Under the pieces are notes generated by a model. It searched no databases and had not been told where the DNA came from. It saw nothing but the letters and a program-made list of their open reading frames with translations. A stretch of 64,000 nt of DNA from Loktanella sp. (GTDB taxonomy: Bacteria > Pseudomonadota > Alphaproteobacteria > Rhodobacterales > Rhodobacteraceae), in contig JAFPBO010000031.1 in the NCBI GenBank assembly GCA_017390475.1, positions 1 through 64,000 on the forward strand, read 5' to 3'. The position numbers were made by a program, and so were the translations under genes. Below are positions 1-64,000 of this stretch, piece by piece. Each line of letters starts with the position of its first letter. The first letter of the stretch is position 1.

Positions 1-1224
1 ATCGACGTCGATATCGGGCGGCTCCTTGCGTTCCTTGCTGATGAAACGCTCGAACAGCAGATCGTTCTTGGCAGGGTCCACGGCAGTGATGCCCAGCACA
101 TAACAGACTGCAGAATTGGCGGCTGATCCGCGCCCCTGACATAAGATAGGCGGATTACACTGATGGCGGGCAAAGTCGATGATCTCGTGAATGGTCAGAA
201 AATATTGCGGAATGTCGAGCTTTGCGATCATCGCCAGTTCCTTGATCAGCGTGGCGCGAATTTTCGGCGGTATGCCTGCGGGATAGCGCGTGGCGGCCCC
301 CTGCCAGGTCAGCTCTTCCAGATGATCCTGTGCGCTGCGCCCTTCGGGCACGGTTTCATGCGGATATTCATAGGCCAGGTCGCGCAGATCAAACCGGCAG
401 GCATCGGCCACCTCACGACTGGCGTGGATCGCATGCGGCCAGTCCGCGAATAATTGCACCATCTGGGCGGGTGATTTCAGATAGCGTTCGGCATTGGCGG
501 CCAGTAGAAACCCCGCCTTGGCAATCGTGGTCTTATGCAGGATGCAGGTCATCACATCCTGCAACGGGCGGCGGTCAGGGGCGTGATAATGCACGTCATT
601 GGTGGCAAGGATCGACAACCCGTGCCTGAGCGCCAGCGCATCCAGAAAATTGATCCGCGCGCGATCATCACTGCGATAAAGATAGCTCGCCGCGATATGG
701 CGCAGCCCCGGCAAGGCTCGCAGCAGACGCGGCAGAGCGGATGCGAAATGCGCGAGATCCAACCCCGGCACAGCGATCAGCTGCACGCCCTCAGCATGGC
801 CGGCCAGATCATTAAGGTTTATGTCACAGGCCCCCTTGGCCTGCCACGCGCCATCCACATCATGCATCTTGCCTTTGGACAGCAGCGCACAAAGCCGCCC
901 ATAGGCAGCACGATCACGCGGATAAGCCAGAAACACATCGCCCGAGCGTAATTGCAGACGACAACCGATCACCGGCCTGATCTGCGCCTTGCGGGCCGCC
1001 GCATGCAGCCGGACCACGCCAGCCATGGAATTGAGATCAGCGCAGCCCAAAGCATCATAGCCCAGAGCCCAGGCCGTGCCTGCCAGATCGACAGCATCAG
1101 AGGCCCCGCGCAGAAAGGAAAAACAGGTCGTGACCCCCAGTTCCACGAAATCCGCCCGCGGATTGGGGGCAAAGCCGTCACCTTCCAAGGCTCTTTTCGG
1201 GTGCTGATGGTCATTCTGAGGCAT
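1..1224 (-). CDS. dnaE2: Error-prone DNA polymerase DnaE2, N-terminal part (truncated by window edge)
   Basis: This is the N-terminal 408 codons of a C-family DNA polymerase that performs translesion synthesis with ImuA and ImuB after DNA damage. The start is the ATG at 1224 (MPQNDHQHPKRALEG). The N-terminal PHP domain opens around residue 25 with FVELGVTTCFSFLRGASD, which is typical of DnaE2 rather than DnaE1. The reading frame leaves the window inside PDIDVD, the motif holding two of the three catalytic aspartates, so the palm, fingers and beta-binding regions are outside. It is the last gene of imuA-imuB-dnaE2 and starts 60 bases after the imuB stop. It is probably transcribed from the LexA-controlled promoter before imuA. 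Confidence 0.93.
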   Translation of the reverse strand, partial: MPQNDHQHPKRALEGDGFAPNPRADFVELGVTTCFSFLRGASDAVDLAGTAWALGYDALGCADLNSMAGVVRLHAAARKAQIRPVIGCRLQLRSGDVFLAYPRDRAAYGRLCALLSKGKMHDVDGAWQAKGACDINLNDLAGHAEGVQLIAVPGLDLAHFASALPRLLRALPGLRHIAASYLYRSDDRARINFLDALALRHGLSILATNDVHYHAPDRRPLQDVMTCILHKTTIAKAGFLLAANAERYLKSPAQMVQLFADWPHAIHASREVADACRFDLRDLAYEYPHETVPEGRSAQDHLEELTWQGAATRYPAGIPPKIRATLIKELAMIAKLDIPQYFLTIHEIIDFARHQCNPPILCQGRGSAANSAVCYVLGITAVDPAKNDLLFERFISKERKEPPDIDVD

Positions 1225-1235
1225 GACACCCCGGC

Positions 1236-1270
1236 TTCTTTTTTCCAAAAATACTCCCGCCGTAGGCAGC
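1236..1270 (-). repeat. Copy of dispersed intergenic repeat (between imuB and dnaE2)
   Basis: Read on the minus strand it carries the core GGCGGGAGTATTTTTGG followed by AAAAAAGAAG. It fills most of the gap between the imuB stop and the dnaE2 start. Seven similar copies lie elsewhere in the window. Confidence 0.6.
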
Positions 1271-1284
1271 GCAACCCAACCGCA

Positions 1285-2817
1285 TCACGCAAACATCCCA
1301 TGGACAAACCAGCGCGGATCACCGTCGCGCCCGTCTTCATGCAGACCTTCGCGGTAAAGCCATAGCCGCCGTCCCGCCTGATCCTCGACCTTGAAATAAT
1401 CACGCAGGCGGGTGCCGGGGCGGTCTTTCCACCATTCGGGCGCAATCCGTTCGGGGCCATTATAACGGACGACACGGTGGGTCTGACGACGCCATTGAAA
1501 TTGCGCGGGCGGGCCTTCGGGAACAGCGTAAAGCACGCGGATTTCCTCGGGATGATCGAGCAGCCGGATCGGGCGTTCATTGGCGGGCACAGGCATCAGC
1601 GCGGGGGGTGTCGCCAAGGCGGGCAAGCACGCCTCGGCCCGTTCAGGGATATGGCTTGCGCGCAGGATGGGCCTTGTCACGGCACGATCCCCGAAACGCG
1701 CCGTCAGCCGGTCCAGCAATTGCGACAGATGCAGATCGTCATCCGACCCGCCCGTTAGATTGGTCTGGATACCCTGCATCTGCGCCGGATCGCCTGCTTC
1801 CAGCGAGATCAGGTCGAAACCGAAACCGGGGTTGATCCGGTCCAGCCTGTCCCGGAACAGGCTGTGCAGATGCACAGGGTCACGTGACGGGGCGGACGTG
1901 GCGACATCCAGATGACTGACATCGCCATCGGTGCGATAGATTGTCAGATACAACCGCCGGCAGCCCTGCCCCGCCTGATGCAGCAGGTCACATAGATCGG
2001 CACAAAGCGCGGGCAGATAGGGGGTCGGGTCAAAAATCGGCTCGGCCAACCGGGTTTGCACCACAAAACGCGGCGCGGCATCGACGCTAGACACAGGTTC
2101 AGCAAGATTGCCCAGCGCCTGATCCAGCCGCAGCACCGGATTGGCCGCCAGCGCCGCCCTGGCGAAACGGCGGGTCAGCGACAGGCGCGGCACATCGATC
2201 AGCGCACCGATGGTTTTCAGCCCCAGACGGCGCAATAACAGCACCGTCTGCCCATCCAGCCGCAAACCCGTGACCGGCAGCGCGCCCAGTTTCACCGCCA
2301 CCTGATCGGCTGCACAGATCGCGCGCACCGACCCGTACCGCGCCAGCGCCCAGGCCGCCCCCCAGGTCGGCGCCACCGCCAAGCGCGATGTCAGACCCAG
2401 CAGAGACAATTGCGTCTCCATCTCTATCAGCATCGCGGCCTCACCACCCAGCAGATGGTCCGCCCCGGTGGTGTCCAGAATAATCCCGTCATCACCATCG
2501 CGCACTGTCCACGGACACCAGCGCCGCGCCCAGAGCACCAGCCGGTCCAGCGCCGCGCGATCCGCGGCCTGATCGGCATAGGCCACCTGCATGTCCGGGC
2601 AGATCGCGCGCATATCCACCACCCGCGATCCCGGCATGACTCCCGCCAACCGTGCCACGCGATTGGTGGCATGGACCACCGGTCCATGCTGCGCCGCGCG
2701 CGCCAGCACCATCGGTATATCATCCTGTGGCGCGTTGCCTTGCCGCTCCATCAGCCGCGTCCAGCGTTCGATCGCCAGTTGCGGCAACCAGATCGACACG
2801 ATCCGCCGCCCGGTCAT
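1285..2817 (-). CDS. imuB: ImuB, Y-family polymerase-like protein of the SOS mutasome
   Basis: A Y-family polymerase homologue of 510 aa that acts as a scaffold for DnaE2 and ImuA; ImuB proteins usually lack polymerase activity themselves. The chosen start is the ATG at 2817 (MTGRRIVSIWLPQLAIERW), because the N-terminal beta strand of the family begins here. A longer open frame to 2958 lies inside imuA and adds non-conserved sequence. The Y-family fold can be followed through VVHATNRVARLAGV, DGIILDTTGADHLLGG and the thumb-like region LGLKTIGALIDVP. The acidic residues of active Y polymerases are not clearly present. It overlaps the 3' end of imuA by 98 bases, so the two are probably translationally coupled. 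Confidence 0.9.
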   Translation of the reverse strand: MTGRRIVSIWLPQLAIERWTRLMERQGNAPQDDIPMVLARAAQHGPVVHATNRVARLAGVMPGSRVVDMRAICPDMQVAYADQAADRAALDRLVLWARRWCPWTVRDGDDGIILDTTGADHLLGGEAAMLIEMETQLSLLGLTSRLAVAPTWGAAWALARYGSVRAICAADQVAVKLGALPVTGLRLDGQTVLLLRRLGLKTIGALIDVPRLSLTRRFARAALAANPVLRLDQALGNLAEPVSSVDAAPRFVVQTRLAEPIFDPTPYLPALCADLCDLLHQAGQGCRRLYLTIYRTDGDVSHLDVATSAPSRDPVHLHSLFRDRLDRINPGFGFDLISLEAGDPAQMQGIQTNLTGGSDDDLHLSQLLDRLTARFGDRAVTRPILRASHIPERAEACLPALATPPALMPVPANERPIRLLDHPEEIRVLYAVPEGPPAQFQWRRQTHRVVRYNGPERIAPEWWKDRPGTRLRDYFKVEDQAGRRLWLYREGLHEDGRDGDPRWFVHGMFA

Positions 2818-3397
2818 AGGTGGCGATCCATGCGCCGGGTTTCGACTGTCGCGACCGGAACAGATCGACCGCCCAACGTGGTGCGCCGGGGGCCAGAGCA
2901 TCCTGCGGATGCTGTGCCGAGGGACAAGCCGCAATGCGCCAGCGGTCGCGCGCCGCACTTAGATTCGGGCTGGCGGCACGGCGGATCAGCCAGCAGGGGA
3001 CCGCTACCGCCTCTGACCTGAGCGCCAGCCGCTTGGTCGCGGTGAAATCCAGTGCCGCAGGATCGCCCCAAATCTCGCCGATCACAGCGCCTAAGGCCTG
3101 ACAACGTAGCCCTTCCTCCATCGCCCAAAGCAGATCGGCCGCACGCGACAGGCTGACCATGATCAGCGGCCGCGTCATCCTCATACCTGCCAGAGACGGA
3201 CCGCCGGTTTCCTTGCGCGACAACCGGTCCTGCACCCATAAAACCGGCCGTTGCCCGGCAGGCAGAGAGGCCAGCACAAATCCCAGCACAGCCGCATCCC
3301 AGGCCGTTTCGGCAAAAGCCTCTGACAAAACAGGCTGCGCCAGCGCCGGACGATCCCTCTGCCCTGCCGAAACTTTTGGTATATGAAGCAAACTCAT
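2720..3397 (-). CDS. imuA: ImuA, RecA-like accessory protein of the SOS mutasome
   Basis: A 225-aa RecA/SulA-related protein that is the first gene of the imuA-imuB-dnaE2 cassette. The length fits the family. Recognisable segments are AAVLGFVLASLPAGQRPVLW (RecA-like core strand and helix), the middle stretch LIMVSLSRAADLLWAMEEGL and ALGAVIGEIWG, and RLALRSEAVAVPCWLIR. The start at 3397 lies 30 bases from a GTTC-N7-GTTC LexA box, which supports DNA-damage induction. Its C-terminal end overlaps the N-terminus of imuB in another frame. Identification rests on the characteristic sequence pattern and gene order. Confidence 0.88.
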   Translation of the reverse strand: MSLLHIPKVSAGQRDRPALAQPVLSEAFAETAWDAAVLGFVLASLPAGQRPVLWVQDRLSRKETGGPSLAGMRMTRPLIMVSLSRAADLLWAMEEGLRCQALGAVIGEIWGDPAALDFTATKRLALRSEAVAVPCWLIRRAASPNLSAARDRWRIAACPSAQHPQDALAPGAPRWAVDLFRSRQSKPGAWIATYDRAADRVDLVAATGDRTLDAADGAARQRATG

Positions 3398-3426
3398 ACA
3401 CGTCAGACCTAATCTTTTGCTAAAAT

Positions 3427-3441
3427 GTTCATGCTTTGTTC
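3427..3441. promoter_or_regulatory. LexA (SOS) box of alphaproteobacterial type
   Basis: GTTC at 3427-3430 and GTTC at 3438-3441 are separated by exactly seven bases. This is the known LexA direct-repeat operator of Rhodobacterales and other alphaproteobacteria. It lies 30 bases upstream of the imuA start, where repression of the imuA-imuB-dnaE2 transcript is expected. Confidence 0.85.
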
Positions 3442-3589
3442 TATTTCATCCCAATGATTCTGACAATTGGCCTGCGCGACCTGCCACAGGATGACGCAGG
3501 GTTTGCAGTTCCGGCAGATCGCAGAACAAACGACATGACCTGTAATTTCCGCTTGTTCTTGGCGCTTCATTGCTGCTAGACCCCGCGGC

Positions 3590-3679
3590 GGAGATGTGGC
3601 CGAGTGGTCGAAGGCGCTCCCCTGCTAAGGGAGTAGGCGGGAAACCGTCTCGAGGGTTCGAATCCCTTCGTCTCCGCCA
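3590..3679 (+). tRNA. tRNA-Ser (anticodon GCT)
   Basis: The 90-nt sequence folds as a class II tRNA. Acceptor strand GGAGATG pairs with CGTCTCC (one G-U pair), followed by discriminator G and an encoded CCA. The anticodon stem CTCCC/GGGAG encloses loop CTGCTAA, giving anticodon GCT for AGC/AGU codons. A long variable arm follows, and the T loop reads TTCGAAT. The discriminator G and the variable arm are serine identity features. The gene stands alone between the imu cassette and the exported-protein operon. Confidence 0.97.
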
Positions 3680-3788
3680 CCTACCATTTGAACCCCGCTC
3701 TGGGTGCCCGCATGCGGCCTTTTCTATCGGAACTAAGCGGTTCCAACGTATCACCTCAGCGTCCTTGTTACTCCGGCCCCTTTGCCTG

Positions 3789-5462
3789 CTAATCCGGCAA
3801 TGCTTGTGGCCAAGGCGCAGTTCCCAGCGGCTGCATATCCGGGAAAAACTTCGCCATATTCCAGCTTGATCGGGGGCCGATGTCGCTGATGCGGAGAGAC
3901 ATTCCATCTTGCAGCGGGGCGGTAGTGAGGATGCCGGATATCTCTGCCTGCTCAAACAGCAGCCTGTGCAAATCGGATTCTGACACCCCGCCGTGCAAGC
4001 TGAAATCAGCGTGGGTGATCAGCCCATAACCGGACAGGTCCCAGCCCAGTGACTGCCAAAGCGATCCGAATGCTGCGCCTTGTCCGGCAAAGGGCGCGCC
4101 GGGCAGTCCGTACCAGCCCGAAAGTGCCGGCAGATTGGCGATCGCCCAGAATCTGCCCGACCAGACAAGATAGCGGCCTATCGCCGGATCAGGCAGGCTG
4201 GCCAACAGATGGTATTCCTGAATTTGCCAATCATGCAGCTGCCCGCTGCGCCCGGTGGCAGTGATCCGATGTGGCAGCGCGGCAAGGCCCGCCGGCCGGA
4301 TGGCGGCAAAGGGATCTCGTGGCCGGATCGGCAAGGCAATGCCACCAAGCGGGTCTCTTGCATAGATGATACCCGGGAACTCCGCGATACCGAAGTAAAT
4401 CCACTGATCCGACTCGAATACTGCCACCGAGGCGTTGGCAAGCGCGGTATAGCGGTTCTGCGCCCCGGCTAGCCCGGTAAAATCGAGCGTCATGCCCCAG
4501 GTTGCCAGACCTTCGGTCGGAATATGGGTCCAGTTGACCTCACCCGGATCAAAGCCATCGGGCATGTTCCAGACAGGATCGCCCGGCATCCGGGCGCTGC
4601 GGGTCTGGCCCCAGAATGGCGCGACACCAGCGACCTGCTGCCGGATCAGCCAGTCTGACGATATCTCATCCACATAGAACGGATGGTAGCGCAGGATGCC
4701 ATTGGTGCTGTCCTCTTGCCCGACGACACCGCTGGAAATGACCATCTCGTATGGTCCTTCAAAAGTGACGGCATCGCGCAACAGCCCCGCGATCCGCGCG
4801 GGCACCGAGACACCACTGGCATCCGATATGATATAGGGCGCTGAAAAGCTGGTTTCGTCCACATCAAGATCAGTCCAATCCCAGCCTTCACCTACAGCAT
4901 CGGTCAGGGCGAGACAGGGTAGCCCGAAACATTGCGCCTCTGCCGCCTCTGCTGCGGGCATGATACGCCGCGCGACCGCAACTGGAGAGGCGGCCATATA
5001 TTTGTCGCTGAAAAACACCCAACGCCAGGTGACATGCGGTGCGGGATCAGCCTCAGCAGGCGTGAACAGCCCGTCATAATTTGCAGCCACGTCGGCCTGC
5101 AGAACCGGGCCGAGATTGAATCGGGTGATCTCGACCAACCGATAGGGCGACAACCAATCCTCATCCGCCGGAACCTCGTAGCTGGTGATCCGGTAGCGAA
5201 CATGCGGCAGCGGCTGTTCCAGCGCGTCAATCGCCAGGATCGCCTTTTCCGCGTCGGACAGCGGATAATCAGCCTGCAGGATGCTGCCTTGCTCGGGATG
5301 AGGAAAGCGGTGCGGACCGTTCCACTCCTCTGTCCAGAAGTAACCCGGTGCAATGGGCAGGAATCCGTCGGCCCGTGCAAAAGTGCCGATTGTGTCGTCC
5401 GCCTTGGCCAGGCTGACATTCATCAGACAGGCCAAGACCACTGTCACCGAGCGGATCAGCAT
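3789..5462 (-). CDS. Exported protein of unknown function, last gene of the VWA operon
   Basis: A 557-aa protein with a signal peptide at residues 1-21 (MLIRSVTVVLACLMNVSLAKA). The start at 5462 is preferred over the upstream open frame because it opens the signal peptide and lies five bases after the stop of the preceding gene. The mature part is rich in Trp, Pro and acidic residues, has one close cysteine pair (CFGLPC), and shows no membrane segment or catalytic motif that I recognise. The composition suggests a beta-rich periplasmic or surface protein. It is the last of five genes spaced by overlaps or gaps of at most five bases. I cannot assign a family, so the function is unknown. Confidence 0.8.
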   Translation of the reverse strand: MLIRSVTVVLACLMNVSLAKADDTIGTFARADGFLPIAPGYFWTEEWNGPHRFPHPEQGSILQADYPLSDAEKAILAIDALEQPLPHVRYRITSYEVPADEDWLSPYRLVEITRFNLGPVLQADVAANYDGLFTPAEADPAPHVTWRWVFFSDKYMAASPVAVARRIMPAAEAAEAQCFGLPCLALTDAVGEGWDWTDLDVDETSFSAPYIISDASGVSVPARIAGLLRDAVTFEGPYEMVISSGVVGQEDSTNGILRYHPFYVDEISSDWLIRQQVAGVAPFWGQTRSARMPGDPVWNMPDGFDPGEVNWTHIPTEGLATWGMTLDFTGLAGAQNRYTALANASVAVFESDQWIYFGIAEFPGIIYARDPLGGIALPIRPRDPFAAIRPAGLAALPHRITATGRSGQLHDWQIQEYHLLASLPDPAIGRYLVWSGRFWAIANLPALSGWYGLPGAPFAGQGAAFGSLWQSLGWDLSGYGLITHADFSLHGGVSESDLHRLLFEQAEISGILTTAPLQDGMSLRISDIGPRSSWNMAKFFPDMQPLGTAPWPQALPD

Positions 5463-5467
5463 TTGTT

Positions 5468-6193
5468 CTACTCGACCAACCGCGCAACAAAGGGAGTCTG
5501 CGTCTTGCATTGCAGGCCGCCAAGGATGGCATTGACGGCGGCGTCACCGGCATTGGATGAAATGCTGTAGTCAAACACGCTGTTGCCCTGCACTTCGGTC
5601 GGGCTGACAAGGGTCAGGGTCCAGATCACGCTGGCGGCGGTCGCGCCATCGCTGCTGGACATCGCCTCATCTGCCAGAACACCGCGCCAGCTGCGCCGTC
5701 CTGTGCTGGACCAGCGCACCATGCCGGCAGATTCCGCCATCAACTTATCAGGGTGGAAACTGCCGCCCCAGTTGATTTGTCGTACCGCGCTGCTCATCGG
5801 TGGTGCGCCGATAAAGGCGCCCAGCATTGGGCAGGCCGAGGCGTCTGTAGCCCCTGCCCTGATCTGCCAATTGCCATCTTGCGGAGTCATTTCATCGAAC
5901 AATTCCAGCGGGCAACTGCCCTGCCCACCATATAGCAAATCGAGATCAGCGGGGGCCATCGCGGACCAGCCCAGCTTTCCGTCCGGGGTGCGGACGAGTG
6001 TCTTATCCTCTGCCCCGTCCTCGATGACCACGGGCGCGGTCGCGGCCACCTCTTCCAGCGTCAGATTGCTGACGCGGCAGGTGCAACCGCTGTTGGTGCA
6101 GGTGGCGATCTGGATTTTCTGTCCGGTCTGGGCCATCACTCCGCCTGTCATGGCAGCAAGAATGGCCAGCGAAGATAACATATATCGGCGCAT
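5468..6193 (-). CDS. Exported cysteine-rich protein of unknown function, VWA operon
   Basis: A 241-aa protein with a signal peptide of about 21 residues ending in GGVMA. The mature N-terminus has a three-cysteine cluster (ATCTNSGCTCRVSN), and further cysteines occur in GSCPLEL, SACPML and LQCKTQ. Six cysteines in all suggest disulfides in the periplasm. The motif GGSFHPDKLM resembles GGSFTPTALM inside the neighbouring VWA protein, which points to a shared small domain. It starts three bases after the stop of the VWA gene. No enzyme motif was seen and no family is recognised with confidence. Confidence 0.8.
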   Translation of the reverse strand: MRRYMLSSLAILAAMTGGVMAQTGQKIQIATCTNSGCTCRVSNLTLEEVAATAPVVIEDGAEDKTLVRTPDGKLGWSAMAPADLDLLYGGQGSCPLELFDEMTPQDGNWQIRAGATDASACPMLGAFIGAPPMSSAVRQINWGGSFHPDKLMAESAGMVRWSSTGRRSWRGVLADEAMSSSDGATAASVIWTLTLVSPTEVQGNSVFDYSISSNAGDAAVNAILGGLQCKTQTPFVARLVE

Positions 6194-6196
6194 GGT

Positions 6197-9100
6197 TTAC
6201 TCCGTATTTGAGGGGCCCATCAAAAGGTCGAGCAATTGGTCAGTGCTCATCCCGTTTTCTGGGGTGATTTCGATAAAGCTGGGGTCGGTCGGGGTTGCTG
6301 TCTCGCTTTGGGCCGCCTCTGTCGCACCCTGCACGATGGCGTCGGCCATGAAGCCACCACCATCCGCCAGTTGCATCGGCGCAAAGACGACAGGGGCCGG
6401 GCAATCGCGGGTCACGATGCCGTCACCTTCGAAATAGCGGCATTGCGGCGTGGCAAAATCCAGCGTGATACTATCGCAGCGGGCCATCAGCATTAGATCA
6501 GCCGTGCTTTGCCCGGTTTTGCCAAAAGATATAATTTCAAACTCCAGCGGCGTCTCGGAATCCGTGACGTTGCGCAGGTCCTGCCCATTCGCCGTCGCTG
6601 TGACCGGAGCGATCATCCGATAGTCCCCGCCTTCCGGCCCGGTCAGAGCGGCGGAAATGAAACAACCCGTCTCGAACTGGGTGCGGCCTGTCGGGGTGAC
6701 CGTGATTTCTGTGGCACCGGCGTCGGGCGCCACTGCCTCAAATTCAGTGGCGCCGAACATTTCGCCATTCAGGTCGAGGAAGCGGACTTCATAGAAACCG
6801 GGCTGATCGGGCACCGGCAACACCTGATCCTGTCCGTCCATCATCCTTGCGCCATCGATCGAAAAAATTGCCGGGCCGTCGCGGTCGAAAGTATCATGTA
6901 CGGATATGGTTCCCCGGAACCCCTCTGGCGCAGTCAGCATCACCGGAAAGTAGCCGCCCGATCCGGCGATGATCGGATCGTCGGGCAGGTCCATTGATAC
7001 CTCATCGAAGCCGTAGACAGGTGCCAGCACCACCTGCTGCACCGTATTGCCCGGCATGATGGTGACGTTGCGGTTGCGGTATTCGCGGAACAGGGTTTCG
7101 GCGCGGATGTCATAGGTGTTGCCGACCCCCAGAGGGTGATCCTGCGCTGACATCTCGCTCATATGGACTTGTCCGTCCCGATAGGCCGCATCCTCGCCTT
7201 CAATCAGGATGATCCCCACCTGGCGCATCTCGGACCGGTCCGCACCAGCAATTGACACGCTGACTGGGCGGGTTTGCGCGCCAGTGACCGGCTGGCCGCG
7301 TTCGATCAACGGCGCAATCATGCTGGCGGTCAGTTTCGTCGTGATATCGGCATCATTGAAATGGCACAGGCTGCCCAGATCTGAGGTGTCATAGCAGGCC
7401 CCGTCGCTGTCGATCCACATCCGTGGGTTCAGGCGCAGTTCTTCCCCGTCGGGGCTAAACAGCGACATGCTGGGCATATCCGTCTGGGTCGGCGTGGCAG
7501 ACGCACTCTGGAACTCCGGAGCTGTCACGCCCCAGCCTTCCGGCAAGGGCACGGTGACACCGCTGGCGGGATCGGTCCATGAACAGACCATTTCTGCACA
7601 GGCAAAGACGATAGTGTCATCCTGTTCCAATGCGCCGTGATCTTCGGGCACTGGGCCGTAAAGCTGGTCTTGCATCATGGCCACGGACGGCAGCGGCAGG
7701 GATAACGGCCAAAAGATCACGGGCACGCTGTTAGCGCCCGATGCCATCGTACCGGAAAAGCCGTCCGAAAACGGGGCGAGTGCCAGGACAAAAGGCTCAG
7801 GTGCAACAGAAGGCAGGCTGAAGGTGACGAACAGATAGCCTTCCTCCTCGGTCACGTTGTCGAGCGCTGCCTCGCTGCCCGGCGCACCCGTCATCAGCGC
7901 AGTAGGGGTAAAGCTACCACCATAGCGGGTGTCCTGCGATGTCACCGTCACATCGACCATGACCATCGGGTCTGTCGGCGCACCGGCAGGCGCATCGCGC
8001 GGGGCGACGGCCAGCACCTGCCACGACCCTTCCAGACCCAGCGCACCGTGATCCTCCTCGGCACTGGTGTTGATCCGGACGGTAAAATCATTCACCTGTC
8101 CCGGAAAGATCGCGACATCGGCGGATAACGTGACTTCACCTGGCGCATAGGCCGTGACGCGCCAGTTGCCCGGCTCGAACGTGCCGGAAATGACCGGACC
8201 AGTATCCATCGGTGCCCAAGCCTCTGGCGACATGTCAGCATCTAGCGGCACCGCGTCCCACGTCACATCCGATTGCGGCACTTCTGGCGGCAGGCGAAAA
8301 GTGGCAGGAACGCCCGGCAAGGTGTCGGCCCCTTGCGTTGCAGCAACGGTGGCACCGATCGTTATCGGACGGCGGGTGATGATGGTGTCGCGGTCATCCG
8401 GATGGCCACTGCGTCGCAGGACCAGATCATAGACACCCTCACGATCGGGCATCGCCAATGTGACACTCAGGTTCCCGCCGGCACCTTGATAAAGGGCGGC
8501 TTCGTTGCCAATTTTCCGACCATCCGCATCAGAGACGCCAAACGCATAATTCACCGCATAGCCACCATCCAGCGCAAGTGCGATCCGCTCTCCCGGCAAG
8601 GCGTGGTCTGGTCCCACAATGCTGACGACCGGGTTTTCGACAACCTCGAAACTTTGTTCGTCGATAATGACATAGTTGCTGTTGCGGAGCACCGCGACGG
8701 CCAACCGGTACGTACCGGGAGGCAAGGCGTTGAACGCCGCTGCGCGCTGGCCCGGATCCCGGCTGGTGATAAGATCATCGCTGAGAACCTGATCGCGTGT
8801 CAGCACCCCTTCTGGCCCTGTGGCGATGATCGTATACGGGGTGCCGCCCAGATTGCCGGTACCGGGATGGGTGATCTGATAGGGCAGTCGCCCCCGCATG
8901 CCCGCCTGAACCTGTCCAAGAGGCGGAATGGCGGCAACCATCTCTGTCCCGGTAAATGGCACCTGAATATAGCCACAGCATTTGCTAAGCGATACTTGTC
9001 GCTCGGCCCGGCCCTCGGCCCCTTCGGCAATGATCAGCCAATCGCCCAACGGCAGTTCGGTGGACAAGCCCTGCAGGTTCTGCTGCCTGCCCTCTGTCAC

Positions 9101-9862
9101 CCCAAGGTCAAGGACAGTGCCATCCGCCCCCTCAGCCCGCCATATCATCGCCTCGACGGGTCTGCCGCTGCCGGTGTCCTGAAAAACAAAATTCTGTGCA
9201 AGCAGGGCGGTCGCCTCTTGTTCCGGTTCAGGCGTCAGCGGAGGGGGCGTGGCCGCGCTGACTTGCTGCAACGCCTCTGCCAGTTCCGCACCCGAATTGG
9301 TCTGGAACAGCATCCCGCCAGTCTGGTCAGTGATGCAGGATAAGGATTCCACCTCGACCTCGGTAAGCCCGAAGCCGACGACATGAGCGCGGATGTCGAT
9401 GCCTTCAGCAGCAAGGCCGGCAGCCAGTGCGCAAGGGTCACCTTCGCAGTTTTCCAACCCGTCAGTGACAAGGATGATATCCGCGGCCTCCGCCGCGGGC
9501 GGGATCTGGTCGCGCGCCATGGCCAGGCTGTCAGTCAGCGGCGTCATGCCGCGTGGCATCAGCGCGCGCAGGCGGCTTTCAAGCGATCCTGCTACCTCGC
9601 CCATCTGTGCGATTACTTCGATATCGGCGCAATCGCCGCGCCGGTTATGGCCGTAGGCGATGACGGACAAAGGTACCGCCGTGTCGCGACTGGTAAAATA
9701 ATCACCCATCACGTCGCGAGCGACCTCGATCCGGGTCAGATCGCCTTCTACACGGTTCCACATCGACCCCGAAGCGTCGAAAACAAGCACTGCAACGCGG
9801 TCCGCCATTGCAGGCGCGCCAGACAGCATCAAGGCAGTCAAGGCAGGGATCAGGCGGGTCAT
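6197..9862 (-). CDS. Large exported von Willebrand factor A domain protein
   Basis: A 1221-aa protein with a signal peptide (residues 1-20, ending PAMA). The VWA domain follows at once, at about residues 22-205. Its MIDAS metal site is complete: DASGS at 29-33, the threonine in RGMTPLTDS, and the aspartate in VTDGLENC. After the VWA domain come about 1000 residues of apparently beta-sandwich repeats (for example the stretches around EDHGALGLEGSW and PEDHGALEQDD) with scattered cysteine pairs. No C-terminal membrane anchor is seen. VWA domains usually bind protein or matrix ligands through a metal ion, so a scaffold or adhesion role is inferred. The start overlaps the stop of the upstream DUF3137-like gene (ATGA). 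Confidence 0.88.
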   Translation of the reverse strand: MTRLIPALTALMLSGAPAMADRVAVLVFDASGSMWNRVEGDLTRIEVARDVMGDYFTSRDTAVPLSVIAYGHNRRGDCADIEVIAQMGEVAGSLESRLRALMPRGMTPLTDSLAMARDQIPPAAEAADIILVTDGLENCEGDPCALAAGLAAEGIDIRAHVVGFGLTEVEVESLSCITDQTGGMLFQTNSGAELAEALQQVSAATPPPLTPEPEQEATALLAQNFVFQDTGSGRPVEAMIWRAEGADGTVLDLGVTEGRQQNLQGLSTELPLGDWLIIAEGAEGRAERQVSLSKCCGYIQVPFTGTEMVAAIPPLGQVQAGMRGRLPYQITHPGTGNLGGTPYTIIATGPEGVLTRDQVLSDDLITSRDPGQRAAAFNALPPGTYRLAVAVLRNSNYVIIDEQSFEVVENPVVSIVGPDHALPGERIALALDGGYAVNYAFGVSDADGRKIGNEAALYQGAGGNLSVTLAMPDREGVYDLVLRRSGHPDDRDTIITRRPITIGATVAATQGADTLPGVPATFRLPPEVPQSDVTWDAVPLDADMSPEAWAPMDTGPVISGTFEPGNWRVTAYAPGEVTLSADVAIFPGQVNDFTVRINTSAEEDHGALGLEGSWQVLAVAPRDAPAGAPTDPMVMVDVTVTSQDTRYGGSFTPTALMTGAPGSEAALDNVTEEEGYLFVTFSLPSVAPEPFVLALAPFSDGFSGTMASGANSVPVIFWPLSLPLPSVAMMQDQLYGPVPEDHGALEQDDTIVFACAEMVCSWTDPASGVTVPLPEGWGVTAPEFQSASATPTQTDMPSMSLFSPDGEELRLNPRMWIDSDGACYDTSDLGSLCHFNDADITTKLTASMIAPLIERGQPVTGAQTRPVSVSIAGADRSEMRQVGIILIEGEDAAYRDGQVHMSEMSAQDHPLGVGNTYDIRAETLFREYRNRNVTIMPGNTVQQVVLAPVYGFDEVSMDLPDDPIIAGSGGYFPVMLTAPEGFRGTISVHDTFDRDGPAIFSIDGARMMDGQDQVLPVPDQPGFYEVRFLDLNGEMFGATEFEAVAPDAGATEITVTPTGRTQFETGCFISAALTGPEGGDYRMIAPVTATANGQDLRNVTDSETPLEFEIISFGKTGQSTADLMLMARCDSITLDFATPQCRYFEGDGIVTRDCPAPVVFAPMQLADGGGFMADAIVQGATEAAQSETATPTDPSFIEITPENGMSTDQLLDLLMGPSNTE

Positions 9863-10953
9863 GTGATGTCTCCTAAAGGTAGCGAAAGGGCAGCGTTGAT
9901 ATAGCGGTTCAGAATGGCAAGGTCGGATGCAAAGGCCGGGATCAGCACGTCAGGGTCGAGCTTTTCCCAATAGGGCGGCGGTTCGAACGCGCCGTCGAAC
10001 ATCGACAAGGGTGTCAGCACGACCAGTTTACCGGGCAGGATCACCACCCAAGGCCGCAACCCTTCGCCTGCGGGCACTTCGGTCAGGGCATTTACGGCAC
10101 AGCGTGACTCGCGTTCCAGACCCGAGAACCCGTGGCGCAATGCGGGGGTGACGCGCGATATATCGCCAAAAACAGTGTAACGTGCGTCAAAATCGGCATC
10201 ACCGGTCGGGATCGGTTGCGAAACGTCGGTCAGCTTTTGCGCAGCCTTGGCGATGGCAGAGGCATCTTCCGACATGATCGTGGTAACGCTGTGTGATTGT
10301 GCTGTCTCGGGCAACGCGATTTCGACCATCACAAAGGTCAGACCATCGGCTTGCTTTTCTTTGAAATTGCGTTCGGCACCAAACATCAGGCCAATCCGGC
10401 TAATCGCGACCATCCGCCCGTCGCGCTGACCGGTCAGGTAAAGATCGACCGTGACCTTGCGGATCTGGTGAAACAGCGTCACCGCCATCAATCCATCACG
10501 TGTGACGACAGGATCGGGATCAACGGCAAAGCCCATCAGATGACGGGCCAAGGCATCCACGATCGCGGTTCTGGTGGCGGCGCGCGGTGCCTCGCGGGCT
10601 TTGCTGAAGAACAAGAGCAATGCAAAAAACGCCGCACCGGACGCCAGCGCCAGCCCCAGCAGCAAATTCCCCATCAGGCCCCAGCCCAGCGCTAACCCAG
10701 CCAAGGCCGCGCCGCCCGCAGCGATCTGCAAAAAACGCTCGGCGCGGGCGACATGCGCCGCGCGGTCCCGGTCCAGGGTGACCAGCACCGGTGCCAACTG
10801 CGCCTTAAGAACGTCATGATCCATGCCGGGCAAGGCCGCTACGACTGGGCGCGGCTGATAGGGCTGACCGAACTGCATGCCGCGTTCCAGCGCAGAATAG
10901 CGTCCAAGACCGCGGACAATGCTGAACCTTTCTGATGCCATCTGTGCGGTCAC
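9859..10953 (-). CDS. Membrane protein resembling the DUF3137 family
   Basis: A 364-aa protein with two closely spaced membrane helices at about residues 75-115 (GGAALAGLALGWGLMGNLLL, then GLALASGAAFFALLLFF). A soluble C-terminal domain of about 240 residues follows. Pattern features resembling DUF3137 are VMVEIALPE, the stretch GDADFDARYTVFGD, and a C-terminal strand pair around WVVILPGKLVVL ending in a helix (LAILNRYINAAL). This assignment is from recall of the family pattern and needs an HMM check. It sits between the polytopic membrane gene and the VWA gene, overlapping both by four bases, so all three are probably co-translated. Confidence 0.75.
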   Translation of the reverse strand: MTAQMASERFSIVRGLGRYSALERGMQFGQPYQPRPVVAALPGMDHDVLKAQLAPVLVTLDRDRAAHVARAERFLQIAAGGAALAGLALGWGLMGNLLLGLALASGAAFFALLLFFSKAREAPRAATRTAIVDALARHLMGFAVDPDPVVTRDGLMAVTLFHQIRKVTVDLYLTGQRDGRMVAISRIGLMFGAERNFKEKQADGLTFVMVEIALPETAQSHSVTTIMSEDASAIAKAAQKLTDVSQPIPTGDADFDARYTVFGDISRVTPALRHGFSGLERESRCAVNALTEVPAGEGLRPWVVILPGKLVVLTPLSMFDGAFEPPPYWEKLDPDVLIPAFASDLAILNRYINAALSLPLGDIT

Positions 10954-11951
10954 GCCTGCGCCTCGGGTGAGACCGGATCAGACATCCCGCGCGCGCCGCT
11001 GCGTCGCCCCGTCCAGGCCAAGGCCTTTTCACCGATCTTGCGGAATCTGCCGGATGCATTGGCCAGTTTCGCCTGCCACGCGGGATCAGGCACCTGCCCA
11101 TCGATCAGTTTGAAGTAAGCCTGCAAGATGCAGGCCAATGCAAAAGGTTCGATCAGGGCAGCCTTCAGCGCCCAAGCGAATAGCAGCGCGAAAACCACCG
11201 CCGCGGCGCCCGTTTCGCCCGGCAAAAGCCAGACGACAAGCCCCGCAGGCACCAGCATCAGCAGAAAGATCATAAAACTGACCAACCAGACAATCGCCGT
11301 GACCCAGGCCGCATTCACCAGCATCGGGCGCGCATTCTGCGCATAAAGCACCAGGGCGGTGCGGGACCCTTCAAACGGGTTTTCAGCGCGGGTGGCAAAA
11401 CAATAAGCCAGCATCACCTCGTCCAGCAGACCGACAGCCACCCGCAGATAGGCGCGTACGATCCCCATCAGCTTGTCCAGGCCGGGGATCGGCAGGATGG
11501 AAAACAGCCCTTGCAGCAAGCCAGTGACAGCGTTGATCACGCCTTTAACCAGTTGATCGACGCCAAACAGCACAGAGGCGGTGCCAAAACGCTCCGCTAC
11601 CATGGTCCGGGCATAGGCGATCTGCCCCTGACCCGCCGGAATGTCGCGGCCTTGCAGCAGTTCCACCATGACGGCGATATGGCCCGCCTTGACCATATAC
11701 AGGATATATTCCCGCAACAGATACAGCACCGCTGCCGTCAGCCCAAAACCGGCAAAAGCACCATAAAAACTATAGGCAAGCGCCGTATCCTGTTCCCAAA
11801 AGCCGCCGATCCCATAGCCGATACCTGCCCCGGTACCGGTTGCCAGCACGTAGGCCACAGCAATGCCGATATAAACAGCTAGACGAAAAACAACGAATGG
11901 CGCAGTCCGTCGCAGCAGAGATAGAGCGGTGGAAGTCTTGAAATCAGCCAT
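10950..11951 (-). CDS. Polytopic inner-membrane protein, first gene of the VWA operon
   Basis: A 333-aa integral membrane protein. Hydrophobic segments can be seen near residues 15-50 (FRLAVYIGIAVAYVL and the Gly-rich GTGAGIGYGIGG), 58-85, 130-150, and three more between 215 and 275 (AAWVTAIVWLVSFMIFLLML, then LVPAGLVVWLLP, then AAVVFALLFAWALKAALIEP). About six segments are likely. The C-terminal 50 residues are charged and probably cytoplasmic. It is the promoter-proximal gene of the operon, with a 16-bp palindrome 60 bases upstream and a LuxR-type regulator divergent from it. No family is recognised. Confidence 0.8.
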   Translation of the reverse strand: MADFKTSTALSLLRRTAPFVVFRLAVYIGIAVAYVLATGTGAGIGYGIGGFWEQDTALAYSFYGAFAGFGLTAAVLYLLREYILYMVKAGHIAVMVELLQGRDIPAGQGQIAYARTMVAERFGTASVLFGVDQLVKGVINAVTGLLQGLFSILPIPGLDKLMGIVRAYLRVAVGLLDEVMLAYCFATRAENPFEGSRTALVLYAQNARPMLVNAAWVTAIVWLVSFMIFLLMLVPAGLVVWLLPGETGAAAVVFALLFAWALKAALIEPFALACILQAYFKLIDGQVPDPAWQAKLANASGRFRKIGEKALAWTGRRSGARGMSDPVSPEAQA

Positions 11952-12010
11952 GGATCATCCTTTTCCCTAAGGTTAACGGCGCGAAACTACCGGCCATGCC
12001 CACAATAAAA

Positions 12011-12026
12011 ACTACCATCTGGTAGT
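12011..12026. promoter_or_regulatory. Perfect 16-bp palindrome, candidate LuxR-family operator
   Basis: ACTACCA, TC, TGGTAGT forms a perfect 7-2-7 inverted repeat. The half-sites resemble those of las/lux boxes (ACTACCAG...CTGGTAGT) but the centre is two bases shorter. It lies in the divergent region 60 bases upstream of the membrane-protein operon and 149 bases upstream of the LuxR gene. That the neighbouring regulator binds it is an inference. Confidence 0.6.
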
Positions 12027-12174
12027 GTTGGGCATGATTGTGAGCGCCATCCCTCAGGACTTTTCAAAACGGTCGGGACGACAGCATCGGCTGCGCCTGA
12101 CGTGCTAAATTGGTAGACGCAGAAAACGACCTGTGCCAATATCAGGAAACCCATAGATTTCAGAGGCAAAATGT

Positions 12175-12915
12175 TTGACTTGCCGCATCCTCGATGATTT
12201 TCTTGATGAGTTATCGCAGCTCCGGCCGTCGTCGCAGCAGACGCTGACTGATGGCATATGGGCGTTGACCACTGATCATTTTGCGCAAAACGGGTTCGAC
12301 AAGCTGATCCTGATCGATCAGCGGGCAGACCATATGATGCTGCTGTCCACACTGCCCGCCGACTGGGTCACCCGCTACCATGAAGAAGGCTATGCACAGA
12401 TTGATCCGTTTTTTAGCTATTGCGGCACCACATATCACCCGGTCAGCACAGGCGTTGCTTATGCCGACCAGCACCGCGGGCTGAACCAGGCACAACAGAA
12501 CCTGATCAGCGAAGCAGCAGAATTCGGGATCAAGGCCGGCTTTTCCTCCACGGTGAAACGATTGGGGCCGGATGGCTTTGCCGGGTGGAACATCGGATCG
12601 TCATTGTCCCGCAAAGAGGTGGACAGCCTGCGCCGCGATCGCGAGGCCGCATTGCGGCTGGCTGCACATCACGCCTATAATTGTCTTGCGCTGGAACAGA
12701 ACAACGCTTCGGGTGGCCCGCTGTCAAGCCGGGAACGGCAATGCCTGACGCTGCTGGCGCAGGGCCAACGAACCAAGGAAATCGCGCGCAGCCTGTCCCT
12801 GAGCGGGGCAGCGGTCGAGCTTTATACCAGAAACGCCCGGAGCAAATTGGGTGCAACCACACGCGAACAGGCCGTCGCGATTGCGATTGCCCGTGGCTTA
12901 TTGGGCGATGAATAG
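12175..12915 (+). CDS. LuxR-type quorum-sensing regulator (solo), TTG start
   Basis: A 246-aa LuxR-family transcription factor. Residues 15-165 look like an autoinducer-binding domain (DWVTRYHEEGYAQIDPFF carries the expected W, Y and D-P). Residues 183-245 are a GerE-type helix-turn-helix (LSSRERQCLTLLAQGQRTKE). The position of the later conserved tryptophan of AHL receptors appears not to be Trp (HPVSTGVAY), so the ligand may differ. The TTG at 12175 is chosen because AGAGG at 12162-12166 is eight bases away. An ATG at 12171 is in another frame and stops after eight codons. No luxI gene is in the window. It is divergent from the VWA operon. Confidence 0.85.
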   Translation: MTCRILDDFLDELSQLRPSSQQTLTDGIWALTTDHFAQNGFDKLILIDQRADHMMLLSTLPADWVTRYHEEGYAQIDPFFSYCGTTYHPVSTGVAYADQHRGLNQAQQNLISEAAEFGIKAGFSSTVKRLGPDGFAGWNIGSSLSRKEVDSLRRDREAALRLAAHHAYNCLALEQNNASGGPLSSRERQCLTLLAQGQRTKEIARSLSLSGAAVELYTRNARSKLGATTREQAVAIAIARGLLGDE

Positions 12916-13144
12916 GACGGCACCATTATCGCGCCATATCCGTTGACGAAAACAGGGTGATACAAGGATAAAGATCAGGTGGTTTGGGTGTCGCTTAGCC
13001 AGAGATGATCAAACATCGTTCACCGCTCGTTTCTCGAACCGTGGATCATGCCACTAGGTGAAAATCAATTGGTCCTGTGCCTAGATGTGTTCAATAGCAA
13101 CGCAGTCACAAACCAGCGCTGGGCCGAAAACGATCAAATTGATA

Positions 13145-15109
13145 TTACGCAGTGCGCTCCGCTTTTTCCAACATGATTGTGTGCTTTTCCTCGGCGCGCA
13201 CAGCGACCCAAAGCAGGTCTGCGGCGCTGTCATTGAGCGGAGTATATTCTAGCGGAAGTTCTTTCATGATGGACAGGATTTCAAAGTAGTCGAATTCCTT
13301 GCAGGCAAGCAAAAGCCGGTTCAACACCATGGTCAATTCTGCCATCGGAACGGATACTTCTGACGCGGTCATGATCCGCGCATGCTGGGTCGGTCCCGGA
13401 TGGTTTCCGATCAGCAATTCCTCATAGAGCTTCTCGCCCTTGCGCAGCCCGGTAACACAGATCGGAATATCGCCTTTTTGCGGATGAACCTCGTCCCGGT
13501 GATCAACGATATACGGGGTCAGTCCATGCATCTTGACCATGCTCAGCGCCAGATCAAGAATCTTCACCGGATCGCCCATATCCAGCACGAAAACATCGCC
13601 GCCTTTTGCCATTGCGCCAGCTTGGATCACCAGTTGCGCAGCTTCGGGGATCGTCATGAAATAGCGGTTGATATCACGGTGCGTGACCGTGATCGGGCCT
13701 CCATTTGCGATCTGTTCCTGAAACTTAGGAATGACCGAACCGGATGATCCCAACACATTCCCGAACCGCACCATGGAAAACACGGTTGACTTGCTTTGCT
13801 GGGCTTTAGCCTGGCAAATTAGCTCTGCCAGGCGCTTGCTGGCCCCCATGATATTCGTCGGGCGCACTGCTTTGTCTGTCGAAATCAGGATGAAATTCTC
13901 AACACCGCATTTTTCTGCAGCAGAGGATATTTCCAGCGTGCCAAAGACATTGTTGCGGATTCCTTCGACCACATTCTCTTCTACCAGTGGAACGTGCTTA
14001 TAGGCCGCCGCGTGATAGATTGTCTGTACACGGAAAGCCTTGATCACGACTTCCAGCCGCCGCCGGTGCTGGACAGATCCCAGCAAGGGAATGATCCGTG
14101 GCTTATGTGTCATCCGCGCGACGCTCGCTGTCAGCTCTGCTTCGATGGCGTAAAGTGCAAATTCCGACATTTCGAAAAGAACCAGCATTTCGGGTTCCTG
14201 GGTCAGGATTTGACGGCACAGCTCGCTACCGATCGACCCACCGGCGCCAGAGACCATGACGACCTTACCAGTGATATTCCGCCGTAGCAGCTCGGAGACA
14301 GGCTTGACCGGATCACGGCCCAGAAGATCTTCTGCCGAAACAGTCCGTAGCTCAGAGATCTTTGCCTTCCCACTGACGATGTCGGACATGCCGGGAATGG
14401 TTTTGAATTCGACCTGAAGAGACGCAGCCTCTGCCAGGACCCGCCGTTTACGCTCCCGCCCCATGCTTGGCGCTGCAAGCAACACGATCTCTGCGCCGGT
14501 CTTTGCGACGATTTGAGGAATCTGATCTGGGCAATGGACCTTGAGGCCACCGATGTTGAGATTGTGCAGCTTTTCGTCATCATCCACCAACGCGATCGGC
14601 AGATATTCCTTGCCATGTGTCAATGCGTTCAGCACCTGCAGCCCGGCCTCTCCTGCACCGAAGATGATGACAGGACGTTTGACCTGCGTGGACTGGTCCC
14701 GGAACAATTGGCGCACAACAAACCGGATTCCCCCCACTGACAAGAAAACAAAAACGGCATTGATAATCGGGGCCGACCGCGGGATCGGCGCAGCAAAAAT
14801 CAGGCTCGCAATGTAGATGGTCAAACCTGATGCCACCGCACCTTTGAGAACGGTGGCGAGGACGCCCCCGGTCAGATATCGTACCGAATTCCGATACAAT
14901 CCAAGCATGCTGAACACCGCCAAGGTGGCCGGGACCGACAACATCAGCGTCAGCCAAACCTCTGGCAACTGGAGCAGATGCAGACTTTCCGTACGGAGAT
15001 ACACGGCCGCAATGAAAGAAAATAATATCACACAGGCGTCGACCGTACGTTGCAGGGCAACCTTTTTCCCGCGACTCAAATTCGCAAATCGGGCAGCATA
15101 ATCAGCCAT
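13145..15109 (-). CDS. Membrane-bound nucleotide-sugar 4,6-dehydratase (CapD/WbpM/FlaA1 family)
   Basis: A 654-aa polysaccharide-biosynthesis protein. About four membrane helices occupy residues 20-125. A first Rossmann domain follows (VIIFGAGEAG near residue 147), then the catalytic SDR domain starting at VMVSGAGGSIGSELC near residue 287. The active site reads STDKAVRPTNIMGASKR, with Met in place of the usual SDR tyrosine and the lysine four residues later, as in WbpM/PglF-type UDP-GlcNAc 4,6-dehydratases. The substrate is therefore probably UDP-GlcNAc, at the cytoplasmic face, for surface glycan or glycoprotein synthesis. No glycosyltransferases are adjacent. The start at 15109 gives MADYAARFANLSRGKK. 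Confidence 0.9.
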   Translation of the reverse strand: MADYAARFANLSRGKKVALQRTVDACVILFSFIAAVYLRTESLHLLQLPEVWLTLMLSVPATLAVFSMLGLYRNSVRYLTGGVLATVLKGAVASGLTIYIASLIFAAPIPRSAPIINAVFVFLSVGGIRFVVRQLFRDQSTQVKRPVIIFGAGEAGLQVLNALTHGKEYLPIALVDDDEKLHNLNIGGLKVHCPDQIPQIVAKTGAEIVLLAAPSMGRERKRRVLAEAASLQVEFKTIPGMSDIVSGKAKISELRTVSAEDLLGRDPVKPVSELLRRNITGKVVMVSGAGGSIGSELCRQILTQEPEMLVLFEMSEFALYAIEAELTASVARMTHKPRIIPLLGSVQHRRRLEVVIKAFRVQTIYHAAAYKHVPLVEENVVEGIRNNVFGTLEISSAAEKCGVENFILISTDKAVRPTNIMGASKRLAELICQAKAQQSKSTVFSMVRFGNVLGSSGSVIPKFQEQIANGGPITVTHRDINRYFMTIPEAAQLVIQAGAMAKGGDVFVLDMGDPVKILDLALSMVKMHGLTPYIVDHRDEVHPQKGDIPICVTGLRKGEKLYEELLIGNHPGPTQHARIMTASEVSVPMAELTMVLNRLLLACKEFDYFEILSIMKELPLEYTPLNDSAADLLWVAVRAEEKHTIMLEKAERTA

Positions 15110-15684
15110 GACTCTTTACCTCACACATGGTCTTGTTGCCGCCATGCGGGCGGGGTCAGACCGCACAACAGACCTGAATGTTGAAAAAAACGGCAAAAAG
15201 GGTATCTGCGGCCGCCCTAAGGTTACATCCATGGTGACTAATGTTATCATAACGTGCATTTCAATCAATTTGCGCAAGCGTTTAACGCGGTTATGGACAA
15301 CAAACCAGCGGCGAACACCCGCTCTGGTTGACGGAGGTCCTTGGTTTGGAGTGCGGAAATTGTAATTTGCCAAATGATTGGACACCTACGCAACGAGATA
15401 GTCTGCGCAAATCACTGGCGTTACCGATAACGATGCAATCCGAACGTAACGTCAAACGCTGCGCAGTCAAGCTCAGTTTCAGGTTGCATAACGGTGATGA
15501 AGGCCCTAGCGATCACAGGCAACAGGCGATCATACGGCGCTTTTGCGCTAATTGGGCATGCCCATCCATGACTTATGTTCCCTTTTGACGTGCAAAAAAG
15601 GTAGGCACAATGTCAATCGTGAAACAGTACGCCCATGACGACAATCAATGAGGCAACGACAGGCCTAATGGGCGGAATAAGTTA
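15110..15684. other. 575-base intergenic region between the 4,6-dehydratase and the VanZ-like gene
   Basis: This divergent region must hold the promoters of both neighbours. It is visibly richer in A+T than the flanking genes. I see no convincing gene, riboswitch or strong hairpin. Short open frames here (for example 15328-15588) lack a good ribosome-binding site and coding-like composition. Confidence 0.5.
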
Positions 15685-16074
15685 ATGAAAAAGATCAATT
15701 TCAGTGACCCACGAAACGGAGCCGTCTTGACGATTGCCCTGGCAATTGTTGTGGGAATCGCAACATTGACCCCTTCTCAGACAATGCCATCCGCTCCCGG
15801 CAGTGATAAGCTGCACCATTTTGTAGCCTTCGCAGTATTGGCGTTTCCAATGTCCTATGCCCGGCCACGCATCGCCATTTGGGTCGTTATGGCTGCTACA
15901 GCTTATGGCGGCGCGATTGAGGTGATCCAACCGTCGGTCGGCCGCTATGGCGATGTCAGCGATGCTGCCGCAAATGCAGCGGGAGCTGCCTGCGGTGCGG
16001 TCCTGGGTTGTGCTGTTCACCGCCTGCGGGCATGGAAGCGTGGCCGTCAAGACCCGCGGCGGAACAACCAATAG
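15685..16074 (+). CDS. VanZ-like small membrane protein
   Basis: A 129-aa membrane protein with the VanZ-like pattern. A first helix (AVLTIALAIVVGIATL) is followed by GSDKLHHFVAFAVLAF, a middle helix, and then the conserved E-x-x-Q...R-x-G-D-x-x-D...A-N segment (IEVIQPSVGRYGDVSDAAANAAGA). VanZ-like proteins in Proteobacteria have no proven function; the name comes from teicoplanin resistance in Gram-positives. The ATG at 15685 follows GGAATAAG. It converges on the ugp operon with only four bases between stop codons. Confidence 0.82.
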   Translation: MKKINFSDPRNGAVLTIALAIVVGIATLTPSQTMPSAPGSDKLHHFVAFAVLAFPMSYARPRIAIWVVMAATAYGGAIEVIQPSVGRYGDVSDAAANAAGAACGAVLGCAVHRLRAWKRGRQDPRRNNQ

Positions 16075-16078
16075 GCCA

Positions 16079-17131
16079 TTACCCTACACGCAAACCGGTG
16101 GCCGAAGCGAAAGGGTGCAAGGCGGACAACGGCACGGATAGGTTGATGCGCGCGCCTTCCAGCACATTCGGCAACCCCTGTACCCGCATCGTGACCGGCT
16201 GACTACTGCCAGCGAGAGACACGTAAATATGGCTTTCAGAGCCGGCAGGTTCGAGCAGGACAACATCACCGGTCAACGACAGATGTGGTGCCTCAGGCGC
16301 ATTCAGCAAAAGGTCGTCAGGCCGCACGCCTATCAGATCGGTCCCTTGTGGCAGTCCCGACAAGCCTTGCGCGGCACCGGTATCCCGCAAATAGGCGACG
16401 TCCAACATGTTCATCGCCGGTGATCCGATGAAGCCCGCCACAAAGACGGAAGCCGGTTTGTTGAATACATCCATCGGCGTGCCAACCTGTTCGATCTTGC
16501 CGCCATTCAGCACCACTAGCCGGTCAGCCATGGTCAGCGCCTCCAGCTGGTCATGGGTGACATAAAGTGAGGTGGTTTTCAGCCGCTTTTGCAATTGCCG
16601 AATTTCCACCCGCATCTGCACGCGCAATTTAGCGTCGAGATTCGACAGAGGTTCATCAAACAAAAACGCCGCCGGTTCACGCACCAAGGCACGGCCCATC
16701 GCAACCCGCTGGCGTTGCCCACCGGACAGATTACGCGGTTTGCGATCCAGATATGCTGCGATTTCCAGCATCTCGGCCGCTTCATGAACGCGGCGATTAA
16801 TTTCATCTTTTGGAAATTTACGATTACGCAGCCCGTAAGCCAGATTATCGAATACCGTCATATGCGGGTAGAGCGCATAGTTCTGAAACACCATCGCAAT
16901 ATCGCGTTCTGCTGGTTCAAGATTATTCACCATCCGGTCGCCGATTTTCAGCGTGCCATCCGAAATTGTCTCCAGCCCCGCAACCATCCGCAGCAAAGTG
17001 GATTTGCCACAACCAGAAGGCCCAACCAGCACGATCATTTCGCCATCGGCGATATCCAGACTGATACCTGTCACCGCCTTGACGCCGCCTGCATAGACCT
17101 TGTGCAGGTCATCCATCACAATCGTCGCCAT
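16079..17131 (-). CDS. ugpC: Glycerol-3-phosphate ABC transporter ATP-binding protein UgpC
   Basis: A 350-aa ATPase of the MalK/UgpC type. Walker A is GPSGCGKST near residue 37, the signature is [15 protein letters not shown] near 135, Walker B is [13 protein letters not shown], and the switch histidine is in YVTHDQ. The C-terminal 110 residues form the TOBE/OB regulatory domain ([14 protein letters not shown]). It energises UgpAE for import of sn-glycerol-3-phosphate or glycerophosphodiesters. It is the last gene of ugpB-ugpA-ugpE-ugpC, three bases after ugpE. The exact substrate is inferred from the gene set. Confidence 0.92.
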
Positions 17132-17134
17132 CGT

Positions 17135-17983
17135 TTATTTCTCCGTCTCTGTCAGGCCTTTGACGAAAAGCCTTTGCATAAATAAAATCACAAGGATCGG
17201 GGGCAGTGCCGCCAGAACCACGGTCGCCATCACCAGATGCCATAGCGGTTCGCTATCGCCACCCGTCACCATCCGCTGGATGCCCATAACAATGGTGTAG
17301 TATTCGGGATCAGTCGTGATCAGCAGCGGCCACAGGTATTGGTTCCAGCCGTAGATGAACATGATCACGAATAAGGCTGCGATGTTAGTGATCGACAGCG
17401 GCATCAGGATGTCTTTGAAAAACTTCATCGGTCCTGCGCCATCGACGCGGGCGGCTTCCATCAGTTCCTCTGGTACGGTCATAAAGAATTGCCGGAACAG
17501 GAAGGTCGCCGTGGCGCTGGCGATCAACGGGATCGAAAGGCCCGCGAAGCTGTTCAACATGCCCAGATCGGCGACGACCTGAAAGGTCGGCACGATCCGG
17601 ACTTCTACCGGCAGCATCAGGGTCAGGAAGATGACCCAAAAAAAGAACATTCGGAACGGAAAGCGGAAATAGACAATCGCAAATGCCGACAGGATCGAAA
17701 TTGACAGCTTCCCCACGGTGATCGCCATCGCCATGACAAAAGAGTTCCACAGCATACCCCCGATGGGCGGTGTACCGGCGCGCGACCGGCCTTCGAATAT
17801 CACGGTGCGATAGTTTTCGAGCGCATTCGGCCCCGGCAACAAGGGCATGACCCCCCGCACGAATGTGCCGGGCGGATGGGTCGAGGCGATCACGGCCACA
17901 TAGACCGGGAATATCACCAAGGCGACGCCAAGGATCAGCACCAGATGGGCAAACAAACTGCCCCAGCGGTCATTTTCAACCAT
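17135..17983 (-). CDS. ugpE: Glycerol-3-phosphate ABC transporter permease UgpE
   Basis: A 282-aa MalG-type permease with six membrane helices. The EAA loop that contacts the ATPase reads EAARVDGAGPMKFFKDILMP near residue 190. The N-terminus (GSLFAHLVLILGVALVIFPV) and the periplasmic loop GNALENYRTVIF-like region match UgpE. It lies between ugpA and ugpC on the same strand with gaps of 12 and 3 bases. Confidence 0.92.
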   Translation of the reverse strand: MVENDRWGSLFAHLVLILGVALVIFPVYVAVIASTHPPGTFVRGVMPLLPGPNALENYRTVIFEGRSRAGTPPIGGMLWNSFVMAMAITVGKLSISILSAFAIVYFRFPFRMFFFWVIFLTLMLPVEVRIVPTFQVVADLGMLNSFAGLSIPLIASATATFLFRQFFMTVPEELMEAARVDGAGPMKFFKDILMPLSITNIAALFVIMFIYGWNQYLWPLLITTDPEYYTIVMGIQRMVTGGDSEPLWHLVMATVVLAALPPILVILFMQRLFVKGLTETEK

Positions 17984-17995
17984 TGTCCTGTTTCC

Positions 17996-18886
17996 TCAAT
18001 AATTCACACGCCGCTCGATATAGCGGAACTGGATGACGGTCAGGATGATCACGATCCCCATCAGGATCACCGATTGTGCCGCCGATGACCCCATGTTGAG
18101 GTTAACGAAACCATCGCGGAACACCTTGTAGACAAGGATATTCGTCGCCTGTGACGGCCCACCCTCGGTTGTGGCGTGGATGACACCGAATGTGTCGAAC
18201 ATCGCATAGACGATATTCACCACCAGTAGAAAGAAGGTGACCGGCGACAATAGTGGGAACACGATGTTCCAGAACCTTTTGAACCGGCTTGCCCCGTCGA
18301 TGGCCGCTGCCTCCAGCAAGGATTGCGGGATTGATTGCAGCCCGGCCAGAAAGAACAGGAAGTTATATGAAATCTGTTTCCACGCCGCTGCAACGATCAC
18401 CAGGATCATCGCGTCATTGCTGCTGGACCGGTGGTTCCAGTCATAGCCGACCCCCTCCAGCACATAAGGCAGGATGCCGATATTGGGGTTGAAGATAAAC
18501 CACCACAACACACCCGCGATGGCAGGCGCGATCGCATAAGGCCAGACCAGGAACGTTGTATAGGTCTCCTTTGATCGGATCATCTTATTGACCATCACCG
18601 CAAACAGTAACGCCAGCCCCATCGATAGCACCGTCGTGCCAACTGAAAAGTAAAGCGTGACCTTAAGCGAATTCAGATACAGCGCATCGTCAAATAACAT
18701 CGCGAAATTGCGGAACCAGACAAAGGTCGGTGGCCGTACGCCAAAGGCATCGCCTTGCCGGTAAAATGACTGCAACAAGGCCTGACCGGCAGGCCAGACA
18801 AAAAAGATCAGCGTGATGATAATCTGCGGTGCCAGCAGCGCATAAGGCAGCCAGCTGTTGGAAAAGGTAGAACGTTTGGTCTGCAT
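17996..18886 (-). CDS. ugpA: Glycerol-3-phosphate ABC transporter permease UgpA
   Basis: A 296-aa MalF-type permease with six membrane helices and the EAA loop [20 protein letters not shown] near residue 210. The N-terminal segment [20 protein letters not shown] and the loop [18 protein letters not shown] are typical of UgpA. It pairs with UgpE. A hairpin lies between it and ugpB and may stabilise the ugpB message or reduce read-through, so that more binding protein than permease is made. Confidence 0.93.
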
Positions 18887-18921
18887 CTGGGTGCCTGTCC
18901 AGCCAAGTGTAAAACGACAAA

Positions 18922-18949
18922 ACCCACCCCCGCCGTAGCGAAGGTGGGT
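18922..18949 (-). terminator. Intercistronic hairpin between ugpB and ugpA
   Basis: ACCCACC at 18922-18928 pairs with GGTGGGT at 18943-18949 around a 14-base loop. On the minus strand the second arm is followed by TTTTG. Hairpins in this position after a binding-protein gene usually act as partial terminators or mRNA stabilisers. Confidence 0.5.
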
Positions 18950-18966
18950 CAGGCTTGGGGGGTCGT

Positions 18967-20289
18967 TTAGTTCATTGACGCTTCAAACTCACGCAGCAGC
19001 ACGTTGCCCCGGCGCACAGCATCGTCGGTGGCTTGCTGACCTGTCTTGACCCCGGACATGACCGATTCCATCTCTTCCGAGATGATGTCACGGATCTGGA
19101 CATAGTTGCCGAAACGCAGACCACTGGAATTCGGCGTCGGCGGGTTCAGGGTCATTTGGCGGATCGAAATGTCCGAACCGGGGTTTTCGTCATAATAGCC
19201 CTGTTCGCGAGTCAGATCGAAAGAGGCCTGAGTGATCGGCAGATAGCCGGTATCCTGATGCCATTTTGCCTGTACTTCTGGCTGGGACAGATATTCAAAG
19301 AACTGGGCAATACCCTGGTATTCTTCATCTTCATGCCCGGTCAGCACCCACAATGTTGCACCACCGATGATGGTGTTCTGCGGTGCACCTTCGACAGTAT
19401 CGTAGTAAGGCTGCATGCCGAAACCGACCTCGAAATCAGCATTGTTCAGCACGCCGGCGCGGCTGGCGGATGAGCCGAAGAACATCGCGCATTCACCCGC
19501 ATAGAACAAGGGTGCGGCATCAGGGCCGGGGCCAGGGCCACCCCAACGGAATGCACCGTCATCTTGCCAAGCTTTGAGGTTGTCCCAATGGGTCGAGACC
19601 AGATCAGTATTGAACACGAATTCTGCGTCAAAACCCTCAAAGCCATTCGACTGGGTCGACAGCGGTACGTTGTGCCAAGCGGTGAAGTTTTCCAACATCA
19701 GCCAGCTGGGCCACGATGTGGTGAAACCACAGGGTGCAGCACCGGATTCGATGATCTGCAAGGATGCTGCTTCCATTTCAGCCCATGTTGCCGGGGGCAC
19801 GTCTGCGTCCAGACCAGCCGCTTCAAAGATGTCGCGGTTGTAATACATGATCGGGGTGGAAGAGTTGAACGGGAAAGACAGCATGTTGCCGTCTGGGTCC
19901 GTGTAATAGCTGACGATCGTGTCGAGATAGGCGCTCGGGTCGAAATTCACGTCATTGTCGGCCATCAGTTGATAGATCGGATAGATTGCTCCTTCGGCCC
20001 CCATCATGGTGCCAGTCCCAACCTCGAATACCTGCAGGATGTGCGGCTGCTGATTGGCACGGAAAGCTGCAATCGCACCGGTCATCGCTTCGGCGTAGGT
20101 GCCGCGAAAGCTGGGGATGACTTCGTAGTCAGATTGGCTTTCGTTGAACCCGGCGGCGACACCTTCGAGCAATTCACCCAATTCGCCGCCCATTGCATGC
20201 CACCAGTCGATCTGTGTCTGCGCCTGCGCCATAGACGCTGCCATCGTCAGCGTCAGCGCCGTGGCTGTCAGATATGTGCGTTTCAGCAT
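18967..20289 (-). CDS. ugpB: Glycerol-3-phosphate-binding periplasmic protein UgpB
   Basis: A 440-aa solute-binding protein with a signal peptide ([23 protein letters not shown]). The mature part begins with [23 protein letters not shown], the UgpB-type opening of cluster-1 binding proteins. [17 protein letters not shown] and [14 protein letters not shown] are further family landmarks. It captures sn-glycerol-3-phosphate or its diesters in the periplasm. It is the first gene of the operon. The upstream 234 bases hold the promoter; I could not find a convincing Pho box. Confidence 0.92.
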
Positions 20290-20523
20290 AGAAAACCCCT
20301 TTTGTTAAAAACGTGGGACGCGACGCGGCGCAAGCTGGCACCGGATGCATTCCTGTGGGGTGGCGGATAAGTGGCATATGTAACAGCGCCATGAAGGCAG
20401 CATAACTTTTTTGCGGCTGCGGCATACTGTCGCCAAATGACGGCAAATTGCGTCAATTTAACGTTCTAATTCGTGCAAAACTGTCCTGAAAAGTGCAGGG
20501 AGAACATTAACTCAGGAAACAAC

Positions 20524-21228
20524 TCAGATCGAAACGCGCTGTAGAATATCCTCGCGGCTGACCGCACCCGCAGGTTCTGACAGCACGACTTCGCCCCGGT
20601 TCAGCACGCAAAACTGATCGGCAAGGGTATAGGCAAAGTCGAAATATTGTTCGACTAGAACGATTGCAATCTCGCCTTCATCGCGCAGGAGTTCGATAAC
20701 CTTGCCGATCTGTTTGATGATATTGGGCTGGATGCCTTCGGTGGGTTCGTCCAGCAGCAAAACCTTAGGCCGCGCGATCAAGGCCCGCGCGATGGCCAGC
20801 TGCTGTTGCTGCCCGCCCGACAGATCGCCACCGCGGCGGTCTTTCATTTGCTGCAAAACCGGAAACAATTCATAAATCCGGTCGGGGATTTGATGATCCG
20901 CGCGCGGCAGGCACGCAAAACCGGTTTGCAGGTTTTCGGTGACCGTCAGCAACGGAAACACCTCGCGCCCTTGCGGGACATAGGCGATGCCTGCCTGCGC
21001 CGCCTGCGCCGCCTGCGCCGCTTTCGGGTGATCCAGCACCTGCCCGTCCAATGTGATCGTCCCGCCCGAATAGGGATGCCGCCCCGCGATGGCCCGCAGC
21101 AGGCTGGTTTTACCCACGCCATTGGTGCCCATCACCGCCGTCACGGCCCCCGCCTGCGCGTTCAGCGACACGCCCCAAAGGATTTGCGAGGCACCGTAAT
21201 GCAGGGTCAGATTGTCCACGTTCAGCAT
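20524..21228 (-). CDS. urtE: Urea ABC transporter ATP-binding protein UrtE
   Basis: A 234-aa LivF-type ATPase. Walker A is GTNGVGKTS near residue 33, the signature is LSGGQQQQLAIARAL, and Walker B is VLLLDEPTEGIQPNI. GIQPNI after Walker B is typical of UrtE and separates it from amino-acid LivF proteins. It works with UrtD on the UrtBC permease. It is the last gene of urtABCDE and starts three bases downstream of urtD. Confidence 0.93.
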   Translation of the reverse strand: MLNVDNLTLHYGASQILWGVSLNAQAGAVTAVMGTNGVGKTSLLRAIAGRHPYSGGTITLDGQVLDHPKAAQAAQAAQAGIAYVPQGREVFPLLTVTENLQTGFACLPRADHQIPDRIYELFPVLQQMKDRRGGDLSGGQQQQLAIARALIARPKVLLLDEPTEGIQPNIIKQIGKVIELLRDEGEIAIVLVEQYFDFAYTLADQFCVLNRGEVVLSEPAGAVSREDILQRVSI

Positions 21229-21231
21229 TGT

Positions 21232-21972
21232 TCAGCGCCCCAGATATACATCGATCACCTGCTGGTTTTTGGTGACATGATTCAATGACCCTTCGGCCAG
21301 CACGGAGCCTTCATGCAGCACGGTGACCCGGCAATCGAGCCTGCGGATGAATTCCATATCATGTTCGATCACCACCACTGCCCGGGTCTTTGCCGCCCGC
21401 TTCAGCAGATCCGTGGTATGCTCCCGCTCTGCCGGAGTCATACCAGCCGCCGGTTCATCAACCAGCAGCAGCCGCGGGTCTTGCGCCAGCAACATGCCGA
21501 TCTCCAGCCATTGCTTCTGCCCATGACTTAGGTCACCCGCGCGATGCTCCAGCCGTTCGGTCAGCCCGACCTCATCCGCCAATGCCACGATGCGCGCATT
21601 ATCGGCCTCAGTCGCTTTCCACGCCAGCACTGAAAACGGACCTCGTTTGTTCTTCAACGCCATCGACAGGTTCGCACGAACGCTCTGATCCTCGAAAACG
21701 GTAGGTTTCTGGAACTTGCGCCCGATGCCCGCCTTGGCGATCTGGCTTTCGGACATACGGACCAGATCGATGGATTTTTCACCCCAGAGCACCTTGCCTT
21801 CATCGGGTCGTGTCTTGCCGGTGACGATATCCATGAAGGTCGTTTTGCCCGCGCCATTCGGCCCGATCACGGCACGCAATTCCGGTTCTCCAATCGCAAT
21901 CGACAGGTTGTTGATCGCGCGGAACCCGTCGAAGGTGACGCTCACGCCAGAGACTTCCAGCAAGGTGGTCAT
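21232..21972 (-). CDS. urtD: Urea ABC transporter ATP-binding protein UrtD
   Basis: A 246-aa LivG-type ATPase. Walker A is GPNGAGKTT, the signature is LSHGQKQWLEIGMLL (the SHGQ form is typical of UrtD), and Walker B is LLLVDEPAAGMTPAE. The stretch GRKFQKPTVFEDQSV is a family landmark. The start overlaps the urtC stop by four bases. Confidence 0.94.
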   Translation of the reverse strand: MTTLLEVSGVSVTFDGFRAINNLSIAIGEPELRAVIGPNGAGKTTFMDIVTGKTRPDEGKVLWGEKSIDLVRMSESQIAKAGIGRKFQKPTVFEDQSVRANLSMALKNKRGPFSVLAWKATEADNARIVALADEVGLTERLEHRAGDLSHGQKQWLEIGMLLAQDPRLLLVDEPAAGMTPAEREHTTDLLKRAAKTRAVVVIEHDMEFIRRLDCRVTVLHEGSVLAEGSLNHVTKNQQVIDVYLGR

Positions 21973-23168
21973 GGTTGTTTCCTCACCAGATAGTCAAACA
22001 GCCCACCGATGCCTTTGGGAAAGAACAGCGTGACGGCGACGAAGCCGAGGCCGAGCAGCACCAGCCACCAATCGGTCCAGACGATGCGGAACAGTCCCAG
22101 ATCGACATTCGGCGCGCCGCCGCCCGTCAGCCAGCTGGACAAAAGCGACACAAAAGCCGCCCCGATCACAGCACCGTATAGCCGCCCCCGGCCCCCAATC
22201 GCGACCCAGACCGCCAGGTAGATCGATGCGATCGGTGCTATTTCAGCAGGGTTGATGATCCCTGCCTGCGGATAGTACAGCGCCCCCGCGATACCGGCGA
22301 CCACAGCGGTCAGGGTGAAGACGAACAACTTGTAACCTTCGACATTATAGCCAAGGAACCGCACCCGCGCCTCGTTATCGCGGATCGCGCGGATGACAGA
22401 GCCGAACTTGCCCGACACGACCCAGGCGAACAGCAGATAACCGAGGCCGAGCGCCAGCGCCGAAGCCCAGAAAAACCAGACCGAGATGACCGCCTGCGGC
22501 ACCTCCAGCGCACCGGGGATGTTCTGCAAGCCCGACAACCCGTTGTTGCCGCGCAAGCCAGTGTCATTCTGGAACAGATAGAGCGACAAAGCCAAGGTCA
22601 TCGCCTGCGTCAGGATCGACAGATAGACGCCAGTCACCCGGCTGCGGAAGGCCAGCCAGCCGAACACCAGCGCGAGCACCCCCGGCACCAGCACCACCAG
22701 CGCCAGTTGCGCGGGCAGCGATCCGGCGAAACTCCAGATCAGCGGCAATTCGGAACTGCCCACCACACCGAAAATCTGGCTGGCGACGCCTTCGGACACC
22801 TCTCGTTCGGTAGGCGGTATCGCACCGCGCCCGAGTGAATCGCGGATCACAATCTCGGTCCGCGCATACATCAGCCACATGCCGATGGCGTAGCCACCAA
22901 GGCCGAAAAACGCGAAATGCCCAAGGCTCAGGATACCGCAGTAGCCCCAGACAACATCCATCGCGATGGCGATGAGGCACAAGCACAAGGTCATGCCGAG
23001 GATTTTGACAAGGTTGGTGGAAATGACCCCCATCCCCATCCCTTCGGACAACAGTGTCACGATCAGGGTGAACAACCCCAGCAGGCCCATGAACCACAGG
23101 ACAGAGGGGTTATCGCGCAGGAAACTGCGCCGAGGGGTGATTGTTTCTGGCGAGGTCATGATCGTCAT
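21969..23168 (-). CDS. urtC: Urea ABC transporter permease UrtC
   Basis: A LivM-type permease of 399 aa. The start at 23168 (MTIMTSPETITP) lies four bases after the urtB stop; the open frame continues upstream to 23270 but that part lies inside urtB. ATG at 23159 is an alternative. Landmarks are GMTLCLCLIAIAMDVVWGYCG, LSLGHFAFFGLGGYAIGMW and the QNDTGLRGNNGLSGLQNI loop. Eight to ten membrane helices are seen. It forms the channel with UrtB. Confidence 0.92.
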   Translation of the reverse strand: MTIMTSPETITPRRSFLRDNPSVLWFMGLLGLFTLIVTLLSEGMGMGVISTNLVKILGMTLCLCLIAIAMDVVWGYCGILSLGHFAFFGLGGYAIGMWLMYARTEIVIRDSLGRGAIPPTEREVSEGVASQIFGVVGSSELPLIWSFAGSLPAQLALVVLVPGVLALVFGWLAFRSRVTGVYLSILTQAMTLALSLYLFQNDTGLRGNNGLSGLQNIPGALEVPQAVISVWFFWASALALGLGYLLFAWVVSGKFGSVIRAIRDNEARVRFLGYNVEGYKLFVFTLTAVVAGIAGALYYPQAGIINPAEIAPIASIYLAVWVAIGGRGRLYGAVIGAAFVSLLSSWLTGGGAPNVDLGLFRIVWTDWWLVLLGLGFVAVTLFFPKGIGGLFDYLVRKQP

Positions 23169-23172
23169 GGCT

Positions 23173-25146
23173 TCAATCCCCCGCCGCGCGGCCTTTGAGG
23201 GCGACAATACCCTTGGGCCGGAATTGGATGAACAGGATGATGAACAGCACCATGAAGGTCTGCGCAGCAAGTGTATTGGCGGGGTTGAACCATTCGATCC
23301 CCTTTTGCAACGATCCGATCAGCGCGGCCCCGGCCAGCGTGCCGAACACCGACCCGACACCGCCGACGACAACGGTCATAAAGCTTTGCACGATGTAGTT
23401 CGCCCCCATCTCAGACGTGACCTGCGCCACCAGCCCGATGGCAACACCGGCAACTCCGGCGATGCCCGAGCCGAGACCAAAGGTCAGCATGTTGATCCGG
23501 TCGGGGTTGATCCCCATGCTGGCCGCCATGCCGGGGTTCTGGGTCACGGCGCGCACCTCCAGACCCAGGCGGGTGCGGTTCAGGATATAGAGCAACAGGA
23601 GTAAGAACAGCGCTGCCATCACGAAAATCCCGACACGTACGGCGGCGACCGAGACCAGATCATTGATCTGGATCGCACCGGCCAGCCAGTCAGGTGCCGT
23701 GACAGGGCGGGCTTGAGTACCAAAGATGTTCTTGGCCAATTGCTGCAAGGCAATCGAAATGCCAAAAGTCGCCAGCAAGGTTTCCAAAGGGCGCGTGTAA
23801 AGGTGCCGGATCACCAGCCGTTCCATCACCACCCCCGCCAAAAAGGTCACCGCAAAGGCCAGCGGCAGGGCCACAGCCAGTGACGCGGTGTAATTGGGAA
23901 TAATCGTCTGGACAACGTATCCGGTATAGGCCCCCATCATGATGAATTCGCCATGCGCCATATTGATCACCCGCATCACGCCAAAGGTGATGGCAAGGCC
24001 AATGGCAGCGAGGAAGAAGATTGACGCCAGCGACAGCGCATCAAGGCTGAGGCTGAGAAACTGGTACCCCGATACCCGCAGGCTGGTACTGCTGCGCGCC
24101 GCCTCTGCCGCTGTGGTCACGGCGGCGTCGGGCTCGAGATAGGCATCGAAGAACACATATTGCGACACTGCGTCAGCTACATCAGCCTCGGTCACCAAGG
24201 GCGGGACAATTCCTGCATCTTCCAGCGCCTGATAGGCCGCAATCCGGTCTGCATCATTATCCAACTGATGCACCGGCACGCCACCCACCTGCCCATCCAC
24301 GACATTGGCGCGCAAGGCATCACGGATCGCGTTACGCCCCGGTGCCGCAGGGGCGAGATCAGCACCAACCAGAACAGCGTAAGCCGCGCTCAGCGAAATG
24401 TCTTCGCCCGGCGTCTTGATCCGGGCAATATTGACATCCTCAGGCAGGGTTTCCGCAAAATCCGCACGGGTCGCCAGCAATTGGTTCAGGACACTGCGCG
24501 CCGGTGTGCTGACGTCGCCCCGCAGGGCACCGATGGCTTCGACCCGCGTCGTGCTGTCCTGATCATAGCGGGCGACCAACAGCGCGATAAGACGATCCAT
24601 CCTGGCCGCAATGGCACTATCTTCCTCTTCCGCGCGGGCAGCGCGAATGGCGGGCAATTGGTCAGGATCAGGACTGCGCGCGGCAGACGCGAGGGCCGCC
24701 ATCCGGCGATCCGCATCAGGGTGCGTCAGTTCAAACGCAACCAGTGACGCGCCGATTTCGCGGCGCACACCCGCATTGGGGCGGATCTGACTGACATCGC
24801 GCGACGTGACTGTGGCGACCTCTGCCCCGGTGTCGATATCTATCAGGGTCAGGCTGCTGCCCTCGGCCGTGGCATAGAAAAACAGACCATCAGCGGGTCG
24901 TTCATAAACCTCGCGGTCCGACCAAGTGCGCAGGAAATCAACAGTGCCAGGCGCATCCGCCGCCATAAGTGCTTGCAAAACCGCAGGCACGGTGCCGCGT
25001 GACGGGTTCGCCACCTCGGATTGCACTGTCTGCAAAACATCCTGCAAGGGCGTATCAGACTCATCCTGCGCCATCACAGGGCTAAGGATCAACTGCCAGA
25101 TCAGGGCAAAAGCACAAAGACGACGCAACATCAGGCAGGCTTTCAT
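23173..25146 (-). CDS. urtB: Urea ABC transporter permease UrtB with long N-terminal domain
   Basis: A 657-aa protein. The start at 25146 opens a signal-like segment (MKACLMLRRLCAFALIWQ, then LILSPVMA). Roughly residues 25-345 form a helical extracytoplasmic domain with repeats typical of proteobacterial UrtB. The LivH-type permease occupies the C-terminal 300 residues, with the landmark INMAHGEFIMMGAYTGYVVQ. The extension is normal for UrtB in this class but absent in cyanobacterial forms. It starts 49 bases after the urtA stop. Confidence 0.92.
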   Translation of the reverse strand: MKACLMLRRLCAFALIWQLILSPVMAQDESDTPLQDVLQTVQSEVANPSRGTVPAVLQALMAADAPGTVDFLRTWSDREVYERPADGLFFYATAEGSSLTLIDIDTGAEVATVTSRDVSQIRPNAGVRREIGASLVAFELTHPDADRRMAALASAARSPDPDQLPAIRAARAEEEDSAIAARMDRLIALLVARYDQDSTTRVEAIGALRGDVSTPARSVLNQLLATRADFAETLPEDVNIARIKTPGEDISLSAAYAVLVGADLAPAAPGRNAIRDALRANVVDGQVGGVPVHQLDNDADRIAAYQALEDAGIVPPLVTEADVADAVSQYVFFDAYLEPDAAVTTAAEAARSSTSLRVSGYQFLSLSLDALSLASIFFLAAIGLAITFGVMRVINMAHGEFIMMGAYTGYVVQTIIPNYTASLAVALPLAFAVTFLAGVVMERLVIRHLYTRPLETLLATFGISIALQQLAKNIFGTQARPVTAPDWLAGAIQINDLVSVAAVRVGIFVMAALFLLLLLYILNRTRLGLEVRAVTQNPGMAASMGINPDRINMLTFGLGSGIAGVAGVAIGLVAQVTSEMGANYIVQSFMTVVVGGVGSVFGTLAGAALIGSLQKGIEWFNPANTLAAQTFMVLFIILFIQFRPKGIVALKGRAAGD

Positions 25147-25195
25147 AGGGGGGCGCGGCCGGGATGCGAGACAAAGGTCCCGCATCCCGGAAGGC

Positions 25196-26476
25196 TTAGT
25201 AGTTCGAGGTCAGCTGTACACAGGTGTCTGTCGCGGTGTCATACATACCGCATTCCAGTTCCTGCCAGTCGCTGGTCCAGCTGGCGCTTTCTTCCAGGAA
25301 GGGCGACCAGGCTTCGCCTGCGACTTCTGGGGTCTGGCTGATGATGTCGAACTGCCCATCAGCGCGGATTTCACCGATCAGCACGGGTTTGGACAGGTGG
25401 TGGTTGGTGTTCATTACCGCCATACCACCGGTCAGGTTGGGGAATTCCTGACCCCACATTGCTTCACGCACGGCATCAACATCAGTGGTGCCTGCAGCTT
25501 CGACCGCGTTCACCCACATGTTGAAGCCGATGTAATGAGCCTCCATGGGGTCATTGGTCACGCGGTCGGTGCTGCCAATAAATTCATGCCAAGCGGTGAT
25601 GAACGCCTCGTTTTCAGGCGTATCGGCGGACATGAAATAGTTCCACGCCGCCAGATGGCCGACCAGACGGGATGTATCAAGGCCGGACAATTCCTCTTCC
25701 CCGACGGAAAAGGCGACGACGGGGATGTCATCAGCACTAACGCCCTGTGCGGCCAGTTCGGTGTAGAAACCGACATTCGCGTCACCGTTGATGGTGGAGA
25801 TCACACCAACCTGTTTGCCGCCGGCACCCAGACCCACGACATCAGACACAATGGTCGACCAATCTGCATGACCAAACGGGGTGTAGTTGACGAAGATATC
25901 TTCAGCCGCGATGCCTTTCGACAACAGGTAGGATTCCAGAATGGCGTTGGTCGTGCGTGGATAGACGTAATCGGTGCCCAGCAGGGCAAAGCTTTCCACA
26001 CCCAGTTCGTCGATGAAGTAATCCACAGCCGGGATCGCCTGCTGGTTAGGCGCCGCTCCGGTATAGAATACGTTGCGCGAGCTTTCCTGACCTTCGTACT
26101 GGACGGGATAGAAGAACAGACCGTTCAGCTCTTCCAGCACCGGCAGCAGCGCCTTGCGGCTTACCGAGGTCCATGCGCCGAAGATCACGTCAACTTCGTC
26201 AACGGTCAGCAATTGCCGCGTCAGTTCGGCAAACAAGGGCCAGTCGGATGCAGGGTCGACGACCACGGCTTCCAGTTCACAGCCAAGCACGCCGCCTTTG
26301 GCATTCTGTTCGGCGACCAGCATCTGCATCACGTCGCGCAATGTAGTTTCCGAGATTGCCATACTGCCCGACAGTGAATGCAACACACCTACCTTGATTG
26401 GGCAATCGGCCATTGCGGGGGCAGCAGTCATCAGCGCCGTGATGGCAGCAGCCGATAATAAAGTCTTCTTCATCAT
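25196..26476 (-). CDS. urtA: Urea ABC transporter substrate-binding protein UrtA
   Basis: A 426-aa periplasmic binding protein with a signal peptide (MMKKTLLSAAAITALMTAAPAMA). The mature opening IKVGVLHSLSGSMAISETTL is the UrtA signature, and VIFGAWTSVSRKALLPVLEE and FYPVQYEGQESSRNVFYTGA are further landmarks. It binds urea, possibly short amides too. It is the first gene of urtABCDE. A ribosome-binding AGGAG precedes the start by ten bases; ATG at 26473 is an alternative. Nitrogen control is likely by analogy, but no clear NtrC site was found. Confidence 0.94.
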   Translation of the reverse strand: MMKKTLLSAAAITALMTAAPAMADCPIKVGVLHSLSGSMAISETTLRDVMQMLVAEQNAKGGVLGCELEAVVVDPASDWPLFAELTRQLLTVDEVDVIFGAWTSVSRKALLPVLEELNGLFFYPVQYEGQESSRNVFYTGAAPNQQAIPAVDYFIDELGVESFALLGTDYVYPRTTNAILESYLLSKGIAAEDIFVNYTPFGHADWSTIVSDVVGLGAGGKQVGVISTINGDANVGFYTELAAQGVSADDIPVVAFSVGEEELSGLDTSRLVGHLAAWNYFMSADTPENEAFITAWHEFIGSTDRVTNDPMEAHYIGFNMWVNAVEAAGTTDVDAVREAMWGQEFPNLTGGMAVMNTNHHLSKPVLIGEIRADGQFDIISQTPEVAGEAWSPFLEESASWTSDWQELECGMYDTATDTCVQLTSNY

Positions 26477-26576
26477 GAAACATATGCTCCTGAGGTTACG
26501 CTGCAGACAACGGGATGTAGCGGGTTGAAAATGTGCAGGTTCAAACCGTATCCTCGATCAGCAGCAGAAATGTTGC

Positions 26577-26622
26577 GCATGTCCGGTATCGGCGTCTGGG
26601 AGGATGAGCCTGCCGGACATGC
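26577..26622. promoter_or_regulatory. Inverted repeat in the urtA leader region
   Basis: GCATGTCCGG at 26577-26586 is perfectly repeated in inverted form as CCGGACATGC at 26613-26622, with 26 bases between. It lies about 100-145 bases upstream of urtA. It could be a structured 5' leader or paired operator half-sites. No known riboswitch class was recognised. Confidence 0.45.
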
Positions 26623-26818
26623 TTTGGTCGCTTCAGTGATCGGGATCATTGGCCGCGACCGGGATCACGGCAATTGACGTCACCTAAACACGGCTTTGTT
26701 ATCTGCTGCAAAATGGGCGAATGCTTAAATTGTGAACGACAAGTGCGGAGCATGCCTGTTTTTTACGCTGCGTTGCAGCAAGTCTTAGAGAATGAATCAC
26801 CCTGGCGGAAAAGGAAAA

Positions 26819-26849
26819 GCGACGCATCCCGTTTGCAGGGATGCGTCGC
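26819..26849 (-). terminator. Intrinsic terminator of the GlsB-like gene
   Basis: A perfect 12-bp stem (GCGACGCATCCC with its inverse) encloses a seven-base loop. On the minus strand it is followed by CTTTTCCTTTTCC. It lies 27 bases past the stop of the gene at 26877-27131. The + strand side also has TTTAT, so it may work in both directions. Confidence 0.85.
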
Positions 26850-26876
26850 TTTATCGAAGAGACAGAGCCTGAGGGC

Positions 26877-27131
26877 TTAGGCGCGTTTGATCAGGCGGAT
26901 CAAGAACAACAGGATGACCGCACCAATCGTGGCATGGATGATCGCGCCAGCGATACCAGTGCCGATGCTGATCCCAAGTTGTGGAAACAGCAGGCTGGCG
27001 ACAAAAGCACCGACGATGCCCACGACGATATTACCCAACAAGCCAAAACCGAACCCCTTGACGATCAGTCCAGCAAGCCAACCTGCAATGGCGCCGATGA
27101 TCAGGGTAACGAGTAAACTTTCGATAGTCAT
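26877..27131 (-). CDS. GlsB/YeaQ/YmgE family stress-response membrane protein
   Basis: An 84-aa protein with three membrane helices, rich in Gly. The start at 27131 (MTIESLLVTLIIGAIAGWLA) is preceded by AAGGA. Landmarks of the transglycosylase-associated (Tag/GlsB) family are GAIAGWLAGLIVKGFGFGLL and the GNIVVGIVGAFVAS helix. The open frame upstream to 27434 is not conserved sequence. Members are often stress-induced but their activity is not established. It is a monocistronic unit with its own terminator. Confidence 0.88.
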   Translation of the reverse strand: MTIESLLVTLIIGAIAGWLAGLIVKGFGFGLLGNIVVGIVGAFVASLLFPQLGISIGTGIAGAIIHATIGAVILLFLIRLIKRA

Positions 27132-27511
27132 TCTAATGTCCTTAGCCCGCTGATGAATTTCGCAGACCAGTATCATACTGCCTGTCACGCAACCGGATGG
27201 AGAGCGGGCATCTCCACCGATCGTTAACCTCATTTTATCACAGACAGCATGAAAGAGGTGATTCACTTCAGAACCTGCCGCCAAATTTCTCACGCATCCG
27301 TGATGACACAAGAGGTACCCGTCAATAACGCGGGATACCGTGATTGGTTCCATAACTGTCCGGGCGGAGCGCGCCAGATACACCTGACGGCAGGTGCTGA
27401 CAACAGACCATCTGAACTGGCATCTCTGGGCCAATCATGTCACCGATATGGACGGTGGGCTGGCGGCGCTATTGATCACGGCACCAAATGGCAGGGGCAA
27501 GGTAGACGCGA
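27132..27511. other. 380-base intergenic region before the BHA aldolase gene
   Basis: This is a divergent promoter region. From a GTG at 27394 to 27528 one frame reads like protein (MLTTDHLNWHLWANHV...) and runs into the start of bhcC in another frame. It has no good ribosome-binding site and may be a gene remnant or chance. Nothing else was recognised. Confidence 0.4.
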
Positions 27512-28675
27512 ATGAAAGAAATCCATGATCTGAAGGGCCTTGAAGTCGGTTATGATATTCCTGCGCTGCCCGGTATGGACGAGGCAGAAATACAGACCCC
27601 CTGTCTGGTGCTGGACCTTGACGCATTGGAACGCAACATCCGTAAAATGGGCGATTTCGCGAGATCCCATGGCATGCGCCACCGCGTCCATGGCAAGATG
27701 CATAAATCCGTTGATGTAGCGCTGTTGCAGCAAAGACTGGGCGGGGCGGTCGGCGTCTGCTGCCAGAAAGTATCAGAGGCCGAAGCATTCGCCCGCGGCG
27801 GGATCACTGATATCATGATCACCAATCAGGTGTGCGACCCAGCCAAGATCGACCGTCTGGCCCGCATGCCCAAGCTGGGCACCCGCGTCATTTGCTGTGT
27901 CGATCATCTTGCCAATGTCGCCGATCTGTCGGCAGCCGCGCAGCGCCACGACGCAACAATCGAGTGCCTGGTCGAGATCGACGTGGGTGCAGGGCGCTGC
28001 GGCGTGCAATACGGCGCGCCTGTCGTCGCACTGGCCAAAGCAATCGTCGCCGCTCCGGGGCTGAAATATGCCGGCATTCAGGCCTATCAAGGCGCGATGC
28101 AGCATCTGCAGACATACCAGGAACGGCGAGCCAAGACCCAGGTCGCAATTGATCAGGTCCGCGCGACGCTGGATGTGCTCATCGCCGAAGGTATTGAATC
28201 CGACATCATCGGCGGCGGCGGCACGGGATCGTATTATTTTGAAGCCGCGTCGGGCGTGTTCAACGAATTGCAGTGCGGGTCCTATGCTTTCATGGATGCC
28301 GATTATGGCCGGGTGCTGGACAAGGACGGCAACAGGCTGGATCAGGGCGAATGGGAAAACGCCCTGTTCATCCTGACCTCGGTGATGAGCCATGTGAAAG
28401 CCGATATCGCCATTGTCGATGCCGGGCTGAAAGTGCAATCTGTCGACAGCGGCCTGCCGTTGATCCATGGTCGCGATGATCTGGAATATGTCCAATGTTC
28501 CGACGAACATGGCACGGTCGCTGATCCGCAGGGCGTGCTGAACATCAATGACCGGCTGAAACTGATCCCGGGCCATTGCGACCCGACCTGCAACCTGCAT
28601 GATTGGTATGTCGGGCTGCGCGACGGCAAGGTCGAGGTGGTCTGGCCGGTTTCTGCACGTGGCAAAGCCTACTGA
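27512..28675 (+). CDS. bhcC: Beta-hydroxyaspartate aldolase (D-threonine aldolase family)
   Basis: A 387-aa PLP enzyme of the alanine-racemase-fold DSD1 group. It closely follows the pattern of Paracoccus BhcC: GYDIPALPGMDEAEIQTPCL at the N-terminus, PLP lysine region HRVHGKMHKSVDV, GGGGTGSYYFEAASG for phosphate binding, and the metal-site end GHCDPTCNLHDWYVG. BhcC condenses glycine and glyoxylate to beta-hydroxyaspartate in the beta-hydroxyaspartate cycle. The other cycle genes (bhcA, bhcB, bhcD) are not in the window. It converges on allA, whose product releases glyoxylate, so a link to purine breakdown is inferred. A D-threonine or 3-hydroxyaspartate aldolase role is the alternative. Confidence 0.85.
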   Translation: MKEIHDLKGLEVGYDIPALPGMDEAEIQTPCLVLDLDALERNIRKMGDFARSHGMRHRVHGKMHKSVDVALLQQRLGGAVGVCCQKVSEAEAFARGGITDIMITNQVCDPAKIDRLARMPKLGTRVICCVDHLANVADLSAAAQRHDATIECLVEIDVGAGRCGVQYGAPVVALAKAIVAAPGLKYAGIQAYQGAMQHLQTYQERRAKTQVAIDQVRATLDVLIAEGIESDIIGGGGTGSYYFEAASGVFNELQCGSYAFMDADYGRVLDKDGNRLDQGEWENALFILTSVMSHVKADIAIVDAGLKVQSVDSGLPLIHGRDDLEYVQCSDEHGTVADPQGVLNINDRLKLIPGHCDPTCNLHDWYVGLRDGKVEVVWPVSARGKAY

Positions 28676-28680
28676 AGTAG

Positions 28681-28718
28681 GCGGCTCCCTGCGGGGAGTA
28701 TTTTGGGAAGAAAGAAGA
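28681..28718 (+). repeat. Copy of dispersed intergenic repeat (after bhcC)
   Basis: On the + strand GGCTCCCTGCGGGGAGTATT is followed by TTGGGAAGAAAGAAGATG. It begins a few bases after the bhcC stop and lies between two convergent genes. Confidence 0.65.
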
Positions 28719-28739
28719 TGGGACGCGGAAGGACAAGTG

Positions 28740-29213
28740 TCAGCCTGAAATCACCCGGTAGGGGGTAGGGAAATGATGTTCCTCCAGATTAGCCCCTTCC
28801 CCAATCCGGTCGATCACGGCGAAAAGGCCGGGTCCTGACAAAGGCGTCAGCACACCATGCCAGATGTTGCGGTGGATATTGATCCCCTCGCCCGGCGCGG
28901 TGAGGAAGGCCTGCGGGATGAGATCATCGCCAGCGACCACGACCAGAAAACCATCCATGCTCATCGGGATGAAGGCTTGTGAGCCCAAAGGGTGCCGTTC
29001 GATCAGGTCGAGTTGATAGGGTAATTGCCGCAGGTCAGAGCGGAACAGGCTGATCCCGACCTTGCCCTCCGTGACATCCACCCGAGCACGATCATGAAAC
29101 CGTCCACAAAGCCCGGCATTGATGATCCTGTCTGGCGCGCCATTACAATTCAACACATCGCCGAAAGGAGCAAAGGCAGCGGCAGTCAGCGGCCGGGCGA
29201 TGATATCTTTCAT
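28740..29213 (-). CDS. allA: Ureidoglycolate lyase AllA
   Basis: A 157-aa cupin-fold enzyme that cleaves (S)-ureidoglycolate to glyoxylate and urea in the cytoplasm. Landmarks are FAPFGDVL near the N-terminus, LIERHPLGSQAFIPM, the metal and substrate loop INIHRNIWHGVLTPL, and the C-terminal FAVIDRIGEG. Length is normal. The start overlaps the puuE-uraD stop (ATGA), so the two are coupled and the steps allantoin to glyoxylate are partly covered. Its urea product fits the adjacent urt transporter genes. Confidence 0.93.
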   Translation of the reverse strand: MKDIIARPLTAAAFAPFGDVLNCNGAPDRIINAGLCGRFHDRARVDVTEGKVGISLFRSDLRQLPYQLDLIERHPLGSQAFIPMSMDGFLVVVAGDDLIPQAFLTAPGEGINIHRNIWHGVLTPLSGPGLFAVIDRIGEGANLEEHHFPTPYRVISG

Positions 29214-30610
29214 CGCGGCAGCAGCGCGCGCAACCGGTGCAGCGCGATCCGTTCGACTTGCTGACAGGCCGTGGCCAGTTCAGTGGCGCGGTCGTTTTGC
29301 AGACGCGCGGCAAAGGCGGCCATGATCGACGCCTTGTCATGGTCGCGCACGGCGATGATGAAGGGAAAGCCGAATTTTGCGACATAGGCCGCGTTTTGCG
29401 CCTGAAACGCCGCCCGTTCCGCATCGGTCAGCGCGTCAAGGCCTGCGCTGGCCTGTTCGGCGGTGCTGTCTGCGGTCAGCCGTTTGGCCGCCGCCAGTTT
29501 GCCCGCCAGATCAGGGTGGGCGTTCAGCACGCCAAGCCTCGCCTCATCGCTGGCGGAGCGGAAGATCCGGCAGAGCGCGTTGTGCAGACCAAGGGCAGTA
29601 TCATGTGCCGGCCCAAGTTCCAGCCCATGCGCGCCTTCGGCGATCCATGGCGAATGCTCAAAGACGCTGCCATAGGCCGCAACGAAAGTCGCAAGGTCCA
29701 TCTGCGAAGGGCGAGCGATGCGCTGATGCGGATGCTCTGCCGCCCAATGATCGGCGATCTGTTCACGGGTCGCGAACCAGACGCCCTCATGTGACTGCGC
29801 GTAGTCGATGAATTGCCGCAACGCCTCTGCCCGGCCCGGACGGCCAATCAGGCGGCAATGCAGGCCGATCGACAGCATCCGCCCGCCTTCGCGGTAGAGC
29901 GTATCGAAACTGGCCTTGAGATAATCCAGAAACTGCGCGCCGGCATTGAACCCCTGCGGCGTGGCGAAACGCATGTCATTGGCGTCGAGCGTATAGGGCA
30001 CGATCAACTGGTCGCGGTCGCCGCATTCCATCCAATAGGGCAGATCATCGGCATAGCTGTCGGCGATATAGGCAAATTGCCCGGTTTCAGCGGCCAGCCG
30101 TACGGTATTGACGGAACAACGCCCGGTATACCAGCCGCGCGGCGGGGTGCCGGTGACTTCTTTATGCAGGCGGATCGCTTCCAGCATGTCAGCGCGTTCG
30201 ACATCCTCCGGCGCATCTTTGTATTCGATCCATTTCAACCCGTGGCTGGCGATCTCCCACCCCGCATCCTGCATCGCGGCGACCTGTTCGGGCGCGCGGG
30301 CGAGCGCCGTGGCGACGCCGTAAACCGTCACCGGCAGATCGACCAGCATCCGGTGCAAGCGCCAGAACCCCGCCCGCGCGCCATATTCATAGATGCTTTC
30401 CATGTTCCAATGGCGCTGGCCGGGCCAGGGGGCGGCACCGACGATTTCGGACAGGAAGGCTTCAGAGGCGGCATCGCCGTGCAGAATGTTATTCTCGCCG
30501 CCTTCCTCGTAATTTAGCACGATCTGCACGGCGATCCGCGCGCCACCAGGCCATTTGGCGGCGGGGGGGCTGGCACCATGGCCGATCATGTCACGAGGAT
30601 AGCGTTGCAT
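29210..30610 (-). CDS. PuuE allantoinase fused to UraD OHCU decarboxylase
   Basis: A 466-aa bifunctional enzyme. Residues 1-300 are a polysaccharide-deacetylase-like allantoinase of the PuuE type (YPRDMIGHGASPPAAKWPGG, GWEIASHGLKWIEYKD, GWYTGRCSVNTVRL). Residues 310-466 are OHCU decarboxylase (UraD), with the catalytic histidine region FEHSPWIAEGAHG and LGVLNAHPDLAGKLA. It converts OHCU to S-allantoin and then to allantoate. The start at 30610 is chosen because the family begins MxRYPRDMIGHG; the frame upstream is not conserved. It is coupled to allA downstream and divergent from puuD. Confidence 0.92.
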   Translation of the reverse strand: MQRYPRDMIGHGASPPAAKWPGGARIAVQIVLNYEEGGENNILHGDAASEAFLSEIVGAAPWPGQRHWNMESIYEYGARAGFWRLHRMLVDLPVTVYGVATALARAPEQVAAMQDAGWEIASHGLKWIEYKDAPEDVERADMLEAIRLHKEVTGTPPRGWYTGRCSVNTVRLAAETGQFAYIADSYADDLPYWMECGDRDQLIVPYTLDANDMRFATPQGFNAGAQFLDYLKASFDTLYREGGRMLSIGLHCRLIGRPGRAEALRQFIDYAQSHEGVWFATREQIADHWAAEHPHQRIARPSQMDLATFVAAYGSVFEHSPWIAEGAHGLELGPAHDTALGLHNALCRIFRSASDEARLGVLNAHPDLAGKLAAAKRLTADSTAEQASAGLDALTDAERAAFQAQNAAYVAKFGFPFIIAVRDHDKASIMAAFAARLQNDRATELATACQQVERIALHRLRALLPR

Positions 30611-30764
30611 GGAAATGCTCCAAAATCGGGTCTGTCCCGGCTTTGTGCCGGAACATGCGGCACTTGTGCAAGCCGGGATCGGCATTGGGCATTTTCCGCT
30701 GGCGCAGCTGCGCGCGGAACGGCAAAGTCTGGTGTCAGCGATGAAAGGGATGGCAGATGTATGA
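30609..30764 (+). pseudogene. Small coding-like frame in the puuE-puuD divergent region
   Basis: From an ATG at 30609 a 51-codon frame reads MEMLQNRVCPGFVPEHAALV and onward to a stop at 30762-30764, overlapping the puuD start. Its composition looks protein-like (AGIGIGHFPLAQLRAER), but the ATG lies opposite the puuE start with no visible ribosome-binding site. It may be the remnant of a longer gene or chance. No family is recognised. Confidence 0.3.
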
Positions 30765-31980
30765 TGCGGTGATCTTATGGGAATGGCTGGCTTTTGCTTT
30801 GCGCTGGCTGCATGTGATCACGGCGATCGCATGGATCGGGTCATCGTTTTATTTCATCGCCCTCGATCTGGGGCTGAACCGGAATATCGAAGGCCCGGCG
30901 GATGGTGAAGAATGGCAGGTCCATGGTGGTGGCTTTTACCATATCCAGAAATATCTGGTCGCACCTGATGCGATGCCCGAACATCTGACATGGTTCAAAT
31001 GGGAAAGCTATGCGACCTGGCTGTCGGGTGCCGCACTGCTTGCCGTGGTCTATTGGGTCGGGGCGGAATTATATCTGATCGATCCCGCAAAGGCGGATCT
31101 GGCGATCTGGCAGGGGGTTTTGATTTCTGCCGCCTCGTTGGGCGTCGGCTGGGTGATCTATGACCTTTTGTGTAAATCGCCTTTGGGCGAGAAGCCCACA
31201 ACATTGATGATCCTGCTGTTCGTGCTGCTGGTGGTGATGTCATGGGGCTATACCCAGATTTTCACCGGGCGCGCCGCCTTGCTGCATCTGGGTGCTTTCA
31301 CGGCGACGATCATGACAGCGAATGTGTTCGCGATCATCATGCCGAACCAGCGGATCGTAGTGGCCGATCTCAAGGCCGGGCGCAAGCCGGACCCGAAATA
31401 TGGCAAGATCGCCAAGCTGCGGTCCACCCATAACAATTACCTCACATTGCCGGTGATTTTTCTAATGCTGTCAAACCATTATCCGCTGGCTTTCGGCACG
31501 CAATATGCATGGATCATCGCCGCGCTGGTGTTCCTGATGGGGGTGACGATCCGGCATTATTTCAACTCGATGCACGCGCGCAAAGGCCGGCCCAACTGGA
31601 CCTGGGCGGTCACGGTGATCATCTTCATCGTGATCGCATGGTTGTCCACCGCGCCGGGTCACGACACCTATGAAGAGGCCGAGACGCGCGCGCTGACCGC
31701 CTATGAACAACAATTTGCGGGTGCTGCGGGCTTTGAAGAGGCGCATGATATCGTGATCGGGCGCTGCTCGATGTGCCATGCGCGCGAACCGGTCTGGGGC
31801 AATATGCAATGGGCGCCCAAGGGCGTATTCCTTGAAACAGAGTCTGACATCGCCCACCACGCCCGTGCGATCTATGTCCAATCGGGCATCAGCCACGCGA
31901 TGCCGCCCGCGAACATCACGCAGATCCCGGATGCGGACCGCGCGACGCTCGCCGCCTGGTACCGCGCCGCAACGCAGTAA
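30757..31980 (+). CDS. puuD: Membrane urate oxidase with cytochrome c domain (PuuD)
   Basis: A 407-aa protein. Residues 1-310 are a DUF989-type membrane domain with about eight helices (ALRWLHVITAIAWIGSSFYF, HNNYLTLPVIFLMLSNHYPL). Residues 320-407 are a class I cytochrome c domain with heme motif C337-S-M-C340-H341 and a likely axial methionine in ISHAMPPANI. It oxidises urate to 5-hydroxyisourate and passes electrons to the respiratory chain instead of making hydrogen peroxide. It is divergent from puuE-uraD. A 5-hydroxyisourate hydrolase is not in the window. Confidence 0.93.
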   Translation: MYDAVILWEWLAFALRWLHVITAIAWIGSSFYFIALDLGLNRNIEGPADGEEWQVHGGGFYHIQKYLVAPDAMPEHLTWFKWESYATWLSGAALLAVVYWVGAELYLIDPAKADLAIWQGVLISAASLGVGWVIYDLLCKSPLGEKPTTLMILLFVLLVVMSWGYTQIFTGRAALLHLGAFTATIMTANVFAIIMPNQRIVVADLKAGRKPDPKYGKIAKLRSTHNNYLTLPVIFLMLSNHYPLAFGTQYAWIIAALVFLMGVTIRHYFNSMHARKGRPNWTWAVTVIIFIVIAWLSTAPGHDTYEEAETRALTAYEQQFAGAAGFEEAHDIVIGRCSMCHAREPVWGNMQWAPKGVFLETESDIAHHARAIYVQSGISHAMPPANITQIPDADRATLAAWYRAATQ

Positions 31981-32050
31981 TCATCTTCCGAGCCCGTCAA
32001 TTCGCGCAAAGCGCGATTTGACGTACATATCCGCCGGGGAGCCCGCAAGG
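31981..32050 (-). repeat. Copy of dispersed intergenic repeat, split by a hairpin
   Basis: The + strand reads CATCTTCCGAGCCC, then a hairpin insert, then ATATCCGCCGGGGAGCC. Compared with the copy near 59768, a palindrome of about 29 bases interrupts the repeat. On the minus strand it lies downstream of rpe. Confidence 0.55.
31995..32023. terminator. Hairpin between puuD and rpe
   Basis: CGTCAATTCGCGC at 31995-32007 pairs with GCGCGATTTGACG at 32011-32023 (one mismatch) around loop AAA. It lies between two convergent genes and could stop transcription from both sides, though neither arm has a long T tract. Confidence 0.55.
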
Positions 32051-32067
32051 CGGGGGCAGCCAGCCCC

Positions 32068-32754
32068 CTAGGACGCTTGCGCCGCGTCGCGAATGGCGCG
32101 GATATTGGCACCATAAGGGGCAGGATTAGCTACAGACCCACCACGGAACACCGCCGATCCTGCGACCAGCACATCGGCACCCGCCGCAGCGACCAAAGGT
32201 GCCGTCGTCGGATCAACGCCGCCATCAATCTCGATATGGATCGGCCGGTCGCCGATCATCGCGCGCAGCTGGCGGACTTTATCGACCTGAGAATGAATGA
32301 ATTTCTGCCCACCGAAGCCGGGGTTCACCGTCATCACGCAGACCAGATCGACCATGTCGAGCAGATATTCCACGGCTGCAGCGGGCGTTGCGGGGTTCAG
32401 GGCCACACCGGCCTTGGCCCCCGCCGCGCGGATCGCCTGCATCGTACGGTGGATATGCGGCCCCGCCTCGACATGGGCGGTGATGATATCGGCACCTGCC
32501 TTGGCAAAGGCCTCGACATAGGAATCGACGGGGGCGATCATCAGATGCACATCCATCACCCCCTTTATATGCGGGCGAATCGCGGCGCAGGTCGCAGGGC
32601 CAAAAGTGATGTTTGGCACGAAATGCCCATCCATCACATCGACATGGACCCAATCGGCACCCTGCGCCTCGATCGCTTGGCATTCAGCACCGAAATTGGC
32701 AAAATCAGCAGACAGAATCGATGGCGCGATCTTGATGGAACGGTCAAAAGACAT
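32068..32754 (-). CDS. rpe: Ribulose-phosphate 3-epimerase
   Basis: A 228-aa TIM-barrel enzyme that interconverts ribulose-5-phosphate and xylulose-5-phosphate. Landmarks are [15 protein letters not shown], the metal-site motif [31 protein letters not shown] for phosphate binding, and [14 protein letters not shown] with the catalytic aspartate. Length is normal. It is divergent from the AraC-type regulator 117 bases away and converges on puuD. Confidence 0.96.
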
Positions 32755-32871
32755 CGGAAAGGCTCCCTTTCGTGGTTGCCTGCGGCATAAACGGGGCCGG
32801 CCCGCTTGTCATCAAAGATCAGCGCAGGAATAAATGCTGCAATGCAGAAAAACCTGTGCTAGTTTGCGCTC

Positions 32872-33705
32872 ATGACCCTGATCCTGCGCCATACCGATAT
32901 TCTGCGCGCCGATGCGCAAGTTCATCTGACAAGGGCAACCTTGACGGCGCAGCGCCCACGCAGCCTGCATCAACATGATTTCTTTGAACTGTTCTGGGTG
33001 CAGAACGGAACAATCCGGCATCATCTGCCACAGGGCACAGAGACGCTTGCAGAAGGCACCATTGTTTTCCTCAGCCCCGGCCAAAGCCATGCGTTGCAAG
33101 GGCGCGGCGAACACGCGTTGGTGGTCTCGCTCTGCCTGCATCCGGGCCTGATCGCGGCCTTGGCGGGCCGGCATCCGTCGCTGTCGGGGCATCTGTTCTG
33201 GACACAGACTGGCCTTGCCCGGCATCACCGCGATATGCGCGAACTGGCAGTGCTGAACCACGCCGCCGTGCAACTGGAACGCAGCCGCTGCGACACAATC
33301 GCAGCAGAGGCGTTTTTGCTGCCGCTTTGCGCCGAACTGACCGGCGAGACCTATCCGCAAGGCGCGCCGGACTGGCTGATCCGTGCCTGCCGAACAGCAC
33401 AAGACCCGACGGTGTTCCGCGAGGGGGCCGCAGGGCTGGTGGCGCTAACCGGCAAGGCGCATCCGCATGTCAGCCGGAGCATGCGCAAATTCTTTGGCCT
33501 GACGCCGTCGGATTATATCAACCGGATTCGGATGCAGCATGCGGCCCGCGCCCTGACAACCGATGCAGACCCGATCAGCCAGATTGCCGCCGATTGCGGT
33601 ATCCCCAACATGTCGCATTTCCATAAATTGTTTCGCGCTGCCTACGGCGACACCCCATTGCAATATCGGCAAAAGTTGCAACGTCAGGTCGTCCAGCCGT
33701 CATAG
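32872..33705 (+). CDS. AraC-family transcriptional regulator
   Basis: A 277-aa regulator. Residues 1-130 are a cupin-type ligand domain (RSLHQHDFFELFWVQNGT, then FLSPGQSHALQG). Residues 175-272 hold two helix-turn-helix motifs (KAHPHVSRSMRKFFGLTPSD, then PISQIAADCGIPNMSHFHKL). Such proteins usually respond to small metabolites. It is followed by deoC and an ALDH16 gene on the same strand and may control them. Its ligand cannot be told from sequence. Confidence 0.9.
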   Translation: MTLILRHTDILRADAQVHLTRATLTAQRPRSLHQHDFFELFWVQNGTIRHHLPQGTETLAEGTIVFLSPGQSHALQGRGEHALVVSLCLHPGLIAALAGRHPSLSGHLFWTQTGLARHHRDMRELAVLNHAAVQLERSRCDTIAAEAFLLPLCAELTGETYPQGAPDWLIRACRTAQDPTVFREGAAGLVALTGKAHPHVSRSMRKFFGLTPSDYINRIRMQHAARALTTDADPISQIAADCGIPNMSHFHKLFRAAYGDTPLQYRQKLQRQVVQPS

Positions 33706-33707
33706 TG

Positions 33708-33725
33708 TTTGACCAAACGGTCAAA
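33708..33725. promoter_or_regulatory. Palindrome resembling a RutR/TetR-type operator before deoC
   Basis: TTTGACC, AAAC, GGTCAAA is a perfect 7-4-7 inverted repeat just after the AraC gene stop and 62 bases upstream of the deoC start. Half-sites and spacing match the known RutR site TTGACCA-NN-TGGTCAA apart from one inner base. The binding protein is not identified. Confidence 0.55.
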
Positions 33726-33786
33726 ACTTGCCAAGTCATCTGCAAACTGCCACCTATTATGGGCAATGCAGAAGGCTGATGCGCAG

Positions 33787-34746
33787 ATGACCACAAACCC
33801 GACTTTGCCGCGCAATGACGGTATGCCGCTGGACCTTGATTGGGTGATGGCGGTGCAGGCCAACACCTCGGCCATCGAACGGCGCGCGGCTTCATTGCCG
33901 GGGCGGCGTAGCGTGAAGAAAGATTATCAAGCCGCGTGGCTTTGCAAAGCGATCAGTCTGATGGACCTGACGACGCTTTCAGGCGACGATAGCGCAGGTC
34001 GCGTCCGCCGCCTTTGCGCCAAGGCGCGCCAGCCGGTGCGGGCGGATATTTTGCACGCACTCGGGATGGAGGGCCTGACCACCGGGGCCATCTGCGTTTA
34101 TCACGATATGGTCGCCACCGCCGTCAATGCGCTGGACGGGTCCGGCATTCCCGTCGCTGCCGTTTCCACCGGCTTTCCCGCAGGCCTGTCGCCCTTTCAC
34201 CTGCGCATTGCCGAGATCGGCGAAAGCGTTGCCGCCGGTGCGCAGGAAATCGACATCGTCATCAGCCGCCGTCATGTGCTGACCGGCAACTGGCAGGCGC
34301 TTTACGATGAAATGCAGCAGATGCGGGCCGCTTGCGGTGACGCGCATGTCAAGGCGATCCTCGCCACGGGCGAGCTTGGAACACTGCGCAATATTGCGCG
34401 TGCCAGCTTGGTCTGCATGATGGCGGGCGCAGATTTCATCAAAACCTCGACCGGCAAGGAACCCGTCAATGCCACCCTGCCCGTCACCCTGACGATGATC
34501 CGCGCGATCCGCGATTACCATGACCGCACCGGCATCAAGATCGGCTACAAACCCGCAGGCGGGATTTCCAAGGCAAAGGATGCGCTCGTTTACCTGGCAA
34601 TGATCAAGGACGAATTGGGCGACCGCTGGCTGCAACCGGACCTGTTTCGCTTTGGCGCGTCCAGCCTTTTGGGCGATATCGAACGGCAACTCGACCATCA
34701 CGTCACCGGGGCCTATTCCGCCCAGTGGCGGCACGCGATTGGATAA
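33787..34746 (+). CDS. deoC: Deoxyribose-phosphate aldolase
   Basis: A 319-aa class I aldolase cleaving 2-deoxyribose-5-phosphate to acetaldehyde and glyceraldehyde-3-phosphate. Landmarks are LMDLTTLSGDDSAGRV near the N-terminus, FPAGLSPFHLRIAEI, the Schiff-base lysine strand ADFIKTSTGKEPVNATLP, and IGYKPAGGISKAKDAL with the proton-relay lysine. The start at 33787 (MTTNPTLPRNDG) is preferred; ATG at 33766 is possible. It is followed after three bases by the ALDH16 gene, which could oxidise the acetaldehyde. Confidence 0.93.
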   Translation: MTTNPTLPRNDGMPLDLDWVMAVQANTSAIERRAASLPGRRSVKKDYQAAWLCKAISLMDLTTLSGDDSAGRVRRLCAKARQPVRADILHALGMEGLTTGAICVYHDMVATAVNALDGSGIPVAAVSTGFPAGLSPFHLRIAEIGESVAAGAQEIDIVISRRHVLTGNWQALYDEMQQMRAACGDAHVKAILATGELGTLRNIARASLVCMMAGADFIKTSTGKEPVNATLPVTLTMIRAIRDYHDRTGIKIGYKPAGGISKAKDALVYLAMIKDELGDRWLQPDLFRFGASSLLGDIERQLDHHVTGAYSAQWRHAIG

Positions 34747-34749
34747 GCC

Positions 34750-37065
34750 ATGAATATCAAGGATATCTTCACCACCATGGAATATGGCCCCGCCCCTGAA
34801 AGCAACGCCGAAGCCCTTGCCTGGATCGCCGATCATGGCGGGATCGCAGGACATTTCATCAACGGTAAATGGGCCACCAAGCGCGATGATTTCGCCACAA
34901 ACAACCCTGCGACTGGCGAAAAGCTGGCTGGCGTCACCAAAGGCACGGCAGCGGATGTCGGCGCAGCTGTGACCGCCGCCCGCAAGGCGCAGCCAGCATG
35001 GGCCAAATCAGGCCACAAACGCGCCCGTGTTCTATATGCCGTCGCGCGGCTAATGCAGAAACATGCCCGCCTGCTCGCCGTGATGGAGAGCATGGACAAC
35101 GGCAAGCCGATCCGCGAATCCCGCGATATCGACGTGCCTTTGGCGATCCGGCATTTCTATCATCATGCGGGCTATGCTCAATTGATGCAGGACGAACTGC
35201 CTGAGCGTGAGGCGTTGGGCGTCTGTGGCCAGATTATCCCGTGGAATTTCCCGCTGCTGATGCTGGCGTGGAAGATCGCGCCTGCGCTGGCGATGGGCAA
35301 TACGGTGGTCCTGAAACCCGCTGAATATACACCACTGACTGCTATGGTCTTTGCTGATATCTGCCAGCAGGCCGGTGTGCCCGCCGGTGTGGTCAATATC
35401 GTGACCGGCGATGGCGAAACCGGCGCGGCCTTGGTCGATGCAGCCGTCGACAAGATCGCTTTCACTGGGTCTACCGAGGTCGGGCGCAAAATTCGCGTGG
35501 CCACCGCAGGATCAGGCAAGGCGCTGTCGCTCGAACTGGGAGGCAAATCACCCTACATCGTGTTCGATGATGCCGATATCGACAGCGCTGTCGAAGGCTT
35601 GGTCGATGCGATCTGGTTCAATCAGGGCCAGGTCTGCTGCGCCGGATCGCGCCTGCTGGTGCAGGAAGGGATCGCAGATCGTTTCTATACCAAGCTAAAG
35701 GCGCGGATGGACGGGCTGCGTATCGGTGACCCGCTCGATAAATGCATCGACGTCGGTGCCATCGTGGACCCTGTGCAACTGGAACAGATCACAGCGATGG
35801 TCAGCGCCAACACCGAAGGCGAAACCTATCAGACCACCGCGCCCGACGGCTGTTTCTATCCCCCCACGCTGATCACCGGCCTGTCGCCCGCATCACATCT
35901 GATGCAGGAAGAAATCTTTGGCCCAGTGCTTGTAGCGACGACCTTCCGCACACCGGCAGAGGCTGTCGAGATCGCCAATAACACGCGCTATGGCCTTGCC
36001 GCCTCTGTCTGGTCAGAGAATATCAACCTCGCGCTGGATATCGCGCCGAAACTAGCCGCCGGGATCGTCTGGATCAACGGTACCAATATGATGGACGCCG
36101 CCGCTGGTTTCGGCGGTGTGCGGGAAAGCGGGTTTGGGCGCGAAGGCGGCTGGGAGGGTCTGACAGGCTACACCAAGCCTAAAGGCACGCCAAAACCACT
36201 GAAACCCACCCCAGCCTTTACGACAATGGACGGAACGCCGGCCGACCCACTGGACCGGACGGTGAAGCTCTATATCGGGGGCAAACAGGCACGGCCCGAT
36301 GGCGGCTATTCCAAGGCGGTTTATAATCCGCGCGGCAAATTGCTGGGCCATGTGTCCGAAGCGAACCGCAAGGACCTGCGCAATGCGGTCGAGGCGATGA
36401 ATGCCGCCAAGGGTTGGGCCAAAACCACGGGCCATTTGCGCGCCCAAATCCTATACTATATTGCCGAAAACCTTTCTGCCCGCAGCGTTGAACTGGCGAA
36501 ACGGATCAAGGACCTGACCGGCACATCCGGCAGTGACGAAATCGACTCCACGATCAACGCCCTGTTCACCTATGCCGCCTGGGCCGATAAATATGATGGC
36601 AAGATCCACGGTGTGCCCCTGCGTGGCGTGGCGCTGGCGATGCATGAACCGGTCGGTAACATGGCAGTGTTCTGCGCCGATGAAACACCGCTGCTTGGGC
36701 TGATCACACCGATGGCGGCCGCGATAAGCATGGGCAACCGGGTGACTTTGGTTGCTTCGGAACCCTTTCCGCTGCTGGTGGCCGAGGTTTACCAGATCCT
36801 TGAAACCTCTGATCTGCCTGGTGGCGTCGTGAACATCCTGACAGGCGATCATAAGGACCTGGCCAGCCATGCCGCTAAACATCACGATATTGATGCGGTC
36901 TGGTCGTTCTCTGGCGCGGATATTTCCGCGGTTATCGAGAAAGCAAGCGCCAGCAATCTCAAACGTACTTGGGTCAACAATGGTCGGGCTATCACCCCAA
37001 GCGCGAGAGACTATCTGGCCGCCGCGACCGAGGTAAAAAACATCTGGATCCCCTACGGCGAGTAA
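34750..37065 (+). CDS. ALDH16-type aldehyde dehydrogenase with second pseudo-ALDH domain
   Basis: A 771-aa protein made of two ALDH-like halves. Residues 1-490 form a complete ALDH: GQIIPWNFPLLML, FTGSTEVGRKI for NAD binding, general base in LELGGKSPYIV, and nucleophile C296 in GQVCCAGSR. The second half (about 505-771) retains the ALDH fold (KLYIGGKQARPDGG, GVVNILTGDHKDL) but ends early and has no nucleophile motif. This is the ALDH16 architecture, whose structure is known for a Loktanella enzyme. It probably oxidises acetaldehyde from DeoC or a related aldehyde. Confidence 0.92.
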   Translation: MNIKDIFTTMEYGPAPESNAEALAWIADHGGIAGHFINGKWATKRDDFATNNPATGEKLAGVTKGTAADVGAAVTAARKAQPAWAKSGHKRARVLYAVARLMQKHARLLAVMESMDNGKPIRESRDIDVPLAIRHFYHHAGYAQLMQDELPEREALGVCGQIIPWNFPLLMLAWKIAPALAMGNTVVLKPAEYTPLTAMVFADICQQAGVPAGVVNIVTGDGETGAALVDAAVDKIAFTGSTEVGRKIRVATAGSGKALSLELGGKSPYIVFDDADIDSAVEGLVDAIWFNQGQVCCAGSRLLVQEGIADRFYTKLKARMDGLRIGDPLDKCIDVGAIVDPVQLEQITAMVSANTEGETYQTTAPDGCFYPPTLITGLSPASHLMQEEIFGPVLVATTFRTPAEAVEIANNTRYGLAASVWSENINLALDIAPKLAAGIVWINGTNMMDAAAGFGGVRESGFGREGGWEGLTGYTKPKGTPKPLKPTPAFTTMDGTPADPLDRTVKLYIGGKQARPDGGYSKAVYNPRGKLLGHVSEANRKDLRNAVEAMNAAKGWAKTTGHLRAQILYYIAENLSARSVELAKRIKDLTGTSGSDEIDSTINALFTYAAWADKYDGKIHGVPLRGVALAMHEPVGNMAVFCADETPLLGLITPMAAAISMGNRVTLVASEPFPLLVAEVYQILETSDLPGGVVNILTGDHKDLASHAAKHHDIDAVWSFSGADISAVIEKASASNLKRTWVNNGRAITPSARDYLAAATEVKNIWIPYGE

Positions 37066-37725
37066 CTATTTGCGCCCGAACCAGCGCGCCAGCCTGCTAC
37101 GGCGTTCGGCCAGCCCAGCCTGCGCCTCATCAACCCGATGGCTGGCCGCATCCAGCACCGGGTCGACCGCGCGTTCCCAAAGCTGCCGCCACATAGCGCG
37201 GATGAACATCATTGCGATCAGCAGAAAGATGAAAAACCCAATATTAAACCAAGGGATGATAGTGACATCGGGGCTGTCGACGACCCGCATCCGCACCACA
37301 TTAGGATAAATGCTCAGCCAGCGGTTACGCCAGCCATAGTGGGTGACGACCACCCAATCATCACCACGCGCGAGATTGGCCGCTACGGCCTGCAGATCAG
37401 CTGAATTGAATTTGAAATAAGGTGGCCAGATCCAGCCGGTATCTTCATTGCGGTAAACCATCACGCTGACGCTGTCGCGCCGCACAAAACCCAGCAAAAA
37501 GGTGTTCTGTTTCTGCGCATTGATCAGGCGCAAATCGCGGACATCCGGATTGGCAGACCCGCTATCGGCTTGGGCAAAGAAAATCCGGTTGATGGAACTG
37601 AAATCGGTGCGGATCACCTCGGTCGAGGTAACTTTTACGATGTCATGCTGCGGCAAGACATAATGCAGGAACAAGGCGAAAAAACTCAGAACCAGCAGAC
37701 GAAAGACAAATTTGACGCGGGCCAT
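37066..37725 (-). CDS. DUF1523 family membrane protein
   Basis: A 219-aa protein with an N-terminal membrane helix (FRLLVLSFFALFLHYVLP) and a second near residue 160 (GFFIFLLIAMMFIRAM), separated by a periplasmic domain. VLPQHDIVKVTSTEVIRTD and DVRDLRLINA are landmarks of DUF1523, a family common in Rhodobacterales. Function unknown. Its stop abuts that of the ALDH16 gene (convergent). A small membrane gene lies seven bases upstream, so the two are probably one operon. Confidence 0.85.
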   Translation of the reverse strand: MARVKFVFRLLVLSFFALFLHYVLPQHDIVKVTSTEVIRTDFSSINRIFFAQADSGSANPDVRDLRLINAQKQNTFLLGFVRRDSVSVMVYRNEDTGWIWPPYFKFNSADLQAVAANLARGDDWVVVTHYGWRNRWLSIYPNVVRMRVVDSPDVTIIPWFNIGFFIFLLIAMMFIRAMWRQLWERAVDPVLDAASHRVDEAQAGLAERRSRLARWFGRK

Positions 37726-37732
37726 GCAAACC

Positions 37733-38008
37733 TCAGTTCATGTTGATCAGATAGGTGATAATCGCAATGGTCAGCGTTGGCACGACATAAACCAGGCCGA
37801 TCAGCCTGGGCCTGATCGAGGAATGATAGTCCTGCATGCCTTGCGCCACATATGCATCACGTGCGGCGCGGTCAGTGCTGCCGGGGTTTTCGGCGTCAAA
37901 GGTCTTTTCCAAACGTTCCTTGCGCACAGAACGAGAATAGAGCGCGATTGACCAATAGATCACCGTCAGCGCGATAAAGCCGAAAATGACCAGTTTGATA
38001 AATGCCAT
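37733..38008 (-). CDS. Small membrane protein of unknown function
   Basis: A 91-aa protein with two membrane helices, MAFIKLVIFGFIALTVIYWS at the start and LVYVVPTLTIAIITYLI at the end, joined by a charged loop (RSVRKERLEKTFDAENPGST). The start at 38008 is preceded by AGGAAG; the open frame upstream is not convincing. It lies directly before the DUF1523 gene. I recognise no named family. Confidence 0.78.
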   Translation of the reverse strand: MAFIKLVIFGFIALTVIYWSIALYSRSVRKERLEKTFDAENPGSTDRAARDAYVAQGMQDYHSSIRPRLIGLVYVVPTLTIAIITYLINMN

Positions 38009-38140
38009 CAGATCTTCCTCTTGCCTAGGCGTCAGACATATGACGAATGCACACCAGCGTCGATGACCTTGTCGTAGCAACCGCCACTTGCCCGGATCAG
38101 CATATCACGCCTGCGCCGGTCTCAATCGAAAGACAGTGCC

Positions 38141-38485
38141 ATGTCCAACACTTTTCAACCTGTCACCAAGACCAACGCCACACCAGAGATATCGCGCCCC
38201 GCGCCTGAAAAGCTGATCGCGGGTGATCCCCTGTTCACCACCTGGAACATCGAAGAGTCCGATGGCCTGTTTGCGGGCATCTGGCAGTCAACGCCCGGCA
38301 AATGGCGCGTCAGCTATGATGAATGGGAATATTTCACCCTGACGGCGGGTAAATCCATTCTCACCCCGGATGGCGGGCTGCCGGTGGTATTGACCATCGG
38401 TGACAGCTATATCATTCGCGCCGGATTCACCGGCACTTGGGAAGTCGTGGAAACAACGGTGAAAGATTACGTCATCCGGCTTTAG
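38141..38485 (+). CDS. Cupin domain protein (DUF861 type)
   Basis: A 114-aa single-domain cupin. The segment FAGIWQSTPGKWRVSYDEWE followed by YFTLTAGKSILTPDGG and the end GFTGTWEVVETTVKDYVI is typical of DUF861 cupins, a group that includes (S)-ureidoglycine aminohydrolase-like proteins. The metal-binding histidines of enzymatic cupins are not visible. Its stop overlaps that of the convergent L,D-transpeptidase gene in the sequence TTAG. Function unknown. Confidence 0.82.
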   Translation: MSNTFQPVTKTNATPEISRPAPEKLIAGDPLFTTWNIEESDGLFAGIWQSTPGKWRVSYDEWEYFTLTAGKSILTPDGGLPVVLTIGDSYIIRAGFTGTWEVVETTVKDYVIRL

Positions 38486-39300
38486 ATCATGCCGGGAGAC
38501 AATTCGTCGAAAACCGGTGGCCGATCCATCGCTTCTGCCTCTGGACCCAGCAATTGTTCTGCAGGAATCATCATTGGTGGCAATTCTACACCGCGATTGT
38601 AGTTTTCAGGATCAACACGCAACGATTCTGCTGGGCTGCGGATCAGCACGCGCATTGGCGCCTCTATCTGGTCATACAGATGGATGATGTCCTGATTGAA
38701 CATACGGATACAACCGGCTGATCCGGAATTGCCGATCGAAGGCAGGTCATTGGTGCCGTGAATCCGGTAATAGGTGTCACGCCCGTTGCGGAACAGATAC
38801 AATGCACGTGCGCCCAACGGGCTGCGCAAACCACCGGGGATACCGGCGCGGAAATCGCCATAAATCTCTGGCTCTGTGCGGATCATATTCTCTGTCGGAG
38901 TCCAGCCGGGCCATTTGCGTTTAAATTGCATCGTCGCCTGCCCGCGAATTGACCGGCCTGCGCGGCCCACGCCCACAGGATAGCGGGTTGCAGTGCCATC
39001 GGCCTTTACGTGATAAAGAAACTTGGCATAGGGATCGACGTCGATGGTGTTAGGCCCCGCCTCGCCCTGATAAATGCCAGACATCCGGCGGTTCACACCC
39101 TCAAGATAGCGGCTCGGAATGCCGGGAAGGTTGTAGCCGGAATCAAAAACCGGCTCGTATCCTTCGACCCATTCTTCGCGGGTGGGCATTTCAGGAACGA
39201 TCTCTGGCTCTTGCATTTGCGGTGCGCAGGCCGCGGCGGTGCTGCCCAGCAGCATGGCACCAAAGGCGCGACGGCTGAAATCTTTTGACAACATCATCAT
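38482..39300 (-). CDS. L,D-transpeptidase (YkuD domain), exported
   Basis: A 272-aa protein with a twin-arginine-like N-terminus (SRRAFGAMLLGSTAAAC), where the cysteine suggests a lipoprotein. The YkuD domain holds the active-site motif HGTNDLPSIGNSGSAGCIRM with catalytic cysteine, so it cross-links or modifies peptidoglycan in the periplasm. The start is one of three consecutive ATG codons (39300, 39297, 39294) after GGAAG; the third has the best spacing. Upstream frame to 39456 is rejected as it precedes the export signal. Confidence 0.9.
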   Translation of the reverse strand: MMMLSKDFSRRAFGAMLLGSTAAACAPQMQEPEIVPEMPTREEWVEGYEPVFDSGYNLPGIPSRYLEGVNRRMSGIYQGEAGPNTIDVDPYAKFLYHVKADGTATRYPVGVGRAGRSIRGQATMQFKRKWPGWTPTENMIRTEPEIYGDFRAGIPGGLRSPLGARALYLFRNGRDTYYRIHGTNDLPSIGNSGSAGCIRMFNQDIIHLYDQIEAPMRVLIRSPAESLRVDPENYNRGVELPPMMIPAEQLLGPEAEAMDRPPVFDELSPGMI

Positions 39301-39452
39301 ATCTTCCTTCATGTTTGAATGGGGTGTTAACACCATGCACCCCGGTAACAACACATCAGACATGCGGAATGCTGCAAGTGATCGACAAATTGTGACCGTA
39401 AGTGACCGATTTAACGCCGAAACCCGGCCTTGGTTCCGCCACTTTGGCCTGA

Positions 39453-40658
39453 TCAACCGATAATGTTGAATGCAGGCCCGAAAGGATATGCCGTAATGTC
39501 CTGATTCCCCGTCTCGGTCATGACCAATATATCGTGTTCGCGGTATCCACCGGCGCCTGGCTGACCAGCCGGAATTGTCAACATCGGCTCCATGGAAATC
39601 ACCATACCGGGTTCAAGCACCGTGGGGATGTCCTCGCGCAGTTCCAGCCCCGCCTCACGTCCATAATAATGCGACAGCAGGCCGAAGGAATGACCATAGC
39701 CGAAGGTGCGGTATTGTAGAAGATCACGCTCTTCAAAGAAGGCATTGATCTTGGCCGTCACCTCGGAACAGACAGCGCCGGGCACCAGCAGCGACATCCC
39801 ATATTCGTGGGCAGCGACATTGGCCTCCCAGATGGCAAGGCTGGCCGGATCAGCCTCGCCGACGAACAAGGTGCGTTCCAGCGCGGTGTAATAGCCGCTG
39901 ATCATCGGGAATGTATTCAGCGACAGGATATCGCCATGCTCCAGCTTGCGCGAAGTCACCGGGTTATGCGCACCATCCGTATTGATCCCCGATTGGAACC
40001 AGACCCAGGTGTCGCGGTATTCTGCATCGGGGAACCGCGCTGCGATTTCCAGCTCCATCGCGTTGCGCCCGGCCATGGCCACGTCAATTTCCCGCACACC
40101 GGGTCTGATCGCATCGCGGATCGCATAGCCACCGACATCGGCCACAGCAGCCCCGGCGCGGATCAGGTCCAGTTCGGCCGGCGATTTGCGCATCCTTTGC
40201 GCCATGCTCTGCGCCGCCAGATCGACCAGCCGCGCCGGTTGCAGATTGTCACGCAACGCCAGCCGGATCGCGACGGTCAGGTGATCTGATTCGTAGCCCA
40301 GCACCTTGCCCAGTCCCGTTACCGACCGGACCGCACGCCAGAAATTACTGCGATCCCAGTCAGTATAGGTAATCGCATCACCATAAGACCGCCGCCAAGG
40401 CTGGGCCGCATCAATCCCCGCGCTGATTGTCACGCAATCAGTTGGCGTAACAACCAACCCATATTGGCGTCCAAAGGCGCAATACAGAAAGCCAGAGTAA
40501 TAGGCGATATTCTGCATCGAGGTGAGCAGCACCGCCTCTACCCCCGCCTTGGCCATTATCGCGCGCAGGCCTTCCAGCCGCCCCTCATATTCAGCGGGGG
40601 CAAAGGGCAGGGTCTTTTCACCTTGGTGGAATTTATAAAATTGCGGACGCGCTGTCAT
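39453..40658 (-). CDS. Creatinase (creatine amidinohydrolase, M24 family)
   Basis: A 401-aa enzyme that hydrolyses creatine to sarcosine and urea. Its sequence follows Pseudomonas creatinase closely over the whole length: SMQNIAYYSGFLYCAFGRQY, DAAQPWRRSYGDAITYTDW, and the catalytic region WFQSGINTDGAHNPVTSRKL with the catalytic histidine. The glutamates in GYYTALERTLF and GYREHDIL and the stretch YRTFGYGHSFGLLSHYYGRE are also kept. This is specific beyond the general pita-bread peptidase fold. Sarcosine oxidase genes are not in the window. The urea product fits the urt operon. Confidence 0.9.
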   Translation of the reverse strand: MTARPQFYKFHQGEKTLPFAPAEYEGRLEGLRAIMAKAGVEAVLLTSMQNIAYYSGFLYCAFGRQYGLVVTPTDCVTISAGIDAAQPWRRSYGDAITYTDWDRSNFWRAVRSVTGLGKVLGYESDHLTVAIRLALRDNLQPARLVDLAAQSMAQRMRKSPAELDLIRAGAAVADVGGYAIRDAIRPGVREIDVAMAGRNAMELEIAARFPDAEYRDTWVWFQSGINTDGAHNPVTSRKLEHGDILSLNTFPMISGYYTALERTLFVGEADPASLAIWEANVAAHEYGMSLLVPGAVCSEVTAKINAFFEERDLLQYRTFGYGHSFGLLSHYYGREAGLELREDIPTVLEPGMVISMEPMLTIPAGQPGAGGYREHDILVMTETGNQDITAYPFGPAFNIIG

Positions 40659-40705
40659 GGCGGGGCCTTTCAGAAAGGTCCCGGCGTTCAGGACGGTTTG
40701 TTGCT

Positions 40706-40728
40706 ATGCGACGACGCCATCGTCGCAT
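40706..40728 (-). terminator. Hairpin after fmt
   Basis: ATGCGACGA and TCGTCGCAT form a perfect 9-bp stem around a five-base loop, eight bases past the fmt stop. It separates the def-fmt operon from creatinase. There is no T tract, so efficiency is uncertain. Confidence 0.55.
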
Positions 40729-40735
40729 CCGAACG

Positions 40736-41635
40736 CTAGACCAGCCTGCCGCCCAGATCCAGCCCGCGCAACACCTCTGCCGCAGGCAGCGCGCGTTTGC
40801 CTTCGCGTTGGGCCTTGGTCACTGTGACCGCGCCATCGGCGCAGGCAATCGTGAACCCCGACAGGACAGTGCCCGGGGCGGCATTGCCGTTCGCGACCAC
40901 AGCGCCAAGCAGTTTCACCCGCTCGCCCGCAACATCGCACCACGCGCCCGGAAACGGCGACAGCCCATTGATCTGCCGCGCGACCGTCATGGCAGGCTGG
41001 TGCCAATTCACCCGCGCTTCGGATTTATCGATCTTGCTGGCATAGGTGACGCCCTCTTCCGGCTGCGCTTGCGGCACGAGGTCAGGCAGACTGTTCAGCG
41101 CCGCGACCACCAGCCGCGCGCCCAAGGTGGACAGGCGGTCATGCAAATCGCCCGTCGTTTCATCCGGCGCGATATCTATCGCCTCACGCAGCAGCACAGG
41201 CCCCGTGTCCAACCCCGCCTCCATCTGCATAATACAAACACCGGTCTGACTATCCCCTGCCATGATCGCCCGGTGGATCGGTGCGGCCCCGCGCCAGCGC
41301 GGCAACAATGATGCATGGATATTCAGACAGCCCAACCTTGGCGCATCCAGCACCGGTTGCGGCAGGATCAGGCCATAAGCGACGACCACAGCGATATCAG
41401 CATCAAGGGCGGCGAACTCGGTCTGCGCCTCTACATTGCGCAGCGATACCGGATGGCGCACTGGCAGGCCCAAAGCGTCGGCCCGCGCATGCACCGCTTG
41501 CGGGCGGTCCTTTTTGCCACGGCCTGCCGGGCGCGGCGGTTGGGTATAGACGGCGGCAATGTCGTGCCCGGCGGCGACCAGCGCGTCCAGTACCGGGACC
41601 GAGAATTCAGGCGTGCCCATAAAGATAATCCGCAT
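40736..41635 (-). CDS. fmt: Methionyl-tRNA formyltransferase
   Basis: A 299-aa enzyme that formylates the initiator methionyl-tRNA. Landmarks are [34 protein letters not shown], and the active-site stretch [20 protein letters not shown] with N, H and D (in GLDTGP). The C-terminal OB-like domain follows from about residue 205 ([10 protein letters not shown]). It is the last gene of def-def-def-fmt, 31 bases after the degenerate deformylase. Confidence 0.96.
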
Positions 41636-41666
41636 GATTTACGCTCCCAGTTAATGTATCACCGCA

Positions 41667-42164
41667 TCAAGATACGATTTTGCGTGCTTTCTTGATCAGC
41701 ATATCGCGGCGTAGCTTGGTCAGGTGGTCAAAGAACATCTTGCCCGCCAGATGATCGACCTGATGCTGGACAGATGTTGCCCAGAGCCCGACGAAATCTC
41801 GTTCTTCAATCTCGCCCTGCGCATTTAAAAACCGCACGGTCACAGCGCGCGGGCGGCTCAGCCGCGCCCATACGCCGGGCAGGTTGGGCGAGCCTTCTTC
41901 ATGCTCACGAAACTCCACCGAACTGTGCAAAATCTCCGGGTTCGCCATGCGCACAGCCTGCCCCCGCGCGGTGGAGGCATCGACAACCGCCAAGGCCAGC
42001 CCGATCCCCAATTGCGGCGCCGCCAGCCCGACGCCGGGCATATTATCCATGGCGATGATCATTTCATCCCAGATCGCGCGAACATCATCCGTGATCACGG
42101 CGACCGGGCTTGCCGGACTGCGCAAGACAGGATGTGGCCAAGGCACGAACGGACGGTGCGTCAT
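41667..42164 (-). CDS. Degenerate peptide deformylase paralogue, probably inactive
   Basis: A 165-aa protein with the deformylase fold but altered active site. Motif 1 is intact (GVGLAAPQ). Motif 2, normally EGCLS with the metal-binding cysteine, reads EGSPN. Motif 3, normally HExxH, reads HQVDH, so the catalytic glutamate is replaced by glutamine while the histidines remain. Both changes should abolish standard deformylase activity. It overlaps the upstream def by four bases (ATGA) and precedes fmt, so it is co-expressed. A regulatory or binding role is possible. Confidence 0.88.
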   Translation of the reverse strand: MTHRPFVPWPHPVLRSPASPVAVITDDVRAIWDEMIIAMDNMPGVGLAAPQLGIGLALAVVDASTARGQAVRMANPEILHSSVEFREHEEGSPNLPGVWARLSRPRAVTVRFLNAQGEIEERDFVGLWATSVQHQVDHLAGKMFFDHLTKLRRDMLIKKARKIVS

Positions 42165-42619
42165 TGCTCTGTCCCGACATCGGTGATCAACACACCGTTC
42201 AGATGGTCGAATTCATGGCAGATGCAGATCGCCTCAACCCCGTCAAACCGGCCTTGATGCGCCATGCCGTCCAGATCCTGCCACTCCAGATCGATCCATG
42301 TGGGGCGGACCACGGAAAAGGCACGGCCGGGGATCGACAGACAAGCCTCGGTCCCTGCCGCATGATCGCCCGATTGCGCCACGATCTGTGGATTGATGAA
42401 GGCCTGCGGAGTAGGTGCCGCCTCTTTCCACGTCGTATCGATCACGAAAACCCGCTGCGACACGCCCACCTGCGGCGCAGCAAGGCCGCGACCGGGGGCG
42501 GCATACATAACCGCGAACATATCCTTGACCAGTCCGGCCAGTCCGGAATCGAAAACCGTAATCGGCACCGCCATTGCGCGCAGGACCGGATCGCCGTCGA
42601 AACGCAGGTCCAGTGCCAT
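42161..42619 (-). CDS. Peptide deformylase paralogue with variant motif 2
   Basis: A 152-aa deformylase-like protein. Motif 1 is GRGLAAPQ, motif 2 is EACLS (Ala in place of the usual Gly, cysteine kept), and motif 3 is HEFDH, so metal ligands and catalytic glutamate are present. It is probably active but may differ in specificity. It starts three bases after the canonical def and overlaps the degenerate copy downstream. Confidence 0.9.
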   Translation of the reverse strand: MALDLRFDGDPVLRAMAVPITVFDSGLAGLVKDMFAVMYAAPGRGLAAPQVGVSQRVFVIDTTWKEAAPTPQAFINPQIVAQSGDHAAGTEACLSIPGRAFSVVRPTWIDLEWQDLDGMAHQGRFDGVEAICICHEFDHLNGVLITDVGTEQ

Positions 42620-42622
42620 CCT

Positions 42623-43144
42623 TTATCCCCGCGCCATTTCGCGTTTCAGCTTCTGCATCTTGCGGGTAATCATCTGACGTTTCAGCGGACCCAGATAATC
42701 GATAAACAATTTGCCATCCAGGTGGTCGATCTCATGCTGCACGCAGGTCGCCCAAAGACCATCAAACCGTTCACGTTGCAGCTTACCGGACAGGTCGGTC
42801 CATGACACCTCGACCTCTGCGGGGCGCTGCACCTCTGCATATTGTTCGGGGATCGACAAACAGCCTTCTTCATAGACGTTCTTGTCTTCCGACGTCCAGA
42901 TCACTTCAGGATTGATCAGCACCATCGGCTGCGGCGTCGCCTCGGCATTCTTTTCGCAATCCATCACGATCACGCGGCGCATCACCGCCACCTGCGGCGC
43001 GGCCAACCCGATGCCCGGCGCATCATACATGGTTTCCAACATATCATCGGCCAGCCGCCGCAGGTCGTCATCAATCGACGCGACCGGGGCGGTCACCTTT
43101 TTCAGGCGGGGATCCGGGTGGATCAGGATGTTACGAATGCTCAT
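42623..43144 (-). CDS. def: Peptide deformylase (canonical)
   Basis: A 173-aa metalloenzyme that removes the N-formyl group from new proteins. All three motifs are standard: GIGLAAPQ, EGCLS and HEIDH. The start at 43144 (MSIRNILIHPDPRL) is the family start; the frame runs on to 43324 but that part overlaps the divergent patB gene. It is the first gene of the def-def-def-fmt operon. Confidence 0.96.
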   Translation of the reverse strand: MSIRNILIHPDPRLKKVTAPVASIDDDLRRLADDMLETMYDAPGIGLAAPQVAVMRRVIVMDCEKNAEATPQPMVLINPEVIWTSEDKNVYEEGCLSIPEQYAEVQRPAEVEVSWTDLSGKLQRERFDGLWATCVQHEIDHLDGKLFIDYLGPLKRQMITRKMQKLKREMARG

Positions 43145-43241
43145 GGCTGCGCATTTAGGCCGGGCGCAATGAAAATGCAACGCAGAGTGCTTGCAGATGA
43201 CATCCGGCGCGATAGGCTGGTGCAAATCAAAGGGAAAAGCC

Positions 43242-44414
43242 ATGTCATTCAACACCGCCAACGATCGTCGCAACACCGGCTGCGCAAAATGGGACCTGAT
43301 GGACACATTGTTCGACGTGCCCAAGGACGGCGGTCTGGCGATGTGGACGGCAGACAGCGATTACCCGACAGCGCCCTGCGTTCTGGCCGCGTTGCAGCGC
43401 GCGGTCGATCATGGCGTGTTCGGCTATGGGATCGAGGATGCCAGCTACACCGGTGCGATCACATGGTGGATGCAGAACCGGCATGGCTGGGCGGTGGACC
43501 CCGACTGGATTCTGACGACACAGGGGCTTGGCAATGCCATCGCCTTGTCACTGGAGGTCTGGTCAAACCCCGGCGATGCCGCTGCGATCTTTACACCCGT
43601 TTACCATGAATTCGCGCATAAGATCGCCCGCGCGGGCCGTGTCGTGACCGCCTGCCCGCTTGTGCGGGATGGCGACACCTATGTGCTGGATCTGGATGAT
43701 GCGCAGAGCCGCCTGACCGGCACCGAAAAACTGCTGATCTGGTGTTCGCCGCAAAATCCCTCTGGCCGGGTCTGGACAGCGGATGAATTACGCGCTGTCG
43801 CCGATTTCGCCCGGCGCAACGGCATGCTGCTGATCTGTGATGAAATTCATCATGATCTGGTCTATCCAGGTCATAAGTTTATCCCAATGGCGATCGCAGC
43901 CCCAGATCACATCGACAATATCGTCTTCCTGACTGCCGCTTCGAAAACCTTCAACATCGCAGGCCAGCGCACCGGCAATATGATCATCCCCGATCAGGCC
44001 ATGCGCACCACGATGCAAAAGCGGCTGACCACGCTGGATTACCGACCATCCAGCCTTGGCGTTGCGATGATCACCGCCGCCTATTCGCCCGCAGGTGCAG
44101 CTTGGGCCGATGCGCAGATGGATCATTTGCAAACCAACCGCGATCTGTTCGATCAGGGCATGCAGGCGATCCCCGGTGTCTGGTCGATGCCGCTGCAATC
44201 AACCTATCTGGCTTGGGTCGATTTTTCTGGCACCGGCATGGACCCCGAAGAGGTTGCAGCCCGCATTCGCGACGATGCAAAGATCGCGGTGTCGCCAGGC
44301 CCGTCCTTCGGCGCAGGCGGTGAAAGCTTTATGCGCATCAACTTCGCCACGCAGCGCCATATCGTCGAAGAGGCTGTACAACGTCTGCAACACGCCTTCC
44401 GCGATCTGCAATGA
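43242..44414 (+). CDS. PatB/MalY family C-S lyase (cystathionine beta-lyase-like)
   Basis: A 390-aa class I/II PLP enzyme. Landmarks are MWTADSDYPTAPCVLAAL (MalY/PatB N-terminus), FTPVYHEFAH, the substrate region WCSPQNPSGRVWT, ICDEIHHDLVYPG with the PLP aspartate, and the PLP lysine in TAASKTFNIAGQR. The family cleaves C-S bonds of cystathionine, cysteine conjugates and possibly DMSP-derived thiols. The start at 43242 follows AAAGGGA. It is divergent from def. Confidence 0.9.
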   Translation: MSFNTANDRRNTGCAKWDLMDTLFDVPKDGGLAMWTADSDYPTAPCVLAALQRAVDHGVFGYGIEDASYTGAITWWMQNRHGWAVDPDWILTTQGLGNAIALSLEVWSNPGDAAAIFTPVYHEFAHKIARAGRVVTACPLVRDGDTYVLDLDDAQSRLTGTEKLLIWCSPQNPSGRVWTADELRAVADFARRNGMLLICDEIHHDLVYPGHKFIPMAIAAPDHIDNIVFLTAASKTFNIAGQRTGNMIIPDQAMRTTMQKRLTTLDYRPSSLGVAMITAAYSPAGAAWADAQMDHLQTNRDLFDQGMQAIPGVWSMPLQSTYLAWVDFSGTGMDPEEVAARIRDDAKIAVSPGPSFGAGGESFMRINFATQRHIVEEAVQRLQHAFRDLQ

Positions 44415-44417
44415 CGC

Positions 44418-44771
44418 CTAGCTTTGCTTTTCCAGAAACCCGGCAGGCACAAAGTCAGGATGCACATAATCCGCCGCGGGCCGGTCCGCGACGGGCGTCA
44501 GCCATTTGAATTCGAACACCCGTTCGTCGTCATCCTCGACAGCCGACACGACAAGGCATTGATACAAATGCTTTGGACCATCATATATATCGACGTGGCC
44601 CCGCAATTTATCTGACCCGTGCAGGTCAAGGGCAAAGCCACCATCCCACAGCCTCCGGATACGATAGGTGGCATCGCCATCGCGCACCGAAAGCCTATCT
44701 TTACGGCGCAAGGCCGCCTTGCGCGCATCTTCCAGCCCCTTGCGCACCGCCTCTGGCAAAAATTCAAGCAT
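44418..44771 (-). CDS. Conserved-looking hypothetical protein
   Basis: A 117-aa soluble protein with no signal peptide. It starts with a charged helix (FLPEAVRKGLEDARKAALRR), then predicted beta strands around YRIRRLWDGGFALD and HVDIYDG, and ends EFKWLTPVADRPAADYV. A purine-rich GGTGGGGGAA precedes the start. It ends three bases from patB (convergent). I recognise no family and assign no function. Confidence 0.7.
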   Translation of the reverse strand: MLEFLPEAVRKGLEDARKAALRRKDRLSVRDGDATYRIRRLWDGGFALDLHGSDKLRGHVDIYDGPKHLYQCLVVSAVEDDDERVFEFKWLTPVADRPAADYVHPDFVPAGFLEKQS

Positions 44772-44867
44772 CCGATTCCCCCACCGTTAGATTAACTGTG
44801 CACCGGCAAACGTAAAATTCAAGTAAAGCTATCCGCCGCAATGCAGCGTGATGTGATCACACATCAG

Positions 44868-45638
44868 TCATTCGGCTTTCACCCGCGGACGCAGCACATG
44901 CGGTTTGGCGGCATCATACAGCGCGGAATCCGGAAACCCGTGGCTATCCGACAGCGCCGGTCCGACCATGATCAGCGCCGTGCGGGTGATTTTGGCCGCC
45001 CGCACCTGCATATGAATATCGCCTAAGGTCCCACGCAGGATCAACTGATCGGGCCAGCCGACACGATACACCACCGCCACCGGGCAATCGGCACCGTAAA
45101 ATGGCACCAACTGCCGCTCGATTTCGCGCAAGGCACGAATCCCCAGATGGATCGCCAAGGTCGCACCCGAACGCGCGAAGTTCTCCAATGTCTCGCCCGC
45201 AGGCATGCCGGTCGATTTCATCGACATCCGGGTCAGGATGATGGATTGCGCCACTTCCGGCACGGTCAGCTCCGTGCCCAGCGCCGCCGCCGCTGCCGCA
45301 TAGGCAGGCACACCGGGGATGATTTGGTAATCGATACCATCCGCCTTCAACCGCCTGATCTGTTCGGCAATCGCGCCATAAAGCGACGGATCACCCGAAT
45401 GCACACGCGCCACATCCTGCCCCTTGGCGTGGGCGTCCCTTATGATCCCATGCGTCTCATCCAATATCATCGGTGCCGTATCCATCACCATGGCACCCTC
45501 CGGCGCACAGGCCACAACTGCCTCTGGCACCAGCGATCCGGCATAGAGACAGACCGGACAGGCCCCGATCAGCCGCGCCGCTTTCAGCGTCAGCAATTCC
45601 GGGTCACCCGGCCCCGCACCAATAAAATAAACCGTCAT
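44868..45638 (-). CDS. cobM: Precorrin-4 C11-methyltransferase CobM
   Basis: A 256-aa SAM-dependent tetrapyrrole methylase of cobalamin synthesis. Landmarks are VYFIGAGPGDPELLTLKAAR, CLYAGSLVPEAVV (CobM/CbiF), VARVHSGDPSLYGAIAEQ, and IILTRMSMKSTGMPAGETL. The start at 45638 is supported by GAAAGAAGAAA directly upstream; the longer frame to 45779 lies in cobJ. It is the last gene of the run cobH-cobL-cobI-cbiGcobJ-cobM. Confidence 0.94.
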   Translation of the reverse strand: MTVYFIGAGPGDPELLTLKAARLIGACPVCLYAGSLVPEAVVACAPEGAMVMDTAPMILDETHGIIRDAHAKGQDVARVHSGDPSLYGAIAEQIRRLKADGIDYQIIPGVPAYAAAAAALGTELTVPEVAQSIILTRMSMKSTGMPAGETLENFARSGATLAIHLGIRALREIERQLVPFYGADCPVAVVYRVGWPDQLILRGTLGDIHMQVRAAKITRTALIMVGPALSDSHGFPDSALYDAAKPHVLRPRVKAE

Positions 45639-45675
45639 TTTCTTCTTTCCCCAAATACTCTCGCCAACGGCGGAA
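45639..45675 (-). repeat. Copy of dispersed intergenic repeat (between cobJ and cobM)
   Basis: On the minus strand it reads CCGTTGGCGAGAGTATTTGG followed by GGAAAGAAGAAA and the cobM ATG. The purine-rich end of the repeat probably serves as the cobM ribosome-binding site. Confidence 0.6.
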
Positions 45676-45678
45676 CAG

Positions 45679-47487
45679 TCAGCCTGCCAGATCGCCATCC
45701 ATCTTGCGCGCATAGCCGCGCGGCGTATACATCCGCGGGCCGGTGCCCAGTTGCGCCAGCTTTGAATGCGATGACCCAACCAGCACGACCGTCAGCATAT
45801 CCACTTCATCCACATCCAGCTGATCCAGACGGCGATAGCGGATGTGTTCCTCGGGCCGCCCCAGCGAAGACGCAAGCATCACGGGTGTATCGGCCGGCCG
45901 GTGTTGGAGTAGGATATCCCGCGCCTCGGCCAGCAAGGTACGCCTGCGCATCGACACCGGGTTATAAAACGCGATCACGAAATCCCCTACCGCGGCGGCT
46001 TCCAAACGCTTGATGATATCCGCGCGCGGCGTCAACAAATCCGACAAGGATATCGCACAGAAATCATGTCCCAGCGGCGCACCCGCCCGCGCTGCAGCCC
46101 CCTGCAAGGCCGAAACCCCCGGCGAACAAATCACATCAACCCGGCGCGCGGCATCAGACACGCCCATCTGGTCGGGGCCACGATCCAGCAGTTCGAACAC
46201 CAGCGCGCCCATCGCATAAATCCCCGCATCACCAGAACAAACCAGCGCGACATTCTTGCCCTTGCCCGCCTGTTCCAGTGCATAGCGACAACGATCCTCT
46301 TCACCACCCAGCGGGAAATCGGACCTCTCCTTGCCCACGGCCAGAGGCCCCAGCAAGTCAATGTAAAGCCCGTATCCCACCAGCTCGTCTGCCTCAGCCA
46401 CCAAGCGGGACACTTCCGGCGTGCGCCATGACGCCTGACCTGGACCGATCCCCACCACCGACAAGCGCCCGCGCGCCCGGCCCGCCAATGCGGTGATCGG
46501 CGCAGGGGCGATCGCCAATGCACAGGTCGCATTGGCCGTCTTGCGCTTGGTGATCAGCAATGTCGCGTCCGGCCCGGCCTGCGCCAGCGCCGCAGCCTCG
46601 GCCACGCCATGGGTGGCGACCTCGGCGAAAACCACATCGGATGGATTGGCCAGACGCGGCGTCAGCGCCTCCAACGCATCCGCTGCAAACAGGCGCAAAG
46701 GAACGCCCAATGCATCCGCCAGATCAATGATCGCAGGTTCATCCGCCTTCAGTGTGATGGTATTGACCGAATGTACCGCCTGCGGCGCGACACCGGCCTC
46801 TGCCATGACATCAGCGACCAAGCCAGCCATCTCTGCCGGGTCACAATCACGCGCACAGCCCAGACCCAGCGTCAGCTGCAGCGGCGCGAATTGCAGGTGA
46901 TCGGGGCCAAGGTCAGCCACGGCCTCCATCCCACAAGTGACGCGCAAGCTGTCGCCCAAAGGCAAATCCGCCAACCACGGTGCATCACCGGAAACCCTTG
47001 CACCACCACCGGCCAGCAGCGCCGCCATCGCTCCCTTGGCATCCGCGCGATTGACCAGTCGCCATCCTGCAGGCGGTTCATCCAGTGCAACGCCAAGGGC
47101 AACATCCCCCGCCGTCGTGACCGCAGCCACGGCGCCCAAAGCCTGCGCAATCTGCGCCGCAAGCCGGTTCGCCCCGCGGTGCCCGCCCAGCAGCGGGACC
47201 ACGACAGCGCCATCATCGGACACCGCGATGACCGGTGGTTCCACCGCTTTATCTGCCAGCAAAGGGGCAACCGCACGGATCAGAATACCCGCGGCACAGA
47301 CCCCCACCACAGGCACGCCCGCAGCAAACAGATCACGGGCATGATCCAGCGCATTGGGGAAAAAGGTATCCGCCTGCGCAACGCGGCCTTCACGGCCATG
47401 TACCTGCGCATCCAGAATCGTGGCGACACGGTGCGCCACAGCCTCACCCGACCGGGACAGGGCCAGAACAACAGGTTTCACAGCCAT
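45679..47487 (-). CDS. cobJ: Fusion of CbiG (cobalt-precorrin-5A hydrolase-like) and CobJ (C17-methyltransferase)
   Basis: A 602-aa fusion. Residues 1-335 match CbiG: the central domain with VVGVCAAGILIRAVAPLLAD and PLLGGHRGANRLAAQIA, then the C-terminal CobE-like domain (LTLGLGCARDCDPAEM, VNTITLKADEPAI). Residues 340-602 are precorrin-3B C17-methyltransferase: LSVVGIGPGQASWRTPEV, VGYGLYIDLLGPL, VCSGDAGIYAMGALVFELL and FYNPVSMRRR. The two act in ring contraction and C17 methylation, and subsequent lactone opening in the CbiG case. It overlaps cobI by ten bases. Confidence 0.93.
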   Translation of the reverse strand: MAVKPVVLALSRSGEAVAHRVATILDAQVHGREGRVAQADTFFPNALDHARDLFAAGVPVVGVCAAGILIRAVAPLLADKAVEPPVIAVSDDGAVVVPLLGGHRGANRLAAQIAQALGAVAAVTTAGDVALGVALDEPPAGWRLVNRADAKGAMAALLAGGGARVSGDAPWLADLPLGDSLRVTCGMEAVADLGPDHLQFAPLQLTLGLGCARDCDPAEMAGLVADVMAEAGVAPQAVHSVNTITLKADEPAIIDLADALGVPLRLFAADALEALTPRLANPSDVVFAEVATHGVAEAAALAQAGPDATLLITKRKTANATCALAIAPAPITALAGRARGRLSVVGIGPGQASWRTPEVSRLVAEADELVGYGLYIDLLGPLAVGKERSDFPLGGEEDRCRYALEQAGKGKNVALVCSGDAGIYAMGALVFELLDRGPDQMGVSDAARRVDVICSPGVSALQGAAARAGAPLGHDFCAISLSDLLTPRADIIKRLEAAAVGDFVIAFYNPVSMRRRTLLAEARDILLQHRPADTPVMLASSLGRPEEHIRYRRLDQLDVDEVDMLTVVLVGSSHSKLAQLGTGPRMYTPRGYARKMDGDLAG

Positions 47488-48179
47488 GGATCAGCCCCTT
47501 TGGTCAATAAGATCATCGAAAAGTAAGGCGCGCATTCGGGTGCCGCGGCCAGTGGCAGGACCAGTTCATCCGGCAAAGTCGCGCGTTCCACATAAACCGC
47601 CAAATCCGTCAGACCCAGATCCGCAATCACCGCACGGATCTTGGGCAGATGCCGCCCGACTTTCATGATCACAACGCTTTCTGCGCCCGCAATCCTGTCG
47701 CGCAATTCATCCTCTGGCAAAGGCCCCGGCAGCACCGTCAACCGTTCGTTGCGCGCCACCAGCGGCCTGCCCGCGCGCGCTGCACAGGCGGTCACTGATG
47801 TGACACCCGGCACGACCTCGACGCGATACTGCGCGGACAGCCGTGCAAACAGATACATGAACGACCCGTAGAAGAACGGATCACCCTCGCAAAGGCAGAC
47901 AACATCCTGCCCCGCTTCCAAAGCATCCGCAATCTGGACGGCCCCCGCATCATAGGCCGCCTGCGCCGGAGCACGCTCCACGCTCATCGGCACATCCATG
48001 ATGATCTCGCGCGCGTCAGGCGCAATCAGCTCGGCAGCGATCGCACGCGCGAAACTCGCCGCCCCGGCCAGTGTCGGATAGGCCACAACCTGCGCACCGG
48101 CGATGAGCCGCGCCGCGCGCAAGGTAATCAGGTCGGGCGCACCGGGGCCCACGCCCACACCGTAGAGTGTGCCGCTCAT
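47478..48179 (-). CDS. cobI: Precorrin-2 C20-methyltransferase CobI
   Basis: A 233-aa SAM-dependent methylase (MSGTLYGVGVGPGAPDLITL, VVCLCEGDPFFYGSFMYLF, VVPGVTSVTACAARAG, SVVIMKVGRHLPKI). The family start is MSGTLYGVG at 48179; an ATG four codons upstream (48191) is also possible, and both have imperfectly spaced purine stretches. It follows cobL with an intergenic repeat in between. Confidence 0.93.
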   Translation of the reverse strand: MSGTLYGVGVGPGAPDLITLRAARLIAGAQVVAYPTLAGAASFARAIAAELIAPDAREIIMDVPMSVERAPAQAAYDAGAVQIADALEAGQDVVCLCEGDPFFYGSFMYLFARLSAQYRVEVVPGVTSVTACAARAGRPLVARNERLTVLPGPLPEDELRDRIAGAESVVIMKVGRHLPKIRAVIADLGLTDLAVYVERATLPDELVLPLAAAPECAPYFSMILLTKGADPWL

Positions 48180-48182
48180 CCT

Positions 48183-48225
48183 CTTGCCCATCTTCCGAGC
48201 CTAAATTTCCCCGCCGGAGGCATAA
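48183..48225 (-). repeat. Copy of dispersed intergenic repeat (between cobL and cobI)
   Basis: On the minus strand TGCCTCCGGCGGGGAAATTT is followed by AGGCTCGGAAGATG. The final ATG of the repeat is the alternative upstream start of cobI, so the repeat reaches into the translation start region. Confidence 0.65.
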
Positions 48226-48228
48226 AAG

Positions 48229-49431
48229 TCATCTTTTGACCAGGCTCCACTGCGTCACGGGCATCAGCGGTCGCCAGCCGGTCAACCGGCCCACGGGCTC
48301 AGCGCGCTGTACAGACAGTTTCACCAGCTCCCCGCCATAGGCTTTATGCAGCGCAATCAGTTCTGCCTCGCTTTCCAGCGTCACCGCATTGGCGACCAAC
48401 CGACCCAGCGGACGCAAAGCCGCCCAGGCCGCCTCATACGTAGCGCGGCTCAACCCGCCGCCGATGAAAATCGCATCCGGAGCGTCCAACCCGTCCAACG
48501 CGGCAGGCACCATCCCGTCGATCAGCTCCAGTTTCGGCGCCCCCAAAGCCAAGGCATTTGCAGCAGCAAATGCACGACGATCCGCGCGCGGCTCGATCCC
48601 GATGGCGCGGGCATAGCGCGCCGCGCGCATCCATTCGATCGCGACCGACCCACAACCGCAGCCGATATCCCACAAGAGTGCCCCACGCATCGGCATCAGC
48701 TTGGCCAGCGTCACGGCACGCACCTCCTGTTTGGTCATCGTGCCATCGGACTGGAACATATCATCTGCCAACCCCGGCACCCGTGGCAGCAGAGCCGCGT
48801 CAGGTGCGGCGATACAATCGACCGCCAAGGTGTTGAAGGCAGGCACCTCATGCGTCCAGCTTTCCGCCAGCCCGTCAAACCGTGCCTCGTCCTTGCCGCC
48901 CATCGCTGCCAGCACCGACATCCGCGACGCACCAAAGCCGCGCTCCGTCAGGAAGGCCGCGATCTGGCCGGGGGTTTCCGCCCCGGTGGTCAGGATCAAC
49001 AGCCGCGCGTCAGGCTGAATAAAGGCGATCATCTGCTCGACCGGGCGGCCATGTACGGTCAGCGTTTCGACATCGGCCAAAGACCAGCCCATCCGTGCGG
49101 CGGCCAGTTGGAACGCCGAAAGTTGCGGATGATAAACTATCTGTCCGGGATCAATCGCGCGGCCAATGCGTGCCCCGACCGAAAACCACAATGGATCACC
49201 TGTCGCCAGCACGACGACACGCCGCCCGCGCAGGCCTTCAATGGTAGAGATCAACGCATCAAACGGATGCGGCCAAGCCAGCCTTTCGGCACTCAGGTTC
49301 TCCGCCAGCACATGATGCCGATCCCCGCCAATGATGACTTCCGCCGCTTCCACCACGGCACGTGTCGCGGGCAAAAGCCCCGCCATCCCGTCTTCGCCGA
49401 TACCGACAATATGCAACCAAGGATCAGACAT
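48229..49431 (-). CDS. cobL: Precorrin-6Y methylase/decarboxylase CobL
   Basis: A 400-aa two-domain enzyme. Residues 1-200 are the CbiE-like C5-methyltransferase (LHIVGIGEDGMAGLLPAT, VVLATGDPLWFSVGARI). Residues 215-400 are the CbiT-like C15-methyltransferase/decarboxylase with SAM motif GALLWDIGCGCGSVAIEWMR. The start at 49431 (MSDPWLHIVGIGEDG) overlaps the cobH stop by eight bases. Confidence 0.95.
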   Translation of the reverse strand: MSDPWLHIVGIGEDGMAGLLPATRAVVEAAEVIIGGDRHHVLAENLSAERLAWPHPFDALISTIEGLRGRRVVVLATGDPLWFSVGARIGRAIDPGQIVYHPQLSAFQLAAARMGWSLADVETLTVHGRPVEQMIAFIQPDARLLILTTGAETPGQIAAFLTERGFGASRMSVLAAMGGKDEARFDGLAESWTHEVPAFNTLAVDCIAAPDAALLPRVPGLADDMFQSDGTMTKQEVRAVTLAKLMPMRGALLWDIGCGCGSVAIEWMRAARYARAIGIEPRADRRAFAAANALALGAPKLELIDGMVPAALDGLDAPDAIFIGGGLSRATYEAAWAALRPLGRLVANAVTLESEAELIALHKAYGGELVKLSVQRAEPVGRLTGWRPLMPVTQWSLVKR

Positions 49432-50059
49432 CTTCCGGCAACCCCGCAGCCAAAGCATTCACCGCAGCCGAGGCCATGGCCGACCCGCCACGCCTACCGC
49501 GCAAGGCCACATAATCACAGCCGCGCGCATCGCGGGCAAGTTCGGCCTTGCTTTGGGCAGCACCGACAAAACCCACCGGGAACCCAAGGATCACCGCCGG
49601 CTTCGGCCAGCCCGCATCGAGCAATTCCAGCAGATGGAACAAAGCCGTGGGCGCATTGCCGATAGCCACGACGGCGCCTGCGATCCGGTCGCGCCACAAT
49701 TCCACGGCAGCGGCAGAGCGGGTGTTGCCGATCTGCTGCGCCAGCCCCGGCACAGCGGGGTCATTCAGTGTCACGACCACATCATTGCCTGCGGGCAGAT
49801 AGCGCCGGATGATCCCGGCCCCGACCATTTCGCAATCACACAGCACAGGCGCACCGGCGCGCAAAGCCGCCTGCCCGGCCTGCACGACATCGGGGGAATA
49901 AACCAGCCTGTCGGCAATCTCGACCATGCCGCAAGCATGGATCAGCCGGGTCATCAGCGGATGCATCGCATCGGGAAAGCGGTCCAGCCGCGCCTCAGCC
50001 CGCAGGGTCGCGAAACTTTTCGCATAGATCGCAGCGGGGTCTTTTTCATAGGGGTGCAA
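49424..50059 (-). CDS. cobH: Precorrin-8X methylmutase CobH
   Basis: A 211-aa enzyme that moves a methyl group from C11 to C12 to give hydrogenobyrinic acid. Landmarks are AAIYAKSFATLRAEARL, the catalytic histidine region LIHACGMVEIADRL, PVLCDCEMVGAGI, and AVILGFPVGFVGAAQSKAEL. It precedes and overlaps cobL. Confidence 0.95.
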   Translation of the reverse strand: MHPYEKDPAAIYAKSFATLRAEARLDRFPDAMHPLMTRLIHACGMVEIADRLVYSPDVVQAGQAALRAGAPVLCDCEMVGAGIIRRYLPAGNDVVVTLNDPAVPGLAQQIGNTRSAAAVELWRDRIAGAVVAIGNAPTALFHLLELLDAGWPKPAVILGFPVGFVGAAQSKAELARDARGCDYVALRGRRGGSAMASAAVNALAAGLPEDV

Positions 50060-50084
50060 GAGCGGGGCCTTTCAGCGGGGCGAG

Positions 50085-50121
50085 AGGGCAGAGCCCCCGG
50101 CGGGAGTATTTGATACAGAGC
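50085..50121 (+). repeat. Copy of dispersed intergenic repeat (between cbiX and cobH)
   Basis: The + strand reads AGCCCCCGGCGGGAGTATTT followed by GATACAGAG. Unlike most copies it is antisense to both neighbours, and its 3' purine part has diverged. Confidence 0.5.
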
Positions 50122-50126
50122 GATAA

Positions 50127-51320
50127 TCAGGGTTTTGCTTTGCGCGCGCTTTCCGGCCCATGCGGGTGTTTGGCATGGGGGTATGGCGCGTGGTGGTGGT
50201 GATCGTGGTCGTGATCATGGCCATGGTGATGATGGTGGTCGTGATGGTCCCGCATGATCAGACGGCACATGCCGGTGCAGAATGTGTCGCAATGGCTGCA
50301 ATCGGCCACATTGGACCCCGGCGCGCTGGCACCCTGCCCTTCGACATGGTGGTGGTGGCTTTCCTGCACGGCGCCGACTTCACCCTCGAACCCCAAAACC
50401 TGCGTGCGGTATTTGCACAACACGCAGGTCGCGGGCGGCACCGCGCCAAAGGCGGGATGGCTGCGGTCCGCGGCGCTGATCTGGTGGCTGTGTTCATCTT
50501 CCAGCGCCAGTACCTGCGCGCGATAGCCGCAGATGCCGCAATTGGGCGGCGGGGTGGCGCTGTCTTGCTCCATGATCCGTTCAGCGAAGGTTTCCAGCAC
50601 CTTGGGGTGATCGCCCAGATAGCCTGCTTTGACGAATTGAATCCCCGGATGCTCTGCCGCGACCTGATCGGTGAAACCATAGATCCGGTCGATCAGAATG
50701 CCCGAGAACAGGAAATAGGGGAACACAACGATCCGTTTGTAGGGCAGGCGGGCGGCATGTTGCAGGCAAGGTTCGACCAGCGGGAAAGTCACGCCGGAAT
50801 AGCCAACCTCGCACCAGCCAAAGCCCATACCTTCCTGAATCATCCGCGCGATCTTGGCGACATTGCCATTGGCGTCAGGGTCCGATGCACCGCGCCCGAT
50901 CACGACAAGGCAGGTTTCGGTCAGGGGCACCGGCCCATGTTTGACATTGGCGCGGTCCACCGCTTCGCGCACGCGGCCAGCGGCGGCGGCGATCATCTTG
51001 GGGTCAATGCCCAATTCGCGGCCATAGTTGATGCTGACGCCATGTTTGGCGGCATAGGTGTTCAGCACCGTCGGGATATCGTTCTTGGCATGCATCGCGG
51101 CAAACAGCATCCCCGGCACGGCAAGAATACGATCACAGCCCGCATCACGCAGCCGGTCCAGCCCGTCGCGGATCACCGGATTGGCGAATTCGAGGTAACC
51201 ATAATCGGTCAGCCAATCATCCGGCAGATAGGCGGGCAGCTTTTGTGCAAGCGTGGCGAATTCATCCACCGCCGACTGGCTGCGCGAGCCATGCCCGCAA
51301 ATCATCACACCTGTTTTCAT
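50127..51320 (-). CDS. cbiX: Long CbiX-type sirohydrochlorin cobaltochelatase with cysteine- and histidine-rich tail
   Basis: A 397-aa protein. Residues 1-255 hold two CbiX halves; MICGHGSRSQSAVDEFATLA carries the first histidine, and VVFPYFLFSGILIDRI is a landmark of the second half. The tail (about 260-397) has two similar units, CGICGYRAQVLALE and CVLCKYRTQVLGFE, then CSHCDTFCTGMC, then a His/Asp-rich stretch (HHDHHHHHGHDHDHDHHHH). The cysteines may hold an iron-sulfur cluster or zinc, and the histidines probably store cobalt or nickel. CbiX inserts cobalt early, whereas cobN in this window belongs to late insertion. Confidence 0.88.
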   Translation of the reverse strand: MKTGVMICGHGSRSQSAVDEFATLAQKLPAYLPDDWLTDYGYLEFANPVIRDGLDRLRDAGCDRILAVPGMLFAAMHAKNDIPTVLNTYAAKHGVSINYGRELGIDPKMIAAAAGRVREAVDRANVKHGPVPLTETCLVVIGRGASDPDANGNVAKIARMIQEGMGFGWCEVGYSGVTFPLVEPCLQHAARLPYKRIVVFPYFLFSGILIDRIYGFTDQVAAEHPGIQFVKAGYLGDHPKVLETFAERIMEQDSATPPPNCGICGYRAQVLALEDEHSHQISAADRSHPAFGAVPPATCVLCKYRTQVLGFEGEVGAVQESHHHHVEGQGASAPGSNVADCSHCDTFCTGMCRLIMRDHHDHHHHHGHDHDHDHHHHAPYPHAKHPHGPESARKAKP

Positions 51321-51633
51321 CTGGGCGGTCCTTTCGCGGCTGGTCTATAGCTTACAATCACGACCAGAAACCCCGAACACCGGGGATTGACGACGTGACA
51401 TTCTGGCCCCCGTTTTGGGTCGACCGTCCTGTCTCCAACCGTTCTGGCCCTGAAAGGGCTTCGTCTGGGATGGGTATAGACGGCACGGACGGGCGGGGCA
51501 AACTGATAAGCACGTCACAACCTCGTGCCGTCGCATCGGTTCATGTGCGCAGGCGCAGGGTTGCTGCGCCACCAGCGACCTTGGTTCATCGGCGCGAAAG
51601 GCTTAGCTAGGCTGTAACAAAAGGAGAATTATC
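51321..51633. other. 313-base divergent region between cbiX and the glutathionyl-hydroquinone reductase gene
   Basis: Two short hairpins are seen: CCCCG-AACAC-CGGGG at 51371-51385 and GGCGCAG-GGTTG-CTGCGCC at 51552-51570. No cobalamin-box sequence is present, so cbiX does not appear to have its own riboswitch here. No gene was found. Confidence 0.5.
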
Positions 51634-52608
51634 ATGGGCCAACTCGTAGATGGCATCTGGCACGACGTCTGGTATGACACCAAGAAATCCGGTGGCAAGT
51701 TCGAGCGCACCGAAGCATCGTTTCGTAACTGGATCACCGCAGACGGATCCGCAGGACCATCCGGCGACGGTGGTTTTGAAGCAGAGTCAGGCCGCTACCA
51801 CCTTTATGTATCATACGCGTGCCCTTGGGCGCATCGGGCGTTGGTCTTCCGTGCGATCAAGGGTCTGGAAGATCACATCTCTTTATCCGCCGTACACCCA
51901 GACATGCTGGGCGAAGGCTGGACCTTCAAGACGGACGATCACGGCGCGACCGGCGACACCCTGTTCGGCTATGATTACGCGCGCGAGGTTTATCTGCGTG
52001 CCCTGCCCGACATGACCGGTCGCGTCACCGTGCCGATCCTGTGGGACAAAAAGCGCGAAACCATCGTGTCAAACGAATCCTCCGAGATCATCCGCATGTT
52101 CAATTCCGCATTCGACGGGATCACCGGCAATACAGATGATTACTGGCCCAAAGAATTGCGCGACGCAATCGCGCCGGTGAATGACCGGGTCTATGACACT
52201 GTTAATAACGGCGTCTATAAATCCGGTTTTGCCACCACGCAGGAAGCCTACGAGGACGCGGTCTATCCGTTGTTCGACAGCCTGGACTGGCTGGAAGAAC
52301 GCCTTGGTGAAAGCCGTTATCTGATGGGCGATCGCCTGACCGAGGCGGATTGGCGACTGTGGACGACGCTGCTGCGGTTTGATCCCGTCTATCACCTGCA
52401 TTTCAAATGCAACCGCAAACGGATCGCGGATTATCCCAACCTGTCCGGTTTCCTGCGCGAACTCTATCAGGTCCCCGGCGTGGCAGAGACAGTGAATATG
52501 GACCATATCGTGCGGCATTATCATTATAGCCACGACACGATTAACCCCAACCGGATCATCCCGATCAATCCGGTGATCGACCTTTCAGAACCGCACGGGC
52601 GCGCATGA
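51634..52608 (+). CDS. Glutathionyl-hydroquinone reductase (YqjG/ECM4-type GST)
   Basis: A 324-aa enzyme of the Xi-class GST family. The active-site motif is YACPWAHRALVFRAIKGLED, with the catalytic cysteine near residue 63. VPILWDKKRETIVSNESSEI binds glutathione, and the C-terminal domain contains LMGDRLTEADWRLWTTLLRF. It reduces glutathionyl-hydroquinones in the cytoplasm. The start is preceded by AAAAGGAGA. It sits inside the B12 region without an obvious link to it. Confidence 0.93.
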   Translation: MGQLVDGIWHDVWYDTKKSGGKFERTEASFRNWITADGSAGPSGDGGFEAESGRYHLYVSYACPWAHRALVFRAIKGLEDHISLSAVHPDMLGEGWTFKTDDHGATGDTLFGYDYAREVYLRALPDMTGRVTVPILWDKKRETIVSNESSEIIRMFNSAFDGITGNTDDYWPKELRDAIAPVNDRVYDTVNNGVYKSGFATTQEAYEDAVYPLFDSLDWLEERLGESRYLMGDRLTEADWRLWTTLLRFDPVYHLHFKCNRKRIADYPNLSGFLRELYQVPGVAETVNMDHIVRHYHYSHDTINPNRIIPINPVIDLSEPHGRA

Positions 52609-52684
52609 CGCAGTGACTGCCTCGCTCTGCACCTTGCAGAACGAGGCATAATCCGGTTGAACCGTGCTGAACCGATAGGACGGC

Positions 52685-53062
52685 ATGATGACAACCTGGA
52701 TCACGATCTGCGACACCTGCAAGCGCGAAGGCTGGGATACTGGCGATATGGCGCAAACCGATGGCGAAGCTCTCGCCACACTGATCGAGGCAGCAGCCGC
52801 CGGCCAACCCGACATCAAAACCCGCCGCATCTCCTGCCTGATGGGCTGCAAGGGGGGCTGCAATGTCGCGATTCAGGCGCGGGACAAGCTGAATTACACT
52901 CTCGGCAATTTTGAACCCGACACCGATTCAGCCAACGGGATCGTCACCTATGCGCTGGCCCATGCGCAAAGTGCGACAGGACAAGTCCCCTACCGCGATT
53001 GGCCCCAGGCTATCAAAGGTCATTTCGTCACCCGCCACCCGCCACTGCCCGACAGCAAATGA
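52685..53062 (+). CDS. DUF1636 family cysteine-rich protein
   Basis: A 125-aa protein with CDTCKREGWDTGDM at the start and CLMGCKGGCNVAIQ in the middle, a ferredoxin-like set of cysteines expected to bind a [2Fe-2S] cluster or metal. DUF1636 genes often lie in cobalamin clusters of Rhodobacterales. ATG at 52685 or 52688 may be used, after AGGA. Its stop overlaps the cobC start (ATGA), which ties it to B12 synthesis. Its role is unknown. Confidence 0.87.
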   Translation: MMTTWITICDTCKREGWDTGDMAQTDGEALATLIEAAAAGQPDIKTRRISCLMGCKGGCNVAIQARDKLNYTLGNFEPDTDSANGIVTYALAHAQSATGQVPYRDWPQAIKGHFVTRHPPLPDSK

Positions 53063-53994
53063 CCACCCAGCGCGATCATGGCGGTGGCATTGATGCGGCG
53101 ATCCGGCGCTATGGCGGCACGCGCGCAGGCTGGCTTGACCTCTCGACCGGGATCAACCCTGTTCCCTATCCGCTGCCACAATTGCCTGATGATGCATGGA
53201 ACGCCTTGCCTGATATGGGCGCATTTGCCCGGCTGACTCATCTGGCGCGCCAGTTCTGGAACGTGCCCGCCAAGGCTGCGGTCCTGCCCGCAAACGGGGC
53301 ATCCGCGATCATCGCCGCCTTGCCGCGCGTGCTGGAAGGGGGCAAAGTCTGCATCCCCACCCCGACCTACAACGAACATGCCGCCGCTTTTCGCACAGCC
53401 GGGTGGACAATCAGCGAAACGGTCCATGACGCAATGGTCGTCGTTCACCCCAATAATCCCGATGGCAAAATCTGGTCCACGGCGAAGCTATCCGGCCGGA
53501 TTACGATCATCGACGAAAGCTTCTGCGACGTGATCGCCGACCAGTCGCTGATCCATCTGGCCGAACGGCCAAACACCATCATACTGAAAAGCTTTGGTAA
53601 ATTCTGGGGGCTGGCCGGTCTGCGGCTGGGCTTTGCCATCGGTGACCCTGCCCTGATCGCCAGATTGTCCGATTTGCTGGGACCATGGCAAGTTTCTGGT
53701 CCTGCCCTGACCATCGGGGCCGCAGCGCTGGCCGACCCGGATTGGGCAGACGCCACACGCGCACGACTGGCCGCAGACAGCGACAGGCTGGACCAGTTAG
53801 TCACCACCAAAGGCGCAGAGGTCATCGGCGGGACCACCCTGTTCCGGCTTTACCGCGTGGATGACGCCCCGGCGTGGCAAGACCGGCTCACCCAAGGCCA
53901 TGTCTGGTCGCGGATCTTCCCCTATGCCGACGACTGGCTGCGCCTCGGCCTGCCTGCCCCGGACCGCTGGGGACAGCTGAAGGCCGCGCTGTGA
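53059..53994 (+). CDS. cobC: Threonine-phosphate decarboxylase-like aminotransferase CobC
   Basis: A 311-aa class I/II PLP enzyme of the CobC/CobD group that makes the aminopropanol phosphate arm of cobalamin. Landmarks are GWLDLSTGINPVPYPLP, ANGASAIIAALPRVL, VVHPNNPDGKIW, and the PLP lysine in LKSFGKFWGLAGLRLGF. The start at 53059 overlaps the DUF1636 stop, and its stop overlaps the GTG start of cbiB. Confidence 0.92.
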   Translation: MTTQRDHGGGIDAAIRRYGGTRAGWLDLSTGINPVPYPLPQLPDDAWNALPDMGAFARLTHLARQFWNVPAKAAVLPANGASAIIAALPRVLEGGKVCIPTPTYNEHAAAFRTAGWTISETVHDAMVVVHPNNPDGKIWSTAKLSGRITIIDESFCDVIADQSLIHLAERPNTIILKSFGKFWGLAGLRLGFAIGDPALIARLSDLLGPWQVSGPALTIGAAALADPDWADATRARLAADSDRLDQLVTTKGAEVIGGTTLFRLYRVDDAPAWQDRLTQGHVWSRIFPYADDWLRLGLPAPDRWGQLKAAL

Positions 53995-54887
53995 CCCTGA
54001 TCTTCGGCATGCTGCTCGATGCGATCTTTGGTGAACCCAAATGGCTTTGGTCACGCTTGCCGCATCCCGCAATCCTGATGGGCCGGCTGATCAGCGCCTG
54101 CGACCTGCGTTTCAACGCGGGCAAAAGACGCAAGGCCAAAGGCATCGCCGTACTGATCGGGTTGGTGAGCAGCGCAGGGCTGCTGGGTCTGCTGCTGCAG
54201 GCGATCCCCGGCCATATCATCGATATCATCGTGGTCGCTGTCATCCTCGCGCAGAAATCGCTGGCCGATCACGTCCGCGCCGTGGCGGATGCGCTGCGCC
54301 TTTCCCTCGGCGACGGCAAACGCGCCGTGGCGATGATCGTGGGCCGCGACACGCGCGATATGGACAAAGCCGCCGTCGCCCGCTCTGCCATTGAAAGTGC
54401 CGCTGAAAACCTCTCGGACGGCGTCATCGCGCCCGCTTTCTGGTTCCTGATAGGAGGCCTGCCCGGCCTGTTGATCTACAAAATCACCAATACCGCCGAC
54501 AGCATGATCGGCTACCGCACCCCGCGCCACGAACAGTTCGGCTGGGCCGCCGCCCGGTTTGACGATCTGCTCAACCTGATCCCCGCCCGCCTGACCGCCG
54601 CGCTGATTTGGGCCGTTACCACACGCCCCACCCCGCGCAGCATCCTGCAGGATGCCCCCCTGCACCGATCCCCCAACGCAGGCTGGCCAGAGGCGGCAAT
54701 TGCGCATGGGCTCGACATCGCGCTCAGCGGGCCGCGCAGCTATGACGGCCAGATGCGGGATTACCCCTTCGTCAACGCCACAGGCACACATGATCTGACC
54801 CCCGGTGACATCGACCGTGCGGTCAGCGTACTGTGGAAAACATGGGCGCTGATGCTGGGGGGTGTCGCTGTCATCGCGGTTCTGTGA
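53991..54887 (+). CDS. cbiB: Adenosylcobinamide-phosphate synthase CbiB/CobD
   Basis: A 298-aa membrane protein that attaches the aminopropanol arm to adenosylcobyric acid. Landmarks are LLDAIFGEPKWLWSRLPHPA, VGRDTRDMDKAAVARSAIES, NLSDGVIAPAFWFLIGGLPG, and NTADSMIGYRTPRHEQFGW. The start is the GTG at 53991 overlapping the cobC stop (GTGA); the ATG upstream at 53874 lies within cobC and is rejected. Confidence 0.93.
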   Translation: MTLIFGMLLDAIFGEPKWLWSRLPHPAILMGRLISACDLRFNAGKRRKAKGIAVLIGLVSSAGLLGLLLQAIPGHIIDIIVVAVILAQKSLADHVRAVADALRLSLGDGKRAVAMIVGRDTRDMDKAAVARSAIESAAENLSDGVIAPAFWFLIGGLPGLLIYKITNTADSMIGYRTPRHEQFGWAAARFDDLLNLIPARLTAALIWAVTTRPTPRSILQDAPLHRSPNAGWPEAAIAHGLDIALSGPRSYDGQMRDYPFVNATGTHDLTPGDIDRAVSVLWKTWALMLGGVAVIAVL

Positions 54888-54973
54888 ACCGGATTTCCGC
54901 CAATGCGCAACACAGCGGCTTGCGGCAAACCCCACCCCTGTTAGGGTTCCAGAAAATCAGAACCGGAGTTCCC

Positions 54974-56143
54974 ATGCGCCTTGCTTTCGCCACTGCCCTT
55001 ACATTGCTGACAGGGGCCGCCCATGCCCAAACTTGTGGCGGTGACGTCAACAGCTTCATCGCAGGCGTCAAGGCCGAGGCTGTCGCCACAGGCATCCCCG
55101 CTGCCACCGCCGACGCATTTTTTCAGGGTGCCCAGATCGACCAAGCCGTGCTCAATGCCGACCGGTCCCAAGGCGTGTTCCAGCAGGATTTCATCCAGTT
55201 TTCGCGCAACCTGATCAGCCAAAACCGCGTCGACAACGGCGCGCGCAACAGCCAGCGCTATGACAGCACCTTCCGCGAGATCGAAGCACGCTTTGGCATT
55301 CCGCGTGGCGTGCTGCTGGCCTTCTGGGCGTTTGAAACCGACTACGGCGCAGTGCAAGGCAATTTCAATACCCGCAACGCGCTGCTGACATTGGCGCATG
55401 ATTGCCGCCGCCCGGAATTATTCCGCCCGCAGCTGATCGCCGCGATTGAACTCTATCGTCGTGGCGGCATGGACCCGGCGACCACACAAGGCGCTTGGGC
55501 CGGTGAAATCGGGCAATTGCAGAAACTCCCGCGCGAGATCATCGAACGCGGGCTGGACGGCGATGGCGACGGCGTTGTGGACCTGAAAAACTCCGCCCCC
55601 GATGCGCTGATGACCGGGGCGAATGTGCTTTCGTCGCTCGGCTGGCGTCCGAACGAACCATGGATGCATGAAATCAATGTTCCGGCCAACCTCGACTGGT
55701 CCCAGACCGGGCTGACCAAGAAACGGCCGGTCAGTGAATGGGCCGCAGCCGGTGTCACCGCCCGCCAAGGCAGCCTCGGCCCGTCAAACCTGCAAGCCGC
55801 CATCCTGCTGCCGATGGGCCGCAACGGGCCTGCATTCATGACCTATCCCAATTTCGACGTCTATTTCGAATGGAACCGCAGCTTCGTCTATGTCACCACC
55901 GCCGCCTATTTTGCCACCCGGCTCAGCGGTGCACCGGTCTATGATGCGGGCAATCCATCTACACCGTTGACAGGCGAGCAGATGCAGCAATTGCAGCAAC
56001 GGCTGACAGCACGCGGCCATGACGTCGGCGGCATCGACGGTATCCTTGGGGCAATGACACGTAACGCCGTGCAGATCGAGCAAGCGCGCCTTGGCCTGCC
56101 TGCCGATGCGTGGCCAACGCTCGACCTGCTCAACCAGCTCTGA
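54974..56143 (+). CDS. Lytic murein transglycosylase (MltB type) with peptidoglycan-binding domain
   Basis: A 389-aa exported enzyme. Signal peptide at residues 1-19 (MRLAFATALTLLTGAAHAQ). The SLT_2 catalytic domain spans about 24-310, with the catalytic glutamate in LAFWAFETDYGAVQGNFNTR. A PG_binding_1 domain occupies the last 60 residues (QQLQQRLTARGHDVGGIDGI). It cleaves glycan strands of murein. The start follows GGAG; upstream frame lies in cbiB. Confidence 0.93.
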   Translation: MRLAFATALTLLTGAAHAQTCGGDVNSFIAGVKAEAVATGIPAATADAFFQGAQIDQAVLNADRSQGVFQQDFIQFSRNLISQNRVDNGARNSQRYDSTFREIEARFGIPRGVLLAFWAFETDYGAVQGNFNTRNALLTLAHDCRRPELFRPQLIAAIELYRRGGMDPATTQGAWAGEIGQLQKLPREIIERGLDGDGDGVVDLKNSAPDALMTGANVLSSLGWRPNEPWMHEINVPANLDWSQTGLTKKRPVSEWAAAGVTARQGSLGPSNLQAAILLPMGRNGPAFMTYPNFDVYFEWNRSFVYVTTAAYFATRLSGAPVYDAGNPSTPLTGEQMQQLQQRLTARGHDVGGIDGILGAMTRNAVQIEQARLGLPADAWPTLDLLNQL

Positions 56144-56144
56144 T

Positions 56145-56170
56145 CATCTTCCGAGCAAAACATCCCCACA
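56145..56170 (-). repeat. Partial copy of dispersed intergenic repeat (between mltB and smc)
   Basis: The + strand reads CATCTTCCGAGC followed by AAAACATCCCC directly after the transglycosylase stop. On the minus strand it lies downstream of smc. The GGCGG part is missing. Confidence 0.5.
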
Positions 56171-56197
56171 GGTGGCCTGAAAGTTCTTCAGGCCACC
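56171..56197. terminator. Perfect 11-bp hairpin at the 3' end of smc
   Basis: GGTGGCCTGAA and TTCAGGCCACC pair around loop AGTTC. The stem includes the smc stop codon at 56188-56190. It lies between convergent genes and probably terminates both, though T tracts are lacking. Confidence 0.7.
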
Positions 56198-59100
56198 ATC
56201 GCCGCAGCACGTTTCAGATCAACGGAAACGAGCTGTGACACACCCTGCTCACCCATTGTCACACCAAAAAGCCGATCCATCCGGCTCATGGTGACAGCGT
56301 GGTGGGTGATGATCAGGAACCGCGTATCGGTGCGGCGGCACATCTCGTCCAGCAGGTCACAGAACCTTGTGACGTTGGCATCATCCAACGGCGCATCGAC
56401 CTCGTCCAACACACAGATCGGCGCGGGGTTCGCCAGGAATACCGCAAAGATCAGCGCCAGCGCCGTCAGCGTCTGTTCCCCACCCGACAATAGCGACAGG
56501 GTGCTCAGTTTCTTGCCGGGCGGCTGACACATGATCTCCAGCCCTGCCTCCAGCGGGTCATCGGATTCCACCAACACCAGCTTGGCCTCACCACCGCCAA
56601 ACAGATGGGTGAACAACAGCCCAAAACTGGCATTGACCTGTTCGAAGGCGGTCAACAACCGTTCACGGCCTTCTTTGTTCAGGCTGGCAATGCCAGTGCG
56701 CAGCGCAGCAATTGCCCCAAGCAAATCAGCTTTTTCCGACACCAGCGCATCGTGTTCGAGCTGCACCTCTTTGGCATCATCCTCGGCGCGCAGATTGACC
56801 GCGCCCAAAGCGTCGCGCTGGCGTTTCAGCGCATTGACCTCGGCCTCGATCGTGGCGACAGGCGGCATATCTTCGACCACGACATCCAGACTGGCCAGCA
56901 ATTGCGCGGGCGTCACCTCCTGCGCTTCCATGATCCGTTCGGACGCATAGGCGATGGTTTCGCGCGCCGCATCGGCGCGGGCTTCTGACCTTGCACGGGC
57001 CTCGCGTGCTTCGGATGCCGCGCGTTCGGCATCACGTTCCGCCATGGCAGCATCGCGCAAAGCCGTCTCTGCCACGGCAAGCGCATCGGCAGCCGCACGA
57101 CGGCGGGTCTCCGCCTCTTCCATCGCATCACTCAATTCAGCACGTTTGGCAGCAATTTCCTCGGGTGCGGCAGAGGCTTCGGCTAGTTCTGTCTCTGACG
57201 CCGCCTTACGCTCGGCCAGTTCAACGCTGCGTTTGCTCGCAGTCTCCAACCGATGCCTCCAGCCGCTGATTTCCTTGGTGATTTCCTGACTGCGGCGCAG
57301 CCTTGCATCGCCTTCGCGGCGCAGTTCCTCAGCGGCTGACCGGCGCGACATCATCGTGATCCGCGCGGCCTCGACCGTCATTTTCACATTCTCGACCGAG
57401 GCCCGCGCCTCTGCCAGATCCCCCAGATCGGCGGCGGCTTTCTCGGCTTCGGCCAAGGCCCGACGCGCCGCTGTCGCCTCTTCCTCGATCCGGCGCAGGG
57501 CAAGGCCCAGACTTTCCAGTCTTCCCTGCGACAGGTTCCTGTCCGCCTCGGCCCGGCTGGCGGCACGATTGGCATCCGCCACCGCCCGGTCCGCATCACG
57601 GCGGGCCGCGCGGGCGGCCTGATCATCGGCCGTGCGGTCCTGCAACGCCTGCGTCAACGTCTCATGGGCGTCAACAGCCGCTTCGGCCTTGGCCGCAGCC
57701 TCGTCCAGATCGCGCTGCAATTCCGCCAGACGGTTCAGCTGTTGCAACCGCAAAGCCGCCGCCGATGGCGTATCCTCCGCGCCTGACCGGAACCCGTCCC
57801 AGCGCCATAGATCGCCAGCGCGTGACACCAGCCTTTGCCCCGGCAGCAGATCCGCCTGCAAACGCGCGCCATCATCCACATCGACCAGCCCGACCTGCGC
57901 CATGCGGCGGGCCAGCACGGCAGGCACGGTGACAAAATCCGCCAAAGGCGCAACCCCGGCGGGCAGCGCCTGCGCCACCGCATAATCGGGCAGGCTTGCC
58001 CATCCGGTCGGCGCATCCGCCGCAACCGCAGGCGCTCGCAGATCATCGGCCAGAGCCGCGCCCAGCGCCTGTTCATAGCCTTTTTGCACCGACAGAAGAT
58101 CCAGCACCTGCCCGCCCTCGGCCCGGTCACGATCCACCAGACGTGACAAGGCCGTAACCTCGGCACGCAGGGCATTGGCCTCGCCTTCCGCCTCGGAACG
58201 GGCCGCGCGGGCATCGCTTTCCTGCGCCTGCGTTTCCGCCCGTGCCGCCTCTGCCGCCATCAAGGCTTCATCCGCCGCATCCGCTGCTACCAATGCAGCG
58301 GCCTCGGCCATGCCTGCCGTGGCAAAATCCGCCTCGGCCTTGGCCAAAGCCGCCGCCGCATCCTGGGATGCCGCCTTGGATTTGCCCGCCTCGGCTTCAT
58401 TCTTGGCCAAGGTCGCGCGATGATCATCGATCAGGCGCTGCGCCGATTGATGCCGCGCTGCCAGACGGGCTACATCTTCGGTCAATTGCGCCGATGCGGC
58501 CTCTGCCTCCTGCAACACGGCGGCGGCTTCGCGCGCCGCACTTTGGGCGGATTCCAGCTTTTCGGCGTGCCCGTCGCCCGCCTTGGCAATCTCGCGCGCT
58601 TCCCAATCCAACCGGTCGATGGTTTCCCCGGCATCACGGTTCAACCCCGCTTCGCGGTCCATGTCATGGGTCAGCTGATCGATCCGCGCACAAAGCGTCG
58701 CGATCATGTTGCGCGCGCGGTCCTCCTGATCCTGCAACGCATCGCGCTGCACCTGCAACCGCTGCAACACCGCCCCGGCAATCGCCTCTTCCTCGCGCAG
58801 CGCGGGCAAGGCATCCTCGGCCCCCTGCCGCGCCTTGGTCGCATCGCGCGCGGCACGTTCCGCCACAGATGCCGCCGTGGTGCGATCCCGCAGCAGATTC
58901 GTCGCTTCCAGCAAAGCCTCATCGGCTTCTTTCCAGCGGCGGAACAACAACATCCCTTCCGCACGGCGCAAATTCTCACCAATCTCGCGATAGCGCGCCG
59001 CCTGCCGCGCCTGACGCGCCAGTTGCGCCAATTGCGCGGCAAGCTGATCGACGACATCATCGACACGGGTCAGGTTGGTCTCTGCGCCTTTCAGCTTCAA

Positions 59101-59643
59101 CTCCGCCTCATGACGGCGCTGATAGAGGCCCGAAATCCCCGCCGCTTCCTCCAATATCCGGCGCCGCGACTTTGGCTTGGCGTTGATCAGTTCCGAAATC
59201 ATCCCCTGCCGGACCAGCGCGGGTGAATGCGCCCCGGTGGATGCATCGGCAAACAGCATCTGCACATCACGCGCGCGCACATCTTTCGCGCCGACCTTAT
59301 AGGCGGACCCGGCATCGCGGGTGATCCGGCGCACAATCTCCAGCTGATCGGCATCATTGAACGCGGCAGGGGCCAGCCGTTCAGCATTATCGATGATCAG
59401 CGACACTTCCGCAAAATTGCGGGCAGGCCGCGTCGCGGCCCCGGCAAAAATCACATCCTCCATCCCGCCGCCGCGCATGGCCGAGGCGCGATGTTCCCCC
59501 ATCACCCAGCGCAAGGCTTCCAGCAGATTGGATTTGCCACAGCCATTCGGCCCGACAACCCCGGTCAGACCATCCGCGATGATCAGATCAGTGGGATCGA
59601 CAAAGCTTTTAAAGCCGTTCAATCGCAGTTTGCTGAAACGCAC
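56188..59643 (-). CDS. smc: Chromosome segregation protein SMC
   Basis: A 1151-aa SMC ATPase that compacts and segregates the chromosome. Walker A is GPNGCGKSN at 31-39. Long coiled coils (Ala/Glu/Arg-rich) run from about 165 to 510 and 640 to 1000, interrupted by the hinge at roughly 515-630 (KGYEQALGAALADDLRAPAV). The C-terminal head holds the signature LSLLSGGEQTLTALALIFAV and Walker B ICVLDEVDAPLDDANV. Length is normal. It is apparently monocistronic and converges on the transglycosylase gene. Confidence 0.97.
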   Translation of the reverse strand: MRFSKLRLNGFKSFVDPTDLIIADGLTGVVGPNGCGKSNLLEALRWVMGEHRASAMRGGGMEDVIFAGAATRPARNFAEVSLIIDNAERLAPAAFNDADQLEIVRRITRDAGSAYKVGAKDVRARDVQMLFADASTGAHSPALVRQGMISELINAKPKSRRRILEEAAGISGLYQRRHEAELKLKGAETNLTRVDDVVDQLAAQLAQLARQARQAARYREIGENLRRAEGMLLFRRWKEADEALLEATNLLRDRTTAASVAERAARDATKARQGAEDALPALREEEAIAGAVLQRLQVQRDALQDQEDRARNMIATLCARIDQLTHDMDREAGLNRDAGETIDRLDWEAREIAKAGDGHAEKLESAQSAAREAAAVLQEAEAASAQLTEDVARLAARHQSAQRLIDDHRATLAKNEAEAGKSKAASQDAAAALAKAEADFATAGMAEAAALVAADAADEALMAAEAARAETQAQESDARAARSEAEGEANALRAEVTALSRLVDRDRAEGGQVLDLLSVQKGYEQALGAALADDLRAPAVAADAPTGWASLPDYAVAQALPAGVAPLADFVTVPAVLARRMAQVGLVDVDDGARLQADLLPGQRLVSRAGDLWRWDGFRSGAEDTPSAAALRLQQLNRLAELQRDLDEAAAKAEAAVDAHETLTQALQDRTADDQAARAARRDADRAVADANRAASRAEADRNLSQGRLESLGLALRRIEEEATAARRALAEAEKAAADLGDLAEARASVENVKMTVEAARITMMSRRSAAEELRREGDARLRRSQEITKEISGWRHRLETASKRSVELAERKAASETELAEASAAPEEIAAKRAELSDAMEEAETRRRAAADALAVAETALRDAAMAERDAERAASEAREARARSEARADAARETIAYASERIMEAQEVTPAQLLASLDVVVEDMPPVATIEAEVNALKRQRDALGAVNLRAEDDAKEVQLEHDALVSEKADLLGAIAALRTGIASLNKEGRERLLTAFEQVNASFGLLFTHLFGGGEAKLVLVESDDPLEAGLEIMCQPPGKKLSTLSLLSGGEQTLTALALIFAVFLANPAPICVLDEVDAPLDDANVTRFCDLLDEMCRRTDTRFLIITHHAVTMSRMDRLFGVTMGEQGVSQLVSVDLKRAAAMVA

Positions 59644-59767
59644 CTTGGAGTTATCCTTGATTCTCTGCCTGCCGGAAATCCTGACGCCTCACCCCACCCC
59701 AAGTCAACGAAACCTCGCTAGATAAGGCCAATTCCTGCCACATATCCACAAGATATTGCGAGATTCG

Positions 59768-59808
59768 CATCTTCCGAGCCCAAATATCCCCGCCGGAGGC
59801 AGCGCCGC
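59768..59808 (-). repeat. Copy of dispersed intergenic repeat (upstream of the riboswitch)
   Basis: The + strand reads GCATCTTCCGAGCCC, AAATATCCCCGCC, GGAGGCAGC. It is the clearest full copy in this orientation and serves as reference for the others. Confidence 0.65.
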
Positions 59809-59863
59809 AGGCGCTTCAACACCGTTTACGGGCTTGACCACATCCCCACCCAGCAGGCACAAC

Positions 59864-60060
59864 GGTCTGGCATGGTTCCCCGCACGGCGCACAGCGTCAG
59901 GGGATCAAATGGGAATGTGGACGGGCCGATCCTGTAAGGGAGGCCCTAAACCACAGCCGCCCCCGCGACTGTATGCGGAGAGTGCCTTGTTATCACGCCA
60001 CTGGGGTCACCCCCGGGAAGGCAACAAGGTGCCCCGACCCGCAAGCCAGGAGACCAGCCA
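59864..60060 (+). promoter_or_regulatory. Cobalamin (B12) riboswitch
   Basis: Conserved elements appear in the right order: GATCAAATGGGAATGTGG, then GCCGCCCCCGCGACTGTA at 59956-59973, GCCACTGG at 59997-60004 with GGGAAGGC soon after, and GCAAGCCAGGAGACC at 60041-60055. P1 can form between GGTCT (59864-59868) and AGACC (60051-60055). It stands before hupE-cobW and should reduce their expression when adenosylcobalamin is plentiful. Confidence 0.93.
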
Positions 60061-60155
60061 TGCACCGGGGCACAAGCCTTGGCAAACAACAGCGGACGGG
60101 GTGTTCCGTGGGGGTTCTGTGCAGGTCGCCTGACCTGTGCCATCCCATGTAATCC

Positions 60156-60180
60156 CCCCTTTAGTCACGATCCAAAGGGG
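60156..60180 (+). promoter_or_regulatory. Hairpin covering the hupE ribosome-binding site
   Basis: CCCCTTT (60156-60162) pairs with AAAGGGG (60174-60180) around an 11-base loop. AAAGGGGA is the ribosome-binding site of hupE (ATG at 60186). This looks like the translational expression platform of the riboswitch. Confidence 0.65.
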
Positions 60181-60185
60181 ACAAA

Positions 60186-60827
60186 ATGAAAAGACTTCTG
60201 ACAATCGCGGGGCTCAGCCTTGCCGCTTCACCTGCCCTCGCGCATCACCCGCTGGGTGGCTTGCCGATGGAAACCTTTGCCCATGGCATCATGTCCGGCA
60301 TCGGCCATCCGGTGCTGGGCTTTGACCATCTGTTCTTCGTCGCCGCCATGGGTATCGCCGCCCACTTCACCTCAAACCGTCTGCTGACCCCTGCCGCCTA
60401 TATCGGAGCGATGCTGGTCGGGTGCGGGCTGATGTATGCCGGTATCGCGATGCCCGCCGCCGAAATCATGATCGTGGCGTCGCTGATCGTGCTGGGCGGG
60501 ATCGTCCTGTCCGGCAAAGCGCTGTCGATGACAAGCGCCCTGCTGGTCTTTGCTGTCTTTGGCCTGTTCCACGGCTCTGCCTTCGGCGAGGCTGTCGCAG
60601 GCGCAGAAGGCGCTACCGGTGGCGCGGTCTTGCTGGGTTACCTGATCGGACTGGGCGCAGTGCAATATCTGATCGCCATCGGCGCAGGCTGGGCCGCACA
60701 GAAACTGGGTGCAACGGATGCCAGCGCCATCAACGCGCGCCTTGCCGGTGCCATGGTCGCAGGCGTGGGCATCTTCCTTGCGCTCGACATCATCGAAGGC
60801 CCGATTGTCGCGGCTTTGACCAGCTAA
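60186..60827 (+). CDS. HupE/UreJ family metal transporter, probably for cobalt
   Basis: A 213-aa membrane protein with a signal-like N-terminus (MKRLLTIAGLSLAASPALA) exposing the metal-binding start HHPLGG. About six helices follow, with family motifs IGHPVLGFDHLFFVAAMG and FGLFHGSAFGEAVAG, whose histidines and acidic residues probably bind Ni2+ or Co2+. Placement behind a B12 riboswitch and before cobW indicates cobalt uptake. Confidence 0.9.
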   Translation: MKRLLTIAGLSLAASPALAHHPLGGLPMETFAHGIMSGIGHPVLGFDHLFFVAAMGIAAHFTSNRLLTPAAYIGAMLVGCGLMYAGIAMPAAEIMIVASLIVLGGIVLSGKALSMTSALLVFAVFGLFHGSAFGEAVAGAEGATGGAVLLGYLIGLGAVQYLIAIGAGWAAQKLGATDASAINARLAGAMVAGVGIFLALDIIEGPIVAALTS

Positions 60828-60887
60828 GATCAATGCAGGCGGTCCCAGCCGGGGCCGCCCCCCTCGTTTCAGACCCAAGGACCTTCC

Positions 60888-61949
60888 ATGCCCGCCAAAA
60901 TCCCCGCCACCATCGTCACCGGTTTCCTCGGCTCCGGCAAAACCACGCTGATCCGGCACATGCTGCAAAACGCAGGTGGCAAACGGATCGCGCTGATCAT
61001 CAATGAATTCGGGGATTTGGGCGTTGATGGCGATATCCTCAAAGGCTGCGGCGACGAAGTCTGTTCCAAAGACGATATCGTTGAACTGTCCAACGGCTGC
61101 ATCTGCTGCACCGTCGCCGATGATTTCATCCCCACGATGGAGGCTTTGCTGGCCCGCAATCCCGCCCCCGATCATATCGTGATCGAAACCTCCGGCCTCG
61201 CCCTGCCGCAACCCTTGGTGCGTGCCTTCAACTGGCCCGGCATTTCCACCCGCGTCACCGTGGACGGCGTCGTGACTGTGGTCGATGGCCGCGCCGTGCA
61301 GGACGGCCAATTCGCCCATAACATCGCCGCCGTCGATGCCCAGCGCGCCGCCGACGACAACCTTGACCACGAAACGCCGCTGTCGGAATTATTCGAAGAC
61401 CAGATCGCCTGCGCCGATATGATCGTGGTGAACAAGACCGACCTGATGACCGCCGAAGAGGCCGACAGTCTTGCCGCGACGCTCCGCGCTGACAGCCGCG
61501 ACGGCGTGCAGGTGGTGAAAACAATGATGGGCGCGCTGCCCATCGACGTTCTGCTGGGCCAGGGTATCGGGGCAGAGGCTGATCTGGCCGCCCGGCACGA
61601 AGTACACCACCATCACCACCATGATGACGAAGACGAAGAGGACGATCACCACCACGACCACGGCCATGACGAATTCGAAAGCTTCATCGTGACCCGTGGT
61701 GAAATCAGCGATGCCACAGCCTTTGCCGCGCAGGTCAGCGCTGTGATCAAAAACCACAACATCCTGCGCCTGAAAGGTTTCGTCGCTGTCAGCGGCAAAC
61801 CCATGCGGATGACATTGCAAGCGGTCGGTCCACGCGTGGACACCTATTTCGACCAACCGTTCGGCGATGCCCCCCGCGAAACCAGGCTCGTCGTCATCGG
61901 CGAGGCTGGTCTGGACCAGGCCGCCATCACACAGGCCCTGCAAGCATGA
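60888..61949 (+). CDS. cobW: CobW, GTP-dependent cobalt metallochaperone
   Basis: A 353-aa G3E GTPase. Walker A is GFLGSGKTT at 12-20, the metal motif is GCICCTV, and NKTD binds guanine. A His/Asp/Glu-rich loop (HHHHHHDDEDEEDDHHHDHG) lies near residues 240-260, before the C-terminal CobW domain. It is thought to deliver cobalt to CobN. It is downstream of the riboswitch and overlaps the GNAT gene by four bases. Confidence 0.95.
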   Translation: MPAKIPATIVTGFLGSGKTTLIRHMLQNAGGKRIALIINEFGDLGVDGDILKGCGDEVCSKDDIVELSNGCICCTVADDFIPTMEALLARNPAPDHIVIETSGLALPQPLVRAFNWPGISTRVTVDGVVTVVDGRAVQDGQFAHNIAAVDAQRAADDNLDHETPLSELFEDQIACADMIVVNKTDLMTAEEADSLAATLRADSRDGVQVVKTMMGALPIDVLLGQGIGAEADLAARHEVHHHHHHDDEDEEDDHHHDHGHDEFESFIVTRGEISDATAFAAQVSAVIKNHNILRLKGFVAVSGKPMRMTLQAVGPRVDTYFDQPFGDAPRETRLVVIGEAGLDQAAITQALQA

Positions 61950-62395
61950 TCATCGTCGCCATCACAGACCCACACGATCCGCAGGCCACGACGCTTTTGC
62001 GGCAAAGTCATGCGTTGATGCAGGAACTCTTCCCGCCCGAAGAAAACTATTACCTCTCCATCGACGACCTGCGCGCTGACGATATTCATTTCTATACCGC
62101 CCGGATCGATGAGCGGATTGTCGGTACCGGCGCGTTGCGGGTCTGCGATGGCTATGGCGAGATCAAGTCAATGTTCGTCGACACCGCAGCGCGCGGCAAA
62201 GGTGTGGCAGACGCGATTCTGCGGCAGATCGAAGATCAGGCACGCCTGCTTGATCTGCCCATACTGAAACTGGAAACCGGCAACATCCTGCACGCCGCAC
62301 AAAAGATGTACGCCCGCCATGGCTTTACACCATGCGGGCCATTCGGCAATTACCCAGCGGTGAAAAGCTCTGTTTTCATGGAAAAGACGCTGTGA
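61946..62395 (+). CDS. GNAT family N-acetyltransferase
   Basis: A 149-aa acetyltransferase. The acetyl-CoA loop is MFVDTAARGKGVADAILRQI, with the preceding strand IVGTGALRVCDGYGEIK and the C-terminal MYARHGFTPCGPFGNY. The substrate cannot be told. The start overlaps the cobW stop (ATGA), so it belongs to the B12-controlled operon, but a role in cobalamin synthesis is not evident. Confidence 0.9.
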   Translation: MIIVAITDPHDPQATTLLRQSHALMQELFPPEENYYLSIDDLRADDIHFYTARIDERIVGTGALRVCDGYGEIKSMFVDTAARGKGVADAILRQIEDQARLLDLPILKLETGNILHAAQKMYARHGFTPCGPFGNYPAVKSSVFMEKTL

Positions 62396-62397
62396 AT

Positions 62398-62559
62398 TCA
62401 GCTTTTCTTTTCTTCAGCGGCTTTCTTCATCCGGGCCAACAGCTCCGCCTTGTCGGGGCGCGCGCCAAACGGCTTCTTCTTCGAACCCGGAGCATTGTGT
62501 TCTTCATGTTTGGGGCCTTTTTTAGCCATCTTCGGTGCTCCTGCAGCGTTATAATCCAT
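62398..62559 (-). CDS. Small lysine-rich protein, antisense within the hupE-cobW-cobN region
   Basis: A 53-aa frame starting MDYNAAGAPKMAKKGPKHEE, or 43 aa from the inner ATG at 62529. Both starts have a good ribosome-binding site (AAGGA and AGGAG, each about eight bases away). The protein is highly basic (GSKKKPFGARPDKAELLARM, then KKAAEEKKS), with a helical end. It lies on the opposite strand between the GNAT gene and cobN. It may be a real short gene; function unknown. Confidence 0.6.
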   Translation of the reverse strand: MDYNAAGAPKMAKKGPKHEEHNAPGSKKKPFGARPDKAELLARMKKAAEEKKS

Positions 62560-62606
62560 GGTGTGATCCTTGTGTTTGGACGTCCATTAACACAAGGCAA
62601 AAACTG

Positions 62607-64000
62607 ATGCACCTGCTCGCCGCTACCCCCGGTGCGATTTCGGACGGGACGGAACCCGTCGATCTGGGCCAGACCCCCGCCGATGTCGTGATCATCTCTG
62701 CCGCCGACACCGAACTCGCCGCCTTGGCCGAGGCACGGGCCGAGATGACCGACCCGCCCACCTTGCGGCTGGCCAATATGCTGCATCTGGCGCATCCGAT
62801 GTCGGTCGATCTGCATCTGGACGATTGCGCCACAAAATCCCGTCTGGTGATCGCCCGCGTGCTGGGCGGCGCGGGTTACTGGAAATACGGACTGACCCAA
62901 TATGCCGCCCGCCTGTATGATGCAGGTGTGCCCGTCGCTTTCCTGCCCGGCGACGACAAACCCGACCCCGATTTGCGCGGCCTCTCGACAGTCAGTGGCA
63001 CAGATTACGACACGCTCTGGTCCTATCTGGTCGAAGGCGGCCCGCAAAACAGCATCAATGCTCTGTCCTATGCCAAGGCGATGCTGGACGGCAGCGAAAA
63101 ACCCGCCGCCCCGGCCCCTTTGCTGCGCGCCGGTGTATACTGGCCCGGCGCAGGCATCGCCGATCTGACCACTGCACAGGCGGCATGGACCGATGGCGCC
63201 CCGATTATCCCGATCATCTTCTACCGCGCGCTGGTGCAGGGCGGCGGCCTCAACCCGATCAACCGCCTGACCCGCAGCCTGTCGCGCGCAGGCCTGAACC
63301 CTTTGCCGATCTTCGTGGCCAGCCTGAAAGACCCGGTCAGCACTGCCACGCTTGACCATATCTTCACCGCCGCCCCCCCCGCCGTGATCCTCAACTGCAC
63401 CGCCTTTGCCGTAGGCTCGCCCCATGACGGCGACGACAGCCCGCAAAACCCGCTGCTCGCCAACAACGCGCCGATCTTTCAGGTGATCCTGTCCGGCGCC
63501 TCCGAGGCGTCATGGGCCGAGGGCCTGCATGGCCTCACCGCCCGCGACATCGCGATGAACGTGGCCCTGCCAGAGGTGGATGGCCGTATCCTCTCCCGCG
63601 CGATCAGCTTCAAGGGCGAGGCTTTCTTTGACGACGCCACCGAATGCCCCATCGCCACCTATCAGGCGCGCGGCGACCGCGTCGATTTCGTCACGCAACT
63701 GACCGCCAATTGGGCCAAACTGCGCCAAACCCCCACCAAAGACAAAAAAGTCGCCCTGATCCTCGCCAATTACCCCAACAAGGACGGACGCCTCGCCAAT
63801 GGTGTCGGCCTCGACACCCCCGCCGCGACGATCCACACATTGAACCTGCTGGCCAGCGCAGGCTATCAAACCAATCCACCCGCCGATTCTGCCGCCCTGA
63901 TGGCGCAGATCATGGCAGGCCCCACCAACTGGCTGACCGACCGCGCCGAGAAACAAGGTGGTGAATTCCTCCCCATCGACATCTACCGCCAACACTTCGA
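62607..64000 (+). CDS. cobN: Cobaltochelatase subunit CobN, N-terminal part (truncated by window edge)
   Basis: The first 464 codons of the large subunit of the aerobic ATP-dependent cobaltochelatase (CobNST), which inserts cobalt into hydrogenobyrinic acid a,c-diamide. The start at 62607 gives MHLLAATPGAISDGTEPVDL. Landmarks are IARVLGGAGYWKYGLTQYA, GVYWPGAGIADLTTAQAAW, and IIPIIFYRALVQGGGLNPIN. It continues beyond 64000. Gene order hupE-cobW-cobN links cobalt import, trafficking and insertion. Confidence 0.95.
   Translation, partial: MHLLAATPGAISDGTEPVDLGQTPADVVIISAADTELAALAEARAEMTDPPTLRLANMLHLAHPMSVDLHLDDCATKSRLVIARVLGGAGYWKYGLTQYAARLYDAGVPVAFLPGDDKPDPDLRGLSTVSGTDYDTLWSYLVEGGPQNSINALSYAKAMLDGSEKPAAPAPLLRAGVYWPGAGIADLTTAQAAWTDGAPIIPIIFYRALVQGGGLNPINRLTRSLSRAGLNPLPIFVASLKDPVSTATLDHIFTAAPPAVILNCTAFAVGSPHDGDDSPQNPLLANNAPIFQVILSGASEASWAEGLHGLTARDIAMNVALPEVDGRILSRAISFKGEAFFDDATECPIATYQARGDRVDFVTQLTANWAKLRQTPTKDKKVALILANYPNKDGRLANGVGLDTPAATIHTLNLLASAGYQTNPPADSAALMAQIMAGPTNWLTDRAEKQGGEFLPIDIYRQHF

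Follow-up and report, generated by a model that had tools for sequence, protein, structure and literature searches.

The locus considered here raises two questions: what is made by five closely packed genes that lie divergent from a lone LuxR-type regulator, and is this regulator the protein that controls them? The window is the whole stretch of DNA that was analysed, 64,000 nucleotides from Loktanella sp. (genome G000). The genes are designated A, B, C, D, and E in the order of their transcription, and the features of the locus are as follows.

12175..12915, plus strand: orphan LuxR-type regulator with Pfam Autoind_bind and GerE domains and a TTG start.
12011..12026, no strand assigned: palindrome ACTACCATCTGGTAGT, predicted to serve as the operator; it precedes gene A by 59 bases.
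10950..11951, minus strand: gene A, a 333-aa membrane protein with a predicted CysZ/CTL-like fold.
9859..10953, minus strand: gene B, a DUF3137-like protein of 364 aa whose membrane segments lie near residues 83-115.
6197..9862, minus strand: gene C, a 1221-aa exported protein with an N-terminal VWA domain that carries a MIDAS motif, and a long C-terminal region.
5468..6193, minus strand: gene D, an exported protein of 241 aa that has cysteines C121 and C229 and, in its C-terminal part, a conserved domain of ~135 aa.
3789..5462, minus strand: gene E, a 557-aa exported protein of no known family.

The preliminary description of this DNA had proposed five packed genes divergent from a lone LuxR gene, and this arrangement was borne out. 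Genes A and B overlap by 4 bases, as do B and C, the gaps between C and D and between D and E are 3 and 5 bases, respectively, and the LuxR gene is separated from gene A by 223 bases. The start of gene E was set at the ATG at 5462, and the frame itself opens at 5510. A tRNA-Ser(gct) gene is found at 3590-3679, about 110 bases from the end of the operon. In a hydropathy scan, read by eye and not with a signal-peptide predictor, membrane segments were found in A and B and signal-peptide-like N-termini in C, D, and E, in agreement with the two membrane and three exported proteins described previously. Among the genes of the locus the LuxR regulator alone received a confident name from Pfam or NCBIfam; A, B, D, and E matched no family above the cut-off in either collection. 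The arrangement is not a product of chance because the order LuxR|B-C-D-E is kept in a second species, G383. An order of all five genes conserved across relatives, which had been proposed as a check, fails generally: B was detected in 3 of the 341 genomes of the order and E likewise in 3, with the own genome counted and one of the three matches weak in either case. Five-gene synteny was dropped as the defining feature, since B and E are too rare and A often stands alone.

The regulator was matched by the Pfam models Autoind_bind (2.1e-19) and GerE (1.4e-15), both above cut-off. No luxI gene was found beside it, and the sole luxI detected lies elsewhere in the genome, on contig C42, where a different GerE gene adjoins it. 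The stricter definition of a LuxR solo requires that the cognate synthase be absent from the whole genome (PMC4338825), and this one luxI would bear on it if its product were the ligand of the regulator. Using the residue list and numbering of the same survey, and reading by eye from alignments to LasR, RhlR, and relatives, we found that the regulator keeps W57, Y61, D70, P71, G113, E178, L182, and G188 and has a T at the W85 position (eight of nine). The protein is therefore not filed as a canonical AHL receptor; for other LuxR solos, the loss of conserved residues has been taken to raise the possibility of non-AHL ligands (PMC4338825). It is like the solos of that survey in its autoinducer-binding and GerE domains and in having no adjacent luxI, and unlike them in the T at position W85 and in its predicted target, an exported VWA operon with the site also at unlinked loci; neither VWA nor von Willebrand occurs in the main text of the survey (PMC4338825). 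A close orthologue is present in only one of the 56 genomes of the genus, G383 (55-56% identity). More distant relatives (32-35%) were found in three genomes (G383, G102, and G367), in every case divergent from a VWA gene, and all five LuxR matches in the genus at E<=1e-20 are divergent from a VWA-containing operon.

The gap between gene A and the LuxR gene contains the 16-bp palindrome ACTACCATCTGGTAGT, which has the pattern ACTACCA-N2-TGGTAGT. A search of the own genome with up to 2 mismatches returned two places, the window and contig C3, where the site lies 62 bases before an OmpA-PAN-D operon that holds the single D match of this genome outside the window. The reversed pattern, used as a control, gave 3 and 4 genome matches, and thus the count of two is not unusual; the position of the second match is. 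Among the 56 genomes of the genus there are five places with at most one mismatch, of which G000 has two and G383 three; these are the two genomes with a close LuxR, and all five places are at loci with module genes. The distances from the site to the start codon for four of the five are 59, 62, 53, and 56 bases. As a further control, 47 two-mismatch places were found in 32 other genomes, from which 32 places were inspected (29 short loci and three among six larger regions). At none of these 32 does a gene related to A-E, to OmpA-PAN, or to this LuxR lie nearby, and one has another GerE gene.

All five genes are present in G383. The first of its sites lies between the LuxR orthologue (55%) and a B-C-D-E operon (L221), for which the identities were determined to be 66% for B, 30% for D, and 51% for E; for C the identity is 91% over residues 21-202 and 58% over residues 382-1198. 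The second is 53 bases before gene A (62%), which stands apart from the operon beside a GerE-hydrolase regulator yet has the palindrome. The third precedes an outer-membrane beta-barrel gene and is found beside a LuxR-like gene with an internal stop and a second VWA-D pair. In our judgement it is very probable that the palindrome controls the module genes, and only slightly less probable that the studied LuxR is the protein that binds it. The earlier suggestion of an operon under cell-density control by this regulator survives in its first half: the link of LuxR to the operon gained from a palindrome common to several genome positions and to two species and from the repeated LuxR|VWA linkage, whereas control by cell density stays a conjecture in view of the T at position W85 and of a sole luxI that lies on a different contig and has a GerE gene of its own as neighbour.

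The identification of C as a VWA protein, also made previously, was upheld by the MIDAS-type motif DASGS in C and by the relative at locus L128 (30% identity over residues 1-485), which matches VWA_2/VWA (PF13519, 1.7e-9). C itself is matched by no Pfam VWA model at E<=1, and its matches by sequence to solved structures are weak (best 0.0035). The MIDAS pattern is present in 35 of 38 VWA rows, a set in which some genes appear more than once. Some match to C, mostly to the VWA part, was found in 27 of the 56 genus genomes; a near-full-length C occurs in G383 only, and G361 has a 70% match to residues 1021-1217 at a contig end. In D, the cysteines C121 and C229 are invariant across the alignments, and the fold model (pLDDT 80.5) weakly suggests a small beta-barrel.

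The profile for D, built from four rows with the window and L128 among them, detects D in 38 of the order's 341 genomes, in some cases through the C-terminal domain alone. From 42 places, 22 regions were inspected (the window, L128, and 20 more, mostly the stronger ones), and the GerE labels were assigned with an in-house profile from six regulators, including the LuxR of the window. D scores at least 80 bits at 11 of the 22 loci. At 10 of these 11 a VWA gene adjoins D and a GerE regulator lies no more than 6 kb away; the window and L128, which contributed rows to the D profile, are among the 10. The exception, L168, is the D paralogue of the own genome, which is paired with an OmpA-PAN protein. 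Across all 22 loci, VWA is present in 11 and GerE in 13, and neither was found at L177, L179, L180-L182, L184, L185, or L187. Since there are 8-17 GerE genes per genome (11 genomes checked, 3.2-4.8 Mb), chance proximity is expected in a few percent by our own estimate. As judged from these neighbourhoods, the conserved unit is smaller than the operon and consists of a GerE regulator, the VWA protein (C), and D, with A, B, and E joined to it in certain lineages. The LuxR|VWA pairing is present on Phaeobacter and Tritonibacter plasmids too.

Gene A was found in 37 of the 341 genomes of the order, the own genome included. It was ruled out as an operon-specific gene: the contig set holds 55 A loci, including those of Betaproteobacteria (Advenella, Paracandidimonas) and a Wenzhouxiangellaceae MAG. 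Elsewhere it often lies next to what we take, from their sequences, to be housekeeping-like genes. In the A tree, 61 of 91 rows have neither VWA nor GerE, some of them on short contigs, and GerE lies within 8.5 kb in 18 of the 23 rows whose locus holds both A and VWA. The VWA-linked copies are scattered in several places among lone copies; the base of the tree is unresolved, and the A of the window is a long branch. The alignment used for folding contained 69 of the 75 rows found, six copies from plasmid records being excluded, and the resulting model weakly suggests a CysZ/choline-transporter-like fold. The identity of A to CysZ (3tx3, 6d9z, 6d79) and to CTL1/PNS1 is 8-14%, and A has no Pfam match. 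Unlike these proteins, A is encoded with an exported VWA protein, and its transporter role is predicted from the fold. A 312-aa membrane protein beside D-VWA at L172-L174 was considered as a relative of A and was unsupported (hhalign probability 0.2%). For B, the earlier label "DUF3137-like" proved right by way of its relatives. Those at L095 (1.1e-18) and L106 (6.1e-16) match DUF3137 (PF11335), to which Pfam assigns no function, above cut-off, and that at L094 below it; B itself does not reach the model and has no Pfam family at E<=10. Relatives of the N-terminal part of E sit directly behind A in L057, L068, and L070.

A LuxR regulon is likely, and the operon, the orthologue, the shared sites, and the recurrent linkage are each supported by the sequence comparisons. 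We propose a small LuxR regulon that serves a cell-envelope apparatus with a surface or ligand-capture role, with the present locus as the main operon of the regulon; as a complete statement this seems to us evenly balanced between right and wrong. LuxR would sense a small molecule, which may be an AHL or some other ligand, and would bind ACTACCA-N2-TGGTAGT, centred about 60-70 bases before the start codons of its targets. Bound LuxR, which we infer to activate and not to repress, would turn on the A-B-C-D-E operon and the unlinked OmpA/PAN-D operon. The exported C may hold a protein or polysaccharide ligand via its MIDAS-type VWA domain. D, probably a disulphide-bonded small beta-barrel, would partner C, or the OmpA-PAN protein that replaces it, in a putative complex, and A (transporter-like) and B (DUF3137) would constitute the inner-membrane part. 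In the presence of the signal, the apparatus would most likely assemble a surface or adhesion layer or capture an envelope ligand. A surface or ligand-capture role is preferred because of the MIDAS motif, export, the OmpA-PAN replacement, and the outer-membrane barrel among the predicted targets.

The main rival retains the same regulon and assigns it to the uptake or handling of small molecules, with D as a lipocalin-like carrier, A as the transporter, C, B, and E as accessory proteins, and the LuxR or other GerE sensors detecting this same substrate. We consider it unlikely, although ahead of the other alternatives. Gene A is near only two of the 22 D loci (the window and L128), so transport by A is not essential; a fold match is no proof of transport, and the model of A gave no significant match with Foldseek. 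The calycin-like barrel match of D falls within the range of common arrangements. A lower probability is given to the palindrome being the site of another regulator, with the divergent LuxR a mere neighbour. This would accord with the absence of the TACCATNTGGTA core from the other LuxR|VWA loci (L128, L170, L171) and with G379 (L211), one of the two-mismatch places inspected, where a perfect 14-bp core occurs without a module gene or LuxR, and the core alone is therefore insufficient. The sites with at most one mismatch and the LuxR orthologue, however, are found in the same two of 56 genomes, and a palindrome is the kind of site expected for a GerE-type dimer.

Compared with these, the preferred regulon of an envelope apparatus is less endangered by a stress or envelope-maintenance operon, whose VWA protein would act like those of the BatA or CglB group and not in adhesion or ligand capture; this we regard as improbable. 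C shares with BatA and CglB, both VWA/MIDAS proteins, the DASGS motif and export, and it has NCBIfam similarity to BatA (2.8e-6) and CglB (0.01). This similarity is weak, at 26.6 bits against a curated cut-off of 380 and 14.9 bits against 200, respectively; C differs further in its long C-terminal region and its pairing with D, and the lack of an above-cut-off Pfam or NCBIfam family for A, B, D, and E also speaks against such an operon. Least probable of all is that the operon is recently acquired cargo at the tRNA-Ser gene and that its genes, though transcribed together, lack any other coordinated function. This would suit the nearness of that tRNA gene and the failure to find A in the other same-genus genomes of two samples drawn (G383 not among them), but G383, of the same genus, has A-E, and its unlinked A still has the site. 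A reading as an anti-phage defence system was dropped, since PADLOC gave no match for A-E at E<=0.01; the LuxR HTH weakly resembles CARF3 (0.0017).

The regulators beside these genes differ in their sensor heads. Autoind_bind and GerE are above the Pfam cut-offs in the LuxR of the window and at L120, L121, L171, and L186, and at L128 and L170 the autoinducer-binding match is under the cut-off. An alpha/beta hydrolase above cut-off was found together with a GerE match at L172, L173, L178, L183, L219, and L125 and in the second regulator of L128; among the hydrolase regulators, GerE is above the Pfam cut-off in L219 and L125 only. At L169 both matches are under cut-off, and at L174, L175, and L176 the hydrolase was identified with Pfam (just under cut-off for L176) and the GerE part with the in-house profile. 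A receiver joined to GerE was confirmed with Pfam at L093, L115, and L126, where a histidine kinase and a molybdopterin-domain protein adjoin, and in-house profiles indicate more such loci. The N-terminal half that accompanies GerE at L116 and L117 is unrecognised, and at L114 and L122 an AraC regulator and a hydrolase are found, with no match to GerE. The GerE-alpha/beta-hydrolase and molybdopterin-domain/HK/RR regulators share the GerE-type output beside VWA-D or A-VWA genes; they have another sensor head and occur in relatives, not in this operon.

A broader and more tentative reading, which we think possible and on balance doubtful, is that of a chemically gated envelope module, undescribed so far. 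Its output set (the D barrel together with either an exported MIDAS-VWA or an OmpA-PAN protein, A, B, and E being optional) would be kept, and the sensor (autoinducer-binding domain, alpha/beta hydrolase, or phosphorelay) would be swapped on a common GerE head; D or C may handle the signal outside the cell. A search for literature joining VWA with LuxR in Roseobacter, Phaeobacter, or Rhodobacterales, or treating a LuxR-hydrolase fusion or DUF3137 with VWA, returned none within an incomplete coverage. A string of hypothetical genes has in this way become a testable regulon with a defined regulator, a 16-bp site, and targets in two species. Exported VWA-D pairs recur beside GerE regulators with varied sensor heads, both in members of the order and on plasmids of roseobacters, which suggests that chemical signals switch a surface behaviour not studied so far.

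One operator for all LuxR|VWA loci was not found. The motif TAAGGWWWTCC is present in the intergenic regions of L128, L170, and L171 and at 5 other places in 130 loci (2.26 Mb), and is a lead only. The sequence ATRACCAGNNNTGGTYAT, picked by eye on three of its four loci, occurs in 4 of the 130 loci, all of them hydrolase-regulator loci, at or near the junction of D and the regulator.

Some genes of the module are found in more than one class of bacteria. In three loci from Betaproteobacteria (L057, L068, and L070; Paracandidimonas and Advenella), a VWA gene and a GerE response regulator are accompanied by A, with a relative of E directly 3' of A, suggesting transfer between classes. On a Peteryoungia plasmid (L122, 12396-13934), an IS3-family transposase gene splits VWA from D within an A-VWA-D cluster. 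By sequence comparison, gene C of the window, which encodes the exported VWA protein, is a mosaic. The identity of C to L221 10824-14210 is 91% over residues 21-202 and 58% over residues 382-1198, with no local match listed between residues 202 and 382. At L220, the LuxR-like gene (10302-11093) contains an internal stop, and the adjoining VWA-D pair has open frames.

The regulators of seven related loci (L172, L173, L178, L183, L128, L219, and L125) combine an alpha/beta hydrolase domain with a GerE-type HTH, and the coordinates for three of these are as follows.

L128 12670-14448, GerE/hydrolase regulator
L219 10328-12019, GerE/hydrolase regulator
L125 1222-3069, GerE/hydrolase regulator

The GxSxG motif is kept at the expected position in several of these regulators and is absent from those of L178 and L128. 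A near-palindrome, ATRACCAGNNNTGGTYAT, is common to four loci, at or near the junction of D and the regulator.

L172 8999, ATRACCAGNNNTGGTYAT
L173 8906, ATRACCAGNNNTGGTYAT
L174 8960, ATRACCAGNNNTGGTYAT
L175 8044, ATRACCAGNNNTGGTYAT

It is missing from the remaining 126 loci scanned, and the hydrolase-type regulators may use it as their operator.

The predicted 16-bp operator upstream of A also sits upstream of a second D operon in the same genome.

L168 7810-11291 (contig C3), OmpA + PAN protein (882 aa), then D

No GerE match was found across the 17-kb L168 stretch. The perfect 14-bp core of this palindrome occurs at L211 in a genome (G379) without the LuxR of the window, and no module genes were found nearby.

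A tRNA gene lies approximately 110 bases past the end of E and is a possible insertion point.

Window 3590-3679, tRNA-Ser (gct)

No tRNA was detected in 12 of the 13 related loci scanned. In the window, the neighboring genes are presumably ImuB/ImuA-type repair genes (1285-3397) and, at 13145-15109, what we take to be a CapD-like polysaccharide epimerase.
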